64,000 nt of DNA from Lachnospiraceae bacterium. GTDB taxonomy: Bacteria; Bacillota; Clostridia; Lachnospirales; Lachnospiraceae. Below are positions 1 to 64,000 of this stretch, one piece after another. The position numbers were made by a program, and so were the translations under genes. The notes below the pieces were generated by a model. That model was not told where the DNA came from. It was given only the letters and a program-made list of their open reading frames with translations, and did not search any database. The stretch lies in the NCBI GenBank assembly GCA_022483465.1, contig JAKVNF010000004.1:110001-174000 (forward strand), given 5' to 3'. Positions within the stretch are counted from its first letter, which is position 1; every line of letters begins with the position of its first letter.

Positions 1-353
1 CTTTGGTCCATTGCTGAACCTTAAGAATTGATTCAGGGTTGCATTTCTATTTGATTGTCAGATATTTGATTGAGAAAGTTCTCTGCGGTTTTGCCCGCAT
101 CGGCCTGCGAGGCAGGTCGTTTTGCATCCCTCTGTGAGGAGCGGTGCAACAGTCGATATGATACCGTAGACTCAAAATCCTGTCAACCGTTTTTTTTGAG
201 TTTTATCAAGATTTTTCTTTTCCGGTATTTTGTTACCTCCCGGAAAAACTCGGTAAAATATCGCGCCGCCTTTCTCAGGCGGCATGTGTAATCTTAGCAA
301 AGGGATTTTCGATTTGCAAGGGCCGGTTTTGGAATTTGTCGATTTTTCCGTCA
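1..353. other. Intergenic stretch, no gene recognised
   Basis: AT-rich stretch left of the pfkA-cvpA operon. I see no convincing reading frame with a ribosome binding site. It holds a T-run near 190-197 and a GCCGCC/GGCGGC hairpin near 271-285. It could be the far end of a transcript that lies outside the window. Confidence 0.4.
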
Positions 354-385
354 GTCAGAAAAACAGTACCAAATGTGGTACTGTT
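354..385 (-). terminator. Intrinsic terminator of the pfkA-cvpA operon
   Basis: Read on the minus strand, a 9-bp stem (AACAGTACC pairing with GGTACTGTT, 362-385) is followed directly by TTTTTCTG. It lies about 65 bases past the CvpA stop codon and is the natural end of the minus-strand housekeeping operon. Confidence 0.8.
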
Positions 386-449
386 CTACACGCGCTGACA
401 CTATGGATTTGGCAAATCTGACGGGGCCTCCGGCAAATATGTCTCCGAC

Positions 450-848
450 TCAGGACAGGAGATAATTGCGTAGCAGAAACTCCGCCACATACAGGACCAG
501 TGCACCCCGGAAAAAGCCTGCCACAATGCCAAGGCCCTGATCCAGCCAGCGGATCAGCGGCAGCTTGACCAGCACGTTGATCGCCCGGAGAATCACCCGG
601 AAGATGGCATACAGAATCAGGAACACCGCCAGCATCAAAAAGCCGAGCACCGTCCCAGTCAGACTCCCATCCTGCATCTTCCCGGAGAGTCCCGCCAGAA
701 GTACCAGGACAAACACCGCTGCCGCGACGGCAAGCAGAGATGAGATGGTCTGGGCAAAGCCGTGGTGAAAGCCGGAGCGGATGTTCCAGGCAAGGACCAC
801 GATGGCCAGAATGGAAAAGATCACAACGTAAACATTCATGGGTGTCAC
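450..848 (-). CDS. CvpA family membrane protein
   Basis: Small integral membrane protein of 132 residues with about four hydrophobic segments (near residues 5-20, 32-54, 64-90 and 106-126). The pattern and length fit the CvpA/colicin V production family, whose members are multi-pass inner-membrane proteins of poorly defined role. Its ATG overlaps the stop codon of the upstream DUF5711 gene by four bases, so the two are translationally coupled. It is the last gene of the operon that begins at pfkA. The family call rests on the membrane pattern and gene position; biochemical function cannot be inferred. Confidence 0.75.
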   Translation of the reverse strand: MTPMNVYVVIFSILAIVVLAWNIRSGFHHGFAQTISSLLAVAAAVFVLVLLAGLSGKMQDGSLTGTVLGFLMLAVFLILYAIFRVILRAINVLVKLPLIRWLDQGLGIVAGFFRGALVLYVAEFLLRNYLLS

Positions 849-2101
849 TCCAGCCGAACGGAGTCCATCTCCGTGTCCGTGATCAGCGTCAGGCGGCTTG
901 AAGAGGTCTCCATGGGAATGACGGCACGGATGGTCTTGTCCAGCACGTCGCCGAACTTCTTGGTGCCGTCGACACTGTAGATCATCAGGTTCTGATCATC
1001 ATTGATCACGATCCGGTCTCCACAGAGCTGGATCTGGGTATAGTCCATGGAGAACGGGATCGTGCTGACGAGATTCCCCGCCGTGTCATAGACCTGAATG
1101 TCCCACTCCGCCTCTCCGCTGGTGTCCGCAAAGACCAGGGCCACATACCGGTCATTCGAGTACACGCCCTGTACCTCCCCGTCAAAGGAGACCGACGCAC
1201 CCTGTGCAGGAGAATCCGTGCCCGTGAAGTACAAAAGCTCCTTGTCCGTCACCGCGACGCAGGTATTGTCATTCAGGTAGGTGAGATACGGGCAGATCTC
1301 GTTCTCAAAATTGAAGCCGCCCACGTTCTTCTCCACCACATTCTGTCCCGCGGCGCCGAAGTTGTGGAAGGAGATGGAGGTGCTGACCTGCTCTGTTCCG
1401 ATCGTCAGGTGCGAGACCGCGACCACCTGCCCATTGGGGGAGATGGCCGTCGTCAGAGGATATCCCGACTGGCTCATCGTGGTCTTGAAATAGGCAATCG
1501 TGTTGCCGGAGATGTCAAAAAGGTAGATCCAGGTGGTGGACGTGTCGTTCAGAACCGCCGCCACCTCGCCGTTCTCCGCAACCTGCAGGGCGCGGATGGG
1601 CATATTGGTGTCCATCGTGCCGATGGACTCCTTGCCGCTGACCAGGTAAATGGTGCTGCCGTCGTAGTCGCCGATCGCCATGTAGCTGCCCGCCGATGCC
1701 ACGATGGGCTGCTGCATGTCAAAGGTGATGTTCCAGACCTGCCGGCCCTTGGTGTCCATGGCACTGGCGCCATCCCGCGAGACACTGACGATGCTGCCAT
1801 CCAGAGAGGTGTACTGCACCCCGTCCTCCGTCAGCAGATCCATCACCTTGGTGTACGTCGCCGAGGTGTACGTTCTCGCCTGGGTCTGCAGAAGGACCAG
1901 CAGGACCAGCACAGCGCCGACTGCGATCGGAATCAGGGCGCCAAAAAGCAGGCGCCCCTTTGATTGCGGCGCCTTCTCCCGATCATCGTCATCCAGGCCC
2001 TCATCGATGAAGTCGGTATCCTCATCCTGAGGGCTGTCATCCCGGTTATCCCGTCTGTTGGGGAAATTCGGGAAATTTGGGAACTCTACCACATCTGCCA
2101 T
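845..2101 (-). CDS. DUF5711 family membrane-anchored beta-propeller-like protein
   Basis: 418 residues. The N terminus is acidic and cytosolic, with a short FPN triplet repeat at residues 7-15. One transmembrane helix (about 52-71) is followed by a long extracytoplasmic region of repeated short beta segments with tryptophans and 'DG/NG' turns, as in WD40/PQQ-like propellers. This architecture matches DUF5711 proteins, often found next to CvpA genes in Lachnospiraceae. Function is unknown; a surface sensing or scaffold role is only inference. It lies 26 bases after galM and overlaps cvpA by four bases, so it belongs to the same operon. Confidence 0.7.
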   Translation of the reverse strand: MADVVEFPNFPNFPNRRDNRDDSPQDEDTDFIDEGLDDDDREKAPQSKGRLLFGALIPIAVGAVLVLLVLLQTQARTYTSATYTKVMDLLTEDGVQYTSLDGSIVSVSRDGASAMDTKGRQVWNITFDMQQPIVASAGSYMAIGDYDGSTIYLVSGKESIGTMDTNMPIRALQVAENGEVAAVLNDTSTTWIYLFDISGNTIAYFKTTMSQSGYPLTTAISPNGQVVAVSHLTIGTEQVSTSISFHNFGAAGQNVVEKNVGGFNFENEICPYLTYLNDNTCVAVTDKELLYFTGTDSPAQGASVSFDGEVQGVYSNDRYVALVFADTSGEAEWDIQVYDTAGNLVSTIPFSMDYTQIQLCGDRIVINDDQNLMIYSVDGTKKFGDVLDKTIRAVIPMETSSSRLTLITDTEMDSVRLE

Positions 2102-2127
2102 AGGCCGCAGCTCCGCTGGCTCATCTC

Positions 2128-3174
2128 TCAGCGGACAGAGAATACATACTTCGTCACCGAATCATAGACGGTCTCGGGTCCAAACACCGGCTGAGGCCAG
2201 TCGGGCTCATGGATCGCATCCGGATAGTACTGGGTCTCCAGGCAGAAGCCGCCTCTGCGCACGTAGGTAACGCCCTTCTTGCCCTCGGTCGGTTTCATGC
2301 CGTTTCCGGCATAGAACTGCACACCGGGCAGGTTCGTGTAGACATCCATCTGTCTGCCGGACTTCTCGCTGTACGCCGTTGCGAAATGGACGAGGTCACC
2401 CTCTCCGGTGTACCCGTCCACCAGGAAGTTGTGGTCATACCCGCCGGTCAGGGCGAGCTGGGCGTTGTCCTCGTCGATGTCCCTGCCGATCTGCTTTGCC
2501 TTGGTGAAGTCAAAGGGTGTTCCCGCCACCGAGGCAATCTCACCGGTCGGGATCGATCCCTCACGGACCGGGGTGTAATGGGAGCACTCCAGCTCCAATA
2601 CCGTATCTCCGATATATCCCGCTCCCTGTCCATCCAGGTTGAAATAGGTGTGGTTGGTGGGATTGACATAGGTCTTCTTGGAAGAGGTCATGTGGTAATG
2701 GATCCGGATGCCGTTGTCCACGGTCAGGGAATAGGTGACCACAAAGTGCCGATCTCCCGGCAGGCCGCACTCTCCGTCCGGTACCTCGCAGAGGAAGGTC
2801 ACAAAGTCCTCGCCGGAGAGCACATCCCAGACCTTGTGGTGCAGGCCGAGGGTCGCACTGGTGTGCAGGTTGTTGACGCCCTCATTGACCGGCAGATGGT
2901 ACTCCTGTCCATCCAGTGTAAAGGATGCATCTGCTGTCCGGTTTGCCACCGGGCCCACCGTCGCGCCATAGTTCTCCAGCTGGGTCTCGTACCGATCCAG
3001 GGTGTCAAAGCCAAGGACAACGTCCTCCTTTTTCCCCTTGGAATCCGGAGTCCAGACATTCAGCAGGATCGCGCCGTAGTCCATGACGCGGAAGCTGATG
3101 GCATCATTCTCCACGATATAGCAGCTGATCTCTCTGCCGTCCTTTGTTGTGCCAAAGTGTTCCTTCTTAACCAT
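2128..3174 (-). CDS. galM: Aldose 1-epimerase (galactose mutarotase)
   Basis: 348 residues, the usual length for a GalM-type mutarotase that interconverts alpha and beta anomers of aldoses in the cytoplasm. Visible family motifs are the catalytic-His segment NHTYFNL (about 173-179) and the catalytic Glu in the C-terminal CLETQYYPDA segment (about 311-320), plus the N-terminal ATVGPVANR segment. The ATG lies three bases after the recR stop, so it is translated as part of the dnaX-ybaB-recR run. The pairing of a sugar epimerase with recombination genes and pfkA is operonic rather than functional as far as can be told. Confidence 0.92.
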   Translation of the reverse strand: MVKKEHFGTTKDGREISCYIVENDAISFRVMDYGAILLNVWTPDSKGKKEDVVLGFDTLDRYETQLENYGATVGPVANRTADASFTLDGQEYHLPVNEGVNNLHTSATLGLHHKVWDVLSGEDFVTFLCEVPDGECGLPGDRHFVVTYSLTVDNGIRIHYHMTSSKKTYVNPTNHTYFNLDGQGAGYIGDTVLELECSHYTPVREGSIPTGEIASVAGTPFDFTKAKQIGRDIDEDNAQLALTGGYDHNFLVDGYTGEGDLVHFATAYSEKSGRQMDVYTNLPGVQFYAGNGMKPTEGKKGVTYVRRGGFCLETQYYPDAIHEPDWPQPVFGPETVYDSVTKYVFSVR

Positions 3175-3177
3175 CCC

Positions 3178-3777
3178 TCACATTTCCTTTCTGCCCTCCA
3201 GGGCACGAAGCAGTGTCACCTCGTCGATGTACTCGAGGTCCCCTCCCACCGGTACGCCGCTGGCAATTCTTGTCACCTTGACCCCCGTGGGCTTGATCAG
3301 CTTGCTGATGTACATCGCGGTGGTCTCCCCCTCAAGATTCGAGTTCGTCGCGATGATAACCTCCTTCACCGTGTCATCCTGGAGCCTTTGGATCAGCTCT
3401 TTGAGACGGATGTCTCCCGGTCCGATGCCAAGCATCGGGGAGATCGCGCCGTGCAGCACATGGTATAACCCGTTGTACTTTCCAGTCTTCTCATAGGCCG
3501 CCAGGTCTCTGGGGTTCTCCACCACCATGATCGTGCTCCGATCCCGCTTGGGATCGCTGCAGATCGGGCAAATCTCGGTATCCGTCAGGTTCTGGCAGCA
3601 CTTGCAGTAGTGCACGTGCTCCTTTGCCCCGGTGATGGAATCCGAGAGCTTTTTCACCCGCTCCGGCGACATGCTGATGATATAAAAAGCAAGGCGCTGC
3701 GCCGACTTGTTTCCAATACCGGGCAGCGCCGCAAGCTCATCGATTAATTGATTGATATATCCGCTGTATAAATTCAA
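3178..3777 (-). CDS. recR: Recombination mediator protein RecR
   Basis: 199 residues, full length. Domains in order: N-terminal helix-hairpin-helix with [13 protein letters not shown] (residues 18-30), a four-cysteine zinc finger (CKCC near 58 and CPIC near 70), and a Toprim domain (MVVENPRDL near 84, ATNSNLEGE near 124). RecR acts with RecO/RecF to load RecA on gapped DNA. The best start is TTG, giving the typical [15 protein letters not shown] opening; a weak GGCGGG lies upstream and the gap to ybaB is one base. The ybaB-recR pair downstream of dnaX is the classical bacterial arrangement. Confidence 0.96.
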
Positions 3778-3778
3778 A

Positions 3779-4093
3779 TCACATCATCCCGCCGAAAAGC
3801 TGCTCTTCCGCAGCATCGACCTGTCCCAATGCCTCATTGACGGCAGCCATTACCAGTTCCTGCAGGGTCTCCACGTCATCGGGATCCACTGCCTCTTTGG
3901 CGATCTCAACCGAAGTCAGCTTTCTCGCTCCGGTCACGGTTGCCTTGACGGCTCCGCCGCCTGCTGCGGCCGTAAAGGACTGCTGCTCCAGCTGTGCCTT
4001 GCTCTGCTGAAGCTGTGCCTGCATCCTCTGTGCCTGCTTCATCATATTTGCATAGGATCCGGGGATCCCGCCGAAATTACTTCTCTTTGCCAT
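3779..4093 (-). CDS. ybaB: YbaB/EbfC family nucleoid-associated protein
   Basis: 104 residues. A glutamine-rich helical N terminus ([19 protein letters not shown] near 17-35) and the conserved [11 protein letters not shown] strand segment identify the YbaB/EbfC family, small dimeric DNA-binding proteins. It sits between dnaX and recR with gaps of 23 and 1 bases, the arrangement conserved across bacteria. It probably modulates nucleoid structure or recombination, though the exact role is unsettled in the family. Confidence 0.93.
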
Positions 4094-4116
4094 ATTTAAC
4101 CCTTTCGTTTGCCGGA

Positions 4117-5778
4117 CTACTCCTGCTCAATCGGCATCTGTACGGTGCCGCTTGCCTCTATCTGCTTGAGTGCCTCGCGGATATCCCCATAATTGTCCGA
4201 GACATCCCCAGTGTTGTCAAGAAATTTGTACTCCACAGGGACATGCACCCCGGTCTGCTCCTCCAAAAAATGCTCGAAGTAGTCCCTGTTTTCCTGTCCT
4301 CGATCCGCCGAGAAAAAGCCTCTCCCGGCCAGATCAACCAGCACGACCAGGAGTGTCTTGCCGTCCTGTGTCACACTGGGATGTCCATCAAAGAGCACCG
4401 TTTTAAGGTAGTTCAACTTGGCGGGGATCTTCGCGATGACAGCATCCCAGGATGCAGCAATCTTTTTAATATCATCCGTCATCGCCATCGGATAGACAGC
4501 TTTGGGGGCTGCTTTGGGAGTGCTCTGCGTAGGTGCCGCAGCAGCGGGGGCTGCCGCAACAGTTCCCGCCGGCGGCGCAATCCCGCCCTGCGGGAGTGCT
4601 GCGAGCTCCTGCTCCAACACCCGCACCCGCTCCTGAAGCGTCGAGATCTCCTCCTGCACTCCCTCCGGTGTCTCCATGGTGGGCTCACAGAGGCGGATGA
4701 TCGCCGCCTCCGTCAGAACTCTCCGGTTGGAGGAATAGCGGATCTGGTCGATCAGCTCGGAAAAGACGTTGATGTAGTGCAGGATCTGGTTCATGTCAGA
4801 TCGTCTGGCATCCCGCAGCATCAGTTCCAGATTGTCGCTGGAGACATCCAGGCTCTGTGCCACATCCTCCGAGGCGCGCAGCAGCATGACATTGCGCAGG
4901 TACTGCAGAAAGTCTGTCACACACTGCACCAGCTCTCTGCCCTGGGAGAGGATCTCATCCAATATGCCAAGTGCCTTGGCCGCCTTGCCGCCTGCGATGT
5001 CCTCATAGAGCTCGGAAAACACTCTGGTGTCCACCGCGCCCAGGATTTCCAGCACCTTGTCGTAGGTCAGAGTGCCCTGCCCGTAGTTGAAGGCGTTGCA
5101 CTGATCCAGAATGGAGAGGCCGTCACGCATGGATCCGTCTGCCGCGGATGCAATATAGCGAAGCGCCTTCTCCTCGCAGGAGAGTTGCTCTCTCTCGCAG
5201 ATCACCTTGAGCCGGTCCTCGATCGTCTGAACCGACAGCCGTCCGAAGTCATAGCGCTGACACCGGGACAGGATCGTCAGAGGGAGCTTGTTGGGCTCCG
5301 TCGTGGCCAGGATGAAGATGGCATACGCGGGCGGCTCCTCCAGCGTCTTTAAGAGCGCATTGAAGGCCGCACCGGAGAGCATGTGGACCTCATCGATGAT
5401 GAATACGCGGTATTTGCCCTGGGTCGGGCTGTATGCCACCTGATCGATGATATTGCGGACATCGTCCACGCCGTTGTTGGATGCGGCATCCATCTCCACG
5501 ACATTCAGGTTGGCATCCTCACTGATCGCCTTGCAGGAAGCGCACTCCCCGCAGGGGCTGCCATCCACCGGATGCTCACAGTTGACCGCCTTGGCGAAGA
5601 TCTTCGCGATCGTCGTCTTTCCGGTGCCCCGGGTGCCGCAGAACAGGTAGCTGTGCCCAATCCTGCCGCTTGTGATTTGGTTTTTTAATGTTCTTACAAT
5701 CGCATCACGACCGCAGACATCCTCAAATGTCTGCGGTCTGTATTTGCGGTAAAGTGCCAGATAATGCGTTTCTGCCAT
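4117..5778 (-). CDS. dnaX: DNA polymerase III subunit gamma/tau
   Basis: 553 residues. AAA+ clamp-loader ATPase: Walker A GTRGTGKTT (near 47-55), a cysteine zinc module (CEHPVDGSPCGECASC near 68-83), Walker B with IDEVHM, and the SRC motif (LSRCQRYDF near 170). A Pro/Ala-rich linker (about 390-435) precedes the tau-like C terminus. It loads the beta sliding clamp and couples replisome parts. It lies 34 bases from pfkA and 23 from ybaB on the same strand. I did not find a convincing slippery frameshift signal, so a separate gamma product is not claimed. Confidence 0.96.
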   Translation of the reverse strand: MAETHYLALYRKYRPQTFEDVCGRDAIVRTLKNQITSGRIGHSYLFCGTRGTGKTTIAKIFAKAVNCEHPVDGSPCGECASCKAISEDANLNVVEMDAASNNGVDDVRNIIDQVAYSPTQGKYRVFIIDEVHMLSGAAFNALLKTLEEPPAYAIFILATTEPNKLPLTILSRCQRYDFGRLSVQTIEDRLKVICEREQLSCEEKALRYIASAADGSMRDGLSILDQCNAFNYGQGTLTYDKVLEILGAVDTRVFSELYEDIAGGKAAKALGILDEILSQGRELVQCVTDFLQYLRNVMLLRASEDVAQSLDVSSDNLELMLRDARRSDMNQILHYINVFSELIDQIRYSSNRRVLTEAAIIRLCEPTMETPEGVQEEISTLQERVRVLEQELAALPQGGIAPPAGTVAAAPAAAAPTQSTPKAAPKAVYPMAMTDDIKKIAASWDAVIAKIPAKLNYLKTVLFDGHPSVTQDGKTLLVVLVDLAGRGFFSADRGQENRDYFEHFLEEQTGVHVPVEYKFLDNTGDVSDNYGDIREALKQIEASGTVQMPIEQE

Positions 5779-5812
5779 GGTACCTTATCTTTCGTGCTAA
5801 TTTGTTGATAGG

Positions 5813-6889
5813 TCAGTCGCCAAAGATGATGCCAAGGAGCTTCGCCTCCTTGATGATATCGGACTTGGGATCCAGGGTCTTGAGCTTGCCGGCGACTTCA
5901 TCCAGCGGGACCTTGACCATCTCTCGATTGCGGTAGCCTACCATGAAGCCGAACTCTCTCTTCAGGATCATGACACCGGCCTCCGCACCGAGGCGGCTTG
6001 CAAAGACGCGATCATACGGGCAGGGCTCTCCGCCTCTCTGCACGTGTCCAGGTACTGTGACACGGACCTCGCGCCCCGTCTTCTTGGTGATCATATCCGC
6101 GATCTCATAGGATACTGACGGATACTTGTAGTTCGCCAGCTTCTGCTTGTACTCCTTCTTGGAGAGCTTCGCGTCCTCCTTGGAGATGGCACCCTCTGCG
6201 ACCACGATGATCGTGAAGCGGCTGCCGCCGGCATCTCTCTCCTCGATCTTCTGGACAACCTTGTCGATATCAAAGGGGATCTCCGGCAACAGGATGATGT
6301 CTGCGCCGCCCGCCATTCCGGCATTGAGCGGCAGCCAGCCGACCTTGTGGCCCATGATCTCCACAATAAATACGCGGCCATGGGAGGATGCTGTCGTGTG
6401 GATCTGATCGATGGCCTTGGTTGCGATGTCGACTGCGGACTGGAAGCCAAAAGTCATATCTGTGCCCCAGAGATCATTGTCGATGGTCTTGGGCAAGGTG
6501 ATGACATTGAGTCCCTCTTTCGATAGGCGATTTGCTGTCTTTGTAGAGCCATTGCCGCCCAGCATCACAAGGCAGTCTAACTGCAGCTTGTAGTAGTTTT
6601 GCTTCATCGCCTCGACCTTGTTGAGTCCGTTCTCATCGGGCTCATCGATGGTCTTATAGGGTACCCGGCTTGTGCCCAGGATGGTGCCACCCCGGGTCAG
6701 GATGCCGGAGAAATCCCGCTCGGTCAGCATCCGGAACTTGCTGTAGATCAAGCCCTTATAGCCGTCCTCGAAGCCATAGATCTCAATCGGCTCCTTGCTC
6801 TTGTTGTAGAGGCACTTCACCACACCACGCATGGCAGCATTCAGTGCCTGACAGTCACCGCCGCTTGTCAGCATACCAACTCTAAGCAT
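5813..6889 (-). CDS. pfkA: 6-phosphofructokinase
   Basis: Converts fructose 6-phosphate to the 1,6-bisphosphate. Features of the PFK superfamily: GMLTSGGDCQALNA near the N terminus, GGNGSTKTA phosphate-binding loop, PKTIDNDLWGTD catalytic segment and MGHKVGWL. The GGNGST loop and about 358 residues fit the clostridial 'group III' type; whether ATP or pyrophosphate is the donor is not settled by sequence alone, ATP being the usual annotation. The ATG at 6889 follows AAAGGAGG by seven bases; the GTG two codons earlier overlaps that site and is less likely. It is the first gene of the operon. Confidence 0.92.
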   Translation of the reverse strand: MLRVGMLTSGGDCQALNAAMRGVVKCLYNKSKEPIEIYGFEDGYKGLIYSKFRMLTERDFSGILTRGGTILGTSRVPYKTIDEPDENGLNKVEAMKQNYYKLQLDCLVMLGGNGSTKTANRLSKEGLNVITLPKTIDNDLWGTDMTFGFQSAVDIATKAIDQIHTTASSHGRVFIVEIMGHKVGWLPLNAGMAGGADIILLPEIPFDIDKVVQKIEERDAGGSRFTIIVVAEGAISKEDAKLSKKEYKQKLANYKYPSVSYEIADMITKKTGREVRVTVPGHVQRGGEPCPYDRVFASRLGAEAGVMILKREFGFMVGYRNREMVKVPLDEVAGKLKTLDPKSDIIKEAKLLGIIFGD

Positions 6890-6972
6890 CTGCACCCTCC
6901 TTTGAAAGACCCGCTATCCCCGACAGGGGACATGCCAGATTCCTCTACCGCTGCAGCCAGCGGTACGATTTC

Positions 6973-7001
6973 ATTATACGGTTTGCAGCACGGGATGGGA
7001 A
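6973..7001 (-). promoter_or_regulatory. Candidate pfkA operon promoter
   Basis: A perfect minus-strand -10 box TATAAT (6973-6978) lies about 85 bases upstream of the pfkA start. The -35 at 17-bp spacing (TTCCCA) is weak, so an activator or extended leader is possible. A GC-rich hairpin lies in the leader near 6910-6930. Confidence 0.5.
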
Positions 7002-7194
7002 GGAAAACACCTCAGTCTTTTATGCCAGTCTTTTATGCCAGGCGGCAAGAAAGCGAGCGTTTTTTCGCACTATATATATCTATCTATTGTTTATTTCATG
7101 TAATAGAATAATTTGTATTTTTCAATTGCACCATTTCGTCGATTATAGTCGACAAAATTATTATGGTATCGTAGAATATATTCGGTGGAGGTGC
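7002..7194. other. Divergent AT-rich spacer with small palindrome
   Basis: Spacer between the pfkA operon and the DUF4143 ATPase gene. It contains a near palindrome around 7138-7152 (GTCGATTATAGTCGAC) that could be an operator of the ATPase gene, and TATA-like AT runs. No gene seen. Confidence 0.3.
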
Positions 7195-8104
7195 ATGATG
7201 GATCATAGGAAACTAAAACAGGTAATCTACGATCAGCACGATGTGATCCAGCGCGCGGTGATCGTCCGACGTGAGTACTCGTTTGAGCCCAATGGCAATT
7301 ATATTCTCACAGGAATCCGGCGCTCAGGCAAGTCAACCATTTTATACTCGATGGTCCAGAAGCTCATAGAGGATGGCGCCGACTGGCAGCAGATCATCTA
7401 TGTCAACTTTGAGGATGAGCGCATGGCCGAATTTACCCTGGCGGATTTCAGCGATCTTGTAGAAATAGCCAGCGAGCTGAGTGACAAGACACCTTACTAT
7501 TTTCTGGATGAAGTTCAGAATATCGATGGGTGGGAGCGATTTGCAAGACGCATGGCGGACGCAAAAGAGCATGTCTATATTACCGGAAGCAACTCTAAGA
7601 TGCTCAGCGCCGAGATGGAAGCCCGACTTGGCGCACGCTACTTTTCCAAGGTGATCATGCCCTACAATTACAGGGAGTACCTGGCGGCCAGGGGACTTCC
7701 GCATGATGAGGAAGCCCTATATACATCGAGGGGAATCGGCCGCCTGAAAAGGGCAGCATCTGACCTGATGCACGAGGGCGGTTTCCCGGAATCTCTGAAT
7801 TTTACGGATAAGAGAGCTTATGTAGAAAGCGTATATCAAAAGATTCTTCTTGGTGACATAGCTCTGCGGAACGATATCAGAAACGTTACCGGCCTGCGCA
7901 TCATGATGAATAAGATTGCAGATACCGTTGGCAGGGAGATCTCCTTTTCCAGGCTTTATAATCTTTTAAGAGGGATTGGGGTCAAGCTCAGCAAGGATAC
8001 CATAATCTCCTACATAGGTTTCGCGAAAGATGCCTATCTGATTTTTTCACTGCGCAATTATTTTGCAAGGTTCGAAGAGAGAGAGAGCACACCAAAATAC
8101 TATT

Positions 8105-9318
8105 GGCGTTAGTAAGAAAACGGGTTGATAAGCTCCAAAGCATTTTAGCAGAAGTATAAAATATGCCGTTTTGTACATTCTGCTGTACAACGGCCTTCTC
8201 TAACTTGAACTACAATAGTCTTGCCAGGAGGGCAAGACTATGAGCTGCATTGAGCGCATACTGACCGAAGCCAGAGATCTTTCCAGGGACGACCTGATTC
8301 TTCTTGTTAACAAGCTCATGGAGGGCTTCTCCCATGAGAGTGCAACCTCTTCTCCGAAGAAGATGATTGCTCCCCGTTTGGATTGTCCGATCTGCCATTC
8401 CAATGCTCATGTTGTTAGGAATGGACACAAACATGGAAAACAGGCATACATCTGCAGGCAATGTGGAACGTCATTTGTTACAACGAGCAACACTTTGCTC
8501 TCAGGCTCACACTTTGGTACTGAGATCTGGACCAAGGTTCTGGAAGAGACGCTCAGGGGGACCTCTCTGGATAAGACGGTCAAGTCACTTGCCAGCCATG
8601 GATGCAAGATCAGCCATAGCAGTCTGTTCTTCATGCGGCATAAGATCATGCTTGCGCTCGAGGACATGCAGGTGGAGCAGCCAGCCACGGTGGAAGATGT
8701 CGTGGAAGCGGATGAAACCTACGTTCCGGAGTCCAAAAAAGGTACGAAATTTGGCCCTGATGCCAGTCGAAAGCCCCGCAAGCGTGGCACTCCCGCATCC
8801 AAACGCGGCCTTTCAGACGAGCAGATCTGTATCTGCACCGCAGTACAGCGCAAGACTGGCGATCTGATCGTGAAATCCGAGAACCGGGCAAGGCCTTCCA
8901 GTGCGGATGTTGTTGATATCTATACTGGTCATGTCCAGAAGGGAACACTTTTCCTGACGGACGGCATGAATGTGTATCCAAGACTGGGCAAGATCCTGGG
9001 AATCACGGTCATGAATGTGAAGAAGGAGTCGGCAAGTTTCTTCAATCTGAACACTGTGAACAACCTTCACTCCTTTATCAAGCACCGCTATATCGAATAT
9101 CGCGGCGTGGCTACCAAGTATTTGAACCGTTACAACCTCGTATTCCGGGCAGCGTACAGGCAGAGGACCACGATTGGGGAACTTGCGGACGCTCTCTTTG
9201 CATCCAGGAATCCCAAGAAGGTACACCATTATGGAGATGTTAAGGAGCTCAATCTGCTTGCAATTTGATGACTACAAGATGCACTTATTGCTTATCAACC
9301 CGTTTTCTTACTAACGCC
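8105..9318 (+). mobile_element. IS1595 family insertion sequence, complete
   Basis: 1214 bp, bounded by inverted repeats that begin GGCGTTAGTAAGAAAACGGG (the first 29 bases match the reverse complement of the right end). It is flanked by an 8-bp direct duplication ATACTATT (8097-8104 and 9319-9326). Length, one transposase and 8-bp duplications all fit the IS1595 family. The same terminal repeats mark two 308-bp MITEs at 22.1 and 27.5 kb. Confidence 0.95.
8240..9268 (+). CDS. IS1595 family transposase
   Basis: 342 residues. N-terminal zinc-binding motif CPIC-x19-CRQC (near 53-80) followed by the DDE-type catalytic core: VEADETYVPESKKG (near 156), FLTDG (near 235) and NNLHSFIKHRY (near 272). 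ATG preceded by AGGAGGGCAAGACT. It appears intact and could act on its own ends and on the related MITEs. A frameshifted relative lies at 60.0-60.9 kb. Confidence 0.95.
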   Translation: MSCIERILTEARDLSRDDLILLVNKLMEGFSHESATSSPKKMIAPRLDCPICHSNAHVVRNGHKHGKQAYICRQCGTSFVTTSNTLLSGSHFGTEIWTKVLEETLRGTSLDKTVKSLASHGCKISHSSLFFMRHKIMLALEDMQVEQPATVEDVVEADETYVPESKKGTKFGPDASRKPRKRGTPASKRGLSDEQICICTAVQRKTGDLIVKSENRARPSSADVVDIYTGHVQKGTLFLTDGMNVYPRLGKILGITVMNVKKESASFFNLNTVNNLHSFIKHRYIEYRGVATKYLNRYNLVFRAAYRQRTTIGELADALFASRNPKKVHHYGDVKELNLLAI

Positions 9319-10181
9319 ATACTATTTCGAAGATACCGGGCTCCTAAATCTTTTTCTTATCAACAAAGACACCGCCCTATTGGAAAATATGGTTGCCGTT
9401 GCCCTAAAACGCTCCTACAAAGAAAAGATTTTCTACTTTAAGTCAGAAAAAACCGGATTAGATATTGATTTCTACGTGCCAGAGCGCGCAACCGCCATCC
9501 AGGTGGCATACAGCATCTCCGACACCGCTTACGACCGGGAAGTAAACAATCTGATACGGCTTGCAGGTTCCTTTCCGGAGGCAAAGCGTTTTGTCATCGT
9601 GACAGCGGATGAGGACAAATCAATCCGGGAAAACGGCGTAGAGATTGAAGTCCTTCCTCTTTACCGTTTTCTGTTGGAGTTGTGATTTTCCCCTCCGTTT
9701 TCGGCATCTGATATATGTATCGCCTCCACCCGTAAAACGGGTGGTTCGGGATGCGGGCTATAAGCCCGCTTTACTAGCCAGCGCCTAAAGACGCTGGCTT
9801 TCGCTTTAAAGGCCCTTGGGAGCTTTCGCTCCCTCGGGCTCCGCTCAAGCCTCTTTTGCTTTTATCACCTGGCCGCCCCTAAAGGGGCGGTTTTTTACGT
9901 CCTTTCTTGTGGATCCTTTCCAGGCTTCGCCCCGAAAGGATCCTCGTACTCCTTCACACTCATCTTATCCTGCAGGATGTCTGCTCTCTCCTGATCCCGG
10001 ATATACTTCTTTACCGTCGCATCGTTTAATCCCACCGTGCTGACATAATACCCCTCAGACCAAAAGTGCCGGTTCCCAAACTTGTATTTCAGATTTGCGT
10101 GCCGGTCAAACATCATGAGCGAACTTTTCCCCTTCAAGTAACCCATAAACGAGGCTACGCTGATCTTTGGCGGAATGCTTA

Positions 10182-11569
10182 GGAACTGTAACGAAACAAG
10201 TACTTCAAGTTTTGTGAGGACGAATGATGTAATTCCAATAGCCAAGGGGCTCGCATCGTTCAAGACAAATGGAATCCATTTCCTCGTCGCTAACCTTACG
10301 CTTCAATTCGTAATGGTTTTCATCAACCTTGCAGATTACCTTGAGACCTTTGTTTGTCGTCGTTGAGGAAATAAGGCTCACTATCGTTTCAATATCGATC
10401 AACGGCTTACCCTGCCAATTCTTTGAGATATAGCAGAAAAGACGATGCTCAACCTTGTTCCATTTGGATGTACCAGATGGATAATGCGATATGTGTAGTT
10501 CAAGGCCGGTATAATCCGCGATCTGTTGCAGTTCGTACTTCCACAGCCGCACGCGCACGCCATTGCTTCCACCGCTGTCTGCAGTAATGTACAGTTTTTT
10601 TGCATCGGGGAAAGTGTTCTTTCCTACAGCTTCCCACCAGCGGAGTATGCTTTCTGATGCGAATTCGGCAGTATCGTGGTCTGTTCCAAGGTTAACAAAA
10701 CCAGTGTTATCGTTCACAACGTAGATGCCATATGGTGCGACCTTTCCCAGTCCTTCAATGGCAAAGTCATGATCCAAAACCTTCCTGGGATCCCTGGATT
10801 TTCGGTATTCCTGACCGTTATTCTTGAAATTGCCAACCAGCTCTTTCTTCTTGGTGTCGACTGAAATAACCGGTTGATTCTCATTCAAAAAAGATGCTGA
10901 CTTGTTGTTGATAAATTCAAACTGTGCGTTCCGATCGGGGTGCTGCTCACCCAGCTGGAGGCTCTTCTGATTCTGCTGCTTGCTATACCCCAGCTGATCC
11001 AATACATCGCTTACGATGTTCTGACTGATCTTTACATTGTGATCTGTATTGACTTGCTCTGCGATTTTGCGAAGACTCATCGTAGTCCAGCGCAGTACCT
11101 TTGTTGGCACCCCATATGTACTGTTATCGATGATTTCCTCGATCCACTTCGGCAAATCCGGATTCTTTGAGACAGCACTCTTTCTTCCGCCTCCTGGTTT
11201 TCTGAGGCGCGGAGCACCATTTGGCTTGACACTGTCCGTCTTCTTAGTGGCATCGGATACTTTGGCAGCTGCCTTCACTTCGGATGCACCGGCTGCGATA
11301 GTTGTGCGTGACTTGCCTGTCATATCCTTGACAGTTTCAATTCCACCATAACCGATTGCATTTGCGATGATACCTACAAAGATGCGTTTTTGCTTCTCAT
11401 TGAGGTAAGGCATCATTTCGGTACTTATCTTTGTGACGAATTCTTTGGTCTCGGGACTGACTGGCATAGTACACCTCCTGACCAAAGTATATGATATATG
11501 TCACGAAATAACAAGGGTATTTGTTATTGATTCTCGGTCGAAACAACCAGTTTATTTCATGGCTATTCC
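10182..11569 (-). mobile_element. ISAzo13 family insertion sequence, copy 1
   Basis: 1388 bp inside IS200 tnpA. Imperfect inverted ends start GGAACTGTAACGAAACAA (left) and GGAATAGCCATGAAATAA (right, reverse complement). It is flanked by TTA at 10179-10181 and 11570-11572. It is related to, but clearly diverged from, the two matching copies at 23.4 and 39.1 kb. Confidence 0.9.
10205..11467 (-). CDS. ISAzo13 family transposase, copy 1
   Basis: 420 residues from the ATG at 11467, which is preceded by AGGAGGTGTACT; an in-frame TTG six codons upstream overlaps that site. DDE residues are in VISVDTKKKE (first Asp), ITADSGGSNG (second Asp) and NKVEHRLF (Glu), all characteristic of the ISAzo13 family. 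The frame looks intact. Confidence 0.92.
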   Translation of the reverse strand: MPVSPETKEFVTKISTEMMPYLNEKQKRIFVGIIANAIGYGGIETVKDMTGKSRTTIAAGASEVKAAAKVSDATKKTDSVKPNGAPRLRKPGGGRKSAVSKNPDLPKWIEEIIDNSTYGVPTKVLRWTTMSLRKIAEQVNTDHNVKISQNIVSDVLDQLGYSKQQNQKSLQLGEQHPDRNAQFEFINNKSASFLNENQPVISVDTKKKELVGNFKNNGQEYRKSRDPRKVLDHDFAIEGLGKVAPYGIYVVNDNTGFVNLGTDHDTAEFASESILRWWEAVGKNTFPDAKKLYITADSGGSNGVRVRLWKYELQQIADYTGLELHISHYPSGTSKWNKVEHRLFCYISKNWQGKPLIDIETIVSLISSTTTNKGLKVICKVDENHYELKRKVSDEEMDSICLERCEPLGYWNYIIRPHKT

Positions 11570-11766
11570 TTACCAGCATATGCACATGATCTGGCATGAG
11601 ATGCCCCTCTATGATTTCCACTCCTTTGTATGCGCATAGATCATGCAGTATCTCCGCAAGGTCCTTCCTGTATTGATTGTAAATTATTTTTCGCCTATAC
11701 TTCGGAGTGAAGACGATATGGTATTTGCACAACCATTTTGTGTGTGCTGCACTATTAGCCTTCGGC

Positions 11767-11831
11767 ATCTAAATCACCTTTCCTTTCATCAATGGTGGCT
11801 TGAGCACCTCTATTGTAAGGAAAGGTGATTT
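11767..11831 (-). promoter_or_regulatory. Hairpin hiding the IS200 tnpA ribosome binding site
   Basis: Two perfect 15-base complementary arms (11771-11785 and 11817-11831) lie just upstream of the tnpA ATG. On the mRNA the 3' arm AAGGAAAGGTGATTT contains the Shine-Dalgarno GGAAAGGTG and ends two bases before the start codon. The SD is therefore base-paired in the folded leader. IS200 elements are known to repress tnpA this way. Confidence 0.75.
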
Positions 11832-11938
11832 ATTTGTATAACCTCTTACTCTCACCCGCACAGCGGGTGGTTTACTGCTTCGCAAGGATTCGCTTACTTC
11901 GTAAGCGAATCGCAAGCTCAGCCGACTAAAGTCGAATA

Positions 11939-11978
11939 CAACAGAAAACCCGCAGATCTGGTCACAGATCTGCGGGTT
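11939..11978 (-). terminator. Terminator of tRNA-Ser
   Basis: Thirteen-base stem AACCCGCAGATCT paired with AGATCTGCGGGTT (11947-11978), followed on the minus strand by TTTTCTGTTG, five bases past the tRNA 3' end. Confidence 0.85.
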
Positions 11979-11982
11979 GATA

Positions 11983-12070
11983 CGGAGGACAAGGGATTCG
12001 AACCCTCGCGCCGCGCAAACGGCCTAACGCATTTCGAGTGCGCCCCCTTCGACCACTTGGGTAATCCTCC
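11983..12070 (-). tRNA. tRNA-Ser(CGA)
   Basis: 88 nt. Acceptor stem GGAGGAT/GTCCTCC with one G-T pair, D-arm CCCAAGTGG, anticodon stem-loop GCGCA-CTCGAAA-TGCGT giving anticodon CGA, a long class II variable arm typical of serine tRNA, and T-loop GGTTCGAATCC. The 3' CCA is not encoded. Its own intrinsic terminator follows. Confidence 0.95.
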
Positions 12071-12392
12071 AGGTTGCTGCAGTATTCGCGCTGCAGCGTT
12101 CTATATTATACGTGCCCTGCCATCCATTTGGCAAGCAAAATCTGCCCTGCGGATCAGCTTCCTGAAGTGTAATTCAAAACTCCACTGAAGTGGATATTAA
12201 TCTTTCACTTAGTTCTACATTGATATAAGTCTTACACTATCTCTACCAAAAGCTGCCCTACTTTTCCCTGACTGTACTATACTGTTTCCCGTTGCGAATT
12301 AAAAAAAGAGACAGAAGGCCAACCTCCCTGCAAGAAAGTACCTTCCGTCTCATCACTATAGGCAGGCGAGTATTGCTACCCGTCTGCCTGTA

Positions 12393-12815
12393 ATGATAGC
12401 CATGAAGAGTACATCAGACAAGAGTCAATTGAACTTTATCCAGAGAGCTACGGAAGAAGCACAAGAGCGTTACGATGCCGAGGTCAGTCAGTTCCAGCAC
12501 AGCTACAATGAGAAGCACCCCTTGCAGCACATCTGGCGTCACATCATCGCCAAACGAAGGATCACCGTCCTGTACGAGTCAGAGGATGTCTCCGTTGTGA
12601 TCCAGGTGGTCCGTTTTGTCTACGCGCACACTTCCCAAACCTTCACCTTCTACGGGACGCTCCTTCTGCGCCGCACGCATTACGCCTTCCACCTCCTCAG
12701 GAAGTGGATCGGCAGCCGGCCTGCCAACCTCTCCCGGGACGTGGAAAAGCGCTGGGCCTCCTTCGTCAGCGTCCCCGAAAAGGTCCGTGTTTCAGCCGAT
12801 TTCCTGGGAGCATAG
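12393..12815 (+). CDS. Hypothetical protein in IS30-type element
   Basis: 140 residues, charged N-terminal helix followed by a basic, aromatic-rich C-terminal half. No family recognised. Two possible starts (12393 and 12402); neither has a clear ribosome binding site, and two hairpins (12308-12351 and 12361-12388) sit immediately upstream. It is 76 bases before the IS30 transposase on the same strand and inside the element ends, so a transposition accessory role is likely but unproven. Confidence 0.55.
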   Translation: MIAMKSTSDKSQLNFIQRATEEAQERYDAEVSQFQHSYNEKHPLQHIWRHIIAKRRITVLYESEDVSVVIQVVRFVYAHTSQTFTFYGTLLLRRTHYAFHLLRKWIGSRPANLSRDVEKRWASFVSVPEKVRVSADFLGA

Positions 12816-12891
12816 ATGAACGCTACCTCCTCCCCCTCCGGACGATTCATACTGGCCCCATAAGGGCAAAAATGCCCAAGGAGGCGTGATC

Positions 12892-14202
12892 ATGGCAGGT
12901 TTGAACAAGAATAAGGCACTCTCACTGGACGAGCGGAGGTTCATTGAGCAGGGGATCGGCAGCGGATCCTCCAAGGCAGCGATTGCTTCCGTTCTGGGCA
13001 GGGACAAGTCTACCATCGGCAAAGAGATCAAGCTGCACAGAACCCTGAAGTACAAGTGCCGGCTGAGGCGAGAGTGTGGGGCCTATAAGAGCTGCAACTG
13101 GGGGCGTGAATGCCCGGATGACTGTCCGGACTTTGTCCAGTTCACCTGCGGCAGGAGGGATCGCTCCCCGGGTGCCTGCAATGGCTGTGAGAATTACGCA
13201 AGGTGCCGTTTTTCAAAGTACTACTACTCCGCTGCAAAGGCAGATATGGAATACCGGGAGCTCCTTGTTAATTCCAGGACCGGGGCCAACCTCACGGAGG
13301 AGGAAGCAAAACGGATGGCTGCCATCATTAAGCCTGCACTTCAGAAAGGGCACTCTCCCTATCGGATTCTGCAGGATCATCCGGAGCTGAACATCTCAGA
13401 GAAGACCCTCTACAACTACATCGACGAAAAGGTCTTCAGTGTCGTCGGCATTGCCAACATCGACCTTCGCCGCAAGGTCTCCAGAAAGATTCCCAGGAAG
13501 CTAGCGCACAACTACCGGAAGCGGCAGGAACGATCATATCTGCGTGGCCGCAGTTATGCGGACTACAAAGCGTACATAGAGAACTTCCCAAACGCTTCCG
13601 TTGTTGAAATGGACACCGTCTACAACGACGTGTCACACGGGCCTTTCATGCAGACCTTCAAGTTTCTCAACTATTACCTGATGGTCGCTGTTTATCACGA
13701 TACCAAGACCGCCCAGGACATGCTGGACGGTGTCAGCCTGCTGAATCAGGTCCTTGGTGATGCTCTCTTCAAAGAGCTCTTTGAAGTACTGCTGACAGAC
13801 CGCGGCGATGAATTCACCCTCGCCAGGGCGATGGAAACCGGCGCAGACGGCAGTCAGCGGTGTCACGTTTTTTACTGCGATCCCATGCAGTCAGGACAAA
13901 AAGGTTCGCTGGAAGTCAATCACGAAGAGCTTCGCTACATCTGCCCGCACAGGGACAACTTAAGAGACCTCGGCCTTGTGAACCAGACCGCATTGAACTT
14001 TGCGATCTCCAATATCGCAAGCTCCGCTCATCCGGCGATAGGCGGGAAGTCTCCCATCGAGTACACCCGATTCATGAAACCGGAACTGTGGGAAAAGCTT
14101 CAGGCTTTCGGAATCCAGGAGATTCCCAGAGATGACATCGATCTCACGAAGCACTGCCTGGAAAGGTTTAAAAAGAATCCAGGAGAAGGGAGTCAGGCAT
14201 GA
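12892..14202 (+). CDS. IS30 family transposase
   Basis: 436 residues from the ATG at 12892, preceded by AAGGAGGC. An N-terminal HTH (LSLDERRFIEQGIGSGSSKAAIA) is followed by a cysteine-rich insertion (CRLRREC, CPDDC, CNGC) that may bind zinc and is longer than in classical IS30. The DDE core shows EMDTVYND, LTDRGDEF and the Glu in VNHEELRYICP. It ends with ATGA overlap onto the next gene, so the two are co-translated. Frame intact; the element may be active. Confidence 0.93.
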   Translation: MAGLNKNKALSLDERRFIEQGIGSGSSKAAIASVLGRDKSTIGKEIKLHRTLKYKCRLRRECGAYKSCNWGRECPDDCPDFVQFTCGRRDRSPGACNGCENYARCRFSKYYYSAAKADMEYRELLVNSRTGANLTEEEAKRMAAIIKPALQKGHSPYRILQDHPELNISEKTLYNYIDEKVFSVVGIANIDLRRKVSRKIPRKLAHNYRKRQERSYLRGRSYADYKAYIENFPNASVVEMDTVYNDVSHGPFMQTFKFLNYYLMVAVYHDTKTAQDMLDGVSLLNQVLGDALFKELFEVLLTDRGDEFTLARAMETGADGSQRCHVFYCDPMQSGQKGSLEVNHEELRYICPHRDNLRDLGLVNQTALNFAISNIASSAHPAIGGKSPIEYTRFMKPELWEKLQAFGIQEIPRDDIDLTKHCLERFKKNPGEGSQA

Positions 14203-14582
14203 ACGAAAAAGCCTTTTTTAATCTTGACAGCTCCGAACCGGAAGCAGATCTAGAGGACCGAATCCGGTTTCTGAACAAGATTCTCAATCGGCATGGCGTC
14301 TGGTTTAATCTCCTGCACGACAAGGAAGGATATCGAAAGCTCCTGGTCATGGCGAATCCCGGAACGCTGAAGCGGCATGCAGGCAAGCGCAGGCAGGATA
14401 TCTACCTGCCGGATACCTCCTCCAGGATCGGAAAACGCATCTGTACCGTCGATGATGTCCGGAAGATGGAGAGCACCGGTATGACCACTTCCGTCATCAC
14501 GGATCTGATCCGGATCAGCCGATCCACCTATTTCAGAAGGAAGAAAGCAGCCGCTGACAAGCAGGGGTGGGAAGCCTTCTGA
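14199..14582 (+). CDS. Hypothetical accessory protein of IS30-type element
   Basis: 127 residues, ATG overlapping the transposase stop by four bases. The C-terminal third (TVDDVRKMESTGMTTSVITD, then LIRISRSTYFRRKKAA) looks like a helix-turn-helix with a basic tail, so DNA binding is plausible. No named family recognised. Coupling to the transposase suggests a role in transposition or its control. Confidence 0.6.
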   Translation: MNEKAFFNLDSSEPEADLEDRIRFLNKILNRHGVWFNLLHDKEGYRKLLVMANPGTLKRHAGKRRQDIYLPDTSSRIGKRICTVDDVRKMESTGMTTSVITDLIRISRSTYFRRKKAAADKQGWEAF

Positions 14583-14594
14583 GATCAACGATTA

Positions 14595-14619
14595 CCGTGT
14601 GTAGAGTATACACACACGG
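14595..14619. promoter_or_regulatory. Inverted repeat before the RHH gene
   Basis: CCGTGTGT (14595-14602) and ACACACGG (14612-14619) form an 8-bp inverted repeat with a 9-base centre, about 26 bases upstream of the RHH gene. It could be the operator of that gene or a weak hairpin; no U-tract follows. Confidence 0.45.
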
Positions 14620-14645
14620 AGAAAGGAGGTCAGACGAGATGCTCC

Positions 14646-14792
14646 ATGAAGAAACGGGTTAACATCTACATCTCCGAGGATACATCCAAACGCCTGAAGG
14701 CTTACGCGGAGGAAAAACACTCCAGCGTGAGCCAGATCATTACCGACTGGATCTGGCATGCAAGAGTCGGAAAACGGAAACCACAGAATTAA
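14646..14792 (+). CDS. Small ribbon-helix-helix protein
   Basis: 48 residues. The N-terminal strand KKRVNIYIS followed by EDTSKRLKAYAEEK and a second helix SVSQIITDWIWHARVG is the layout of Arc/CopG ribbon-helix-helix repressors. AAAGGAGG (14622-14629) is better spaced for an upstream ATG (14639) that encodes only seven codons and overlaps this start; a short leader coupled to the RHH start is possible. It is the last gene of the IS30-type element and probably regulates it. Confidence 0.65.
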   Translation: MKKRVNIYISEDTSKRLKAYAEEKHSSVSQIITDWIWHARVGKRKPQN

Positions 14793-14863
14793 AACGGCAC
14801 CGCAAAGCTGAGAAATCTGAACTACAGAAAACGCCTGCAGGGCCTTCACTACAAAGAAAAAAT

Positions 14864-14924
14864 CCAGAGGCAGAAATCAATCTTCAGGAAACATCCTGTT
14901 CGTTGAATTCACCTCTGGTTTTTA
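14864..14924 (+). terminator. Terminator closing the IS30-type element genes
   Basis: CCAGAGG (14864-14870) pairs with CCTCTGG (14912-14918), followed by TTTTTA. The loop is long (41 bases) but holds a small TTCAGGA/TCCTGTT-like inner stem. Confidence 0.5.
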
Positions 14925-15261
14925 TACTCCGAAGTGAATATCTTCCATGAATTCAGGGCCTTTGTAAGACTCCGGTCCACGAAATCAGCCTCAATCCACC
15001 CCTTTACTGCCTTCATCGCAGGAGTAATTTCCACTGTCGCCGGAGAGTGCTTAAAAGTGGAAATCAACTTTTCACTTCAGCCTGCGGATCAGCTTTCCCG
15101 CATTTCCCGCAGGGGGGTGGAGAAACATATGTGAAATCAGATCAAAAAAGCTTCTCTGCACATCCCCGTTGCGATGGCTGCTCCAAAAATCTGTGCTGCA
15201 GCGATTTGAAGACCGAATTCTGCGGTATCCCATAAAGAAGAATTATTTATCACATATCAAT

Positions 15262-15301
15262 TTGACAAATAATTGTCATTTACGGACAACATTGTTATAT
15301 T
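15262..15301 (+). promoter_or_regulatory. Promoter and palindromic operator of the 3-hydroxyacyl-CoA dehydrogenase gene
   Basis: TTGTCA (15273-15278) and TATATT (15296-15301) are separated by 17 bases. The -35 overlaps a perfect palindrome TGACAAATAATTGTCA (15263-15278). The sequence from 15096 to 15411 is otherwise gene-free. The palindrome is a good repressor site; the regulator cannot be named, although redox and Fnr-like factors use similar layouts. Confidence 0.6.
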
Positions 15302-15411
15302 TGTGACATAATAAATTTTTAATAGTTATTTAATAGTATTTCGTCTTCTCTTACTGTATGATCGTCTCAGGAGAATTTAAACAATACAAATACCGAGAAG
15401 GAGGTTTGTTT

Positions 15412-16368
15412 ATGAATATTCGCAACGTAGTCTTAATCGGCGGCGGCGTCCTTGGAAGCCAGATCGCGTATCAGTCCGCATACAAGGGCATGCACGTCAC
15501 CATCTGGCTTCGCTCCGAGGCCTCCATCGGGAGGGCGCAGCCAAAGCTCTCCCGCCTGCACGATATCTATCTCGATACCTTGGAGAAGTCAAAAGACCTC
15601 CTCGGTAAGCCAGATGCCAGATACGCAAGAGGACTCTTTGACGACTTCGCAAGCACCACGCCGGCAGATATCGATGCCCTGAAGGCACAGGCCGATGCGG
15701 CGTACCAGGGACTGGTGCTCACCACGGATCTTGCCGCTGCACTCAAGGATGCCGATCTTGTGATCGAGGCCCTGGCAGAGGATCCTGCGCAGAAGGCCGC
15801 ATTCTATGAGAAGGCAGCACCGCTTCTTCCGGAGAGGACGATCCTTGCCACAAATTCCTCGACACTCCTGCCAAGCCAGCTCGCCCCCGCAACCGGACGC
15901 CCGGATCGGTACCTCGCCATCCACTTTGCCAATGAGATCTGGAGTCACAACACCGCAGAGATCATGGGACATGCTGGTACGAACCCGGAGATCGTACAGA
16001 CAGCCGCCGAATTTGCAAAAAGCATCGGCATGATTCCCCTTGTGCTCCACAAGGAGCAACCAGGCTACATCCTGAACTCGATCCTCGTCCCGTTCCTCAC
16101 CTCCGCGCAGGCACTCCTCGCCAATGGTGTTGCGGACCCGGAGACCATCGATCTGACCTGGAAGCTCGGAACCGGTGCGCCGCTCGGGCCCTTCCAGATC
16201 CTGGACATCGTGGGCCTGACCACCGCCTACAACATCGTCTCCATGCGGCCGGAGGCGAAGGACCCGGAGAGCACCACCGGAAAGATCGCCGCAACCCTCA
16301 AGTCCTACATTGACCAGGGCAAGACAGGCGTCAACGCGGGAGAGGGATTCTACAAATACAGCAGGTAA
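15412..16368 (+). CDS. 3-hydroxyacyl-CoA dehydrogenase (3-hydroxybutyryl-CoA dehydrogenase type)
   Basis: 318 residues from the ATG at 15412, which follows GAAGGAGG. N-terminal Rossmann fold with GGGVLGSQIA, the mid-region ATNSSTLLPSQ and HFANEIW catalytic segment, then the helical C-terminal domain (GYILNSILVPFL, GPFQILDIVGL). The family oxidises or reduces 3-hydroxyacyl-CoA with NAD(P); in fermenters it serves butyrate-type pathways. No other pathway gene is adjacent, so the physiological substrate is open. It is a single-gene unit between a clear promoter and a strong terminator. Confidence 0.88.
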   Translation: MNIRNVVLIGGGVLGSQIAYQSAYKGMHVTIWLRSEASIGRAQPKLSRLHDIYLDTLEKSKDLLGKPDARYARGLFDDFASTTPADIDALKAQADAAYQGLVLTTDLAAALKDADLVIEALAEDPAQKAAFYEKAAPLLPERTILATNSSTLLPSQLAPATGRPDRYLAIHFANEIWSHNTAEIMGHAGTNPEIVQTAAEFAKSIGMIPLVLHKEQPGYILNSILVPFLTSAQALLANGVADPETIDLTWKLGTGAPLGPFQILDIVGLTTAYNIVSMRPEAKDPESTTGKIAATLKSYIDQGKTGVNAGEGFYKYSR

Positions 16369-16383
16369 TCGGCAGCAAACCAA

Positions 16384-16429
16384 AAAGGCCGTCCTGGCAC
16401 ACTCGCAGGAGCGTGTCAGGACGGCCTTT
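16384..16429. terminator. Bidirectional terminator
   Basis: AAAGGCCGTCCTG (16384-16396) pairs with CAGGACGGCCTTT (16417-16429), with a further inner stem. It separates the plus-strand dehydrogenase from the converging flavorubredoxin gene and can serve both. Confidence 0.85.
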
Positions 16430-16454
16430 CCTATTATGTGATGCTGATGCCGAA

Positions 16455-17858
16455 TCAGAGCCTGTGGAACTGATCCTTCGGCACTCCGCACACCGGGCAG
16501 GTCCAGTCATCCGGAAGGTCTGCAAATGCCGTCCCGGGACGGATGCCGCGGTCCGGATCCCCGACAGCGGGGTCATAGATGTAGCCGCAGGGGCCGCACT
16601 GGTATTTTGCAAGGTCCTTTCCTGCCGTGGATGCTGCACTCTGCCGGGTCTCTTCGCTCTCGTCTTTCTCCGCTCCGAGCAGGGCACTCGCAACCGCATC
16701 CGCCTTTGCCAGGTCCTCCTCTTCCGGATTCCACAGCGAGCGGATGTTCTCACAGACAACCTCAAATCCCGCCTCACGCAGCTTTTCCTGCAGGACCTTC
16801 ACGGACTCTCCGCTCCAGCCGTAGCAACCAAAGGCAGCGGCTTTCTTGTTCTTGAACTTCAGCTGGCGCAGGAACTCAAGCCACCCCGCCACGCTCGATA
16901 GAATGCTGTTTCCCACGGTTGGAGATCCCACCGCGATGGCTCTCGACTTGAAGACCTCCGTCATCACCTCATTCTTGTCGGACTTTGCAATGTTGAACAC
17001 CTTCACCTGTGTGTCCGGACTCTGCCTGTGGATGGCATCCGCAATTGCATGCGCGAGCTTCTCTGTGCCATTCCACATGGTGTCATAGGCAATCGTGATC
17101 TGATTCTCCTGGTAGGCGTCCGCCCAGGCTGCGTACTTCTCCACGATCTGCAGCGGATTCTCCCTCCAGATGGCGCCGTGGGAGGGGGCGATCATCTCAA
17201 TCGGGAGGTTCAGCTTGCCGATCTCCTCCAGCTTTTTCTTCAGGATCGGCGCAAAGGGATTCAGGATGTTGGCAAAGTACTTCATCGCCTCCCGGTTCAG
17301 CAGGCAGGGATCCGCCTTGTCGTTGAACAGCTCCTCCACCGCATAGTGCTGACCGAAGGCGTCGTTGGAGAAGAGGATGTTGTCGCCGGTGAGATAGGTT
17401 GCCATGGAATCCGGCCAGTGGAGCATTCTCATCTCGACGAAGACCAGCTTCTTTCCGTTCCCGATATCCAGGCTGTCGCCGGTCTTCACCACATGGAAGT
17501 TCCAGCCGTGCTTTCCATACTGCCCCTCAATGCTCTTTACGGCATTTGCCGTGCAGTAGATGGGTACATCCGGGATCTCCTTCAAAAGTGCCGGGAGCGA
17601 TCCGGAGTGATCGCACTCCCCGTGGTTTGCGATGATATAGTCGATGTCCGAGAGATCGATCTCCCGCTTCAGCGCTTCCACGAACTCCTCCCGGTGCGGC
17701 GCCCAGACCGTGTCAATCAGGACGTTCTTCCCCTCCCGGATCAGATAGGCATTCTGGCTGCTCCCGTGCAGGATGGAGTAGTCATCCCCGTGGAAGGTCT
17801 GAAGCTCCCAGTCAAGATACCCGACCCATGTCACATTTCCCTTTACGTGTTTTCCCAT
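16455..17858 (-). CDS. A-type flavoprotein with C-terminal rubredoxin (flavorubredoxin type)
   Basis: 467 residues. Metallo-beta-lactamase domain with di-iron ligands in HGECDHSG (near 79-86), SNDAFGQH and SHGAIWRE; flavodoxin-like FMN domain ([12 protein letters not shown] near 256, VGSPTVGNS near 311); then an acidic linker and a rubredoxin with two CxxC pairs ([10 protein letters not shown] and CPVCGVPK). Such proteins reduce O2 or NO to water or N2O. The fused rubredoxin acts as built-in electron acceptor, so this protein may need only an NADH reductase partner, which is not adjacent. ATG preceded by GGAGGACGAG. Confidence 0.93.
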
Positions 17859-17992
17859 TGTCTCGTCCTCCAGTCTGGCGCCCGTGCGCCGCGGTATGCT
17901 ATAAGTGTAGAGGATGCCGTCAGGTTCTTATGTTGCCCATGCAACGAAGTCTGCGGCATCGTGAAACATCCTTACCGGAGGCACACGCATCT

Positions 17993-19309
17993 ATGTTCCT
18001 GACAAAAAAACGCATCCTGATTTCAACTGCCATCGCTGCCCTCGTGCTGACCGCGGCGGCACTGCTGCGGCCGCGGGCTGCCGGGGAGGATACCGCCGGC
18101 AGCGCGGCATCCTCTCCGGAGAAAGCCAGTGCCCCGTTCTGCTTTGTGGTCGCCTCGGACCTTCACTATCTCTCCCCCTCCCTGAACGACAACGGCACCT
18201 TCTTTCAAAACATGATGGAGGAGGCGGATGGGAAGACCACGCAGTACGCGGAGGAGGTGACCGAGGCCTTTGTCTCGGAGGTGATTTCCCTTCACCCGGA
18301 TGCCCTCGTCCTGACCGGGGACCTGACCTTCAACGGGGCAAGAAAGAGCCACGAGGACCTGGCGGCTAAGCTTCAGAGGGTGAAAGATGCCGGCATTCCC
18401 GTCTTTGTCCTCTCCGGGAATCACGACCTGAACAGCACCAACACCGCCCGCTTTTCGGAAGATGGCTATACGCTGGTCTCCGGAGTGACCCCGGAGGAAT
18501 TCGAGAAGATCTACGCTCCGTTCGGGTTCTCCGACGCCCTCTCGAAAGACAGCGCCTCCTCAAGCTATGCGGTCTCTCCTGCGCCGGGACTGCGGTTCCT
18601 TCTTCTTGACGTCAACGGGGTAGAACGGGCCTGCCACATCCCGGAGGAGACGCTCCGGTGGATCGAAGCTCAGCTCCAGGATGCCAAAGCGGAGGGGGAC
18701 CTTGTGCTCTCCTTCAGCCACCAGAACCTGCTGCAGCACAGCTTCTTTACGGACGGATACGTGATCGACAACGCGGATTCTCTGCTCTCCCTCTATGACA
18801 CCTACGGCGTTCCCATCAACTTCACAGGGCACCTACACATCCAGCACCAGGCCAAAAAAGGCGGCTTTTATGAGACTGCAACCTCTGCCCTCTCCATCTC
18901 CCCGGAGCACGAGGCGGTGGTGACCATAGACGGCGGGCGTCTTTCCTATGAGACCCGCTCCGTCGATGTCGCCGCTTGGGCAGGAAAGCAGGGCAGCACC
19001 AATGCAGACCTTCTCTCCTTTGCAGACTGGTCCAAAAATACCTTTCTCCGCATTTCGAGCCGCTCCGCGGCTTCCCAGTTGGAACAGGCCGGGATCAGAG
19101 CGGGGGACCAGAGAGAGGAGATGCTCCGCTACTTTGCAGAACAGAACTACCGGTACTTCTCCGGTGCCCCGCAGGAGAGCCAGTCGGGGAATGCCGTCCT
19201 GAAGGAGTGGGACGATACCGGCACCTTTACCGCAGAATACCTCGATACCATCGCCCCTGCGCGGACGGACCAGAACAGACTGACGATTCCGCTCTCCGAC
19301 GGGAACTGA
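17993..19309 (+). CDS. Exported metallophosphoesterase (calcineurin-like)
   Basis: 438 residues from the ATG at 17993. An N-terminal signal or anchor (KKRILISTAIAALVLTAAAL) precedes the catalytic domain with all metal motifs: SDLHY, GDLTFNG, GNHDLN, SHQ and GHLHIQ. It therefore hydrolyses phosphoester bonds outside the membrane; the substrate is unknown. The C-terminal 130 residues are helical. It is divergent from the flavoprotein, with a 134-base spacer holding a GTTGC-CCAT-GCAAC palindrome near 17932-17945. Longer starts upstream lack a ribosome binding site. Confidence 0.85.
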   Translation: MFLTKKRILISTAIAALVLTAAALLRPRAAGEDTAGSAASSPEKASAPFCFVVASDLHYLSPSLNDNGTFFQNMMEEADGKTTQYAEEVTEAFVSEVISLHPDALVLTGDLTFNGARKSHEDLAAKLQRVKDAGIPVFVLSGNHDLNSTNTARFSEDGYTLVSGVTPEEFEKIYAPFGFSDALSKDSASSSYAVSPAPGLRFLLLDVNGVERACHIPEETLRWIEAQLQDAKAEGDLVLSFSHQNLLQHSFFTDGYVIDNADSLLSLYDTYGVPINFTGHLHIQHQAKKGGFYETATSALSISPEHEAVVTIDGGRLSYETRSVDVAAWAGKQGSTNADLLSFADWSKNTFLRISSRSAASQLEQAGIRAGDQREEMLRYFAEQNYRYFSGAPQESQSGNAVLKEWDDTGTFTAEYLDTIAPARTDQNRLTIPLSDGN

Positions 19310-19337
19310 GATTGCCCCTGCCGATTCCAGGGCAGAA

Positions 19338-19374
19338 AGAAACCGCTGCAGACAGGTGTTCTGCAGCGGTTTCT
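19338..19374. terminator. Bidirectional terminator
   Basis: AGAAACCGCTGCAG pairs with CTGCAGCGGTTTCT around a 9-base loop, between the converging metallophosphoesterase and acetamidase genes. Confidence 0.85.
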
Positions 19375-19398
19375 CTTCCGGTTCGATTTGCCGGGGGA

Positions 19399-20295
19399 CT
19401 ACCTCTTTCTTCCGATCAGCCGGGGCATGTTTGCCGGCTTCGGCACTCCCACCCGAAAGGTGTTGTTCGGCACAAGGCAGGCCTGGTTGCTCTCCACGAA
19501 GCACTGGAGGGTCATGTAAATGCCTGCATCCTGCAGAGACCACCCCCAGGCCGCCGACAGGAGCCTTCGGAGTTCCCGGTATCCCTCCCGGATCGCATCG
19601 TCACAGGTGTCCCCGCAGGTGTCCACGTACCAGGCGTCCCGGGTCTCGGTCACAGGCCAGTTCAGCGTCTCCCCTTTGAAGAGCCGCACCCGGACGGTCA
19701 CAACGCCGTCCACCTCAAGGCCGGTTCCGTCCACCTCGCCATCTCCCATGACGGCATGGAGATCGCCAATGGAGAGAAGGGCCCCAGGCACCCGCACCGG
19801 AAGCCAGACGGTTGCCCCCTGCCGGATCAGGCGGCAGTCCATGTTTCCGCCGCCCTCATAGGCCAGCATGGTGGGAACATCCCGATCCGCCATCGCGGTC
19901 CCAATCACGCCGATCATGGGGTCGATCGGGATCTCGAGACCATGAAATGCGGTCCTGCCATCCCGGATCTTCAGAAAGCAGAACGCATCCGGAGACTCCT
20001 CCCGGAAGGGACCGCTCCCCACCGCGACAATGCCGCAGTCCGCCACCTGGATGTCCAGGATATCCACGGCAAGGACATCCCCGGGCTCTGCTCCCTCCAC
20101 AAACAGGGGCCCCGTCGCCGGGTTCTCCGGCTGATTCTTCGTCTGCTCGGAGAGCGTCTTTGTCGGGTCCTTTACAGATCGATTGTAGCAGTCCCTCGTC
20201 TCAAACTGGAGGATCTCCCCGCTCTTGGCCCGCATCACCGGTTCGTTGTTCGGCGAGTGCGCTGCCACAAAGGTGTCATCATGGATGATCTTCAT
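19399..20295 (-). CDS. Acetamidase/formamidase family protein
   Basis: 298 residues from the ATG at 20295 (MKIIHDDTF). The order of motifs VEGAEPGDVLAVDILDI, NMDCRLIRQGATVWLPV and IGDLHAVMGDGEVDGTG is that of the FmdA/AmdA acetamidase-formamidase family, which releases ammonia from short amides. Length fits. Upstream in-frame codons lack a good start. The neighbouring GH3 gene is decayed and unrelated. Confidence 0.88.
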   Translation of the reverse strand: MKIIHDDTFVAAHSPNNEPVMRAKSGEILQFETRDCYNRSVKDPTKTLSEQTKNQPENPATGPLFVEGAEPGDVLAVDILDIQVADCGIVAVGSGPFREESPDAFCFLKIRDGRTAFHGLEIPIDPMIGVIGTAMADRDVPTMLAYEGGGNMDCRLIRQGATVWLPVRVPGALLSIGDLHAVMGDGEVDGTGLEVDGVVTVRVRLFKGETLNWPVTETRDAWYVDTCGDTCDDAIREGYRELRRLLSAAWGWSLQDAGIYMTLQCFVESNQACLVPNNTFRVGVPKPANMPRLIGRKR

Positions 20296-20701
20296 TCTGT
20301 CCTGTCTCCGTCTGTTTTCCTTCTTCCATGCCGGAACGTTCCCGGAATTTCCGTCAGATCTTCCCGGGGGCATCCGCTTCGCCCCGACAGCCGATCAGGT
20401 GAAGGCGCCCCGCACGAATGTCCCGCCCGAGGCGAAGGTGATCTTCCGTTCTCGGAAAGTTTCTTATGGAATTTTCCCTCAGCTTCTGCTCCCCATCGTA
20501 CCATGCGCGGCGCTCATCCGGCTTGTCCTCCCTGCACGCCTCTGCGCATTGAGAGTGAAAGGAGCAGGAGCGCACGCCGGCGAATGGATACCGTACAGCC
20601 AAACAGGGACCATGAGACAGTTTTGTCCGTCCCATGATCCCTGTACCTGCAGGTGAACTCGGCTGTGAAAATTTTGGTGTTCAACAGGCTTTGTGAAAAG
20701 A
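20296..20701. other. Gene-poor spacer, possible gene remnant
   Basis: 406 bases without a supported gene. A long imperfect hairpin at 20606-20645 (CAGGGACCATGAGAC against GTCCCATGATCCCTG) could end the GH3 transcript on the minus strand. The rest has coding-like GC composition on both strands but no recognisable product; it may be a decayed gene. Confidence 0.4.
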
Positions 20702-23191
20702 TCACCGGCGCCGCAGGGTCACCCGGAGGGGTGTTTTCCCCAAGAGGCGCACGCTCACCGGATCCGGCTGTGAGGTCCCGACAAAGATCTCCGCAAAAGT
20801 TCCCTCCGGGATCTCCTCTCCCGCCTTGCTGTATGTCCGGAAGAAGGTACCGGGCAGGGTCAGGCGGAAGGTTTTTTCCTCCCCTCCAGCCAGAGCAATC
20901 TTCGAGAAAGCCGACAGGCGTCCTCCGATCTCCAGACAGTCCGGTGCATCCGGAAGCTTCACATAGGCCTCCAGCACCTCCCGGATATCCCTCCCCTCAT
21001 TTCTGGCGGTGACAAGAAGCGTGAGATCCTCCCCATCTGCGAAGGTATCCGTCTCCTCCCCGGATGCATTCAGCACCCGGACGTTTGTTACCGCTACCGC
21101 CCCATAGGTCAGGCCAAAGCCGAAAGGATACTGGGCTTCGCCGCGCAGGTAGCGGTAGGTGCACCCTGTCATCGCATAATCCGTGAACTCCGGCAGATCC
21201 TCCAGGTTCTCATAAAAGGTGACCGGGAGCTTTCCTGAGGGTGAGACCTCCCCGAAGAGGATCTCTGCCAGTGCGGTACCGCCCTGCTCCCCGGGATACC
21301 AAAGATCCAGGATCGCCCCGAAGTGTTCCCTGGCAAAGGAGAGATCGATGTCTGAGCCTGCGGTGAGGCAGAGGATGACACGCTTGTCGGTGCCATCCGT
21401 CACCTTCGCGATGGCCTCGAGAAGGCGCCTCTGCGGCGCAGGAAGGGCAAGGTCCATTCGGTCGCCGGAGCCGACGCCGTTCCTCTGGTCCATCTCCTCT
21501 CCCTCCAGAAATTTGTTGAGGCCCACTGCAAGGACAATGGTATCCGCAAGGGAAGCCGCCACAGCCTCCGCAATCCGGTCATCCCGCTGCGCCAGGGATT
21601 CCTCACTGGCTGCCGCCAGACTGCAGCCCTGGGCATAGAGAATCCGGATCTGATCCTCCAGTCCGCGGTCCTTTACATAATCCTGAATTTCCTCGGAGAG
21701 TGTCACGTACCGGGCAGCGGTGCCGTGATAGTTTCCGTCCAGGGCGTGCCGGGAGTCAGCCTCCGGCCCGATGATGGCCAGGGTATGGACATGTGGGGGA
21801 TCAAGCGGCAGCACCCCCCTTGTTCCTGAGCAGCACGGCAGACTCTTCCGCCGCCCGCTTTGCCAGCATCCGGTTCTCTACAGAGTCCACTGCCGTCAGC
21901 GGAATTTCATCGTGCTCCGTGTGCTGCCCCGTCATGATGCCGAGCAGATACCGGGTGGTGAAGGCGCGCTCACAGCTTCGCGTCACCAGGTTCTCATCCA
22001 GGATTCCCTCCCGGTAGGCGGACAGCAGGGACTGATAGGTGCAGCCGCAGTTGATGTCACACCCCGCCTCCAGCACCAGCACCGCCGACTCCTCGGACGT
22101 CTTCGTCACGTGATAAGATTCATAAAGGCGTTAGTAAAGAACCGGGTTGATGGGTTCCATACCACAACCTCCATGGTGAACTCTCGACGCGATAATGTCC
22201 GATGAAGATATAGAATCCCCATTTGGAGCTCTTTTCTTCTCCGCATAATGCCTATCTTGTTATTTATAGTCACATACTCGGCAAGTGAGTGTATGTGTTT
22301 AGGCAATCTAGGTGATGCTTTGTTACATGATGCAACACAGCACGGATAGGAGTGTACCCAGCTCGAGCTCAAAGTGAGGTATTAGTGGTCTCATGCTAGG
22401 CGATCGCTTATCAACCCGTTTCTTAACTAACGCCTTCATAAAAATCCTGCACCGCCCAGCAGTCGCTGGTGACATAGCCCTCAAATCCCCATTTTCCCGG
22501 AGAAGGTCCGTCAGCAGCTTCTTGGATCCGCAGCAGGGCTCCCCATACAGCCGGTTGTAAGCGCCCATGACGCTTTCCACCCCCGCCTCCTGCACCAGTG
22601 CCCGGAAGGCGGGAAGATATGTCGCCGCCAGGTCCCGCTTGGTGGGATGAACGTCGAAGCTGTGCCGAATCGCCTCCGGCCCCGAGTGCACCGCAAGCTG
22701 CTTGGCGCAGGCAGCACTGCGAAGTGCGCCGGCACCGTCTGCCCCCCTGTTTCCCTGCAGGTCCTCCACATATCGGATGCCAAGGCGGGAGGTCAGGAAG
22801 GGGTCCTCCCCGTAGGTCTCCTGTCCCCTGCCCCAGCGGGGATCGCGAAAGATGTTTACATTGGGTGCCCAGAGCGTAATTCCCTTGTAGATATCCCGGT
22901 CTCCGAATTTTCTCGCCGCATTGAACTTGGCCCTGGCCTCTGTGGAGACCGCAGTGCCAACCTCCTCCAGGAGGTTCTCATCCCAGCTCGCCGCAAGGCC
23001 GATTGCCTGGGGAAGACGGTGGCAGTGCCGGCTCTGGCGACGCCGTGCAGGGCCTCATTCCACCAGTTGTAGGCGGGGATCCCAAGCCGCGGGATCTCCG
23101 GCGCATCAAAGCGGAGCTGAGAGATCTTCTCCTCCAGCGTCATCCCGGCGACCAGGTCCTTTGCCTTCTGTGCTGCCTCTTCTCTCGTCAT
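20702..23191 (-). pseudogene. GH3 family beta-glucosidase, decayed
   Basis: The parts in order are: start at 23191 (MTREEAAQKAK) with IPAYNWWNEALHGVA; LWAPNVNIFRDPRWGRGQET; GYVTSDCWAVQDFY with the nucleophile Asp; then the C-terminal GH3_C domain and fibronectin-like tail up to 20702. Lesions: a C-run shortened at 23009-23012, an A-run shortened at 22492-22495, a 308-bp MITE at 22127-22434, and a G-run lengthened at 21815-21820. Correcting these restores one frame of about 720 residues. It follows the permease remnant by 13 bases and was presumably its co-operonic hydrolase. Confidence 0.9.
22127..22434 (-). mobile_element. 308-bp MITE with IS1595 ends, copy 1
   Basis: Ends GGCGTTAGTAAAGAACCGGG and, inverted, GGCGTTAGTTAAGAAACGGG match the terminal repeats of the IS1595 element at 8.1 kb. 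It is flanked by the 8-bp duplication TTCATAAA (22119-22126 and 22435-22442). No transposase. Same length as, and inverted relative to, the copy at 27540. Removal restores the GH3 sequence at DFYESYHVTK. Confidence 0.92.
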
Positions 23192-23373
23192 AGCCATTCT
23201 CCTGTCATTCCTTGACCGCACCGGCCGTCAGGCCATCCACGATCTGATTGCTGAAACAGCAGTATACGACAATGGTTGGAATGATGGCCAGCACAATGGC
23301 GGCGAACATCTGAGAGTAGTTGGTGTTGTAAGGGCCGACGAACTTGGACAGGGTCACCGGCAGGGTCTTCTTA

Positions 23374-24707
23374 GAAACTGCGCGCAATTAACTCATGCAT
23401 ATTCTACCGGCAATAATTAGCTGGAGCGATGACATAATTCCAGTCTCCCCGAAACGTATTACGAATGATGTTCACTTGTCCCAGCTCCTCATCTGTGACC
23501 TTGATCCCAGTCTTGTACGTACCGGAATCAAGCCCGCATTTGATCACAAGACCTTTTTCTGTTGTTGTATTCGCTATAAGGTTTATGATGATCGCCAGTG
23601 TTTCCAACGGCCTGCCGCGCCAGTTTTTGCTGATCTGGCTGAACATGCGGTGCTCAATCTTGTTCCATTTTGATGTTCCTGGTGGAAAGTGGGAAACCTC
23701 TATCGGAATACCTATCTCGTTTACGAGCTTTTGCAATTCGACCTTAAACAGGCGATTACGGCTTCCGTTGCTGCCGCCACCGTCTGCTGTGATATAAAGC
23801 TTAGTTGCATTTGGATACCGCGTTTTGCCCATTTCCTCCCACCACATACGTATGGAGGCTACCGCAAATTCTGCAGTATCTGATGTGATACCAACATTTA
23901 CGAAACCTTCGTTTTGTGAGAGATCATAAACACCATATGGAATTGCCTTGCCTTTCTCAGGCAGCGGAAAATCGTGATCCAATACCTGTGTAGGGCTGCT
24001 TTTTGGAGCATATTCGGCACCATTGTTCTTGAAATTGCCAATGTTTTCCTTCTTCTTACAGTCGATGGAAATCACTGGTTCATCGTTAGTCATGTAGGCC
24101 AGGCAGGTCTCATTGATATGTCTGAATTGGGCATCCCGATCCGGCGATGGCTCACCAACCTGCTTGTTTTTCTGATTCTGTTGCAGGCTGTACCCATTTA
24201 CGGCCAGTAACTCGCGGACCGAAGTAGGGCCGATCTGATATCCCTGCTCTGTGAGCTCCTGAGCCAGATGCCGTGTACTTTTGGATGTCCAGAGAAGAGG
24301 AGTTTCGGGATTGCCATAGCTGTCGTTCTCTACCAGCTTCAGCAGAGCCTCTTCAATACCGGGTTGAGATTCCGTAATTGGTTTTCTTCCGGCACCCTTT
24401 TTACGGATGCGTCCGGAATCCTCCTGCTGGATTTCACGATCAGCCTCTGGATTCCCGGAATGAATTTCCCTCAATCCAGCGGCTATCGTATTCCTGTTCG
24501 CACCTGATAACTGGCTGACTTTTGAAATGCCACCGCGTCCGAGGGACTCGGCTTCATAGGCAAGATACTGCCTCCTCTGCTTCTCATTAAGGAGGGACAT
24601 GACACCGGTTATTCGCTTTTTAAGGATATCTTCATCGCTCATGCACCCATGATACGAAATGGGAGATGAAATCGCAATATATTGCTTAATTAATTACGCG
24701 CAGTTCC
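23374..24707 (-). mobile_element. ISAzo13 family insertion sequence, copy 2
   Basis: 1334 bp, inverted ends GAAACTGCGCGCAATTAA and GGAACTGCGCGTAATTAA (two mismatches), flanked by TTA at 23371-23373 and 24708-24710. The sequence appears identical to the copy at 39095-40428, implying recent movement. Confidence 0.94.
23404..24642 (-). CDS. ISAzo13 family transposase, copy 2
   Basis: 412 residues, intact. DDE residues lie in VISIDCKKKE, ITADGGGSNG and NKIEHRMFS. Helical N terminus (RRQYLAYEAESLGRGGISK) with a HTH. Same protein, residue for residue, as copy 3 at 39125-40363 and about half identical to copy 1. Confidence 0.93.
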   Translation of the reverse strand: MSDEDILKKRITGVMSLLNEKQRRQYLAYEAESLGRGGISKVSQLSGANRNTIAAGLREIHSGNPEADREIQQEDSGRIRKKGAGRKPITESQPGIEEALLKLVENDSYGNPETPLLWTSKSTRHLAQELTEQGYQIGPTSVRELLAVNGYSLQQNQKNKQVGEPSPDRDAQFRHINETCLAYMTNDEPVISIDCKKKENIGNFKNNGAEYAPKSSPTQVLDHDFPLPEKGKAIPYGVYDLSQNEGFVNVGITSDTAEFAVASIRMWWEEMGKTRYPNATKLYITADGGGSNGSRNRLFKVELQKLVNEIGIPIEVSHFPPGTSKWNKIEHRMFSQISKNWRGRPLETLAIIINLIANTTTEKGLVIKCGLDSGTYKTGIKVTDEELGQVNIIRNTFRGDWNYVIAPANYCR

Positions 24708-24803
24708 TTATCATCTGACAGAAAGACCATCGCAAGCAGCAGCTCGTTCCAGTCGCCGATGGAGATCCATAGAAACAGCGCGATATAGATCACCAGAATA
24801 ATG

Positions 24804-24834
24804 AACAAAACCCGGTCCGCTGCCGGACCGGGGG
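24804..24834 (-). terminator. Terminator of the hydroxyacid dehydrogenase
   Basis: CCCGGTCCG (24811-24819) pairs with CGGACCGGG (24824-24832); on the minus strand TTTTGTTC follows. It lies 20 bases past the dehydrogenase stop and marks the deletion edge of the permease remnant. Confidence 0.85.
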
Positions 24835-24854
24835 AATGCAATACCTGATATGAC

Positions 24855-25820
24855 TTACTTGTTGACGACGTTTTTGAGGGCACCCGCGAGAAAGCTGCGG
24901 ATGTTCTCCGCGGTTGCATCCATGATGCGCTGGCGGGCCGCCTGGGCTGCCCAGGAGATGTGGGGCGTGATCAGGGTGTTCTTTGCGGTAAGAAGCGGGT
25001 TGTCGCCTCGGATGGGCTCGGTGGACACCACGTCCAGACCTGCTGCATAGACCTTGCCGCTGTTTAGGGCATCGGCCAGATCCTGCTCCACGACGAGCTG
25101 GCCGCGGCTGTTGTTGATCAGGATGACGCCGTCCTTCATCTTGGCGATGTTGTCCTTGTTGATGATGCCGTTTGTTGCGGGAAACAGCGGGCAGTGCAGG
25201 AAGATCACATCGGACTTTGCAAACAGGGTGTCAAGGTCGACGTACTCCGCGACCTTTCTCCCCGCCTCGCTCTCAAAGGTGTCATAGGCAAGGACCTTCA
25301 TATTCATGGCGTCCAGGATCTTCGCCGTCGCCTGGCCGATCCTTCCGAGGCCGATGATGCCGGCGGTCTTGCCGTAGAGCTCGATCATCGGATAGTCCCA
25401 GAAGCACCAGTCGGGGTTGTGCTCCCAGCGCCCCTCCTTGACCGCTTGGTCGTGGTGGGCGTAGTGAGAGCAGATCTCCAGGAGAAGTCCCACCGCGTAC
25501 TGCCCCACGATCTGGGTGCCGTACGCCGGCACGTTCATAACGGGGATCCCGCGCTTTTTGGCCTCCTCGCAGTCCACCACGTTGTAGCCGGTGGCAAGGA
25601 CCGCAATCGCCTTAACGTTGGGGCAGGCCTCCAGGGTCTTCTTGCTGATCGGGGTCTTGTTGGTGACCACGATGTCCGCATCCCCGATGCGCTCTGCGAT
25701 CTTCTCCGACTCCTCGTAGGAGGTCCTGTCATAGACCTTCAGCTCTCCCAGGTCCTCCAAGGGCTTCCAGGAGAGATCTCCGGGGTTTTCCGTGTATCCG
25801 TCCAGTACGACAATCTTCAT
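24855..25820 (-). CDS. D-2-hydroxyacid dehydrogenase (hydroxypyruvate reductase/glycerate dehydrogenase type)
   Basis: 321 residues. NAD-binding GLGRIGQA (near 155), catalytic Arg in NNSRGQLV (near 238), Glu in STEPIRGDNP (near 268) and His in TPHISWA (near 288) define the D-isomer-specific 2-hydroxyacid dehydrogenase family. The WDYPMIELYGKT segment is typical of the glycerate dehydrogenase branch. A glycerate kinase lies 4 kb away (frameshifted), which fits a glycerate route but is not an operon link. Confidence 0.9.
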   Translation of the reverse strand: MKIVVLDGYTENPGDLSWKPLEDLGELKVYDRTSYEESEKIAERIGDADIVVTNKTPISKKTLEACPNVKAIAVLATGYNVVDCEEAKKRGIPVMNVPAYGTQIVGQYAVGLLLEICSHYAHHDQAVKEGRWEHNPDWCFWDYPMIELYGKTAGIIGLGRIGQATAKILDAMNMKVLAYDTFESEAGRKVAEYVDLDTLFAKSDVIFLHCPLFPATNGIINKDNIAKMKDGVILINNSRGQLVVEQDLADALNSGKVYAAGLDVVSTEPIRGDNPLLTAKNTLITPHISWAAQAARQRIMDATAENIRSFLAGALKNVVNK

Positions 25821-25845
25821 CTCATCTCCTCCATGTCACTTCTGT

Positions 25846-26576
25846 TCATCCGGCGGCAGGCGCCTTTGTGCGGTGCCTCTGCGCCAGCTGCCAGAGGGCC
25901 GCCGCCATCATCTCCGGGTGCCCCGCATGCGAAAGAGCTTTGCCCCGGGAACGTTTGCCTCCACAAAGCGAAGGTCCCAGGCCCGCTCCCGCTCCTCCGC
26001 TTCCCCAAACCAGTACTTCAGGTGGATCGGTTTCTCCGACAGCGTGCCCTCCAGCTGATAGGTCCTGCAGGAGATGCAGGTCCGCCAGATCGTCCTGCCG
26101 GAGAGCGCGCGGAGGATCTTCTCCGGCTCAGCTGCCCCCGGCGGCACCACCTTCGCAAGAAGTGCCGTGTTTCCACTCCTTGCCTGCAGGAGCCGGAGCG
26201 CGTCCCCCGCCGCCAGAAGCCGGCCCAGCGGCTGCGTAAGGGTCCCCGGGGTGATGCCCCCGTCCAAAACCGATGTCAGGATGTGAACCCTCCCCTTTGC
26301 CAGCATCGCAAGGAGAATGCTCCCGCCCATGGCGCAGCCATAGCCCACATCCACCTCGTTCAGGCCCTGCCCAAGGAGCCAGTCCGCAAGGCTCTCCGCG
26401 ATCTCCTCCACGCTGGTGTAGTCCTCCTTAGGCGCCGCCTCATTGTACCCCGGAAGCGCCGGGATGAGCAGCGCAAGAAGTGGAATGACCCCGGAAAAGT
26501 AGTCCCACCGGGCCGCTGCGGGGTGGATCAGAAGGATCGTCTTTTCGTGTTCCCGGCCAAACTCGTGGATGCGCAT
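25846..26576 (-). pseudogene. Alpha/beta hydrolase, 3' frameshift
   Basis: Start ATG at 26576 after AAAGGAGCAGG. Alpha/beta-hydrolase features: ILLIHPAAARWDYF oxyanion region and GYGCAMGGSILLAML where the nucleophile-elbow Ser appears replaced by Cys or Ala. A run of four C at 25921-25924 (five expected) shifts the frame and stops it at 25908. The alternative frame continues as GHPEMMAAALWQLAQRH to 25846, the natural C terminus with the His region. Either decay or a one-base consensus error. Confidence 0.7.
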
Positions 26577-26655
26577 CGTGTCCTGCTCCTTTGCGCCATA
26601 TGGAAGGCGACTTGTTTTACTCAGGATAGATATTGCCACTTTGTATTAGCGTAGT

Positions 26656-27132
26656 CTAACATACAGGAGGGCAGCCGCCCTCGAGCCACATCTTTATGAT
26701 CCGGTTTAGCCCGGCGCGGAAGAACTCCGCATGGTAGGGGATGTCCCGGTTGTGGAAGAACTTCCGCGCCTGGTCCGTGTCGTACTGCACAATCGGACGA
26801 TTTGCGATACCCAGCTTGAAGCAGGTCCGGTAAAAGAGCTGATTCTGCTTGATGTGCCGGAAGAGCTTGGCGTAGTCATTGCTGTTGTAGCCCACGGTGA
26901 GCTCATCCCGGTAGATGTCATTGACCTGCTCCGAGAGATCTTCCATCACCTTGTCCGCCAGGTCATAGATGTCCTCATAATTGGCGTAGAACGTGGCCCG
27001 GTTCAGCCCCGCCTTCTGGCAGATCTCAGTCACGCTGATCCTTCCAATCTCCTTCTCCTGGACGAGCTCCAGGAAGACCTTGGTGATCCGCGCCATGGAA
27101 TCCCGCTTGCGCCTGTTGTTCTTTACGTTCAT
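26656..27132 (-). CDS. TetR/AcrR family transcriptional regulator
   Basis: 158 residues, slightly short for the family. N-terminal HTH ISVTEICQKAGLNRATFYANYEDIYDL is diagnostic; the C-terminal effector domain is helical. GAGGACCCAAC precedes the ATG. It is followed 79 bases later by the alpha/beta hydrolase on the same strand and is divergent from the small gene at 27256; either may be its target. Confidence 0.88.
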   Translation of the reverse strand: MNVKNNRRKRDSMARITKVFLELVQEKEIGRISVTEICQKAGLNRATFYANYEDIYDLADKVMEDLSEQVNDIYRDELTVGYNSNDYAKLFRHIKQNQLFYRTCFKLGIANRPIVQYDTDQARKFFHNRDIPYHAEFFRAGLNRIIKMWLEGGCPPVC

Positions 27133-27255
27133 GTTGGGTCCTCATTATTACGACCCATGATGGGATATGGTTGATTGGTTTGTCGGTACCCTCCAGTATA
27201 CTGAAGGCACAGCGGGCAGACAATCCACTGCCTGATGGGCGAAAGGAGAACCAAG

Positions 27256-27519
27256 ATGGCAAAATCCGGTCTGACAGCAGCAAACAAAAAGATTGCCGGG
27301 GGGGGCGCGACCTCGGGGTTTCAGAAGATCTCCGACGGGGTCGTCTCCGGGTATACTGGGGTCGAGGACCGGTTCGTGGACTGGTACCTGACCCGGGATG
27401 GGGAGAGCACTGCCATGGCAAAGGAGCGGCTCCGGAAGGAAGAGGCAAGGCGAAGAAAGGAGGCCCAGACCATGGCGCGCGTTCGGGCCCACAAGCCCGG
27501 GCGGGAGCCGGGTGTATGA
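27256..27519 (+). CDS. Small conserved-type hypothetical protein
   Basis: 87 residues from the ATG at 27256, preceded by GAAAGGAGAACC. Lys/Arg-rich with amphipathic stretches (KISDGVVSGYTGVEDRFVDW) and an EAKERLRKEEARRR-like coiled C terminus. Similar short proteins with 'KIEDGVVGGYKKIED' patterns occur beside TetR genes in Clostridia, but no function is known. The 3' end is only 12 bases before a MITE insertion, which did not disrupt it. Confidence 0.55.
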   Translation: MAKSGLTAANKKIAGGGATSGFQKISDGVVSGYTGVEDRFVDWYLTRDGESTAMAKERLRKEEARRRKEAQTMARVRAHKPGREPGV

Positions 27520-27539
27520 AACCAAACGCCATTTGAAAT

Positions 27540-27847
27540 GGCGTTAGTTAAGAAACGGGTTGATAAGCGATCGCCTAGCATGAGACCACTAATCCCTCAC
27601 TTTGAGCTCGAGCTGGGTACACTCCTATCCGTGCTGTGTTGCATCATGTAACAAAGCATCACCTAGATTGCCTAAAAGCATACACCCACTTGCCGAGCAT
27701 GTGACTATAAATAACAAGATAGGCATTATGCAGAGAAGAAAAGAGCTCCAAATGGGGATTCTATATCTTCATCAGACATTATCGCGTCGAGAGTTCACCA
27801 TGGAGGTTGTGGTATGGAACCCGTCAACCCGGTTCTTTACTAACGCC
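27540..27847 (+). mobile_element. 308-bp MITE with IS1595 ends, copy 2
   Basis: Same length and ends as copy 1 (22127-22434) but in the opposite orientation. Flanked by TTTGAAAT at 27532-27539 and 27848-27855. It sits immediately upstream of the membrane-protein pseudogene start at 27859 and probably removed its promoter. Confidence 0.92.
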
Positions 27848-27858
27848 TTTGAAATTCT

Positions 27859-28708
27859 ATGAGAGATCAAATTTGCAGCTTCCTGAAGCAGATCCTGCGC
27901 CCGCCCAGGTGGTGGGTGCTTCTTGCCGCCGCGCTGACCGCGCTGTTCCTGGTCTGGACGTTCTGGATGGGAAGAGATACTGGATGGAGCACCTGCATCG
28001 GGTATCTCTTTTGTGCGTACGCGCTGGTCGTCTTCTGCGAGCGCCTGCGCCTTGATCTGAAAACCCTCCGGGCATGGCTATCCTTTCCCCTTCTTCGCAG
28101 GATCTGGCGTGATCTCTCCTTCCGCACCCGGCTCATGCTCATCGCCGGGATCCTGATCGACACCCTGTACGCGCTGACAAACCTCGCCTCCGGCACGGCG
28201 CCGTCTGGTTCTTCGTGCTCGGGATCTACTACCTGCTGCTTTTCCTGATCCGGATCGGGATCTTTTGGGCGCGATGCAGCCGGATTCTGCCAGCGCTTCC
28301 CTGCAAAGGTCCCGCCGCTGCGGGATCGTCCTGCTGATCATAAACCTCATCCTCTTTTCCATCGTCGTCCTGGTGCTGCAGCAGGCGGGCGGCTTTTTCT
28401 ACGACGGGATGACGATCTACACCGAGGCCCTCTACGCCTTTTACGCGGTCACCGCCGCGGCGGTCCGGCTGGTTCGCTATCGGAAAAGTGCAGACAGTAA
28501 CGTTCTCTGCGCCAACGTGGTCTGCCTCTTTGCGGGTCTCATCTCCCTGCTCGCCCTGGAGATCGCCATGTTCGCCCGCTTCGGCGGGGGACTTTCGGAC
28601 GGCAGCAATACGCAGATGCTCCTTGCCACCGCCGCGGGGATCTGCGCCGTCTATGTTCTTGCCTGCATCCGGCTGATCCGGGGGCGCGCATTTTTGGGGA
28701 AGCGCTGA
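27859..28708 (+). pseudogene. Multi-pass membrane protein, frameshifted
   Basis: The first frame (27859-28248) has two membrane segments (WWVLLAAALTALFLVWTFWM, IGYLFCAYALVVF) and then shifts. A middle piece (AVWFFVLGIYYLLLFLIRIGIF) is read in another frame, and from about 28300 the last frame gives CGIVLLIINLILFSIVVLVL and further helices to 28708. At least two frameshifts are needed, near 28200 and 28260-28310. The whole is about 280 residues with some eight helices. No function assigned. Confidence 0.7.
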
Positions 28709-28736
28709 GCGCGGTTTTCTGTCTCCATAAAAACAA

Positions 28737-28779
28737 GATCCCCGGCGGTTCCGATTTCGGAATCACCGGGGATCTCTCT
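28737..28779. terminator. Terminator between converging genes
   Basis: GATCCCCGG (28737-28745) pairs with CCGGGGATC (28766-28774), followed by TCTCTTTTT on the plus strand. An inner GGTTCCGA/TCGGAATC stem extends it. Confidence 0.85.
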
Positions 28780-28794
28780 TTTTGAATGTAACGC

Positions 28795-29256
28795 TCAGTC
28801 TGCCTTTTCCTGCGTCTTCTCGCGTGCCATGCAGGCCTTCGCATCCTGCACCACATCCGAAAGGCGCATGGACTTCAGGGAATCCTCCATGGCCTTCTGC
28901 GCCGTGTGGAGTCTCCCGTCCAGCACCGCGTGGATGTTCCGCCCCACCGGGCAGTCCGGGTTGGGATTGTCGTGGAAATGGAAGAGCTCCTCGCCGTTTA
29001 CGCTGTCCACCGCTTCATACACGTCGAACAGGGTGATCTCATCCAGGGGTTTTGCCAGCACCGCGCCGCCCTGCACGCCCCGCACGATCCGGACCATCCC
29101 CGCATCTTTGAGCTGGCCCAGCACCCGCCGAATGACCACCGGGTTGACCCCGACGCTCCCGGCGATGGACTCGCTGGTGCAGGGGCCCTCGTCCCGGAAG
29201 ACCTCAATGCAGGTCAGGATATGAACGGCAATCGTAAATCTGCTTGCGATCTGCAT
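28795..29256 (-). CDS. Rrf2 family transcriptional regulator
   Basis: 153 residues. Winged-helix N terminus (MQIASRFTIAVHIL, then GVNPVVIRRVLGQLKDAGMV and VRGVQGGAVLA) is characteristic of Rrf2 proteins of the YwnA type. The three conserved Fe-S cysteines of IscR-like members are absent (only one Cys in CPVG), so it is probably not a cluster sensor. GAGGTGACAGACC precedes the ATG. It follows the PNPOx-like gene by 51 bases, same strand. Confidence 0.88.
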   Translation of the reverse strand: MQIASRFTIAVHILTCIEVFRDEGPCTSESIAGSVGVNPVVIRRVLGQLKDAGMVRIVRGVQGGAVLAKPLDEITLFDVYEAVDSVNGEELFHFHDNPNPDCPVGRNIHAVLDGRLHTAQKAMEDSLKSMRLSDVVQDAKACMAREKTQEKAD

Positions 29257-29307
29257 GGTCTGTCACCTCTTTCGGAGCCATTGTAGCACAGCCCCTTCGG
29301 ATCCGGC

Positions 29308-29727
29308 TCACAATTCGATCGGATACTTCTTGGTGTAGTCGACCAGATTGCTGTACTCCGCCTTCGGATCCTCCAGATAGAAGACCGCCGGCTTGAATCC
29401 GGTCTGATCATTGTAGATCTGCGCAAGCAGCGGAAGGACCTTCACGCACTCTGCAAAGAGCTCCTCCGAGTCAACGAAGACGGCCTTGCCCCAGATCCGG
29501 ATGATGTCCTGTCCCTTGAAGGCGCAGACCTCAACCTTCGGATTCTTCAGCATCTGCTGATAGACATCCTTGTGCTTGCCGGTCACGAAGTAGAGCTTTC
29601 CGTCCCGGAGCATCTGGAACGAGAAGGGTCTCGTCTTTGCCTGATCGCCATCCTCCGTCGCCACAAAGAAGCTGCCTGCCTCTCCCAAAAACTTCGACAC
29701 TGCCTCAAGTCCACGATACTGTTCCAT
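29308..29727 (-). CDS. Pyridoxamine 5'-phosphate oxidase family protein
   Basis: 139 residues from the ATG at 29727, which follows TTGGAGGCAAAAC. The sequence (FFVATEDGDQAKTRPFSFQM, KLYFVTGKHKDVYQQMLKNPKVEV) is the split-barrel flavin-binding fold seen in small PNPOx-like proteins, which often bind FMN and reduce heme breakdown or aromatic substrates. True PNPO residues cannot be confirmed. It has its own strong promoter bracketed by inverted repeats. Confidence 0.85.
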   Translation of the reverse strand: MEQYRGLEAVSKFLGEAGSFFVATEDGDQAKTRPFSFQMLRDGKLYFVTGKHKDVYQQMLKNPKVEVCAFKGQDIIRIWGKAVFVDSEELFAECVKVLPLLAQIYNDQTGFKPAVFYLEDPKAEYSNLVDYTKKYPIEL

Positions 29728-29763
29728 GTTTTGCCTCCAATTTCGGAATGAATCCGTTTGATT

Positions 29764-29831
29764 TGTAACTGTTTTTATTACGTTTGATGGCTGCAGTATA
29801 CAGCTGCCTAATTGAAATGTCAACAGTTACA
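29764..29831 (-). promoter_or_regulatory. Consensus promoter bracketed by a 10-bp inverted repeat
   Basis: On the minus strand TTGACA (29818-29823) and TATACT (29795-29800) are 17 bases apart, near-perfect sigma-70 boxes for the PNPOx-like gene. TGTAACTGTT (29764-29773) and AACAGTTACA (29822-29831) are exact inverted copies, 48 bases apart, one overlapping the -35 and one downstream of the start site. They look like paired operator half-sites. Confidence 0.7.
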
Positions 29832-29878
29832 TTTAAAATTTTTGATTTTCCGGCATATTTGGTCTCTGCACCTTAAAT

Positions 29879-29920
29879 CCAGATATTTCAGATGTTATTT
29901 GTTCTTTAGAACATATCTGG
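29879..29920 (+). promoter_or_regulatory. Hairpin or operator in glycerate kinase leader
   Basis: CCAGATAT (29879-29886) pairs with ATATCTGG (29913-29920); inside is a second palindrome GTTCTTTAGAAC. It lies 60-100 bases upstream of the glycerate kinase start. Could be an operator (CdaR-type sites are a possibility) or an mRNA structure; undecided. Confidence 0.4.
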
Positions 29921-29980
29921 ATGCCCGCTTCCCCGCCACAAAGGTACCAGGGCCCCGGAAGGGGCAGAAGGAGGATGCCT

Positions 29981-31122
29981 ATGAAAGCCGTGATTGCCAT
30001 CGATCCGTTCAAGGGGAGCCTCACCTCCCTGGAGGCCGGGGAGGCCGTGCGGGCGGGGATACTCGCCGCCAATCCCGGGGCAGAGGTGCTCGTGCGGCCC
30101 CTTGCCGACGGCAGGGAGGGCACCGTGGAGGCGCTGACCCGCGGCATGGGCGGGACCTTCCGCACCGTTCAGGTGACAGGACCCCTCAGCGATCCGATCG
30201 AGGCGCGGTACGGGATTCTGGCGGATGGCCGGACCGCCATCGTGGAGATGTCGGCCGCTGCCGGCATCACCCTGGTGCCGGAGGAGAAACGAAATCCACT
30301 GCACACGACCACCTGCGGCGTGGGGGAGATCCTGCGGGATGCCATCCGACAGGGGTGCCGCAGTTTTGTGGTCGGGATCGGCGGCAGCGCCACCAACGAC
30401 GGCGGCATCGGCATGCTGCAGGCACCGGGCTTTGGCATGCTCGACCGGGAGGGGCAGCAGGTCTCTTTCGGTGCCGCAGGTCTTCGGGACCTGGAGACCA
30501 TCACTGAGGACGGGGTGCTCCCGGAGTTTCGGGACTGCCGCTTCCGGATTGCCTGCGACGTCACCAATCCCCTCTGCGGGGCGCAGGGGTGCTCCGCGGT
30601 CTTTGGTCCGCAAAAGGGTGCGGACCCCGACATGATCCGGCAGATGGACGGCTGGCTCTCCCGGTACGCCGCGATCAGCAAAACCGTGCGCCCGAGGGCC
30701 GATGCGGACACCCTGGCACCGGCGCAGCCGGCGGCCTTGGCTTTGCCTTTCTCACCTTCACGAACGCCGTCCTGGAGTCCGGGACCTCGATCGTGCTGGA
30801 GGAGACCCATCTCGAGCGCGCCGTCCGGGATGCCGACGTGGTGGTCACCGAGGAGGGCCGGCTGGACGGGCAGACCGTCATGGGGAAGGCGCCCATCGGC
30901 GTGGCAGGAATCGCAAAGAAGTACCCAAAGCCCGTCATCGCCTTTGCGGGCAGCGTCACGCCCGATGCAAAGGCCTGCAACGATCACGGCATCGATGCCT
31001 ATTTCCCGATCCTCCGAGGTGTGGTGACGCTCCCAGAGGCGATGGATCCCCAAAACGCCAAGCGGCACCTCTCGGACACCGCAGAGCAAGTCTTCCGGCT
31101 CTTTAAGATTGCCGCAAAATAG
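29981..31122 (+). pseudogene. Glycerate kinase, one-base frameshift
   Basis: Start ATG at 29981 after AGAAGGAGG. The N part reads AIDPFKGSLTSLEAGEAV, GIGGSATNDGGIGML and FRIACDVTNPLCG; the C part reads GGLGFAFLTF, EEGRLDGQTVMGKAP and AFAGSV, the full glycerate kinase domain set. A run of three C at 30711-30713, where four would keep frame (ADTPGTGAAGG), splits it. The normally GG-containing ADGGEGT motif is ADGREGT here. With the base restored it would be about 380 residues. Confidence 0.88.
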
Positions 31123-31153
31123 TGAGCATGTTTCCCTCTCCGAAGTAAAAATG

Positions 31154-31190
31154 CAGGACCCCCCGCTGCCAGCGGGGGGTCCTGTTTTGA
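31154..31190. terminator. Bidirectional terminator
   Basis: CAGGACCCCCCGCT pairs with AGCGGGGGGTCCTG around a 3-base loop, followed by TTTTGATG, between glycerate kinase and the converging AraC gene. Confidence 0.9.
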
Positions 31191-31214
31191 TGTGATCTGC
31201 TGTTTGATACCGGC

Positions 31215-32417
31215 TCAATCCTCCGGCGTGTACTGGCGGCCCGCCTGGTTTTGCCGGCGGTACTCGTTCGGCGTCATCCCGTAGTACAGCCGAAACTGCC
31301 GGCCGAAGTGGCTCTGGGAAGAGAAGCAGAAGTACTCCGCGATGATGGAGATCGGATACTTGGAATACTTCAAAAGGTTTGCCGCGTGGCGGCAGCGCTC
31401 CTGCATGACATACTGCTGGATCGTCATGCCCTCCACCTCGGAAAACCGGCGCGCGAGGTAGCTGCGGCTCACCCCGATAGCCGGGGCGATGTCCCCCACC
31501 CGGAACGGCTTCCGAAGGTTCTGCGCGATGTAGTCCTTGCACTCCTCGATGTAGAGCGGCTTGTCCCGCCGCTCCTTCGCCGCCCTGACCCGCTGCGTGA
31601 ATTCCAGCTGGGCCTTGGCACCGAGCATCATCATCTCATCGACCGTCCGGCAGCTCTCGAGCTTGCGCATGTACAGATCCGACAGCTCGTAGGACGCCTC
31701 CTGTCCCATGCCGCCCTCCACCGCGGCCCGGGACAGAATCGTCAGGAGGGAGGCCAGAAGATACTCCATCCGCTTGCTCTGGCGCACCGCCACCTGTCCC
31801 GCGGAGTGCTCCGTGTCGAAGGAATCCGCGGAGAGCATCTTCTGCATGCCGGCGACGTCCCCATCCCGCACAAGATTGCAGAGCTTCATCTCATACGCCG
31901 CGCTGTTGTGGTTCTGCTCCATCTCGGAGCTCTCGAGCTGGTACTCCTCCGCATCGGACTCGGTCTTCCAGCTGTCGATCTCCCGGTTGTGCGAGATCGA
32001 CCGGATGGCCTCCGGGGCGAGGTCGGCGCCGGCAAGCTGGTAGAAGACCAGGGACAGGAGACGCTGCATCGCCCCGGCGGTGAAGATCCGAAGCGGCTGC
32101 TTGGCCGTCAGCCGGTGCTGGTGGCAGTACTCCGCAAGGTGCTCCGGCAGGAGGGCATGGCGGGACACCGGCCCGAATACGATGCAGGTTTCCCCGCTCT
32201 GCAGAACGCCGTAGAAGATCTCGCTGTCCTCCCAGAGAAGCACCGGGCCGGTGCTTCGCCCGGCGGCCTGCCCCGCCGTCTCCCGGAGCGTCGCATCCTC
32301 CGACAGGGGAGACTGATATTCTGCCCCCTCCGGAAGGCAAAACCGGTCCCTGCCGTTCCAGGCAAAGACCGGGATCTGAACCAGCTCATACAGTTTTCGA
32401 AAATAGATGGTGTCCAT
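31215..32417 (-). CDS. AraC family transcriptional regulator
   Basis: 400 residues. Long N-terminal sensory region (no membrane segment) and a C-terminal double HTH: FRVGDIAPAIGVSRSYLARRFSEVEGM and YPISIIAEYFCFSSQSHFGRQFRLYYGMTPNEYR. GGGGAGC precedes the ATG. It is 25 bases after the SGNH hydrolase gene and lies in one run GH2-SGNH-AraC, so it most likely controls this glycan-use operon, responding to a sugar released by it. Confidence 0.92.
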   Translation of the reverse strand: MDTIYFRKLYELVQIPVFAWNGRDRFCLPEGAEYQSPLSEDATLRETAGQAAGRSTGPVLLWEDSEIFYGVLQSGETCIVFGPVSRHALLPEHLAEYCHQHRLTAKQPLRIFTAGAMQRLLSLVFYQLAGADLAPEAIRSISHNREIDSWKTESDAEEYQLESSEMEQNHNSAAYEMKLCNLVRDGDVAGMQKMLSADSFDTEHSAGQVAVRQSKRMEYLLASLLTILSRAAVEGGMGQEASYELSDLYMRKLESCRTVDEMMMLGAKAQLEFTQRVRAAKERRDKPLYIEECKDYIAQNLRKPFRVGDIAPAIGVSRSYLARRFSEVEGMTIQQYVMQERCRHAANLLKYSKYPISIIAEYFCFSSQSHFGRQFRLYYGMTPNEYRRQNQAGRQYTPED

Positions 32418-32442
32418 GCGAAGCTCCCCTTCGCGCCTGTCC

Positions 32443-33279
32443 TCAGGTCAAAAAGTCGTACAGATACGCCTCGATCTTCGGGGTCCACCAGAGAAGATAC
32501 CCCGCCTGGGTGGGATGGATGTCATCCGCCATGTAAAGGCTCCGCTCCTCCCCAGACACCGCGTTCATCTCCGGATCGTTCCACAGGTCGACGACGCCGA
32601 TTCCCCACTTCTTCTGCACTTCCTGAAGGCGCGAGACCATGGCCGCATAGCGCTCGCTGTCATACTTTGTCCCGGTGTAGAAGACGACCGGGCAGTCCCA
32701 GGTCTGCCGGCAGTAGGCGATGATCCACTCGATCGCGCCGGTGACCGTTGTCGTGTCAAAGGAATCCAGCACCGCCTTCCCCTTCGGGAGGTCATCGGGG
32801 CCCGCCGCGGAGAGCTCCCCCAGCTCCATCTTCTGGGAGGCGTCGTTGGTCGAGAGCTGGACCACAATAAAGTCATAAGGGGTTTTCGTATCCACGTGCG
32901 AAAGCCGTTCTACGTAGGAGTTTGGCTTTGCCGTGGAGAGCGTGGTGCCGCTGACGGCCTCCTTGGTCACCGTCACCCCGTCGAGCTTTCCAATGTCGTC
33001 CGCCATGGACACATCCAGGGCGCAGGCGCCCTTCGTCACGGAGGAGCCAAGAAAGAGCGCCCGCTTTCCCGCAAGCGGGGAGTCCGCCTTTGGCTCCACA
33101 TGGGAGAGGTGGTACTGCTCGGCATTGCCCGGCAGACCTAGGAGCCGGCTTCTCTGCAGAAAGGCAAAGGGCCCGATCCCGCCCATGGATCCCGCAAGGA
33201 CAACCGATACGACGGCCATCGCCGCCAAAATGATTCCCACTGCGATCAGAATTTTCATCCAAACCCTCCTCTTTTTCAT
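32443..33279 (-). CDS. SGNH/GDSL hydrolase, membrane-anchored or secreted
   Basis: 278 residues. N-terminal hydrophobic segment (MKILIAVGIILAAMAVVSVVLA) acts as signal or anchor. Catalytic blocks are LFLGSSVTKGA (nucleophile Ser), QLSTNDA (Asn) and DDIHPTQAGY (Asp and His), as in SGNH esterases that deacetylate carbohydrates. The ATG overlaps the GH2 stop by four bases (GGAGGCGCG as ribosome site), indicating shared translation and a joint role in glycan breakdown. Confidence 0.88.
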   Translation of the reverse strand: MKKRRVWMKILIAVGIILAAMAVVSVVLAGSMGGIGPFAFLQRSRLLGLPGNAEQYHLSHVEPKADSPLAGKRALFLGSSVTKGACALDVSMADDIGKLDGVTVTKEAVSGTTLSTAKPNSYVERLSHVDTKTPYDFIVVQLSTNDASQKMELGELSAAGPDDLPKGKAVLDSFDTTTVTGAIEWIIAYCRQTWDCPVVFYTGTKYDSERYAAMVSRLQEVQKKWGIGVVDLWNDPEMNAVSGEERSLYMADDIHPTQAGYLLWWTPKIEAYLYDFLT

Positions 33280-35711
33280 GACGCGCCTCCGGTCCGGGAA
33301 TCCGAAGCGTGCAGGGTGATCCGGGCGCGGTGCGCACCATCCTCTGCGGTCACCACGGCCTCCTTGTCCAGGAGCCTTAGCACCGCCAGCGCATGCCCGT
33401 ACCAGGTGGTGTATGCCCCCGCATCAAAGCGCTCCTCGGTCCTTGGATTGGCACTTCCAAATCCCAAAAGTTCCGCCCCGTCTGCCTGGATACGGACCGT
33501 CCGATCCGCACTGCACTGGCGCACAAAGGGCGTCTTTCCGTCCCAGAGGACGTGCCCGGATTTGTCCGCCGCGGGATCCGCAAGATCCAGATCCAGGTAC
33601 ACCACGCCGCCCGCGGGGATACTGGTCTTTTCAGCGGTAAGAAGAAGCCTGGTCTCCCCCTTTCCGCTGACCAGGACATCTTCTCCGATCTTCTGCCCCG
33701 CCGCGTTATAGGACACCGCCTTCAGAACGCCCGGCACGTACCGGGTCCGAAAGAGGGCCCGGGCCTCCTTGGTCCTCTTTTTTCCGACTCTCTTTCCGTT
33801 GACAAACAGCGCCACAAAAGGCGCCGTGCTGTACACCTCCACCGTGCAGGTGTTCCCCTCGCAGCCGGCAAAGTTCCAGGAGGGGATCGCATTCGTCCCG
33901 CGCCAGACGGCCCGGATCAGCTTCTCCCCCGGATGGTTCATCGGCTGCACGGCAAGATACGGCTTTCCGCTCTCTCCAAAGACGGCCCTGGCCCAGAGCG
34001 CCTCGCCGTTCGGCTCCCCCGTGATGTCAAAGGCGCCGGCATCGGCGAGAAGCCAGGGATAGGGCTTTGCAAACCCCTTCGCATCCTGGGAATAAGACCA
34101 GGCGCCGATCCCGGCCTCCCCGAGATAGTCCCAGGCGGTCCACATGAAGTCGCCAACCAGGTAGGGGTACTTCTTCACCATGGCCCAGTTCTTGGCGATG
34201 TCCTGCGGGAAGGTCTCCGAGCCCAGGATCACCCGGTCCGGGTGGAGGCGCCCCTCCTTCGGATACCGGCCGGATGCATAATTGTACCCGGCAATGTCCA
34301 GAAGGTCCAGAACCGGCGAGGTGATGGCATCCGCCTTCCTGCCGTTGGCCGCCCGGTTCATCCCGGTTCCGACCATGGAGGCCATCATGTTGAACATCGT
34401 GGAGTTCATGCCGGAGAGCTTCTCGTCGCCGCTGTCATTGAGGCCCCCGTCCTCCTTGTACACGCCGTTGCCGGCCGCGGAGCGGGTCAGGATCATCAGG
34501 TTGATGCCGGCGGTCACGGGGCGGGACGGGTCCAGCTCGTGAAAGAGCAAGACCATCTCCTCTGCAAGGTCCACGCCCTTTTTCTCTGCCGGCTCACTCA
34601 CCTCATTCCCGATGGAGTAGAGAAGCACGGAAGGATGGTTGAAGTCCTTCTCCACAGTGCGGCGGATGTCTCTCTGGTAGTGGGCCGGGAAGTCCGCCGC
34701 GTAGTCATACCGGCTCTTTTTTCGGTACCACATGTCCCACATCTCGTCCATGACGTACATGCCGAGCTCGTCGCAGGCCTCCAGCAGCTCCTCGGAAGCC
34801 GGGTTGTGGGCGCAGCGGATCGCATTGAAGCCGTTCTCCTTCAAAATCCGGATGCGCCGCCTCTCTGATTCCAGGGTCTCCCTGGCGCCGATCACGCCGT
34901 TGTCCGCGTGGATACAGCCGCCGCGAAGAAGGACCGACTCTCCGTTTACGTACATCCCTGACTTGTCCCATTCGATTCTTCGGATGCCAAAGCGCACCCG
35001 GGCAAGGATCTCTCCGTCCTCCCCCGAAAACTCTGCGATGTAGAGATTGGGCGATGCCTCGCTCCAGAGCAATGCAGCCGGCACCATCACAGTGCCCGTC
35101 CCGACCCGCTCCGCCACAGGCTCTCCCGCCGGGGAGAGAATGCGGATTCGAAGCTGCTGTGCCAGTTCTTCCGGCACGGTCTTTGCCTGGATCTCCAGTT
35201 CCGCTTCGTTTCCAATGCCGAGCGTCCTCACCCGAACACTCCCGGGGACAAGGTACGTCTTTCCACAGAGATCCATCCACACCGGGCGGTAGATGCCCGC
35301 CCCGGAATACCACCTAGTATCCGGCTGCTGTTCATTGGAGCAGTCCACCTCGATGCAGTTCTCCCCCTCCCGGAGCAGCCCGTCCCCGCTCACGCGAAAC
35401 GGCAGATACCCGTAGGCGGGAAGGTGCTGCCCCGCCTCTGTGACGTCCTTTCCGTTGACCCGGACCACCGGATTTTTGTAGACGCCGCCAAAGGCGATCT
35501 CCACATGGCCTGCTGCCTCCTCCCCGGTGAGGGTAAAGCGCTTCCGGTACTGGAACGCCCCCCCGGGAAAGAACCCGGTGGCGCTCTTTCCCGGCGCCTT
35601 GGGACTTCTTGCCAGTGTCAGCTGTGCATCATGCGGGAGCGTCACCGGCGTCCAGGTCCTGCCCTGGTCCGCGGAAAACGCCCAGTCTGTGTTAAAGTCT
35701 CTTCTTGTCAT
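33276..35711 (-). CDS. Glycoside hydrolase family 2 protein (beta-galactosidase/glucuronidase-like)
   Basis: 811 residues from the ATG at 35711. Domain order: sugar-binding N-terminal jelly roll (WTPVTLPHDAQL, RWYSGAGIYRPVW), immunoglobulin-like domain, TIM barrel with acid/base Glu in SIGNEVSEP and nucleophile Glu in ILGSETFP, then C-terminal beta domains. No signal peptide, so it is cytoplasmic. The exact sugar cannot be deduced. First gene of GH2-SGNH-AraC. Confidence 0.9.
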   Translation of the reverse strand: MTRRDFNTDWAFSADQGRTWTPVTLPHDAQLTLARSPKAPGKSATGFFPGGAFQYRKRFTLTGEEAAGHVEIAFGGVYKNPVVRVNGKDVTEAGQHLPAYGYLPFRVSGDGLLREGENCIEVDCSNEQQPDTRWYSGAGIYRPVWMDLCGKTYLVPGSVRVRTLGIGNEAELEIQAKTVPEELAQQLRIRILSPAGEPVAERVGTGTVMVPAALLWSEASPNLYIAEFSGEDGEILARVRFGIRRIEWDKSGMYVNGESVLLRGGCIHADNGVIGARETLESERRRIRILKENGFNAIRCAHNPASEELLEACDELGMYVMDEMWDMWYRKKSRYDYAADFPAHYQRDIRRTVEKDFNHPSVLLYSIGNEVSEPAEKKGVDLAEEMVLLFHELDPSRPVTAGINLMILTRSAAGNGVYKEDGGLNDSGDEKLSGMNSTMFNMMASMVGTGMNRAANGRKADAITSPVLDLLDIAGYNYASGRYPKEGRLHPDRVILGSETFPQDIAKNWAMVKKYPYLVGDFMWTAWDYLGEAGIGAWSYSQDAKGFAKPYPWLLADAGAFDITGEPNGEALWARAVFGESGKPYLAVQPMNHPGEKLIRAVWRGTNAIPSWNFAGCEGNTCTVEVYSTAPFVALFVNGKRVGKKRTKEARALFRTRYVPGVLKAVSYNAAGQKIGEDVLVSGKGETRLLLTAEKTSIPAGGVVYLDLDLADPAADKSGHVLWDGKTPFVRQCSADRTVRIQADGAELLGFGSANPRTEERFDAGAYTTWYGHALAVLRLLDKEAVVTAEDGAHRARITLHASDSRTGGAS

Positions 35712-35845
35712 GCCATCCCCCAATCCGGAAGCGGTGCTTCCCTGCGGTGTTCTGATACCGTCACTCTACCGTTCCTTGCCCCTCCAGAATAGTATACATG
35801 TGATATTCCTGGCATGAATGTTTTTCTCTTTCGCAGGCCCGCAAA

Positions 35846-35891
35846 CCGAAAAACAGCCGGCCGCCGGGGCATGATGGCTCCGGCAGCCGGC
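35846..35891 (-). terminator. Terminator of the small gene/SDR unit
   Basis: AGCCGGC (35855-35861) pairs with GCCGGCT (35885-35891), with extra CCGG pairing inside; on the minus strand TTTTTCGG follows. It lies 22 bases past the stop at 35913. Confidence 0.8.
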
Positions 35892-35912
35892 TCTCGGCAC
35901 TGCTTTGTTTTT

Positions 35913-36149
35913 TTACAGCATGTGGTGCTTTTTCATCCGCTCCGCAAAGATGTCGTTGATGATCTTTCCCATCTGGTCCTTTGCTTCCTCTGACGGCGCC
36001 GCCTCGAACTGCGCGTACAGTTCCGGGTGCTCCCGCTCGATCAGCCGGCAGGTATTGCCGGTCGCGTGACCTCGCACAAAGGCGGGAATCTTCTCCAGAT
36101 ACGCCGACTTTACCAGGGCGAGGATTTTCTCATCTGCCTGCTTGCTCAT
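35913..36149 (-). CDS. Hypothetical protein, small helical
   Basis: 78 residues from the ATG at 36149, preceded by AAAGGAG at nine bases; an ATG seven codons earlier is possible. Soluble, helical, charged (DEKILALVKSAYLEKIPAFV and DQMGKIINDIFAERMKK). No family recognised. It is 17 bases after the SDR pseudogene on the same strand. Confidence 0.6.
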   Translation of the reverse strand: MSKQADEKILALVKSAYLEKIPAFVRGHATGNTCRLIEREHPELYAQFEAAPSEEAKDQMGKIINDIFAERMKKHHML

Positions 36150-36166
36150 TTTTCCGTTCTCCTTTC

Positions 36167-36849
36167 TCACTTCTCTGCGCTGCCCCGAACCTGCTGCGCA
36201 TAGACAAAGTTCAGCATGGTCTTCTTCGGGAACATCGGTGCCAGGGACATGAAGGGCTTCTGGATGTCCGGAAGGCCCGAGATGCAGTTGAGCTCTCCCT
36301 GCAGCATCGCACGATACCCGTCCTCTGCGACCTTCTTCAGCGGCACCGCGTTGGCAAAGAGCTTCGTGTCGGAGAGGCCGCCGGCGCGCGCAAAGCCGGT
36401 CTGCATGGTGCCCGGCATCACCGCCGCGGTCGAGCTGACATTTAAGACCCTTCCGCTTCCCCTCTGTATCATATCACAGAGGAAGAGCTTCAGGAGCCTT
36501 GTCGGGGTCTCCACGTTCACCGCGATCATGGAGAGATCTGCTCCATGGTCCGCTCCCTGGCAAAGTCGCCCTGGCCGCCAAAGCCCGCGTTGTTGATGAG
36601 GATGTCGGGGAGCCAGCCGTTTTCCCGGCAGGTGTCATAGATCGTCTGGGCTGCCTCCGGCTGAGAGAGGTCCTCCGCGATGGTATGCACCTCCACGCGG
36701 TACTTCGCCCGCACCTCCTCTGCCTGGGCAGCAAGCTTCTTCTCGCTTCTTCCGACGAGGATCATGTCCCCGCCCTGTTTCCCGTGGGTCTGCACGAAGC
36801 AGGTGCCAAGGCCGCCATAGGATCCGGTAATCAGTGCTGTGTTCTTCAT
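36167..36849 (-). pseudogene. Short-chain dehydrogenase, two lesions
   Basis: Start at 36849: TGSYGGLGTCF and INNAGFGGQGDF are SDR cofactor and NAG motifs; the second part has VNVETPTRLLKLFL and NVSSTAA. An extra GA pair (36532-36535) shifts the frame at MEQIS-MIAVN. In addition about 30-40 residues with the catalytic YxxxK are missing between VMPG and TMQTGFARAGG, as if two MPG-encoding repeats recombined. It cannot be an active oxidoreductase even if the frame is corrected. Confidence 0.8.
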
Positions 36850-37061
36850 CGTCCGCTCTCTTTCTTTCCCCTCGGGAATCTCTGGTATCGTTCTGAATCA
36901 GTTTTTGGTTCTTGATTTTTCGCTTCCGTGTCAGGCTCGTTTCTCTCCTGACGCTGATCAGAATACCAGCACCGCCCGCCGATCCGAACATCATAAGATT
37001 CCATCCTGGAATCAATTCGCGCCACGAGGGGATGGCGCCGTGACACCGTGGACAAATTGTG

Positions 37062-37104
37062 AAGGATAGTTGCCGGTTCCCGTAGGGGGCCGGCAACTAT
37101 CCTT
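37062..37104. repeat. Terminal hairpin of element A
   Basis: Perfect 15-bp arms AAGGATAGTTGCCGG (37062-37076) and CCGGCAACTATCCTT (37090-37104). Placed downstream of the transposase, like the hairpins of element B; IS91 elements carry such structures at their replication start or end. TTTGTTTT follows on the plus strand, so it may also terminate transcription. Confidence 0.6.
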
Positions 37105-38466
37105 TGTTTTGAACCGAATCGCTCTCAGCGTAGACTATGGGAATAGTTAGGAATTTTTAGCATCCGACTTGGCTTGAATACCCTGGCTCAGAAACCCATC
37201 TTTCTTCTTCTGAACCGTTGACCGGGTGGGATTTACAGACGTTGTGACATGAGAAATAGGCCATCCGGGCAGATGACCTGAAAAGAATCTTTATTAAAAG
37301 CGCGGATGGGAGACATCCAACATTCCATCCGGTCCCCGGCAATACCGGGGTATTTCGATATAGCTGCTTCCTTCAACCTTCCCCATTGCTCTGAGATAGA
37401 TCGCTGTCTTATCCATGCTGAAGAGAAAGGCATGCATCTGTGCCCCACAGTTGGAGCAGCGGGCCGGATCCTTATCAAAAAGGGCCTTCATGACCTCACA
37501 GCTTTTCATTCCGCGAATCAGACTCGGTACATATTCATCACCCAGAATTTCGTGGATCCTTGCAAGCTTCTTTTTACGGACATTCCCGGCAAGATACCCT
37601 GCCATCCGGATCTTGCGTACTCCCTTCGGAAGGATGTGAAGTGAAAACCGTCGGATGAATTCTTCCGGCGTGAGTACCATGTCCTTCTTGTCATACGAGC
37701 CATCGGTATGATAGTCCTTGTACTCAAACGTGATACCGCTGTCCGAGACGTCCCTGATCCGGGAGGATGTGATTGCCGTTCTGTCGGCGTACCGCCCAAA
37801 ATAACCTATGACATCCTCCACATCCGGAAGTGACGGATCCCGTTCTCTGTCTTCTTCAGAATAAGAGCCATACCTCTTGAGGTTGACATTCCAAAGGCAC
37901 TTGTAGCACTCGTCGCATAAATTCTGGAATGACTCCTCACTCTCATAAGGTGCGGCAGAGCCATTGAAGGATAGTTTTCCCTTTCTGTAGAGCCGCTTGA
38001 GTCCTCTCATGAAGTGCTTCCGGTATCGTCCGGATATCTTCTGGACAGGGAGGAAGAAGCCCCTGATCTTCTTAAAGGAGGCGTCATCCGGTGTCAGTCC
38101 GCCTGCGGAGATCAGCACGTGCAGGTGGTAGTGGAGCGTCATACTGCTCCCAAAAGTGTGGAGCACCATGATGATTCCGGGCTTAATGTTGTGCCTTTCA
38201 AGGCAGAGCTCCAGAAGGGCATCCTGCGCGGAATGAAACAGAAGATCCAGCAGAGCCTTCTGATTGTTGTAGATCAACTCATTCAGATCGTGGGGAACCG
38301 TGAACACAAGATGATGGTAGGACATCCCGTGAATGACTTCGGACCTGCGCTCAGCGATCCACTTTTCACGGCGAAAAAAGCCACAGCAGGGGCAGTTCGA
38401 GTTGCCGCAGGATCTCGGTGTAAACGAAATTTCTCCGCAGTCAGGGCAGATGGAGACAATACCTAA

Positions 38467-38591
38467 GCGAAGTATGAGGTGAGGAGCTGGGCGTAGCCCA
38501 GGATGGATGAACCTCATACTTCGCGTTTGTGGTAAGACGCTGAGCGGGCGGCCCCCGCTTTCCGTCTCCGGGAGCGAGCTCCCGGAGACGG
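38467..38591. repeat. Terminal hairpins of element B
   Basis: Outer stem GCGAAGTATGAGGT (38467-38480) with ACCTCATACTTCGC (38511-38524), enclosing CTGGGC/GCCCAG; then CCGTCTCCGGGAGC-GA-GCTCCCGGAGACGG at 38562-38591. Both are perfect. They lie at the transposase 3' end of element B. Confidence 0.8.
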
Positions 38592-39094
38592 TGAAACTCA
38601 GTTTTTCGTATGTAGATTGTATTCAAATGTAACATCGTAGATGCAATGCTGATGTTTCTAAAATCCTGGAAATCAACTGCTTAGAGGCATAATCTGCATC
38701 TTCGAATTAAAAATGAGTACAACAAAAAGGCCCCATGGTTAGGAGCCGATAAAAGATATTCGGCTTTGCTTTTTATGCGCTGTTGGATTTAGCTTCAGGC
38801 CTTGGCTTGAAATCTACTTTCACCATATCAGCGCCACACCTTGGACAAATATGATAATCATCCGAAAATAGCTCAAGGAGTATCTCGCTTTTACCCATGC
38901 CAGCAAAACGTGAGACAAACCTCTGCTTCTTTTGCTGTTTCTGAATACGGGCTACATTCTTCTTCCTTTGAGAATTACTCAGATACCCATAGTATCGGAT
39001 CTTCTGGAAGCCCTTAGGTAGGATATGAAGAAGAAATCTGCGAATGAATTCCTGTAAGCGGACTTTGATAACTACCCATTTTCCACCCTGCTTA

Positions 39095-40428
39095 GAAACT
39101 GCGCGCAATTAACTCATGCATATTCTACCGGCAATAATTAGCTGGAGCGATGACATAATTCCAGTCTCCCCGAAACGTATTACGAATGATGTTCACTTGT
39201 CCCAGCTCCTCATCTGTGACCTTGATCCCAGTCTTGTACGTACCGGAATCAAGCCCGCATTTGATCACAAGACCTTTTTCTGTTGTTGTATTCGCTATAA
39301 GGTTTATGATGATCGCCAGTGTTTCCAACGGCCTGCCGCGCCAGTTTTTGCTGATCTGGCTGAACATGCGGTGCTCAATCTTGTTCCATTTTGATGTTCC
39401 TGGTGGAAAGTGGGAAACCTCTATCGGAATACCTATCTCGTTTACGAGCTTTTGCAATTCGACCTTAAACAGGCGATTACGGCTTCCGTTGCTGCCGCCA
39501 CCGTCTGCTGTGATATAAAGCTTAGTTGCATTTGGATACCGCGTTTTGCCCATTTCCTCCCACCACATACGTATGGAGGCTACCGCAAATTCTGCAGTAT
39601 CTGATGTGATACCAACATTTACGAAACCTTCGTTTTGTGAGAGATCATAAACACCATATGGAATTGCCTTGCCTTTCTCAGGCAGCGGAAAATCGTGATC
39701 CAATACCTGTGTAGGGCTGCTTTTTGGAGCATATTCGGCACCATTGTTCTTGAAATTGCCAATGTTTTCCTTCTTCTTACAGTCGATGGAAATCACTGGT
39801 TCATCGTTAGTCATGTAGGCCAGGCAGGTCTCATTGATATGTCTGAATTGGGCATCCCGATCCGGCGATGGCTCACCAACCTGCTTGTTTTTCTGATTCT
39901 GTTGCAGGCTGTACCCATTTACGGCCAGTAACTCGCGGACCGAAGTAGGGCCGATCTGATATCCCTGCTCTGTGAGCTCCTGAGCCAGATGCCGTGTACT
40001 TTTGGATGTCCAGAGAAGAGGAGTTTCGGGATTGCCATAGCTGTCGTTCTCTACCAGCTTCAGCAGAGCCTCTTCAATACCGGGTTGAGATTCCGTAATT
40101 GGTTTTCTTCCGGCACCCTTTTTACGGATGCGTCCGGAATCCTCCTGCTGGATTTCACGATCAGCCTCTGGATTCCCGGAATGAATTTCCCTCAATCCAG
40201 CGGCTATCGTATTCCTGTTCGCACCTGATAACTGGCTGACTTTTGAAATGCCACCGCGTCCGAGGGACTCGGCTTCATAGGCAAGATACTGCCTCCTCTG
40301 CTTCTCATTAAGGAGGGACATGACACCGGTTATTCGCTTTTTAAGGATATCTTCATCGCTCATGCACCCATGATACGAAATGGGAGATGAAATCGCAATA
40401 TATTGCTTAATTAATTACGCGCAGTTCC
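39095..40428 (-). mobile_element. ISAzo13 family insertion sequence, copy 3
   Basis: 1334 bp, same sequence as copy 2 as far as read, flanked by TTA at 39092-39094 and 40429-40431. Inserted in the element B transposase. Confidence 0.94.
39125..40363 (-). CDS. ISAzo13 family transposase, copy 3
   Basis: 412 residues, identical to the transposase at 23404-24642. Same DDE motifs (VISIDCKKKE, ITADGGGSNG, NKIEHRMFS). Intact. Confidence 0.93.
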   Translation of the reverse strand: MSDEDILKKRITGVMSLLNEKQRRQYLAYEAESLGRGGISKVSQLSGANRNTIAAGLREIHSGNPEADREIQQEDSGRIRKKGAGRKPITESQPGIEEALLKLVENDSYGNPETPLLWTSKSTRHLAQELTEQGYQIGPTSVRELLAVNGYSLQQNQKNKQVGEPSPDRDAQFRHINETCLAYMTNDEPVISIDCKKKENIGNFKNNGAEYAPKSSPTQVLDHDFPLPEKGKAIPYGVYDLSQNEGFVNVGITSDTAEFAVASIRMWWEEMGKTRYPNATKLYITADGGGSNGSRNRLFKVELQKLVNEIGIPIEVSHFPPGTSKWNKIEHRMFSQISKNWRGRPLETLAIIINLIANTTTEKGLVIKCGLDSGTYKTGIKVTDEELGQVNIIRNTFRGDWNYVIAPANYCR

Positions 40429-41340
40429 TTATTGTCTTTGGCTTTGAACGTTACTGTTTCTCTGTCATAGCTGAGAATCCTGCCCTCACTGATTGCGACA
40501 CGATTAACATATCTGCCGAGATACTGGATGGCATTGCCCTTGCCGCATAGTGTCTCTTTGATATCAATGTCCCAGGATTTTTTATACATGCTGTCCTTGA
40601 AAGCCTGCCAGTCCTGAGGAGTTCTGATGCTGTCATCACCGGGCATGATCAGTTTCCCGGCATCATAAAGCTCTTGCAGGCCGGCCATGAACTTACCTCT
40701 GAACTTTGATTTCAGGACATTTACAGGGAGACAGAAGTGTTTCTTTTTCCCTTTAACAAATCGCTTTGGCTTTCCCTTCAGCCCGCCTCCGGAAACAATG
40801 CAGTGGATATGCGGATGGAACATCATGTTGTTTCCCCATGTATGAAGCACCTGAATGACACCGGGTGTTGCACCGAGAAACTTTTTATTCTGCATCAGTT
40901 CCACAAGTGTCTGTCCTGAAGCCTTATGCAGCAGATCATAGAGCAGACTCTTGTTGGCAAAGATCAGAGGATTCAGCTCACATGGAGCGGTAAAGACGAC
41001 ATGAAAGTATGAGCAATCCACAAGCTCAGACTGGCGTTCATCAACCCAGATTTCCTTGTTGACATACTGATCCATTGGGCAGTTACGGTTACCACATGAG
41101 TTGTAGTGAATTTCGGTATAACCACAGCGGGGGCATTCTACTTTGTTATAGCCCATTGCTTCCGTCCGACACTTGGAAATACAATCGGCAGCTTTGTACT
41201 GTTCGGAAGTGATGTGTCCTGCATAGTCTTTCTGATACTGCGGCCATCCGAGCTGAAAGATCTTCTGAATGGGGTGAGTCTTCTTATTGGCAGCCTTTGC
41301 CTGCTCTCGTGATACGATCTTTATACTCATGATCGGTACC

Positions 41341-42201
41341 TCAAAGAGTATCGATAGGGCTTGTGATTCCATTGAAATCCTGATGTGCCAGAGTAATGTA
41401 AATCAGGGTTGAAGTAATACTGTTATGCCCCATGAGCTCCTTCAGACGGAAAATATCTACGCCAGAGCGATAGCATTCCGTTCCAAAGGCGTGCCGCAGA
41501 CTGTGGCAGGTCAGCTTATCCAGTCCAATTGAATCTGCGATCTTACGGACATAGGTCTGGACACTGGTTGTAGAGATCGGCATCGAAGGGATCATCGGAG
41601 ACGGAAACAGATACTCGGTCTTATCCTCTATCTCCGGACTGCCAAGAGATTTCCAGTAGTCAGTAAGAACCTGAACGGTCGCTTTCCCAAGAATTGCATA
41701 ACGATCAGATCTGTTCTTGGATACCGAAACATAAATACGATGCTCTTTCACATGGATGTCACAGTATCTGAGATTACAGGTCTCCTGACAGCGCAGACCA
41801 GCAGAATACATGATAATCAGCATGGTTTTGTATCTGATGTTATCTGCTGCATTGAGCAAAGTGCGGAACTGTTCTTTTGTAGGAACAAACGGGATATATT
41901 TATCGAACTTGCGCTTGGGAACCTGAGTTGGATCCCAATGCTTATGGAGAACATAGATTATGAAGTTTTCCAGATGTGCAATGTCGCTGTTGATGGTACG
42001 GTCGCTCAGATTTTTTGTAGCTTTAAGCCGGTCAAAAAAGGCGCGTATTTCGCCCCATTCAAAACTGGCAGGATCCTTATGAAGCTGAGTATCGAAGTAG
42101 TCCAGAAACTGGGTAATTGTAGATGCATACTGATCACGAGTGTGTGGTGACAGGTTCCTGCAATCAAGCATCTTTTTGAATTGAGCAAGGTAATCGTCCA
42201 T
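41341..42201 (-). CDS. Tyrosine recombinase/integrase of element B
   Basis: 286 residues from the ATG at 42201, preceded by AGGAGGCTTTACC. SAM-like N-terminal domain (NLSPHTRDQYASTITQFLDYF) and catalytic domain with Arg in SAGLRCQETC, His-Leu-Arg-His in CHSLRHAFG, and the terminal LMGHNSITSTLIYI with Tyr. XerC/D-like. It is paired with the HUH transposase, 11 bases away, as in some IS91-type elements of Clostridia. Confidence 0.92.
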   Translation of the reverse strand: MDDYLAQFKKMLDCRNLSPHTRDQYASTITQFLDYFDTQLHKDPASFEWGEIRAFFDRLKATKNLSDRTINSDIAHLENFIIYVLHKHWDPTQVPKRKFDKYIPFVPTKEQFRTLLNAADNIRYKTMLIIMYSAGLRCQETCNLRYCDIHVKEHRIYVSVSKNRSDRYAILGKATVQVLTDYWKSLGSPEIEDKTEYLFPSPMIPSMPISTTSVQTYVRKIADSIGLDKLTCHSLRHAFGTECYRSGVDIFRLKELMGHNSITSTLIYITLAHQDFNGITSPIDTL

Positions 42202-42495
42202 GGTAAAGCCTCCTGCATGAGTAAATTTGCTGGCAGAAAGCAAACCCGACAGGAGGATATGCCATTGTTGGTAATGATCGAGTGTGGTAATATAAACCCC
42301 GGCAGTTCTTCTGCGCTGGGTTTGTTTTGTGTCGTAACTTAACTTTACCACAGCCATCAAGGGCTGCTTTTTTTGATGCAGCGAAAATGTAAATCTTTAG
42401 CCGAAGACTTGAGGTAGCAACGCCGCCGCGAAGCGGCTTAGTACAATATAACCCAGATCTCCCGTGCCGCATTGTGCCATGAGACGGAGAATCTT

Positions 42496-42754
42496 GGCCC
42501 TTTCACTTTTTTTGTGGGATGAGCCCCTCCTGACCTCCGCTCAGAGCCCTGGATCCGGCTTCTCCTCTGGTGCCCAATAAGCCTTTTGGGTTACTGTAAT
42601 CTTTGCCGGACCGTGGGAGCATCGCCGAGGGGCCCACGGTCTCGGAGCTGTCTCTGCCAGTCCAGACTACCACTTGAAGTGGTAGTACTTTTTAGAAGGT
42701 ATCCTCTATGGATTATCTCCTTCTGGTGCATCACACAAGAAAAATGAAAGACCC
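42496..42754 (-). mobile_element. 259-bp MITE (ISL3-like ends), copy 1
   Basis: Inverted ends GGCCCTTTCACTTTTTTTG and GGGTCTTTCATTTTTCTTG (4 of 19 differ), flanked by AGAATCTT (42488-42495 and 42755-42762). No gene. It contains a perfect palindrome ACTACCACTTGAAGTGGTAG and a GACCGTGGG/CCCACGGTC stem. 8-bp duplications and GG-starting ends suggest ISL3-type mobilisation. Confidence 0.88.
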
Positions 42755-42967
42755 AGAATCTTCACCTTTTCGGGCGGCATTTCCTTTCCGTGCTTTGCCA
42801 GATAGTCTGGGAGAAATCTCCGGAAGATCTGGCGGATTCGATATCTTGAAGGCTCTTTTTCCTGTCTGAAGCCGGTAATGCATCTGCGGACTCTGATCGC
42901 AGTCTGACTGTCAGGAAGGCGGAAGGTTCTGCCTGGCCGGCTCGAGGGTACCATCTTTTTTGTTTTT

Positions 42968-43888
42968 TCAGAGCGCGAAGCCGTTTCCGTCGAAGGGGTT
43001 TGCAACGTTTTTTCTCTCCTGAAGCTGACCATCCAGCTGTACGTAGATCATCGTGGAAGCAATGGAGCGGTGCCGAAGTCTGACCTGTACCTGAAAGAGA
43101 TCAGCGCCGCCCTGATAGTAGAAAAGCGCATGGGCGTGTCGGAGGGAATGGAAATGATATCCGCGGTTTTCCCATCCGAGTTCTTTCAGGCGCTTCTGAA
43201 AGAAGCGCTGCACTGCTCCGTCAGACAGATGATGTGCGGCATCTCTGCCGGGAAAAAGGTAGTCCCCCTCTCCGGCATCCCGACGGAATCTTTTGAAGTA
43301 GAAGTAGAGCATCCGCGCGAGATCTTTTGGAAGTTCGACCTTCCCTTCATTTCGGTTCTTGCTGACTTCCGCACGAATTGTGATCTGCATTCTTTTGATG
43401 GAGATATCACCGAAGCGCAGAGACAGGACTTCATTCAGACGGAGCGCACAGCCAAAGCCGAGGGCGAGAATCAGGCGGTTTCTCGGATCTTTCGTCCCCA
43501 TAATCAGCTTCTGCACTTCCTGACGCGTCGGTACCTTCGGGAGGGTATGATCCACCTTCATCAGCGGAAGGTTTTCCAGAGGGATGGGAGCATGCGCAAC
43601 GGAAGCACGATAACGCCGGATGCTGACGTTGTAGACGTTGACAGATCTGGGCTTGAGCTCTCTCCCGCCTTTGCTTATGGGCTTATGGAGATAAACGAGA
43701 AAACTCTGAAGCTGTTCAAGATCAGCATCATCGAGGGAAACATGATAGGTTCTCTCAAGCCATTCACAGCACTCGAAGACGGTCTGCAGATAGCCCTGAA
43801 TGGTAGACTCGCGGTAGTCGATCAGGGACAGAAATACTTCCAGCCTGGACAGTTCGGTTTTGAATTTCGGGGAATCAAGGTATCTCAT
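42968..43888 (-). CDS. Tyrosine recombinase/integrase of element A
   Basis: 306 residues. N-terminal core-binding domain (YRESTIQGYLQTVFECCEWL), catalytic Arg in GCALRLNEVLSLRFGD, FHSLRHAHALFYYQGG, and RLRHRSIASTMIYV with the Tyr nucleophile. Intact. Followed by the split HUH transposase, mirroring the arrangement in element B although the two recombinases are clearly different. Confidence 0.92.
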   Translation of the reverse strand: MRYLDSPKFKTELSRLEVFLSLIDYRESTIQGYLQTVFECCEWLERTYHVSLDDADLEQLQSFLVYLHKPISKGGRELKPRSVNVYNVSIRRYRASVAHAPIPLENLPLMKVDHTLPKVPTRQEVQKLIMGTKDPRNRLILALGFGCALRLNEVLSLRFGDISIKRMQITIRAEVSKNRNEGKVELPKDLARMLYFYFKRFRRDAGEGDYLFPGRDAAHHLSDGAVQRFFQKRLKELGWENRGYHFHSLRHAHALFYYQGGADLFQVQVRLRHRSIASTMIYVQLDGQLQERKNVANPFDGNGFAL

Positions 43889-44065
43889 GAAATCGTTCCG
43901 GCAATGATGGTATGGGGATGAAACTCATGATTGGCCGGCCGACAAAGATGGGGCTTGCAGATTTGCAAGGGACTTGATAAACTCACCTTGCTTATGAGAG
44001 CCCCATGGATGAACGCTCGACGCCAATCAAGGTCATCTGTGGGTTATTTTTTTTGTAGAATACAG

Positions 44066-44108
44066 AAAAGAGGAAGAGATGACAAGATCATTTCTTCCTC
44101 TTTTGTCT
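44066..44108. terminator. Terminator-like hairpin
   Basis: AAAAGAGGAAG (44066-44076) pairs with CTTCCTCTTTT (44094-44104). Near the estimated right end of element A. Confidence 0.6.
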
Positions 44109-44204
44109 ATGCTGAAGTTTGTCATGGTATCCCCAACAGAGAAAGCTGTGAGCTTTAGGGATAACTTTGATGGAGCATCGCGCTCGCGCGATTTGGTTCA
44201 AAAC

Positions 44205-44233
44205 AAAACCCGTCCTCTGCAGGACGGGCTTTT
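44205..44233. terminator. Bidirectional terminator
   Basis: CCCGTCCT (44209-44216) pairs with AGGACGGG (44221-44228) around a 4-base loop, with TTTTT on the plus side and TTTTG on the minus side. It would end the nicotinamidase transcript. Confidence 0.85.
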
Positions 44234-44258
44234 TGCACTGACTGATTTTCGATCTGCT

Positions 44259-44468
44259 TCAGATTCCCTGAATCTGGCAGAACCGCATGGTCTCCAGCGC
44301 TGCCGCGTGTTTTTTCGGCGTCACCCCGGCGCAGCAGTTCGGATCGACCGAGATCTTCACCTCCGGCAGGACCGCCTTGAGAAGCAGCGCATTGCTCACA
44401 ACGCAGATGTCCGTGCAGAGGCCCACGAGCTCGATCTCGATCGGCTCCTTTTCCGCAAGAAGGCGCAA
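44259..44468 (-). pseudogene. Cysteine hydrolase (nicotinamidase/isochorismatase type), C-terminal fragment
   Basis: About 69 residues: VGLCTDICVVSNALLLKA contains the catalytic Cys with the isochorismatase-family signature. The N-terminal two thirds (Asp and Lys of the triad) are missing. The fragment is fused head-to-head at about 44470 with a GH43 fragment on the other strand. Confidence 0.8.
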
Positions 44469-44473
44469 AAAAT

Positions 44474-44719
44474 CACAAATATGTGCAGGCGCTTGCCCAC
44501 TCCGACAATGACGACATCACCGGGAAATGGAGCGTCGACAAGAGGCTCCTGTATGACCAGGACGGCGGGCACGGGATGATCTTTGTCACCCGGGAGGGAA
44601 ACCTGTGCCTCACCCTCCACTCCCCCAACCGGCTCAAAAAGGAACATCCCGTCTTTATCCCCATCCGGTATCAGGACGGGGTCCTTGCCATCGCCCCCGG
44701 AAAGGAAGGTGCCACGTGA
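44474..44719 (+). pseudogene. GH43-type glycosidase, C-terminal fragment
   Basis: About 81 residues, YVQALAHSDNDDITGKW then GGHGMIFVTREGNLCLTLHSPN, the last blades of a GH43 five-bladed propeller. No start codon or upstream catalytic blades; the sequence begins at the junction with the nicotinamidase fragment. Its stop overlaps the GTG start of the rhamnosidase, so it was the upstream operon partner. Confidence 0.75.
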
Positions 44720-47316
44720 GAGCCATCCGACTGAAGACAGAAGACCTCTTTTCCCCGCTGGGGCTTGGCACCAAAACGCCCCATTTTTCCTGGAACTGCG
44801 AGGGCGGACGTGTGCAGACCGCCTATCAGATCATCTGCATCCGGGCAGAGGCCGCGCCGAGGGAAGTTCTCTGGGACAGCGGCGTCATTCGGTCCTCCTC
44901 CATGTCCCACATCGCCTATGAGGGAACCCCCCTCCACAGCCGGGACCTTGTGATCTGGAAAGTCACCCTCTGGGATGAGAACGGCCTTCCCGGGGAGCCC
45001 GCCGAGAGCCGGTTTGAGCTGGGGCTTTTGGAGCCTGCAGACTGGACGGCCAGGTGGATCGCCGGAGATTACACGCCAAAGAAAAAAAGGCGCTATCCCG
45101 CCGACTGCTTTCGGAAGGTCTTTGCGCCGGACCCGGACGGAAAGGGCATTGCCAGGGCCCGGCTGTATGTGACAGCGCGGGGAATCTATGATGTCACGAT
45201 CAACGGGCACCTCCTGGAGGACTTTCTGTTGGCACCCGGCGTGACCGACTACCGAAAGCGCATCCAGTATCAGACCTTAGATGTCACGGATCTTGTGCAG
45301 GGCGGCCGCTGCGTTCTGGAGCTCTGCCTTGCGGACGGCTGGTTTCGGGGGAGCATCGCCGCCTACGGCGTCACCTGTGTATACGGAACCCAGACCAGCC
45401 TGCTGGCACAGCTCGAGATGACCTACACCGACGGGACCTCCCAGACGATCTGCACCGATGCCGGCTGGGACTGGAGCGATGACGGCCCGATCCGCTTTGC
45501 GGATCTCAAGGACGGCGAGATCGTCGACGCCGGGCGGGTTCCCTCCTACCGCCAGAAGGCCAGGGAGGTTCCCGCCCCGAAGGCTCTTCTTGTATCCTCC
45601 GACAATGTCCCGGTCACCGGGCACGAGCGCTTTGCGGCGGTTCCCATCACCCAAGGCGTCCGGGATGCCTCGGCTGTCATCCTGGACTTTGGCCAAAACA
45701 TCGCGGGATTTCTCTCCTTTTCGGTCAAAGGGAAAAAGGGCCAGCAGCTCCTTGTCACCTGCGGGGAAAAGCTGGGTGCGGACGGCCACGTCGACCTCTC
45801 CGGCATTCAGGAGACCAAGCCCGCGGGCGGCTGGACGCAGGGAAAGCTGTTCGAGAAGCTCCTCTTCAACGAAGTGCGCGGAAAGGCGGACGTCACGCCA
45901 AGGCAGCAGATCCTTTTTACCTGCTCCGGAGGGGAGGACCACTACCGGATGCGCTTTTCGGTGTTTGGCTTTCGCTACGCCGAGATCACCTTTCTCGCGG
46001 GTGCTGCCGAAGCTGTTCCGATTCGTCCGGCTGCGTTTTGCGCGACAGCCGTCTACTCCGACATGGAGGAGACCGGTACCTTTGCCTGCTCGGACGAGCG
46101 GGTGAATCGGCTTGTGGAAAACACCCGCTGGAGCATGAAGGGGAACTTCCTCGATATTCCGACCGACTGCCCGACCAGGGAGCGCCTCGGATGGACCGGG
46201 GACGCGCAGATCTTCTTCTCCACCGGCGCCTACTTCTTTGATCTTGCCGCGTTCATGCGCAAATGGCTCCGCGATATGCGCGATGCGCAGTACGCAAACG
46301 GCCTTCTCCCCGCAGTCCTCCCCTACGCGGGGGTGGAGATGATGTACAAGTCCACCGGCCAGTCGGTCGGCTGGGCGGACGCGGTGTATCTCATCCCCTG
46401 GCGGTACTACCTGCGCTACGGGGACCGGGAAGTTCTGAATGCGGCCTGGCCGATGATGCAAAGATATGCCGCGTTTCTCGAAAAGCATCTGGAAAAGGGC
46501 GGCCACTATGAGAAGGGGGTTCACCTCGGGGAGTGGCTGGAGCCGGAGGAATTCCGGGAGAAAAAGTACGGCTCCTCCATGAAGCACCCGGAGGAGTGCA
46601 CGGCCTATCTGTATCTTGCCATGGTGACCATGGCCAAAATCGCGGACCTTCTGGGACACCCGGAGGAAGCCAGAAACGATCGCGCCGTCGCGGCCCGGGC
46701 CAAAGAGGTCTATCCCCGATATGCCTCGCTCGACACCCACCGCCAGGCCAAGCTGGTCCGTCCCCTTGCCCTCGGGCTCCTGGATGGTGCTGCCAGAACC
46801 GCTGCCCAAAAACGCCTGAAGCAGGCCGTGGAACATGCCGGATACCGGGTCGGAACGGGATTTCTCTCCACGCCGTTTCTGCTCCCCGTGCTCACCGATG
46901 CCGGATACACCGACACCGCCTATCGAGTCCTGCTGAACCCCGAAAAGCCGGGCTGGCTCTATGAGGTCGGGCAGGGTGCCACCACGATCTGGGAGGACTG
47001 GGAGGGAAAGCTCAGCCAGAACCACTACTCCCCGAGCGCCGTCTGCCAGTGGCTGTTCGACACCTGCGCGGGGATCCGGGTGGCAGGCGAAAACCTCTTC
47101 CGGATTGCCCCGGTCCCGGGACAGGGCCTTTCATTTGCCGAGGCATCATACCAAAGCCCCTATGGCAGGGTCTGCAGCCGCTGGGAGCGGACGCCGGAGG
47201 GCCTGCGGATTGCCGTCTCCATTCCCACCAACTGCACGGCGGACATCCGCCTTCCGGACGGACAAAATCATTCGGTGCAGGCAGGGGACTATTCCTATCT
47301 GCTGCAGGAGGGATGA
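44716..47316 (+). CDS. Alpha-L-rhamnosidase (GH78)
   Basis: 866 residues from GTG at 44716, preceded by AAAGGAAGG. Domain order: N-terminal beta domains (FSWNCEGGRVQTAYQI, YVTARGIYDVTINGHLL), Bac_rhamnosid region, and an (alpha/alpha)6 barrel with DCPTRERLGWTGDAQIF and WADAVYLIPW and acid residues in HLGEWLEPEEF, ending in a C-terminal beta sandwich. Releases terminal rhamnose from plant glycans or glycosides. No signal peptide. It overlaps the GH43 remnant by four bases and ends at a strong terminator. Confidence 0.93.
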   Translation: MRAIRLKTEDLFSPLGLGTKTPHFSWNCEGGRVQTAYQIICIRAEAAPREVLWDSGVIRSSSMSHIAYEGTPLHSRDLVIWKVTLWDENGLPGEPAESRFELGLLEPADWTARWIAGDYTPKKKRRYPADCFRKVFAPDPDGKGIARARLYVTARGIYDVTINGHLLEDFLLAPGVTDYRKRIQYQTLDVTDLVQGGRCVLELCLADGWFRGSIAAYGVTCVYGTQTSLLAQLEMTYTDGTSQTICTDAGWDWSDDGPIRFADLKDGEIVDAGRVPSYRQKAREVPAPKALLVSSDNVPVTGHERFAAVPITQGVRDASAVILDFGQNIAGFLSFSVKGKKGQQLLVTCGEKLGADGHVDLSGIQETKPAGGWTQGKLFEKLLFNEVRGKADVTPRQQILFTCSGGEDHYRMRFSVFGFRYAEITFLAGAAEAVPIRPAAFCATAVYSDMEETGTFACSDERVNRLVENTRWSMKGNFLDIPTDCPTRERLGWTGDAQIFFSTGAYFFDLAAFMRKWLRDMRDAQYANGLLPAVLPYAGVEMMYKSTGQSVGWADAVYLIPWRYYLRYGDREVLNAAWPMMQRYAAFLEKHLEKGGHYEKGVHLGEWLEPEEFREKKYGSSMKHPEECTAYLYLAMVTMAKIADLLGHPEEARNDRAVAARAKEVYPRYASLDTHRQAKLVRPLALGLLDGAARTAAQKRLKQAVEHAGYRVGTGFLSTPFLLPVLTDAGYTDTAYRVLLNPEKPGWLYEVGQGATTIWEDWEGKLSQNHYSPSAVCQWLFDTCAGIRVAGENLFRIAPVPGQGLSFAEASYQSPYGRVCSRWERTPEGLRIAVSIPTNCTADIRLPDGQNHSVQAGDYSYLLQEG

Positions 47317-47318
47317 CC

Positions 47319-47360
47319 AAAAGAGACTGGTCAGATCTGTGTCTGGCCAGTCTCCTTTTT
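47319..47360. terminator. Bidirectional terminator
   Basis: GAGACTGG (47323-47330) pairs with CCAGTCTC (47347-47354), followed by CTTTTTG; on the minus strand TTTTGG follows. Confidence 0.85.
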
Positions 47361-47375
47361 GTTCTCTGCCAAAGC

Positions 47376-47894
47376 TCACGAAAGATTCAGGCGCCTGACA
47401 AAGGCGTCCAGCTGCCGCTGGTTTCGAATCACAACCACCTTGTCGGGGTACCTGGTCTGCAAAAGCCGGTAGCGGTCCCGGATCTTTTTGGTGCGGCCCT
47501 CCCACAGAATCCACCGGATGAATTCCCCGTCCAGCTTTTCGCTGCAGTCCTTCGTCATGTCGGGCCGGCTCTTTCCCCGGTAGATTCGGTAGCGCCTTGC
47601 GCAGCGCAGAAGACAGTTCCATCTGCCAAAGAGCAGCAGCACGACAAGGTCCGCCTCGGCGATCCTTCGCGCATAGCAGAGCTTACTGTAATTCCCGTCG
47701 ATGATCCAGCCGCCGGGATGTTCGTCGAGAAAGGAGCGGACGATGTCCTGCTGCTCCTTCTCCTCCCGGACCTCCCACCCCGGCAAAAACTGCACCGTGT
47801 CCAGGTGCAGAACCGGAACCGGATACCGCTCGTGCAGCTTCCGGCACAGGGTGGATTTGCCGGAGCCGCTATAGCCCATGACTGCAATCTTCAC
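47376..47894 (-). CDS. P-loop kinase-like protein (DNA topology modulation/FlaR type)
   Basis: 172 residues with GTG start. Walker A GYSGSGKST at residues 7-15 and an adenylate-kinase-like lid region (RRYRIYRGKSRPDMTKDC). Matches small P-loop proteins often annotated 'DNA topology modulation protein'; real substrate unknown. A single gene converging on the rhamnosidase. Confidence 0.75.
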   Translation of the reverse strand: MKIAVMGYSGSGKSTLCRKLHERYPVPVLHLDTVQFLPGWEVREEKEQQDIVRSFLDEHPGGWIIDGNYSKLCYARRIAEADLVVLLLFGRWNCLLRCARRYRIYRGKSRPDMTKDCSEKLDGEFIRWILWEGRTKKIRDRYRLLQTRYPDKVVVIRNQRQLDAFVRRLNLS

Positions 47895-48002
47895 GATGCG
47901 CTGTCCCTTTTCCCGGGCGCTTTTGGTCCCGCTTCGTCACAACTTACCACAAGCCTCCCGGCTTCTCCACCCCGAATTGTCCGTCTGCGCGGATCCGGAT
48001 TT

Positions 48003-48353
48003 CTAAGTCTTTGGCACCTTCCGGTTCACGAACCAGAAGCCGTTCTCCTCGTAGTACAGCTCGACGATCTGCCCGAGAATCCGGCAGACATACCGGATCC
48101 CGGCGCCCCCTGCCTTGAGGCTCGCGCAGCGGTCCACGCGCAGAATCCGGTCGATGTCATACGAGCGGCCGTTCTCCCAAACGATATGGAGCGGCATCAT
48201 CCTCCCGTCGGAGGAAAAATCCGCGATCACCTCCACATATGCCTTGTTCGGGCTGGCCTGCTGCGTCTCCTGGACATTTTCCGCCAGCGGCACCCCGGGG
48301 CGGTCCGAGCGCCCCGAATCATGATGATAGTCATAGACTCCCATTCTGCTCAC
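48003..48353 (-). CDS. Hypothetical protein coupled to Y-family polymerase
   Basis: 116 residues. The C-terminal 70 residues form a beta-rich domain (GRMMPLHIVWENGRSYDIDR, IRYVCRILGQIVELYYEENG). No named family recognised. Its ATG overlaps the polymerase stop by four bases, so it is made with it. The position is comparable to YolD-type partners of Y-family polymerases in Bacillus, but the sequences are not obviously related. Confidence 0.6.
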   Translation of the reverse strand: MSRMGVYDYHHDSGRSDRPGVPLAENVQETQQASPNKAYVEVIADFSSDGRMMPLHIVWENGRSYDIDRILRVDRCASLKAGGAGIRYVCRILGQIVELYYEENGFWFVNRKVPKT

Positions 48354-49672
48354 CTGCCTTCCGCAAGAAGCACGGTCTCACAGCCGCTCCGATTGCCGTG
48401 CTCCAGATAGGAGTGCGGATGGATCATGTGATCCTCCGCCGTCGCATTCAGAGAGGACAGATACGGGTCCTCGTGCATGATGCCCCGCTGCACCGCGGCG
48501 TACCCGTACCGGCTCCGGATCAGCGACACCATCCGGTCCGCCCGCTTCTGCCGCTCCCGCCTTCCCTCGTCCACGAACAGGGAGAGCTGCCGCGGCTGGT
48601 TCTCCGGCTTCAGGTCCCCAACGCTGATTCCGATGCTGCGGATCGGCTTCTCCCAGCGGTAGAGCCGCTGAAAGATGGAAAATGCCGCGTTCTCGATCTC
48701 CCCGGAGATGTTGGTGGGGGCCGCCAGCTTTTTCTGCTGGTGGAATCCCCAGAGGTCATTGTCCCGGACATACACGGAGACCACCTGGCCCTCGAAGTGG
48801 TTCTGCCGCAGGCGCTCCGACACACTCTCCGAAAGGAGATAGAGCACCAGCCGCACGTCCTCGTTGTTCACCAGGTCCCGCGGTGTCGTCGTGCTGTTGC
48901 CGATGCTCTTGATCGGCGCCTCCACGCCGAAGTCATTCACCGGCGTCCGGTCCTCGCCCCGGGCAAAGACCGAGAGCATCAGGCCGATCTTGCCAAACCA
49001 GTTCTGCAGGTAGACCGGGTCCGCCCCGGCCAGCTCCCCGATGGTGCGGATGCCGTACTTTTCCAGCTTCTTGTCCGTCCGCCTTCCGACATATAGAAGG
49101 TCCGACACCGGGAGGGGATAGATCAGCTTTTGATAGTTGTCCCGGTCAAAGACCGTGATGGCATCCGGCTTCTTGTAGTCGCTCCCGAGCTTTGCGTAGA
49201 TCTTGTTCCAGGAGACGCCGATGCTCACCGTGATGCCGAGTTCCCGCCGGATTCTGGCGCTGATCTCCTGCGCGATCCGGTAGCCGTTGGCAATGGTCCT
49301 GGTCCGGTCACCCAGAACGCCGCAGCAGTCGGTCAGATCGATCCAGCACTCGTCGAGGCCGAAGCTCTCCACCTTGTCGGAGTACTCCTGGTAGATAGCT
49401 CTCGCCAGGCGGGAGAAGCGCAGGTACAGGTACATCCTCGGCGGCACAAAGATCAGGTCCGGGCAGCACTGTCTGGCCTGCCAGAGCGCCATGCCGGTCT
49501 TCACCCCCCGGCGCTTGGCGATGTAGTTTGCCGTGAGGACAATGCCGTGCCGCTCCTCCGGATCTCCGCCGACGGCAAGCGGCTTTCCGTTGTACTCCGG
49601 GTGATACAGCATCTCCACGGACGCATAAAAACAGTTGCAGTCCACATGCAGAATAATCCGGTCTGTCGTCAT
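48350..49672 (-). CDS. Y-family DNA polymerase (translesion, UmuC/DinB type)
   Basis: 440 residues. Catalytic motifs HVDCNCFYASVEM (residues 9-21) and SFGLDECWIDLT (near 101), helix-hairpin-helix in SDLLYVGRRTDKKLEKYGI, little-finger domain thereafter; no beta-clamp motif assigned beyond a QLSLF segment near 371 (QPRQLSLFVDE), which is a good clamp-binding motif. Bypasses damaged template bases. Divergent from an S24 regulator, so probably damage-inducible. Confidence 0.92.
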   Translation of the reverse strand: MTTDRIILHVDCNCFYASVEMLYHPEYNGKPLAVGGDPEERHGIVLTANYIAKRRGVKTGMALWQARQCCPDLIFVPPRMYLYLRFSRLARAIYQEYSDKVESFGLDECWIDLTDCCGVLGDRTRTIANGYRIAQEISARIRRELGITVSIGVSWNKIYAKLGSDYKKPDAITVFDRDNYQKLIYPLPVSDLLYVGRRTDKKLEKYGIRTIGELAGADPVYLQNWFGKIGLMLSVFARGEDRTPVNDFGVEAPIKSIGNSTTTPRDLVNNEDVRLVLYLLSESVSERLRQNHFEGQVVSVYVRDNDLWGFHQQKKLAAPTNISGEIENAAFSIFQRLYRWEKPIRSIGISVGDLKPENQPRQLSLFVDEGRRERQKRADRMVSLIRSRYGYAAVQRGIMHEDPYLSSLNATAEDHMIHPHSYLEHGNRSGCETVLLAEGR

Positions 49673-49793
49673 CCATGCTCATCCCTTTCTTCCGCCTTCA
49701 TTCCGGCATCGTCTTCTCTCTCCGCACGGCCAGTATAGCGCTATCCGTCGCCGAATAAAATGGACACTTTGGCCCGTTTTTCGTTTCCAAGTA

Positions 49794-49813
49794 GTATTTT
49801 GCTTGTATTTTGC
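49794..49813. promoter_or_regulatory. Direct repeat in the polymerase/repressor divergent promoter
   Basis: GTATTTTGC at 49794-49802 and 49805-49813, an 11-bp period, in the spacer between the polymerase and the S24 regulator. Candidate operator of the S24 protein. No classical Bacillus-type LexA box was seen. Confidence 0.4.
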
Positions 49814-49907
49814 GGGGGATGATGCTACTCTGTAAGCGGGCGGAAAAGACTTCCCGCACCGTTGCATGTTTGCTGTGAAGCGGCAGAACCTTCAGAAAGG
49901 GATCCCT

Positions 49908-50648
49908 ATGGAAAACATCGGCACCATCATCACCACCTACCGGAAAAAAGCCCACCTGTCTCAGATTGATCTGGCGGAGAGACTGCAGGAAGAGGGCATT
50001 GATGTCAGCTCCAAGAGTGTCTCCGCCTGGGAGACCGGACGAAATGAAATCTCTGCGCGGACCTTCCTGCACGTATGCCGGATTCTGGAGATTCCGGACT
50101 GCCTGGAGGAGTACTTCGGGAGCAACCCGAAGGACCCGCTGGCCGCCCTGAACGAGGAGGGCAAGCAGAAGGCCCTCTCCTACATCGACATGCTGGTCAA
50201 CCCGGTGAGCTACGTGAAAGGAGCGGACGTCGTCCCCTACGAGCCCGCACCGGCCGAAAAGCGTGTGCGCAGCGGCAAAAAAAAGCTCCGGCTCTACGAC
50301 GCAAGGGTTTCAGCCGGAACCGGAGATTTTCTGGACTCGGATTATTACACGACGATCGAGGTGCCCAGCAAAGAGGCAAAGAACGCGGACTTTGCGGTCA
50401 CCATCAACGGAGACAGTATGGAGCCGGAATATCACGACCACGACATGGTGTACGTGCACCGGCAGGATACGCTCGAAGACGGGGAGATCGGGATCTTCTC
50501 CCTCAATGACATGGCCTACATCAAGAAGTTCAGGGATACGGCGGACGGCACGTTTCTGATCTCGCTGAACCCGAAATATCCGCCGATTCCGGTGCAGCCG
50601 GACCGGGACTCCTTCCGCATCTTCGGAAAAGTCTGCCGCACCCGGTAA
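49908..50648 (+). CDS. XRE-HTH/S24 peptidase repressor (LexA/CI-like)
   Basis: 246 residues from the ATG at 49908 (AGAAAGGG upstream). N-terminal HTH (LSQIDLAERLQEEGIDVSSKSVSAWETGRN), linker, and C-terminal S24 domain with Ala-Gly autocleavage site in VSAGTGDF, catalytic Ser in NGDSMEP and Lys in AYIKKF. All parts for RecA-stimulated self-cleavage are present. Divergent from the polymerase; likely represses it until DNA damage. Confidence 0.9.
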   Translation: MENIGTIITTYRKKAHLSQIDLAERLQEEGIDVSSKSVSAWETGRNEISARTFLHVCRILEIPDCLEEYFGSNPKDPLAALNEEGKQKALSYIDMLVNPVSYVKGADVVPYEPAPAEKRVRSGKKKLRLYDARVSAGTGDFLDSDYYTTIEVPSKEAKNADFAVTINGDSMEPEYHDHDMVYVHRQDTLEDGEIGIFSLNDMAYIKKFRDTADGTFLISLNPKYPPIPVQPDRDSFRIFGKVCRTR

Positions 50649-50687
50649 GGCGCGGATGCCGCTGCACAGAGGAGGTGAACCCGCAGC

Positions 50688-50897
50688 ATGTCTGAACCAG
50701 CAAACAACCTGATGAAGTGCCGGAAAGAAGCCGGCATTTCCCGATCCCGGGCCGCATCCGAGCTGCAAGTCAGTGCCAAAACGCTCTACCGCTATGAGCA
50801 CGGCACCCAGTGCCCGAATGTCTACATGGCGATCCGCCTCGCAGAATACTACCATCAGACCGTACAGGAACTGTTTCCGCCGACGGGCAGCATCTGA
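50688..50897 (+). CDS. Small XRE-family HTH protein
   Basis: 69 residues, a lone HTH (LMKCRKEAGISRSRAASELQ, VSAKTLYRYEHGTQCP). AGGAGGTG precedes the ATG. 39 bases after the S24 repressor and 19 before the DUF5131 gene, so all three are probably one transcript. A secondary regulator of the module. Confidence 0.8.
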   Translation: MSEPANNLMKCRKEAGISRSRAASELQVSAKTLYRYEHGTQCPNVYMAIRLAEYYHQTVQELFPPTGSI

Positions 50898-50916
50898 CTT
50901 CGGAAAGGAGGCCCCT

Positions 50917-51645
50917 ATGCCGTTCTGGAATCCATGGCACGGCTGCACCAAGTGCAGCACCGGATGCACAAACTGCTATGTCTACCGGCGCGACGCCGAA
51001 TTTGGCAAGGACGCCTCCCTGGTGAAGAAAACCGCCTCCTTCGATCTTCCGATCCGGCGGGACCGGAAGGGGAATTACAAGATTCAGCCGGAGGACGGCA
51101 CAGTCATGACCTGCTTCACCTCCGACTTCTTCCATCCCGATGCAGATGCCTGGCGGCCGGAGGCTTGGCGCATGATGCGGGAGCGCTCCGACCTGCAGTT
51201 CTACTTCGTCACCAAGCGCCCGGAGCGCTTCTATGAGGGACTGCCGGACGACTGGGGAGACGGGTATGAGAACGTCCACATCTGCTGCACCTGCGAAAAC
51301 CAGTACCAGGCAGACCGGCGGCTCCCCATCTTTCTGCCGCTCCCGATCCGCCACAAGGAGATCATCCACGAGCCGATGCTGCAGGAGATCCACATCGAAA
51401 AGTACCTCGAACAGTACCACGACGAGATCGAATGCGTCTCCTGCGGCGGGGAATCCGGGGAGGGTGCGCGGCTCTGCGACTACGGCTGGGTCATCCTCTC
51501 CCGGCTGCAGTGCACGGAATTCGGCGTCCCTTTTCACTTCCACCAGACGGGAAGTTTGTTCAAGCGGGGGAACCGGATCTATCGCATTGACCGAAAGGAT
51601 CAGGAGGAGCAGGCAAGAAAGGCGGGGATTGATACGGCGATATAG
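50917..51645 (+). CDS. DUF5131 family protein (Gp37/Gp68-like)
   Basis: 242 residues from the ATG at 50917 (GGAAAGGAGG upstream). N-terminal WNPWHGCTKCSTGCTNCYVY has a radical-SAM-like cysteine cluster; later segments FYFVTKRPERF and CVSCGGESG are typical of DUF5131. The family occurs on phages and near DNA-repair genes; the reaction is unknown. Third gene of the S24-led operon. Confidence 0.85.
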   Translation: MPFWNPWHGCTKCSTGCTNCYVYRRDAEFGKDASLVKKTASFDLPIRRDRKGNYKIQPEDGTVMTCFTSDFFHPDADAWRPEAWRMMRERSDLQFYFVTKRPERFYEGLPDDWGDGYENVHICCTCENQYQADRRLPIFLPLPIRHKEIIHEPMLQEIHIEKYLEQYHDEIECVSCGGESGEGARLCDYGWVILSRLQCTEFGVPFHFHQTGSLFKRGNRIYRIDRKDQEEQARKAGIDTAI

Positions 51646-51651
51646 CTCCCG

Positions 51652-52470
51652 TCATCCGACTGCTGTCCCCTCCCCGGCTTTTCCCAGGTACTTTTCCAAG
51701 AGGACCAGCGGGATTCCCGGAATCCCGTTGAAATCCGTGGTGAGGATCCCGATCTCCGTATACCCGTGCTTTTTGTACATCGTGCGAGCTGCCACATTCT
51801 TTTCCTGGGTATCGATCTGGAGCTCGGTGCAGCCATGCTCCCTGGCATAGTTTTCATAAAATGCGGGTCTTTCATTTTTCTTGTGTGATGCACCAGAAGG
51901 AGATAATCCATAGATGATATCTTCTTAAAAGTACTACCACTTCAAGTGGTAGTCTGGACTGGCAGAGACAGCTCCGAGGCCGTGGGCCCCTCGGCGATGC
52001 TCCCACGGTCCGGCAAAGATTACAGTAACCCAAAAGGCTTATTGGGCACCAGAGGAGAAGCCGGATCCAGGGCTCTGAGCGGAGGTCAGGAGGGGCTCAT
52101 CCCACAAAAAAAGTGAAAGGGCCTAAAATGCCAGGAAGCACCTGGCGTATCCTCTCCCGGAATGCCTCGGCGAAATCACCAGGGTGTGCAGCACGCATAC
52201 CTGGTCATCGGGGGCCTGGTGCTTCCAGCTGCCATAGCGGTAGGAATCCACCTGGATCTTGTTGATGATGCCTGTCCCGACGATGTCTCCATCCTCCTCC
52301 AGCACGAACAGATCACCGCGTTGAACCGCCATCTCCGCAGTCGCCCGCACAGGATAGACGCCGCGGATCCAACCGATCTGCTGCTTCTTTTCCTCCTCCG
52401 CGGTATGAATCTCGTCATACAGTTGTTCCACCTGATCAATATCCTTTTCTGTCGCTTATCTGATTTGCAT
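51652..52470 (-). pseudogene. GNAT family acetyltransferase, split by MITE and with early stop
   Basis: Native start ATG at 52470 reads MQIR then TAA (52456-52458) where Lys is expected, followed by ATEKDIDQVEQLYDEIHTAEE. Acetyl-CoA-binding region VISPRHSGRGYA. The MITE at 51865-52123 interrupts it; removal with one TAAAATGC restores CFLAF-YENYAREHGC and the C terminus to 51652, 183 codons. An internal GTG at 52431 could still start translation but not past the MITE. Confidence 0.85.
51865..52123 (+). mobile_element. 259-bp MITE (ISL3-like ends), copy 2
   Basis: Same length and very similar sequence as the copy at 42496-42754, opposite orientation. Flanked by TAAAATGC (51857-51864 and 52124-52131). 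Confidence 0.9.
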
Positions 52471-52503
52471 TTCCGAATCCTTTCTCTGTATCGCTCCCGC
52501 CGG

Positions 52504-53091
52504 TCAGTCCCGGTTGATAAACCGGCTCAGTATTTTCTGATAGCGATACCAGCGCTCATTCTTTTCCCAGCCGAGGCACCGGTTCACCGCAAACGACCCG
52601 TTCAGGATGAACCGGAACAGCATTTCCGCCTCATCCTCCGCAAGATCATAATGCCGCATCAGCTCCGGGATCACCGTTGCCCGCTCATGTTCCGCAATGC
52701 GGTTGATGATGTGCTCGCTGATAAACGGATCCATAAACAGGTGATGGTATTTATCGGAGTCCGCGATGCGCTGACAGGCGGGGAGGATCTCTTCATGATC
52801 CCGCAGTTCCCGGAGGCTGCTGTCCTTTAAAGCATCCAAGAGATCCACGACGGTGCCGTCCGCCCGCTCCGAGAAGAGAAGGGCGTCATCGATGACCGCG
52901 TCGAGCACCTCGTCCAGGCTGTCGTAGTGCAGATAGAAGGTGGCTCTGGCGATGTCCGCCTGCTTACAGAGCATCGTCACGTTGATCTTCTCGTAGGGAA
53001 TCCTGTTCGTGAGTTCCAGCAGGGCATCCTTGATCACCTGCCTCGTGTACAGCGTTCTGCGATCGGTTTTCCTTTGCTTTTTCTCTGACAT
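52504..53091 (-). CDS. TetR/AcrR family transcriptional regulator
   Basis: 195 residues from the ATG at 53091 (GTGGGAGCG upstream). HTH INVTMLCKQADIARATFYLHYDSLDEV; C-terminal domain helical. Divergent from the Sir2 pair, with repeated CTGTACAG sites between, so it very probably controls that pair and itself. Confidence 0.9.
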   Translation of the reverse strand: MSEKKQRKTDRRTLYTRQVIKDALLELTNRIPYEKINVTMLCKQADIARATFYLHYDSLDEVLDAVIDDALLFSERADGTVVDLLDALKDSSLRELRDHEEILPACQRIADSDKYHHLFMDPFISEHIINRIAEHERATVIPELMRHYDLAEDEAEMLFRFILNGSFAVNRCLGWEKNERWYRYQKILSRFINRD

Positions 53092-53111
53092 GCTGCGCTC
53101 CCACAAAGCTT

Positions 53112-53137
53112 CTGTACAGATTTTCATTTCTGTACAG
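53112..53137. promoter_or_regulatory. Paired CTGTACAG operators
   Basis: The 8-bp palindrome CTGTACAG occurs at 53112-53119 and 53130-53137, 18 bases apart, in the TetR/Sir2 divergent spacer; a further CTGTAC lies at 53159-53164. A good candidate binding site for the TetR protein. Confidence 0.6.
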
Positions 53138-53262
53138 GAGTTTTCGTATTCTGAGGAACTGTACTTCAAATCCATCTGTCAAACAGTGTAATAAATGATA
53201 GACGGTATGTCAGCAAAAAACAATTCAGGCACGGCCAATCACCCATGCAAGGAGAACCAGAT

Positions 53263-54270
53263 ATGACATTTTATGAACAGCTTGTCACAGAGACCCAGAT
53301 GAACAACTTTTCAAGATATTACAACGTGTACGCGTCCGGTGGAACGGCATTCCCGCTGACCAAAAAGAGCCCGCTTCCGTATGCGGAGCAGATCAAAGAG
53401 TTTGTGAAAAAGGTGCAGGAGGCGGACTGCATCGTGGTCGGCGGCGCGTCCGGTCTCTCCGCGGCGGGCGGCGGGAATTTTTATTATGAAGACAACGAAT
53501 CCTACCGCAAGTACTTCGGAAAATTTGCAGAGAAGTACCACTTCAAGGGAGCATTCGCCGGCATGCTGGCGCACTGGGACTCCCGGGAGGAATACTGGGG
53601 GTACCTCGCGACCTTCCTCTACACGACGCAGCATGCGCCGATCCGCAAGCCCTATCTGGACCTGGATGCCATCCTCAAGGGAAAGGATTTCTTCGTCCTC
53701 ACGACGAATCAGGACACGCAGTTCGTCAAGCTGTACCCGGAGAGCAAGGTGGCAGAGGTCCAGGGAGACCACCGATTTTTCCAGTGCTCGCGGTGCTGCA
53801 CCGACGAAGTCTGGGACGCCGTAAAGCCCGTGGAGGAAATGGTGCATGCGATGGGGGAGGGCACCGCGGTGCCAAAAGAGCTGATCCCCAGATGCCCGCA
53901 CTGCGGAGCGGAGGCATTCCCGTGGGTCAGGGGATACGGGAACTTCCTGACCGGAAAGAAGTATGACGAAGAATACCAGAAGATTTCCGACTACATCCTG
54001 GCGCACAAGGAGAAAAAGATTCTTTTCCTTGAGCTCGGTGTCGGCCGGCTCACGCCGATGTTCATCCAGGAGCCGTTTTGGGTGCTCGTCAACAGCCTTC
54101 CGAAGACGAGCTATCTCTCCGTGAACCGGGACTACGCATTTTTGCCGGAGGCCATCGAGGACAGGGGTCTGGCCATCCAGGGAGATATCGGAAAGGTTCT
54201 CTCCGATGTGCTGACCGAAATGGGCAATGATCAGAAGGAGGCAAAAGATGAGCGGATTGCAGGTGAATAA
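53263..54270 (+). CDS. Sir2 family NAD-dependent protein deacylase-like
   Basis: 335 residues from the ATG at 53263 (CAAGGAGAACC upstream). NAD-binding GGASGLSAAGG (near 66-76), LTTNQDTQF (near 147-155), zinc cysteines CSRCC (near 173) and CPHCG (near 208), and a C-terminal Rossmann part (LFLELGVGRLTP). The usual GAGxS and TQNID are altered to GGASG and TNQDTQ, as in bacterial SirTM-like enzymes that ADP-ribosylate rather than deacylate. No lipoyl or macrodomain gene is adjacent. Confidence 0.82.
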   Translation: MTFYEQLVTETQMNNFSRYYNVYASGGTAFPLTKKSPLPYAEQIKEFVKKVQEADCIVVGGASGLSAAGGGNFYYEDNESYRKYFGKFAEKYHFKGAFAGMLAHWDSREEYWGYLATFLYTTQHAPIRKPYLDLDAILKGKDFFVLTTNQDTQFVKLYPESKVAEVQGDHRFFQCSRCCTDEVWDAVKPVEEMVHAMGEGTAVPKELIPRCPHCGAEAFPWVRGYGNFLTGKKYDEEYQKISDYILAHKEKKILFLELGVGRLTPMFIQEPFWVLVNSLPKTSYLSVNRDYAFLPEAIEDRGLAIQGDIGKVLSDVLTEMGNDQKEAKDERIAGE

Positions 54271-54979
54271 TTTTCAGCGTGCTGCGCAGTGGCTGCAGGA
54301 AGCCGATGCCATCCTGCTCACCGCCAGCAACGGACTTTCCATCGCGGAAGGGTACCATATCTTCGCGGACAGCGACGCCTACAAGACGTATTTCGGAAAG
54401 TTCCGGGAAAAATACGGCACGGACTGCCTGATCCGGGGGCTGTTCACGCCGATGACCGAGGCGGACCACGCGGAATACCTTGCGGCCGTACACCGGTACC
54501 TGATCGAGGATTACAAAGGAAGCGCCGTGATAAAGGACCTGCTCGCGCTGGTCCAAAACAAGCCGTATTTCATCGTGACGAGCAATGGTGACACCCATTT
54601 CCAGATGAACGGCTTTGACGCGTAGCGGATCTTTGAGGTAGAGGGAAACTTTGACGGCCTTGCGGAGCAGTCCCCCGCATGGCGCGCCGAGCAGCAGAGA
54701 TTTTCCGCGTTTGTCAGCCGGTACCAGGAGCAGAAAATTCTTCTCTTTGAGCTTGGCATCGGCAGCCGGAACCAGCTCATCAAGGCGCCGACCATGGAGA
54801 TGGCCGCAGAACATCCCTCCTGGCGTTTTCTCACCATGAATATGCCCCAGGAGATCCGCGTGCTGCCTGCGCTCTCTGGCCGGGCGATGGCACTGACCGG
54901 CGACATCGGGGAGAATTTCCAAAAACTCCTGGGCGGTTTAGCAAGCGTAGCTGATGCCGTTACGGTACTCTCTTTTTAG
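54248..54979 (+). pseudogene. Second Sir2 family protein, nonsense mutation
   Basis: The ATG at 54248 lies within the end of the first Sir2 gene (23-base overlap). ASNGLSIAEG and VTSNGDTHFQMNGFDA run to a TAG at 54623-54625; the same frame continues RIFEVEGNF and LLFELGIGSRNQL to 54979. It lacks the zinc-cysteine module. A single G-to-T change (GAG to TAG) explains the stop. Full length would be 243 residues. Confidence 0.8.
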
Positions 54980-55052
54980 GGGGTGCCGCAGGTTCCGGGC
55001 ATTGACCGCTTCCGATCTGGGTACGATCATCCGTGAAGTTTTTCCCAAAAGA

Positions 55053-55092
55053 GAAGGGGCTTCCCGCCGTTTGGCTGGGAAGCCCCTTCGCA
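55053..55092 (+). terminator. Terminator of the Sir2 operon
   Basis: GAAGGGGCTTCCC (55053-55065) pairs with GGGAAGCCCCTTC (55077-55089). Confidence 0.8.
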
Positions 55093-55179
55093 ATGGTGTC
55101 AACCACTTTCAGACGTGTGGTTGGCGCCATTTTGAGTTCTATTAGAGCGCAAAAATCCCTCTGTTACATTTTATGCTTT

Positions 55180-55207
55180 GGCGTTAGTAAAGATCCGGGG
55201 TGATAAG
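55180..55207 (+). repeat. Orphan IS1595-type terminal repeat
   Basis: GGCGTTAGTAAAGATCCGGG and on to GATAAG resembles the IS1595/MITE ends, with a few changes. No matching inverted partner or duplication was found nearby, so it is a remnant end. Confidence 0.65.
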
Positions 55208-55867
55208 TTTGAAAAATAACGTTGCTGGGCAGATGCCTAAAAAAGCGCAAAGAAACCCGACTCGGCCACGTGTGCTCAATGGCCAGTCACCTTGCTCGTA
55301 GCCACCTCGTATCTTGAGCGGCAACAAACATGCTGATTGGAATCCGTTTACCTCAGGCGGTCGGGACAGGATCTTCTCTAATGATGTAACCGTGAGATTT
55401 CAAAAGCTTGAGAGCTTCGCTTTGTGTAAGCTCCTCTCTAGATAAATTTGTACATAATCCACAATGAGCCTTAATCTATAGGGGTTTGAGAGTAAGACCT
55501 CTGTGAAAGATGTATGCTTTAACATTACAACAGTGCATGACTACGGGTGAAATCAGTGTCTCTGGAGGTTCGGGCACCTATGATTTCTGTGTTCAGGGTA
55601 CAAAAAGAAAAGCATCCTCTTAATTGTCTGACAACTGTGGCATTAGCTGTCAGTATAAGAAACGCGTTTCAATCTCCCTGCTTCACCATGGCTGCCAACC
55701 TCTCATGTCTAGCGGAGTCTGCCTTCGGTCCCACCCTGAGGCATCCCAAATTCCTTCGTACAGCCGATCCCATAGTTCGGAGCGCCGCTTATGCTTTCGT
55801 TCGGGGTCATATGCCCCATGGAGTAAATCCTGCGGCTACGCTCATGCTCTGTTTGTTTGAGAGCACC
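55208..55867. other. Non-coding stretch left of the IS110 cluster
   Basis: 660 bases without a supported gene. Short stems are visible (for example GGGGCATATGACCCC on the minus strand near 55807-55822). If the IS110 at 55868-57420 is removed, this becomes the 3' flank of the second IS110 gene, so it may include that element's non-coding RNA region. The small plus-strand frame at 55547-55882 has no ribosome site. Confidence 0.4.
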
Positions 55868-55885
55868 CCTGTAATTCAGTAAATC

Positions 55886-56035
55886 TCGGAAATCCCGGGG
55901 GACGCATCCCTGGATCCACACTGAAGTACATGGTGCGGTTAATACGTTACAGTTGAGGGGGAGTCATCCTAACGATGTTGCCTGGTGGATAACCGCCCTG
56001 TTGGTCCTTGAAACTGTCTGCTGTCCGGCTGCGCG
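55886..56035 (-). ncRNA. Candidate guide (bridge/seek) RNA region of IS110 element 1
   Basis: Gene-free 150 bases after the transposase stop inside the element. Small stems such as GGGATGCGTCCC. IS1111-type elements encode their target-selecting RNA in this 3' region; assignment is by position only. Confidence 0.4.
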
Positions 56036-57319
56036 TTATGCAGGCATCATACCTGCCGCAGGATCGTGAATGACCTTAGACGGGTCAAAATCAACACCTT
56101 TACGGAGGATTGCGTGGAAGATCCTCAAAGCCTTGCATGCCACTACTACGCGCGCCTGACGCCGTTTTAGAGGGTTCGTTGCCCGTGTGGTGTATTTGAC
56201 CTGTAAGGCCTTAAATGCGCTGTTCCAGGCTATCAGAGACCCAGCAGCTTCATACATGACTCGTCTTAAGGCAGAACGCCCTCGCTTGCTGATGCGATGT
56301 TCACCGACCTTCTTGCAGGATTCGTTGTTAATCGCATTCAGTCCGGCAAGCTTCACCAGCTGCTTGGGATCGCTGAAGCGGTTGACATCGCCCACCTCTG
56401 CAATGAATCCCACAACTGTCTGCATTCCGACTCCACGTATACTCAACAGCTTGTCGACGTTAGGAATCCGGCGAACCTGCTCTTCAAGTTTCCTGTCAAG
56501 CTCCTCCAGCCGTTCACTGTTCCTGCGGAAATCCTCAAGAATGTACAGGAAGGCAACTTTTTCAGCGGCGCAATAGTCCAGCCACATGTTTGCTGCAGCG
56601 GCCTCCACAAGCTTTTCAGCCTTTTTCCTGCCGCCGGTGCCCCGCATCTTTTTCGATTTCCACAAGAGCAGAATTCCGTCAACGCCAAGTTCATATACGT
56701 CTCGAGGCAGCGATGCTATTTCCAGGACAGCCAGGCCGCCCTTGGAATCATACTTTGAATAGCAATTCAGGTATTCCGGGAAGTTTCTGCGCAGCCATGC
56801 CTGCATACGGTTCCGGGCCCTCGCCATGTTCTTCACAACGCTTTCCCTGACATTGAACAGGCTGCGGATCTCAGCGTAATCTCCCTGCGGATCATACGGT
56901 TCAAAGAAACGTCCTTCCCGCACCAGATCCGCAATGACTCGGGGATCCTTCTTGTCGTCCTTGCTTGGGGAGTTATCATCCAGCTCCTTCGATCTATGGA
57001 CATGGAGTGTGTTCACCGTAACAATCTTGAAGCCCTTTTTGGTCAGATACTGTTTGAAGCATAGCCAGTACACACCCGTGGGCTCACAGCCGATAATAAC
57101 CTCCGTAAGGCCGCTCCTGGCCTGTATCTCCTCAATCCACTTGATGAGGAGCAAAAAGCCTTTTTCGTTGTTGGGGAAGAAGAAAGCCTTTTTGGTGTAC
57201 TCCTCGCCCCGCCAGTTCATGGCCCGTGCATAGTTTTTCTCGGAGCCAATGTCAACTCCGATGATCAGATGGTGTTCTGATACTTGATGCAGCTTCTTTG
57301 CTCGTGTAGAATTCTTCAT
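56036..57319 (-). CDS. IS110 family transposase 1
   Basis: 427 residues from the ATG at 57319 (AAGGAGACC upstream). RuvC-like DEDD domain: IIGVDIGSEKNYA, IIGCEPTGVYW and SPSKDDKKDPRVIAD; coiled middle; C-terminal Tnp_20 domain (LLSIRGVGMQTVVGFIAEVG, HRISKRGRSALRRVMYEAA) with the nucleophile Ser region. Intact. Confidence 0.93.
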   Translation of the reverse strand: MKNSTRAKKLHQVSEHHLIIGVDIGSEKNYARAMNWRGEEYTKKAFFFPNNEKGFLLLIKWIEEIQARSGLTEVIIGCEPTGVYWLCFKQYLTKKGFKIVTVNTLHVHRSKELDDNSPSKDDKKDPRVIADLVREGRFFEPYDPQGDYAEIRSLFNVRESVVKNMARARNRMQAWLRRNFPEYLNCYSKYDSKGGLAVLEIASLPRDVYELGVDGILLLWKSKKMRGTGGRKKAEKLVEAAAANMWLDYCAAEKVAFLYILEDFRRNSERLEELDRKLEEQVRRIPNVDKLLSIRGVGMQTVVGFIAEVGDVNRFSDPKQLVKLAGLNAINNESCKKVGEHRISKRGRSALRRVMYEAAGSLIAWNSAFKALQVKYTTRATNPLKRRQARVVVACKALRIFHAILRKGVDFDPSKVIHDPAAGMMPA

Positions 57320-57394
57320 AGATGGTCTCCTTACCGTGTGTTGGATTGCGTCTCGATGGACGTCCTCCATGGTAACAGAGGCCATTTTAATTTC

Positions 57395-58600
57395 CTATTG
57401 GCGATTTACTGAATTACAGGAATGCTTTCGTTTGTTTGAAGGACGGTCCTCAAGAAGAGTCTTTTTATAACCATCAGGAGTGTAAGGCTCGATCTTGAAT
57501 AACACATGCCAGATAGCGGTTACAAGCATGCGGCAGATTGCAATGATGGCCTTTTTGTGTCCATGACGGGCTTTGATTCTGCGGTAGCGGCTGACGAATT
57601 CAGGATGATCTTTTGAATTTACCAGTGCATTTGCTATCTGAACGAGCAGCGGTTTGAGATAATTCCCGGCTTTCGATATCCTGCGGGATTTGATTTTTCC
57701 GCCACTGCCATCATTTTTAGGACACAATCCAGCCCAGGAAGACAGATGTTTGGAAGTTTCAAACACAGACATGTCTCCACCGGTTTCTGCAAGTATATAA
57801 ATAGCGGTGAAAGGATTTTTATCAAATCCGGGGATAGTTCGTATAAGTTCGAGAGCATCTCCATACGGCTCGGAAAGATCAATTACTGCATTTTCGATAT
57901 GCTTTTTGTGAGCCTCAAGTTCATCGATGTGATCCATACAGGCTTGTAGCTTAACTGCCTGAGCGGGGCTTATCGCACCGTCTACAGCGGCCTGGATCTC
58001 CTCGATCGGAGTCTTGCATCTGGGATCAACAAAAGGGGTAACATCAAACTTTTCATTTGGATGATCCAGCATATATCGGATGATTGAACTTGAAGATTTC
58101 CCAAATACGTCGGAAAACACATCATCAAGTTTCAGATTAGATACAGTGAGACAGTTCAGGGCACGGTTTTTCTCACCCGTTATCGTGTTAGTCAGTTTGG
58201 TGCGGTACCTGCATAGTTTCCGAAGATCACGGATATCTTTCGACGGCACAAAACTTGGTCGGATCATGTCACACATATACAGATCACAGATCCATTTAGC
58301 ATCCTTTACATCCGTTTTGTTCCCCTTCTGAGGTTTGGTGTATTTAGGATGTGCAAGACAAACATGGATATTTCTTGATTCAAGTACGTTGAAGACAGGA
58401 ACCCAATAGTCGCCGGCTGATTCCATTGCAATATCATCGCACTTGAATTTCTCAAGGAAATCGCACATTTGGTTAAGTCCTTTTGTAAAGGAACCGAACC
58501 GCTGTTGGTGATATTCAGTACGCCCTTTATCGTCTGTAATACCAATGCAGACGTAGATCCAGGTTTTATGGACATCTGCACCGGCACAGTTTTTACGCAC
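57395..58600 (-). CDS. IS110 family transposase 2, 3' end replaced by element 1
   Basis: 401 residues, GTG start. DEDD: GADVHKTWIYVCIG, AMESAGDYWVPV and GNKTDVKDAKWICD; C-terminal TIPGFDKNPFTAIYILAETG and SRRISKAGNYLKPLL. The last codons lie in element 1's inverted repeat, so the native C terminus was changed by a few residues. May still be active. The start abuts the truncated third IS110 gene. Confidence 0.88.
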   Translation of the reverse strand: MRKNCAGADVHKTWIYVCIGITDDKGRTEYHQQRFGSFTKGLNQMCDFLEKFKCDDIAMESAGDYWVPVFNVLESRNIHVCLAHPKYTKPQKGNKTDVKDAKWICDLYMCDMIRPSFVPSKDIRDLRKLCRYRTKLTNTITGEKNRALNCLTVSNLKLDDVFSDVFGKSSSSIIRYMLDHPNEKFDVTPFVDPRCKTPIEEIQAAVDGAISPAQAVKLQACMDHIDELEAHKKHIENAVIDLSEPYGDALELIRTIPGFDKNPFTAIYILAETGGDMSVFETSKHLSSWAGLCPKNDGSGGKIKSRRISKAGNYLKPLLVQIANALVNSKDHPEFVSRYRRIKARHGHKKAIIAICRMLVTAIWHVLFKIEPYTPDGYKKTLLEDRPSNKRKHSCNSVNRQ

Positions 58601-59243
58601 GATTTATCGAATCCTTGGTACAGCTGCCGTCTCTGCTGATTGTAAAACCGAACTTCAGAAGGCCATTTGTAATTCGGTTATTGATTCTGGTGGCCATTTT
58701 CGAGCATTGGTATCGCTGCGCGAGTAAGAGACGAAGCTGCTGAATATCAGATGACGGAATATAGGATTCCCTCCAGATGCCGTTAATATCATGAATGGCA
58801 AGCATTCTGGCATCAAGAACATCCGTTTTACGTTTGGTTGCGCCAGCAAGAGATGGATTGATGATACTTGGAATCCCCTTCCAGACCTTTATGACGGGGA
58901 GGTGATAGCAGGCTGTGGATTCGATTACGTAATGAAGGGTATCGTCTGAAACTTCAATGGTAGGAGATGATTTGGAACGGATTATGGATATCGCCCATTC
59001 ACGTCCCTGCTCAAGCACGGGGAGCGTTGTACTAAACTCATGGCGGTATTCGAAGACCTTTCCGCCATCACCTTGGACGATCACACTGACCTGAATGAAC
59101 TCAGAATGGCAATCAATACCAACGCCATACGATTTGGTATGGACAACTTCAATTCCCTGCTCATTCTGAATGCTGATCTGACTGGAAACTTCCGATTCAT
59201 AGGACGGGGGACCAGAATCGTTACGATGTTTGTGACAAGGCAT
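58593..59243 (-). pseudogene. IS110 family transposase 3, C-terminal truncated
   Basis: 216 residues from the ATG at 59243 (GGGAGGTATCACT upstream). N-terminal DEDD half only: GVGIDCHSEFIQVSV, YVIESTACYHLPV and KRKTDVLDARML, then LLKFGFTISRDGS. It stops at the start of transposase 2, which inserted or recombined there. The Tnp_20 half is missing. Confidence 0.85.
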
Positions 59244-59440
59244 AGTGATACCTCCCGGAATGAAATGATTTTTGCCAGGGCAACACACAACAAATGCATT
59301 ACGCAAGTCTTTACCAACTGCCTTCGAAAGTAACATTGCAAAAATCGCAGATGTTATAATCGACAAGGCGGTATATGAAGACAACTCTCCTCTAGGTGCT
59401 TTACAAGCACATGACAAAAATCGCAATACCGCCAGACCCA
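59244..59440 (-). ncRNA. Candidate bridge RNA in the 5' end of IS110 element 3
   Basis: The non-coding region upstream of the transposase contains a stem GGCGGTAT/ATACCGCC (59367-59374 with 59426-59433) enclosing a perfect hairpin GTGCTT/AAGCAC (59396-59401 with 59405-59410). IS110-group elements encode the bridge RNA here. Boundaries are guesses. Confidence 0.45.
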
Positions 59441-59558
59441 AACTGATATAAGAACATTCAAAGATGCTATAGACAATAGCGGGCTCTGATTGCAAGACTA
59501 ATTTATCACATAATTGGTCTTTATCAAAGACATATTTGCAAATATATAAGGCGGTGTC

Positions 59559-59903
59559 ATGCGAAAAACAGAAAGAATACCTGTAAATGATCCTGTTATC
59601 GAGCGAATCGAGACTTTGCTTAGAGAAAATAATCTCAGCCAGCAGCAATTATTGAAATACCTGGGACTTAGTACGACTGCCTTTACACGTTGGAAATACG
59701 ATAACGGAAAATCCTATGTGAAATATATAGATCAGATTGCAAAGTTTCTTGGCACAACATCATACTATCTTTTAAATGGTACCGAATATAAAGAAATGAA
59801 ATTGAACGACAGAGAGCTGACAATGCTGGATTTATTTCGAAATGCTTCAGAAGACATGCAGGCAGCAATCATGGCCACGTTGAGAGCTTCTAATAAAATA
59901 TAA
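59559..59903 (+). CDS. XRE family HTH transcriptional regulator
   Basis: 114 residues. HTH in LLRENNLSQQQLLKYLGLSTTAFTRWKYDNGKSYVKYID, of the type found in Firmicute mobile elements and phages; C-terminal helices. AAGGCGG precedes the ATG. AT-richer than its surroundings. It lies between IS110 and IS1595 remnants with no partner gene. Confidence 0.82.
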   Translation: MRKTERIPVNDPVIERIETLLRENNLSQQQLLKYLGLSTTAFTRWKYDNGKSYVKYIDQIAKFLGTTSYYLLNGTEYKEMKLNDRELTMLDLFRNASEDMQAAIMATLRASNKI

Positions 59904-60045
59904 GATATAAAGTTTTTATAAACTGATCTCTAAGAGGAGATAACATAATAGTTGCGGAAGGCATTTTCTGTATATTTTTCATACAACATCGGTGCCTTTC
60001 GCAGAAAGGCGGTTTATAGCAATGTAAAAATTTGTAGGAACATAT

Positions 60046-60894
60046 TTATACAGCAAACATATTCAGTTCCTTGACATCATCATGGTGATGCACTCTCTTC
60101 GGATCACGCACCAGGAAGAGCTTCTCTGCAAGTTCATCCACCGACATCCTCATCCGGTATGCTGCACGGAATACCATGTTGTAGCGGTTCAGGTACTTGG
60201 TAGCCACACCGCGGTAGTCGTAGTAGCGGTTCTTGATGAAGCTGTGCAGATTGTTAACCGTGTTCAGGTTGAAGAAGCTGCCTGTCTCCTTCTTCACATT
60301 CATAACGCTGAGTCCCAGTACCTTGCCCAGCTTCGGATATACGTTCAATTCCGTCCGTAAGGAAGAGGGTCCCCTTCTTAACATGACCTGTGTAGATGTC
60401 GACGACATCCTCTGTGGAAGGTCTTGCACAGTTCTCTGACTTTACAACCAGATCGCCGCTTTTGCGCTGAACTGCAGTGCAGATGCAGATCTGCTCGTCA
60501 GAAAGGCCGCGCTTGGATGCCGGAGTACCGCGCTTGCGTGGCTTTCTCTTGGCGCCAGGCCCAAATTTTGTCCCTTTCTCCGACTCTGGTACGTAGGTTT
60601 CGTCAGCCTCAACGACCTCCTCGACCATTGCAGGACTGACCTCCTGAAGATCCTCAAGCGCCAGCATGATCTTATGCCTCATAAAGAAGAGGCTGGTATG
60701 GCTGATCCGGATATGCTGAAGATCAAGTCCATCTCTTGTGTCATCAAGGGATACGCCCATAAGCGTGTCAGCAAGGACGGCCTTCCAGACATCACTGCTG
60801 TAATGTGAGCCAGACAGAGGCGTGCTACTTGCTGTAACAAATGACTTTTCGCATGCCCGGTACAGAAATGTCTGCTCGCCATGCTTGTGACCAT
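60046..60894 (-). pseudogene. IS1595 family transposase, 5'-truncated and frameshifted
   Basis: Related to the intact transposase at 8240-9268. It begins within the zinc-finger region (NGHKHGEQTFLYRACEKSF) because its 5' end is replaced by the repeat array at 60901. VEADETYVPESEKG is kept. One extra base at 60347-60348 shifts FLTDG-MNVYP; the rest continues to 60046 (SFFNLNTVNNLHSFIKNRYY). Confidence 0.88.
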
Positions 60895-60900
60895 TGAGTA

Positions 60901-61320
60901 TTCCGGTCCAAATTAGGCCCCCATTCCGGAGTTTTGAGTACCGCTGTTCCGGTGGAGTAATACCGGCCGTTCCGGTCAAGCAATACCGACAAATCCGTAC
61001 ATTGATACCACAGATTCCGGTGTCAGAGTACTGATTTTCCGGAGAATCGAGTACCGGAAGTTCTGGAAATCCGGATACCGAAGTTCCATTTCCATGAATA
61101 CCACTGATTCCGGAAGCATTAGTACCAGTCATTCCGATTTTTGTAGTACCAGTGATTCCGGCGATGATCAGTACCACAGATTCCGGTTGTCAGTACTGCC
61201 ATTTCCGGACTTCCGGATACCGCTATTCCGGCAGCTATGATACCGACCTTTCCGAACCACAGGATACCGATGGTTCCGGTCTGCTGAGTACCGGGATTCC
61301 GGTCATTCTGTACCGTGTGC
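60901..61320. repeat. Array of 18 degenerate 23-bp units upstream of istA
   Basis: TTCCGG-type cores start at 60901, 60924, 60947, 60970, 60993, 61015, 61037, 61061, 61084, 61108, 61132, 61156, 61181, 61203, 61226, 61250, 61274 and 61297 (spacing 22-25). Each is followed after 7-9 bases by RTACC. Placement just before istA suggests iterated IstA binding sites of an IS21 end. Confidence 0.85.
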
Positions 61321-61384
61321 AGGGCACACCTCCTATACTGAAGTTATGCGCGAATAGCGCAAATACTATGAAGGAGGTGTCAAA

Positions 61385-62353
61385 ATGACACACTATCGTG
61401 AAATTCTGAGGCTGGGCCTAAACCCGGATCCTCAGAAGAGGCTTAGTCAGAGCAGGATAGCTCAAAGCTGCTGCGTCTCTAAGTCCACTGTCAGTCACGT
61501 TTTGAAACGGGCTGGTGAACTGGGGCTCAAATGGCCGCTCGCGGACGATCTGACCGATGTTTCGCTTGGCCGGATGCTTTATCCATCCGAAAAGGACGAG
61601 GATAAGCCAGATGACACGGCGGCCAACAAGAAGATGCCGGACCTTGAGCGGATCCACAAGGAACTGCTCCGGCAAGGCGTCAACAAGAAGCTCCTGTGGA
61701 CCGAGTACCTCGAGGAATGCAACCTTGAGGGAAAGACAGGGCTTCGGTACTCACAGTTCTGCTACTACATCCAGCAGGACGAAGCCAAGAGGAACGCTGC
61801 ATTCCACAAGACCTATAAACCCGGTGAACAGGTTGAGGTCGACTGGGCCGGTGACCCTCTCTACCTGCAGGGAGCGGAATCCGGTCGGCGGATCCCCGTT
61901 TACCTCTTTGTCGGCGTCCTTTCCTACAGCCTTTACCCGTTCGCTGAGGCCTTCATGAATGAGAAGACTTCGTCATGGATCAAGGCTCATAACGACATGT
62001 TCCATTACTTCGGCGGCGTTACGAAGATCATCGTGCCTGACAATACGAAAACCGCTGTGGTTCACGGAAAAGCCAAACCAAGGAAGTTTACCTATGATGA
62101 TCCGGAACTCAATGCCGTTTATCACGACCTGGCAGAGCATTATGACGTGGCAATTCTTCCTGCACGAGTCAGAGCACCTCGGGACAAAAACAATGTAGAG
62201 GCCGCTGTCGGCTTCGTGTCCACCTGGATCACTGCAGCTCTGCGCGATGAGCAGTTCTTCACAATCGAGGAACTCAATAAAGCCATTCATCGAAAGCTCG
62301 AGAAACTGGCTGATGAACCCTTTGAGAAAAGGGAACTCAAACTTCCCACTTGA
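61385..62353 (+). pseudogene. istA: IS21 family transposase IstA, C-terminal truncated
   Basis: 322 residues kept of about 500. AAGGAGGTGTCAAA precedes the ATG. HTH LSQSRIAQSCCVSKSTVSHVL; DDE core VEVDWAGDPL, IVPDNTKTAV and NNVEAAVGF. The C-terminal DNA-binding region and istB are missing; the frame runs at FEKRE into the inverted repeat of the IS4 element. Confidence 0.9.
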
Positions 62354-63986
62354 AAAATGCTGTAACAGCCGATGGTTTCTTGCTCAACAGGTGATTTTTT
62401 GAAACTTGACAGCATTATGCAACTTTATCGCTTGTTAGAAACAAATTTAGGAAGTCGCGGAACAGGTTCTGTATAAACTCAGGCTGTGTCGAAAACCAGT
62501 TCGTCAGGTCGCTACGCATCTTTTCGGAGATCTGAATGGAGACATCACCTGTTCTGACCCCCTCGATCAGCATTGCAGCAAGACGGTCAATCGACTGCTT
62601 CAGGGAAATATCCTGAATGTCATCACAGCAGACGAAGAACAGCTCACAGATGGTCTTGGGATCATTCTTCTTGCGACGGATATACTCGAGAATGAGAAAT
62701 CGTGTGAGCACGAGTGCAGTTGTGCTGTCGGTTACGTCGTAGCTGAGTCCTTGAAACTCCTTGCCAAGCTTGAGAAGGGACTTACATGCCCTGAAGCATA
62801 CCTCGATGCCCCACCTGTAGCCATAGATTCTGACTACCTCACTGTCGGGCAGAGTCACCGCAGTGGTCAGAAGGATGATGTACTCATCCTTCTTGTTGCG
62901 ATTGCGGACAAAGACCAGCTTGACAGGAAGCTGCTGATACTTCGTTTTGACAACAATGGACCCGAACAGGTTCCCCTGCGGGCAATGACGGATGGCAGTC
63001 TTCGCAAGGCCTTTCAGGTTATACAGCCTGCCTTTGTACCAATACTGCTGCTTGGTATCTTTGAGCATGCCGATCACCTCAAGGCCGAGGTTCTTGATGT
63101 TGCAGATGAACGGTTCTGTCGTGAACCAGGTATCCATGAGCACGTATTCGGCTTTGATATCAGCGTCAATGGCGAAGCGAAGCAACTGAAGTGCAATCAC
63201 GGGCTTTTGCGTAATTGCATCCACCCGTCTCTTGTACGCGTTGGTGTTATGACGCAGGTGCTTGTCGTATACGTCGCAGATGCGGCTCTTAGCCTTGGCC
63301 GAAGCAAGCATGATGTACTGGACCGGAAGGAAGCTGTATCCATCGGTCCACCCAAGAAGAAGGAGATTAAATCCCCTCTCGGTTCTGTGGATCACGTGAT
63401 TGTAGACATTGGAGAGCAGCTCCACCTTTTTGGAACGGTTACGGGCGATGACAGAGTCATCGAGCACGAAGCATCGTGCCCTGTTCTCGCGGGTAAGAGT
63501 AGTGAAATAGGCGGCAATCCTGGCGGAGAGGATCAGGATGAACTTTCTCCAGTTGTAGCGTCCTTCATTCAGGAAGCGGTAGTAGGTGTTATCGTCATAG
63601 GCAGTATCCTTCTTCTTGGAGTTGAGGAAGTGATACAGGTTGCACTTCTGGAACACGAGGATTACAAGAAACTGAAAGAGCTCATATGCAGAGGCACCCT
63701 TCGCCTTGGTGATATTGGAGGCCTTCAGGAGAGCGCTTACGCCAAGCTCTTTCATGGCGTTTCCAAACGCACATTCGTCCTCGAAATTAGCAGTTGCAAT
63801 TGGCTTGTTTTGATGTATACTCATTGTGAGCACCTGTACTTTCTTTTGATTGTGGATGATCTTATTATAGAAGGCACAGAGTGCTTTTTCAATTGTCAAG
63901 AAGCCGAAAAACTCATAGTAAAAAGCTCAATTTTGGGCGTATTTTCAACGTTTTTCGAGGGTCGGACCAAGTGGGAAGTTTGAGTT
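62334..63986 (-). mobile_element. IS4 family insertion sequence
   Basis: 1653 bp between AACTCAAACTTCCCACTTG (62334-62352) and its exact inverted copy (63968-63986). One transposase. No matching target duplication is visible (left flank GAGAAAAGGG, right flank ATGATGTACC), so a deletion or recombination followed insertion. Confidence 0.85.
62415..63824 (-). CDS. IS4 family transposase
   Basis: 469 residues from the ATG at 63824. DDE motifs: VLDDSVIARNRSKK, YVLMDTWFTTEPF, and the YREK box YGYRWGIEVCFRACKSLLKL (Y-x2-R-x3-E-x6-K). Intact. An upstream extension of 25 codons lacks a ribosome site. Confidence 0.93.
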   Translation of the reverse strand: MSIHQNKPIATANFEDECAFGNAMKELGVSALLKASNITKAKGASAYELFQFLVILVFQKCNLYHFLNSKKKDTAYDDNTYYRFLNEGRYNWRKFILILSARIAAYFTTLTRENRARCFVLDDSVIARNRSKKVELLSNVYNHVIHRTERGFNLLLLGWTDGYSFLPVQYIMLASAKAKSRICDVYDKHLRHNTNAYKRRVDAITQKPVIALQLLRFAIDADIKAEYVLMDTWFTTEPFICNIKNLGLEVIGMLKDTKQQYWYKGRLYNLKGLAKTAIRHCPQGNLFGSIVVKTKYQQLPVKLVFVRNRNKKDEYIILLTTAVTLPDSEVVRIYGYRWGIEVCFRACKSLLKLGKEFQGLSYDVTDSTTALVLTRFLILEYIRRKKNDPKTICELFFVCCDDIQDISLKQSIDRLAAMLIEGVRTGDVSIQISEKMRSDLTNWFSTQPEFIQNLFRDFLNLFLTSDKVA

Positions 63987-64000
63987 ATGATGTACCGTCA

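Follow-up and report, generated by a model that had tools for sequence, protein, structure and literature searches.

An IS21-family insertion sequence of a Lachnospiraceae bacterium with an exceptional left end of 18 units resembling IstA sites

The locus and the borders of the element

The window, i.e., the whole analysed stretch of 64,000 nucleotides from the genome of a Lachnospiraceae bacterium, contains an insertion sequence of the IS21 family in which an array of 18 short units precedes the transposase gene istA. The array and the genes on its two sides are arranged as follows (window coordinates):

60018..60894, minus strand: gene for an IS1595-type transposase, interrupted at about codon 59 by the IS21 insertion
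60895..60906, plus strand: left IS21 tip (TGAGTATTCCGG), set where the two genomic copies begin to be identical; relatives have the same tip type
60901..61315, plus strand: array of 18 units resembling IstA sites (TTCCGG core, spacer, RTACC box), recognized by pattern and by co-variation of box and HTH-1 in relatives
61385..62333, plus strand: 5' part of istA with HTH and DDE regions (NF033546, 205.7 bits, cut-off 160; Pfam rve), broken by an IS4-family element
62334..63986, minus strand: IS4-family element in istA with perfect 19-bp inverted ends; no istA follows it

The left tip was set at 60895, six bases before the array start given in the initial annotation, because the identity of both genomic copies starts at this position. 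The initial annotation also held that the array had replaced the 5' half of the IS1595 transposase, which proved incorrect, as the gene breaks off at about codon 59, where the IS21 element begins. In all six other copies of the IS1595-type gene in this genome an open reading frame runs across the codon-59 point (two of the six have a 336 aa ORF), showing that the array arrived with the IS21 element. The tip-gene junction together with the reading frames across this point in 6/6 copies rules out that the array is a substitute for IS1595 sequence. The family name IS1595 was taken from an intact relative in locus L017 (NF033547). The surroundings, from 57395 to 63986, are crowded with transposases of the IS110, IS1595, IS21 and IS4 types, with insertions of one element into another.

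The array was searched for outside this element, and the element for copies lacking the array. One other copy of the element exists in the genome (contig C1, locus L016); it carries the same array with three differences in 490 bases, and the array occurs nowhere else in the genome. This second copy comprises the array, istA with an ISAzo13-family insertion, a putative istB and the inverted right tip, spans 4535 bp including the insertion, and is bordered on both sides by GACGCG, a 6-bp target duplication. The duplication is seen at L016; the window copy has lost its right end as well as its istB region. The terminal inverted repeats with TG/CA read TGAGTATTCCGG on the left and, at the right end of the second copy, TGAATATTCCGG inverted. 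The putative istB of this copy is a 253-aa ORF starting 4 nt past istA, which scores just below the profile cut-off (NF038214, 199.7 bits, E 5.5e-59, cut-off 200). The part of istA missing from the window copy occurs once in the genome, namely at L016. As both istA copies are interrupted, neither an unbroken istA of this type nor an intact cognate IstA was found in the assembly.

The window istA encodes an IstA-type DDE transposase, and its profile score, the TG/CA tips, the target duplication and the two-box repeats bear out the assignment to IS21 made initially. Several repeats with two conserved boxes each, about 23 bp apart, are the layout of this family. Eighteen units are more than is usual (two or more), yet no upper unit limit applies to IS21 membership, and the element is an IS21-family member with an exceptional left end. 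The array was also rejected as a plasmid feature, as its DNA matched none of 72,556 plasmid records.

Structure and evolution of the array

The array consists of 18 TTCCGG-type cores on the plus strand between 60901 and 61315, 13 of which are exact; the remaining five read AATCCG, TTCTGG, TTCCAT and twice TTCCGA. The units are located as follows:

60901..61060, plus strand: outer seven units, gaps 22-23 bp, relatives alike; the split into outer and inner units was made post hoc
61061..61315, plus strand: inner eleven units, gaps 22-25 bp
Core starts 1-9, plus strand: 60901, 60924, 60947, 60970, 60992, 61015, 61037, 61061, 61084
Core starts 10-18, plus strand: 61108, 61132, 61156, 61181, 61203, 61226, 61250, 61274, 61297

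A recount confirmed the 18 cores; their gaps range from 22 to 25 bp (mean 23.29, sd 0.85), and the mean agrees with the earlier estimate of about 2.2 helix turns per unit. The box after the core is RTACC in 15 units and GTACT in two, so that 17 of the 18 cores are followed by one of these boxes; the first unit has GGCCC instead. On the plus strand of the 64-kb window, 15 of the 19 matches to TTCC[GA]-N5..10-[AG]TAC[CT] fall within the 0.42 kb of the array. Moreover, the longest chain of TTCC[GA] cores comprises ten in the array vs a maximum of three in 1000 dinucleotide shuffles. Tandem Repeats Finder and an ungapped repeat finder detected the array only in fragments.

The cores are 84% and the boxes 81% identical among the 18 units, whereas the seven bases after each core are identical at 27%, with 26% expected. 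Comparing spacers at unit lags 1-11 likewise gave identities of 22-32%. With random spacers between conserved boxes, the 18 sites look as if they were individually maintained; for want of a diverged copy, selection on the boxes is read here from a single element. Spacers without similarity at any of these lags leave no trace of fresh duplication, and a recent tandem amplification is ruled out.

Whole units can nevertheless be gained or lost in IS21, as shown by two related elements, L166 and L167, which are 96.8% identical over 2688 bp and carry five and seven units, respectively. This pair speaks for a neutral growth of the array, in which whole units come and go by slippage or recombination and the surplus has no added function. 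We consider this improbable, as boxes that stay 81-84% alike though the spacers lost all similarity are not expected of unused units. The spacing is not uniform: the six outer gaps measure 22-23 bp as in relatives, and seven of the eleven inner gaps exceed 23 bp (post hoc comparison, one-sided p 0.017). Transpososome geometry may thus be preserved in the outer seven units, with a looser task for the inner ones.

Left and right ends of related elements

The initial annotation considered 18 units to be more than known IS21 ends carry, and the survey of relatives agrees. From 105 oriented loci, 69 distinct left ends were obtained, next to ten duplicates and 26 loci in which the tip was not clear or the units numbered less than three. 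Among the 69, three units occur in three ends, four in 33, five in 28, six in one and seven in four; 244 of their 246 unit gaps are 21-23 bp. The start of istA could be placed in 66 of 77 related loci. The longest array in a broader set of IS21 loci is that of L167 with seven units.

The ranking depends on how chains of cores are counted. A strict chain rule was applied to 86 broader IS21 loci (89 of the 90 fetched loci were entered, the own copy L345 being omitted, and three were too short); under it the window array scores seven, the same as L167. Because the window cores vary, this rule is unfit for ranking arrays. An earlier chain rule gave 13 for the window vs at most seven among 33 loci, and a tolerant rule gave 19 for the window (the 18 units and one chance core beyond the end), eight for L167 (seven by eye) and five for L166.

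A two-unit RTACC pattern, which requires exact cores, matched one of 392 genomes of the order, namely the own genome. Among genomes of the family, 106 of 397 matched in the pattern scan, and another long array may exist there beyond the matches listed. Own copies aside, the nearest IstA in 62 genomes of the genus and 397 of the family is 62% identical. A single match to the two-unit pattern on a viral contig was rejected, since its neighbourhood shows a short unrelated direct repeat; a looser viral pattern matched at least 80 loci. No report of an IS21 end this large was found in the literature searched, the coverage of which excludes most subscription journals.

Thirteen rows of the comparison, the own element among them, show a right tip, some of these being doubtful; right units were counted by eye. 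The right end of the second genomic copy has three units, so that the enlargement is at the left end only. Five relatives (L044, L048, L025, L066 and L128) have a small GCGGCGGAGCCGC-type palindrome between right-end units one and two; none is present at the right end of the window's element, as seen in copy L016.

Box type and helix residues of IstA

The only solved relative found is IstA of IS5376. According to excerpts of the cryo-EM study on this element, its terminal repeats lie 23 bp apart and contain two conserved boxes about 10 bp from each other, of which CS2 is contacted by HTH-1 and CS1 by HTH-2, with R31 and K32 among the box-reading residues (PMC10122671). In the relatives of the window element the second box comes in four types. 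When the columns of 61 distinct IstA N-termini were ranked against box type, residues 33, 34 and 37 in the first HTH came out on top. For 53 proteins with a usable catalytic domain the helix residues 33/34 and the box pair as RN with GAGCC (19), KK with AAACC (16), QK with AAATC (8) and KT or KS with TACC (8); the remaining two are RK intermediates, one with AAACC and one with GAGCC, giving an agreement of 51/53. Residues 33/34 align with R31/K32 of IS5376 in a HMMER profile, although that stretch scores only -0.5 bits.

A catalytic-domain tree requires 16 changes of box type and likewise 16 of helix type (residues 33/34). Independent pairs on well-supported branches agree in five of five cases for AAATC, three of three for TACC, three of four for GAGCC and seven of eight for AAACC; the non-agreeing pairs show no difference and are never opposed. 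Only AAACC reaches a p value below 0.05 in the pair test (0.0156), the other three types having too few pairs. The pattern resembles a joint exchange of the DNA-binding part with the ends, at about 16 switches on this tree.

The window IstA carries K33 and S34 and belongs to the TACC class, matching the array. The two-box 23-bp layout shared with IS5376 and the joint change of box and HTH-1 in relatives suggest that the units are very probably IstA sites, in line with their initial description as IstA repeats, and the array is almost certainly an IS21 left end composed of such sites. Such a link between box and helix residues would allow matching IS21 ends with their transposases from sequence. 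Longer arrays with mixed boxes occur in L043, L047, L075 and L078, where the outer units have GAGCC and those nearer the promoter AAACC or AAATC; their IstA helix is of the GAGCC type despite the mixed boxes.

Promoter and leader of istA

The array extends to the putative promoter of istA, for which the following features were located:

61310..61314, plus strand: innermost RTACC box, whose end is 19 nt upstream of the likely -10 box
61334..61339, plus strand: likely -10 box TATACT of istA, aligned with TATAAT-type boxes of relatives
61328..61378, plus strand: inverted repeat, in which the arm 61328-61334 (-10 region) pairs with 61372-61378 (ribosome-binding site)

A consensus promoter scan of the plus strand of the istA leader returned no promoter and no consensus -35, so that the position of an operator relies on the relatives. 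The distance from the innermost box to the -10 box is 14-19 nt, near the -35 position, in 39 of the 58 elements with both signals, and lies outside this range in the other 19, some of them via mis-assignment by the script. The leader inverted repeat has a folding z of -4.34, and its inner hairpin (61347-61361) shows changes on both sides at three of six pairs among 39 sequences. In read-through transcripts this inverted repeat could mask the ribosome-binding site.

Possible functions of the array

We tentatively regard a cooperative IstA lattice combined with an operator, by which the element damps its own transposition, as the likeliest function of the array. The three to seven IstA-binding repeats of relatives would have expanded to 18 at the left end, each unit taking up one IstA monomer with HTH-2 on TTCCGG and HTH-1 on RTACC. 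For the transpososome, the outermost left units would act with the right end of three units, and the surplus inner units would reach as far as the promoter of istA, where the last RTACC box is close to the -35 position. The inner units may form a cooperative lattice that soaks up transposase away from synapsis, and a filled array would close the istA promoter, making transposition self-limited.

Published work bears on this proposal. IstA bound to the ends of IS5376 occludes parts of the promoter, and it binds an end with two repeats cooperatively, the Hill coefficient being 3.6 (PMC10122671, excerpts). Furthermore, multiple terminal repeats were proposed to hold IstA autoinhibited (PMC11208146, excerpts), and an extra internal end site restricts the activity of piggyBat (PMC11707139, excerpts). 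From these we infer that the array may draw off IstA by cooperative binding along its length and repress istA by closing its promoter. Damping would be incomplete, as the 18-unit element reached two places. A stricter form of this proposal, which we consider unlikely, would make the IstA-coated left end of about 420 bp an ultrasensitive self-limiting switch: the array has to be filled before transposition, and its filling closes the promoter. If true, a bacterial insertion sequence would count its own transposase through an array of sites.

The initial annotation suggested control of istA or an assembly platform, and both remain live options. As a loading platform, the extra units would raise the local IstA concentration and aid assembly at the left end or capture of the right end, resulting in more transposition at low IstA. 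IstA of IS5376 is monomeric alone and assembles cooperatively on the repeats (PMC10122671, excerpts), the enlargement is confined to the left end, and the 18-unit element has moved to two places, all of which would fit such a platform. However, the IS5376 transpososome requires two repeats per end and is active with these (PMC10122671, excerpts), and relatives with three to seven units spread too; we consider a platform somewhat unlikely.

Neutral growth, weighed above, ranks next, and target immunity is distinctly improbable. In the latter case array-bound IstA would strip IstB from nearby DNA and thereby shield the element and its surroundings from insertions. IstB resembles MuB and TnsC, and early IS21 work suggested immunity (both cited in PMC11208146, excerpts). 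Against this, both copies were cut by insertion sequences, although these belong to other families and have no bearing on self-immunity. Finally, control of istA by folding of transcripts over the array is hardly credible: the array RNA folds more stably than 100 of 100 shuffles (z -3.40), but CCGG and GTAC are self-complementary so that repeats of these boxes fold well trivially, and the co-change of the box with the IstA helix fits a protein site.

Comparison with known systems

IS5376 resembles the window element in istA and a putative istB, TG/CA ends, a short target duplication, and 23-bp terminal repeats whose two boxes are spaced by about one helix turn, and differs in having two repeats per end (L1/L2 and R1/R2) as opposed to 18 on the left and three on the right (PMC10122671, PMC11208146, excerpts). 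The IS21 relatives from Lachnospiraceae and other Bacillota share tip, core, promoter and hairpin at the ribosome-binding site with the window element, and their IstA proteins are about 51-62% identical to the window IstA over its N-terminal 317 residues (full-length matches); they have three to seven left units vs 18 here. Like the present element with its putative istB, Tn7-like transposons with their TnsB sites have several transposase sites per end, asymmetric ends and an AAA+ partner protein, but they belong to a different family; the sites of Tn7 number three on the left and four on the right (PMC8649781, excerpts). Similarly, one end of piggyBat contains an additional internal site for the transposase, and subterminal sequence restricts its activity. 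It differs in having three sites and in belonging to the eukaryotic piggyBac superfamily, and its restraint was shown experimentally, whereas for the window array a restraint is proposed (PMC11707139, excerpts).

The IS5376 authors regard it as an open question what additional terminal repeats do in Tn7 elements (PMC10122671, excerpts), and for IS21 a role of additional repeats appears, in the excerpts of a later paper, as a proposal only (PMC11208146). The 18-site end, the relatives with three to seven units and the pair L166/L167 form a series that would relate site number to istA expression and transposition.

Apart from the array, a partial duplication was observed in locus L017 beside a broken IS21 copy, where the C-terminal portion of a 692-aa ORF at 7322-9400, which resembles a lysyl-tRNA synthetase, recurs as a 167-aa ORF (3608-4111).
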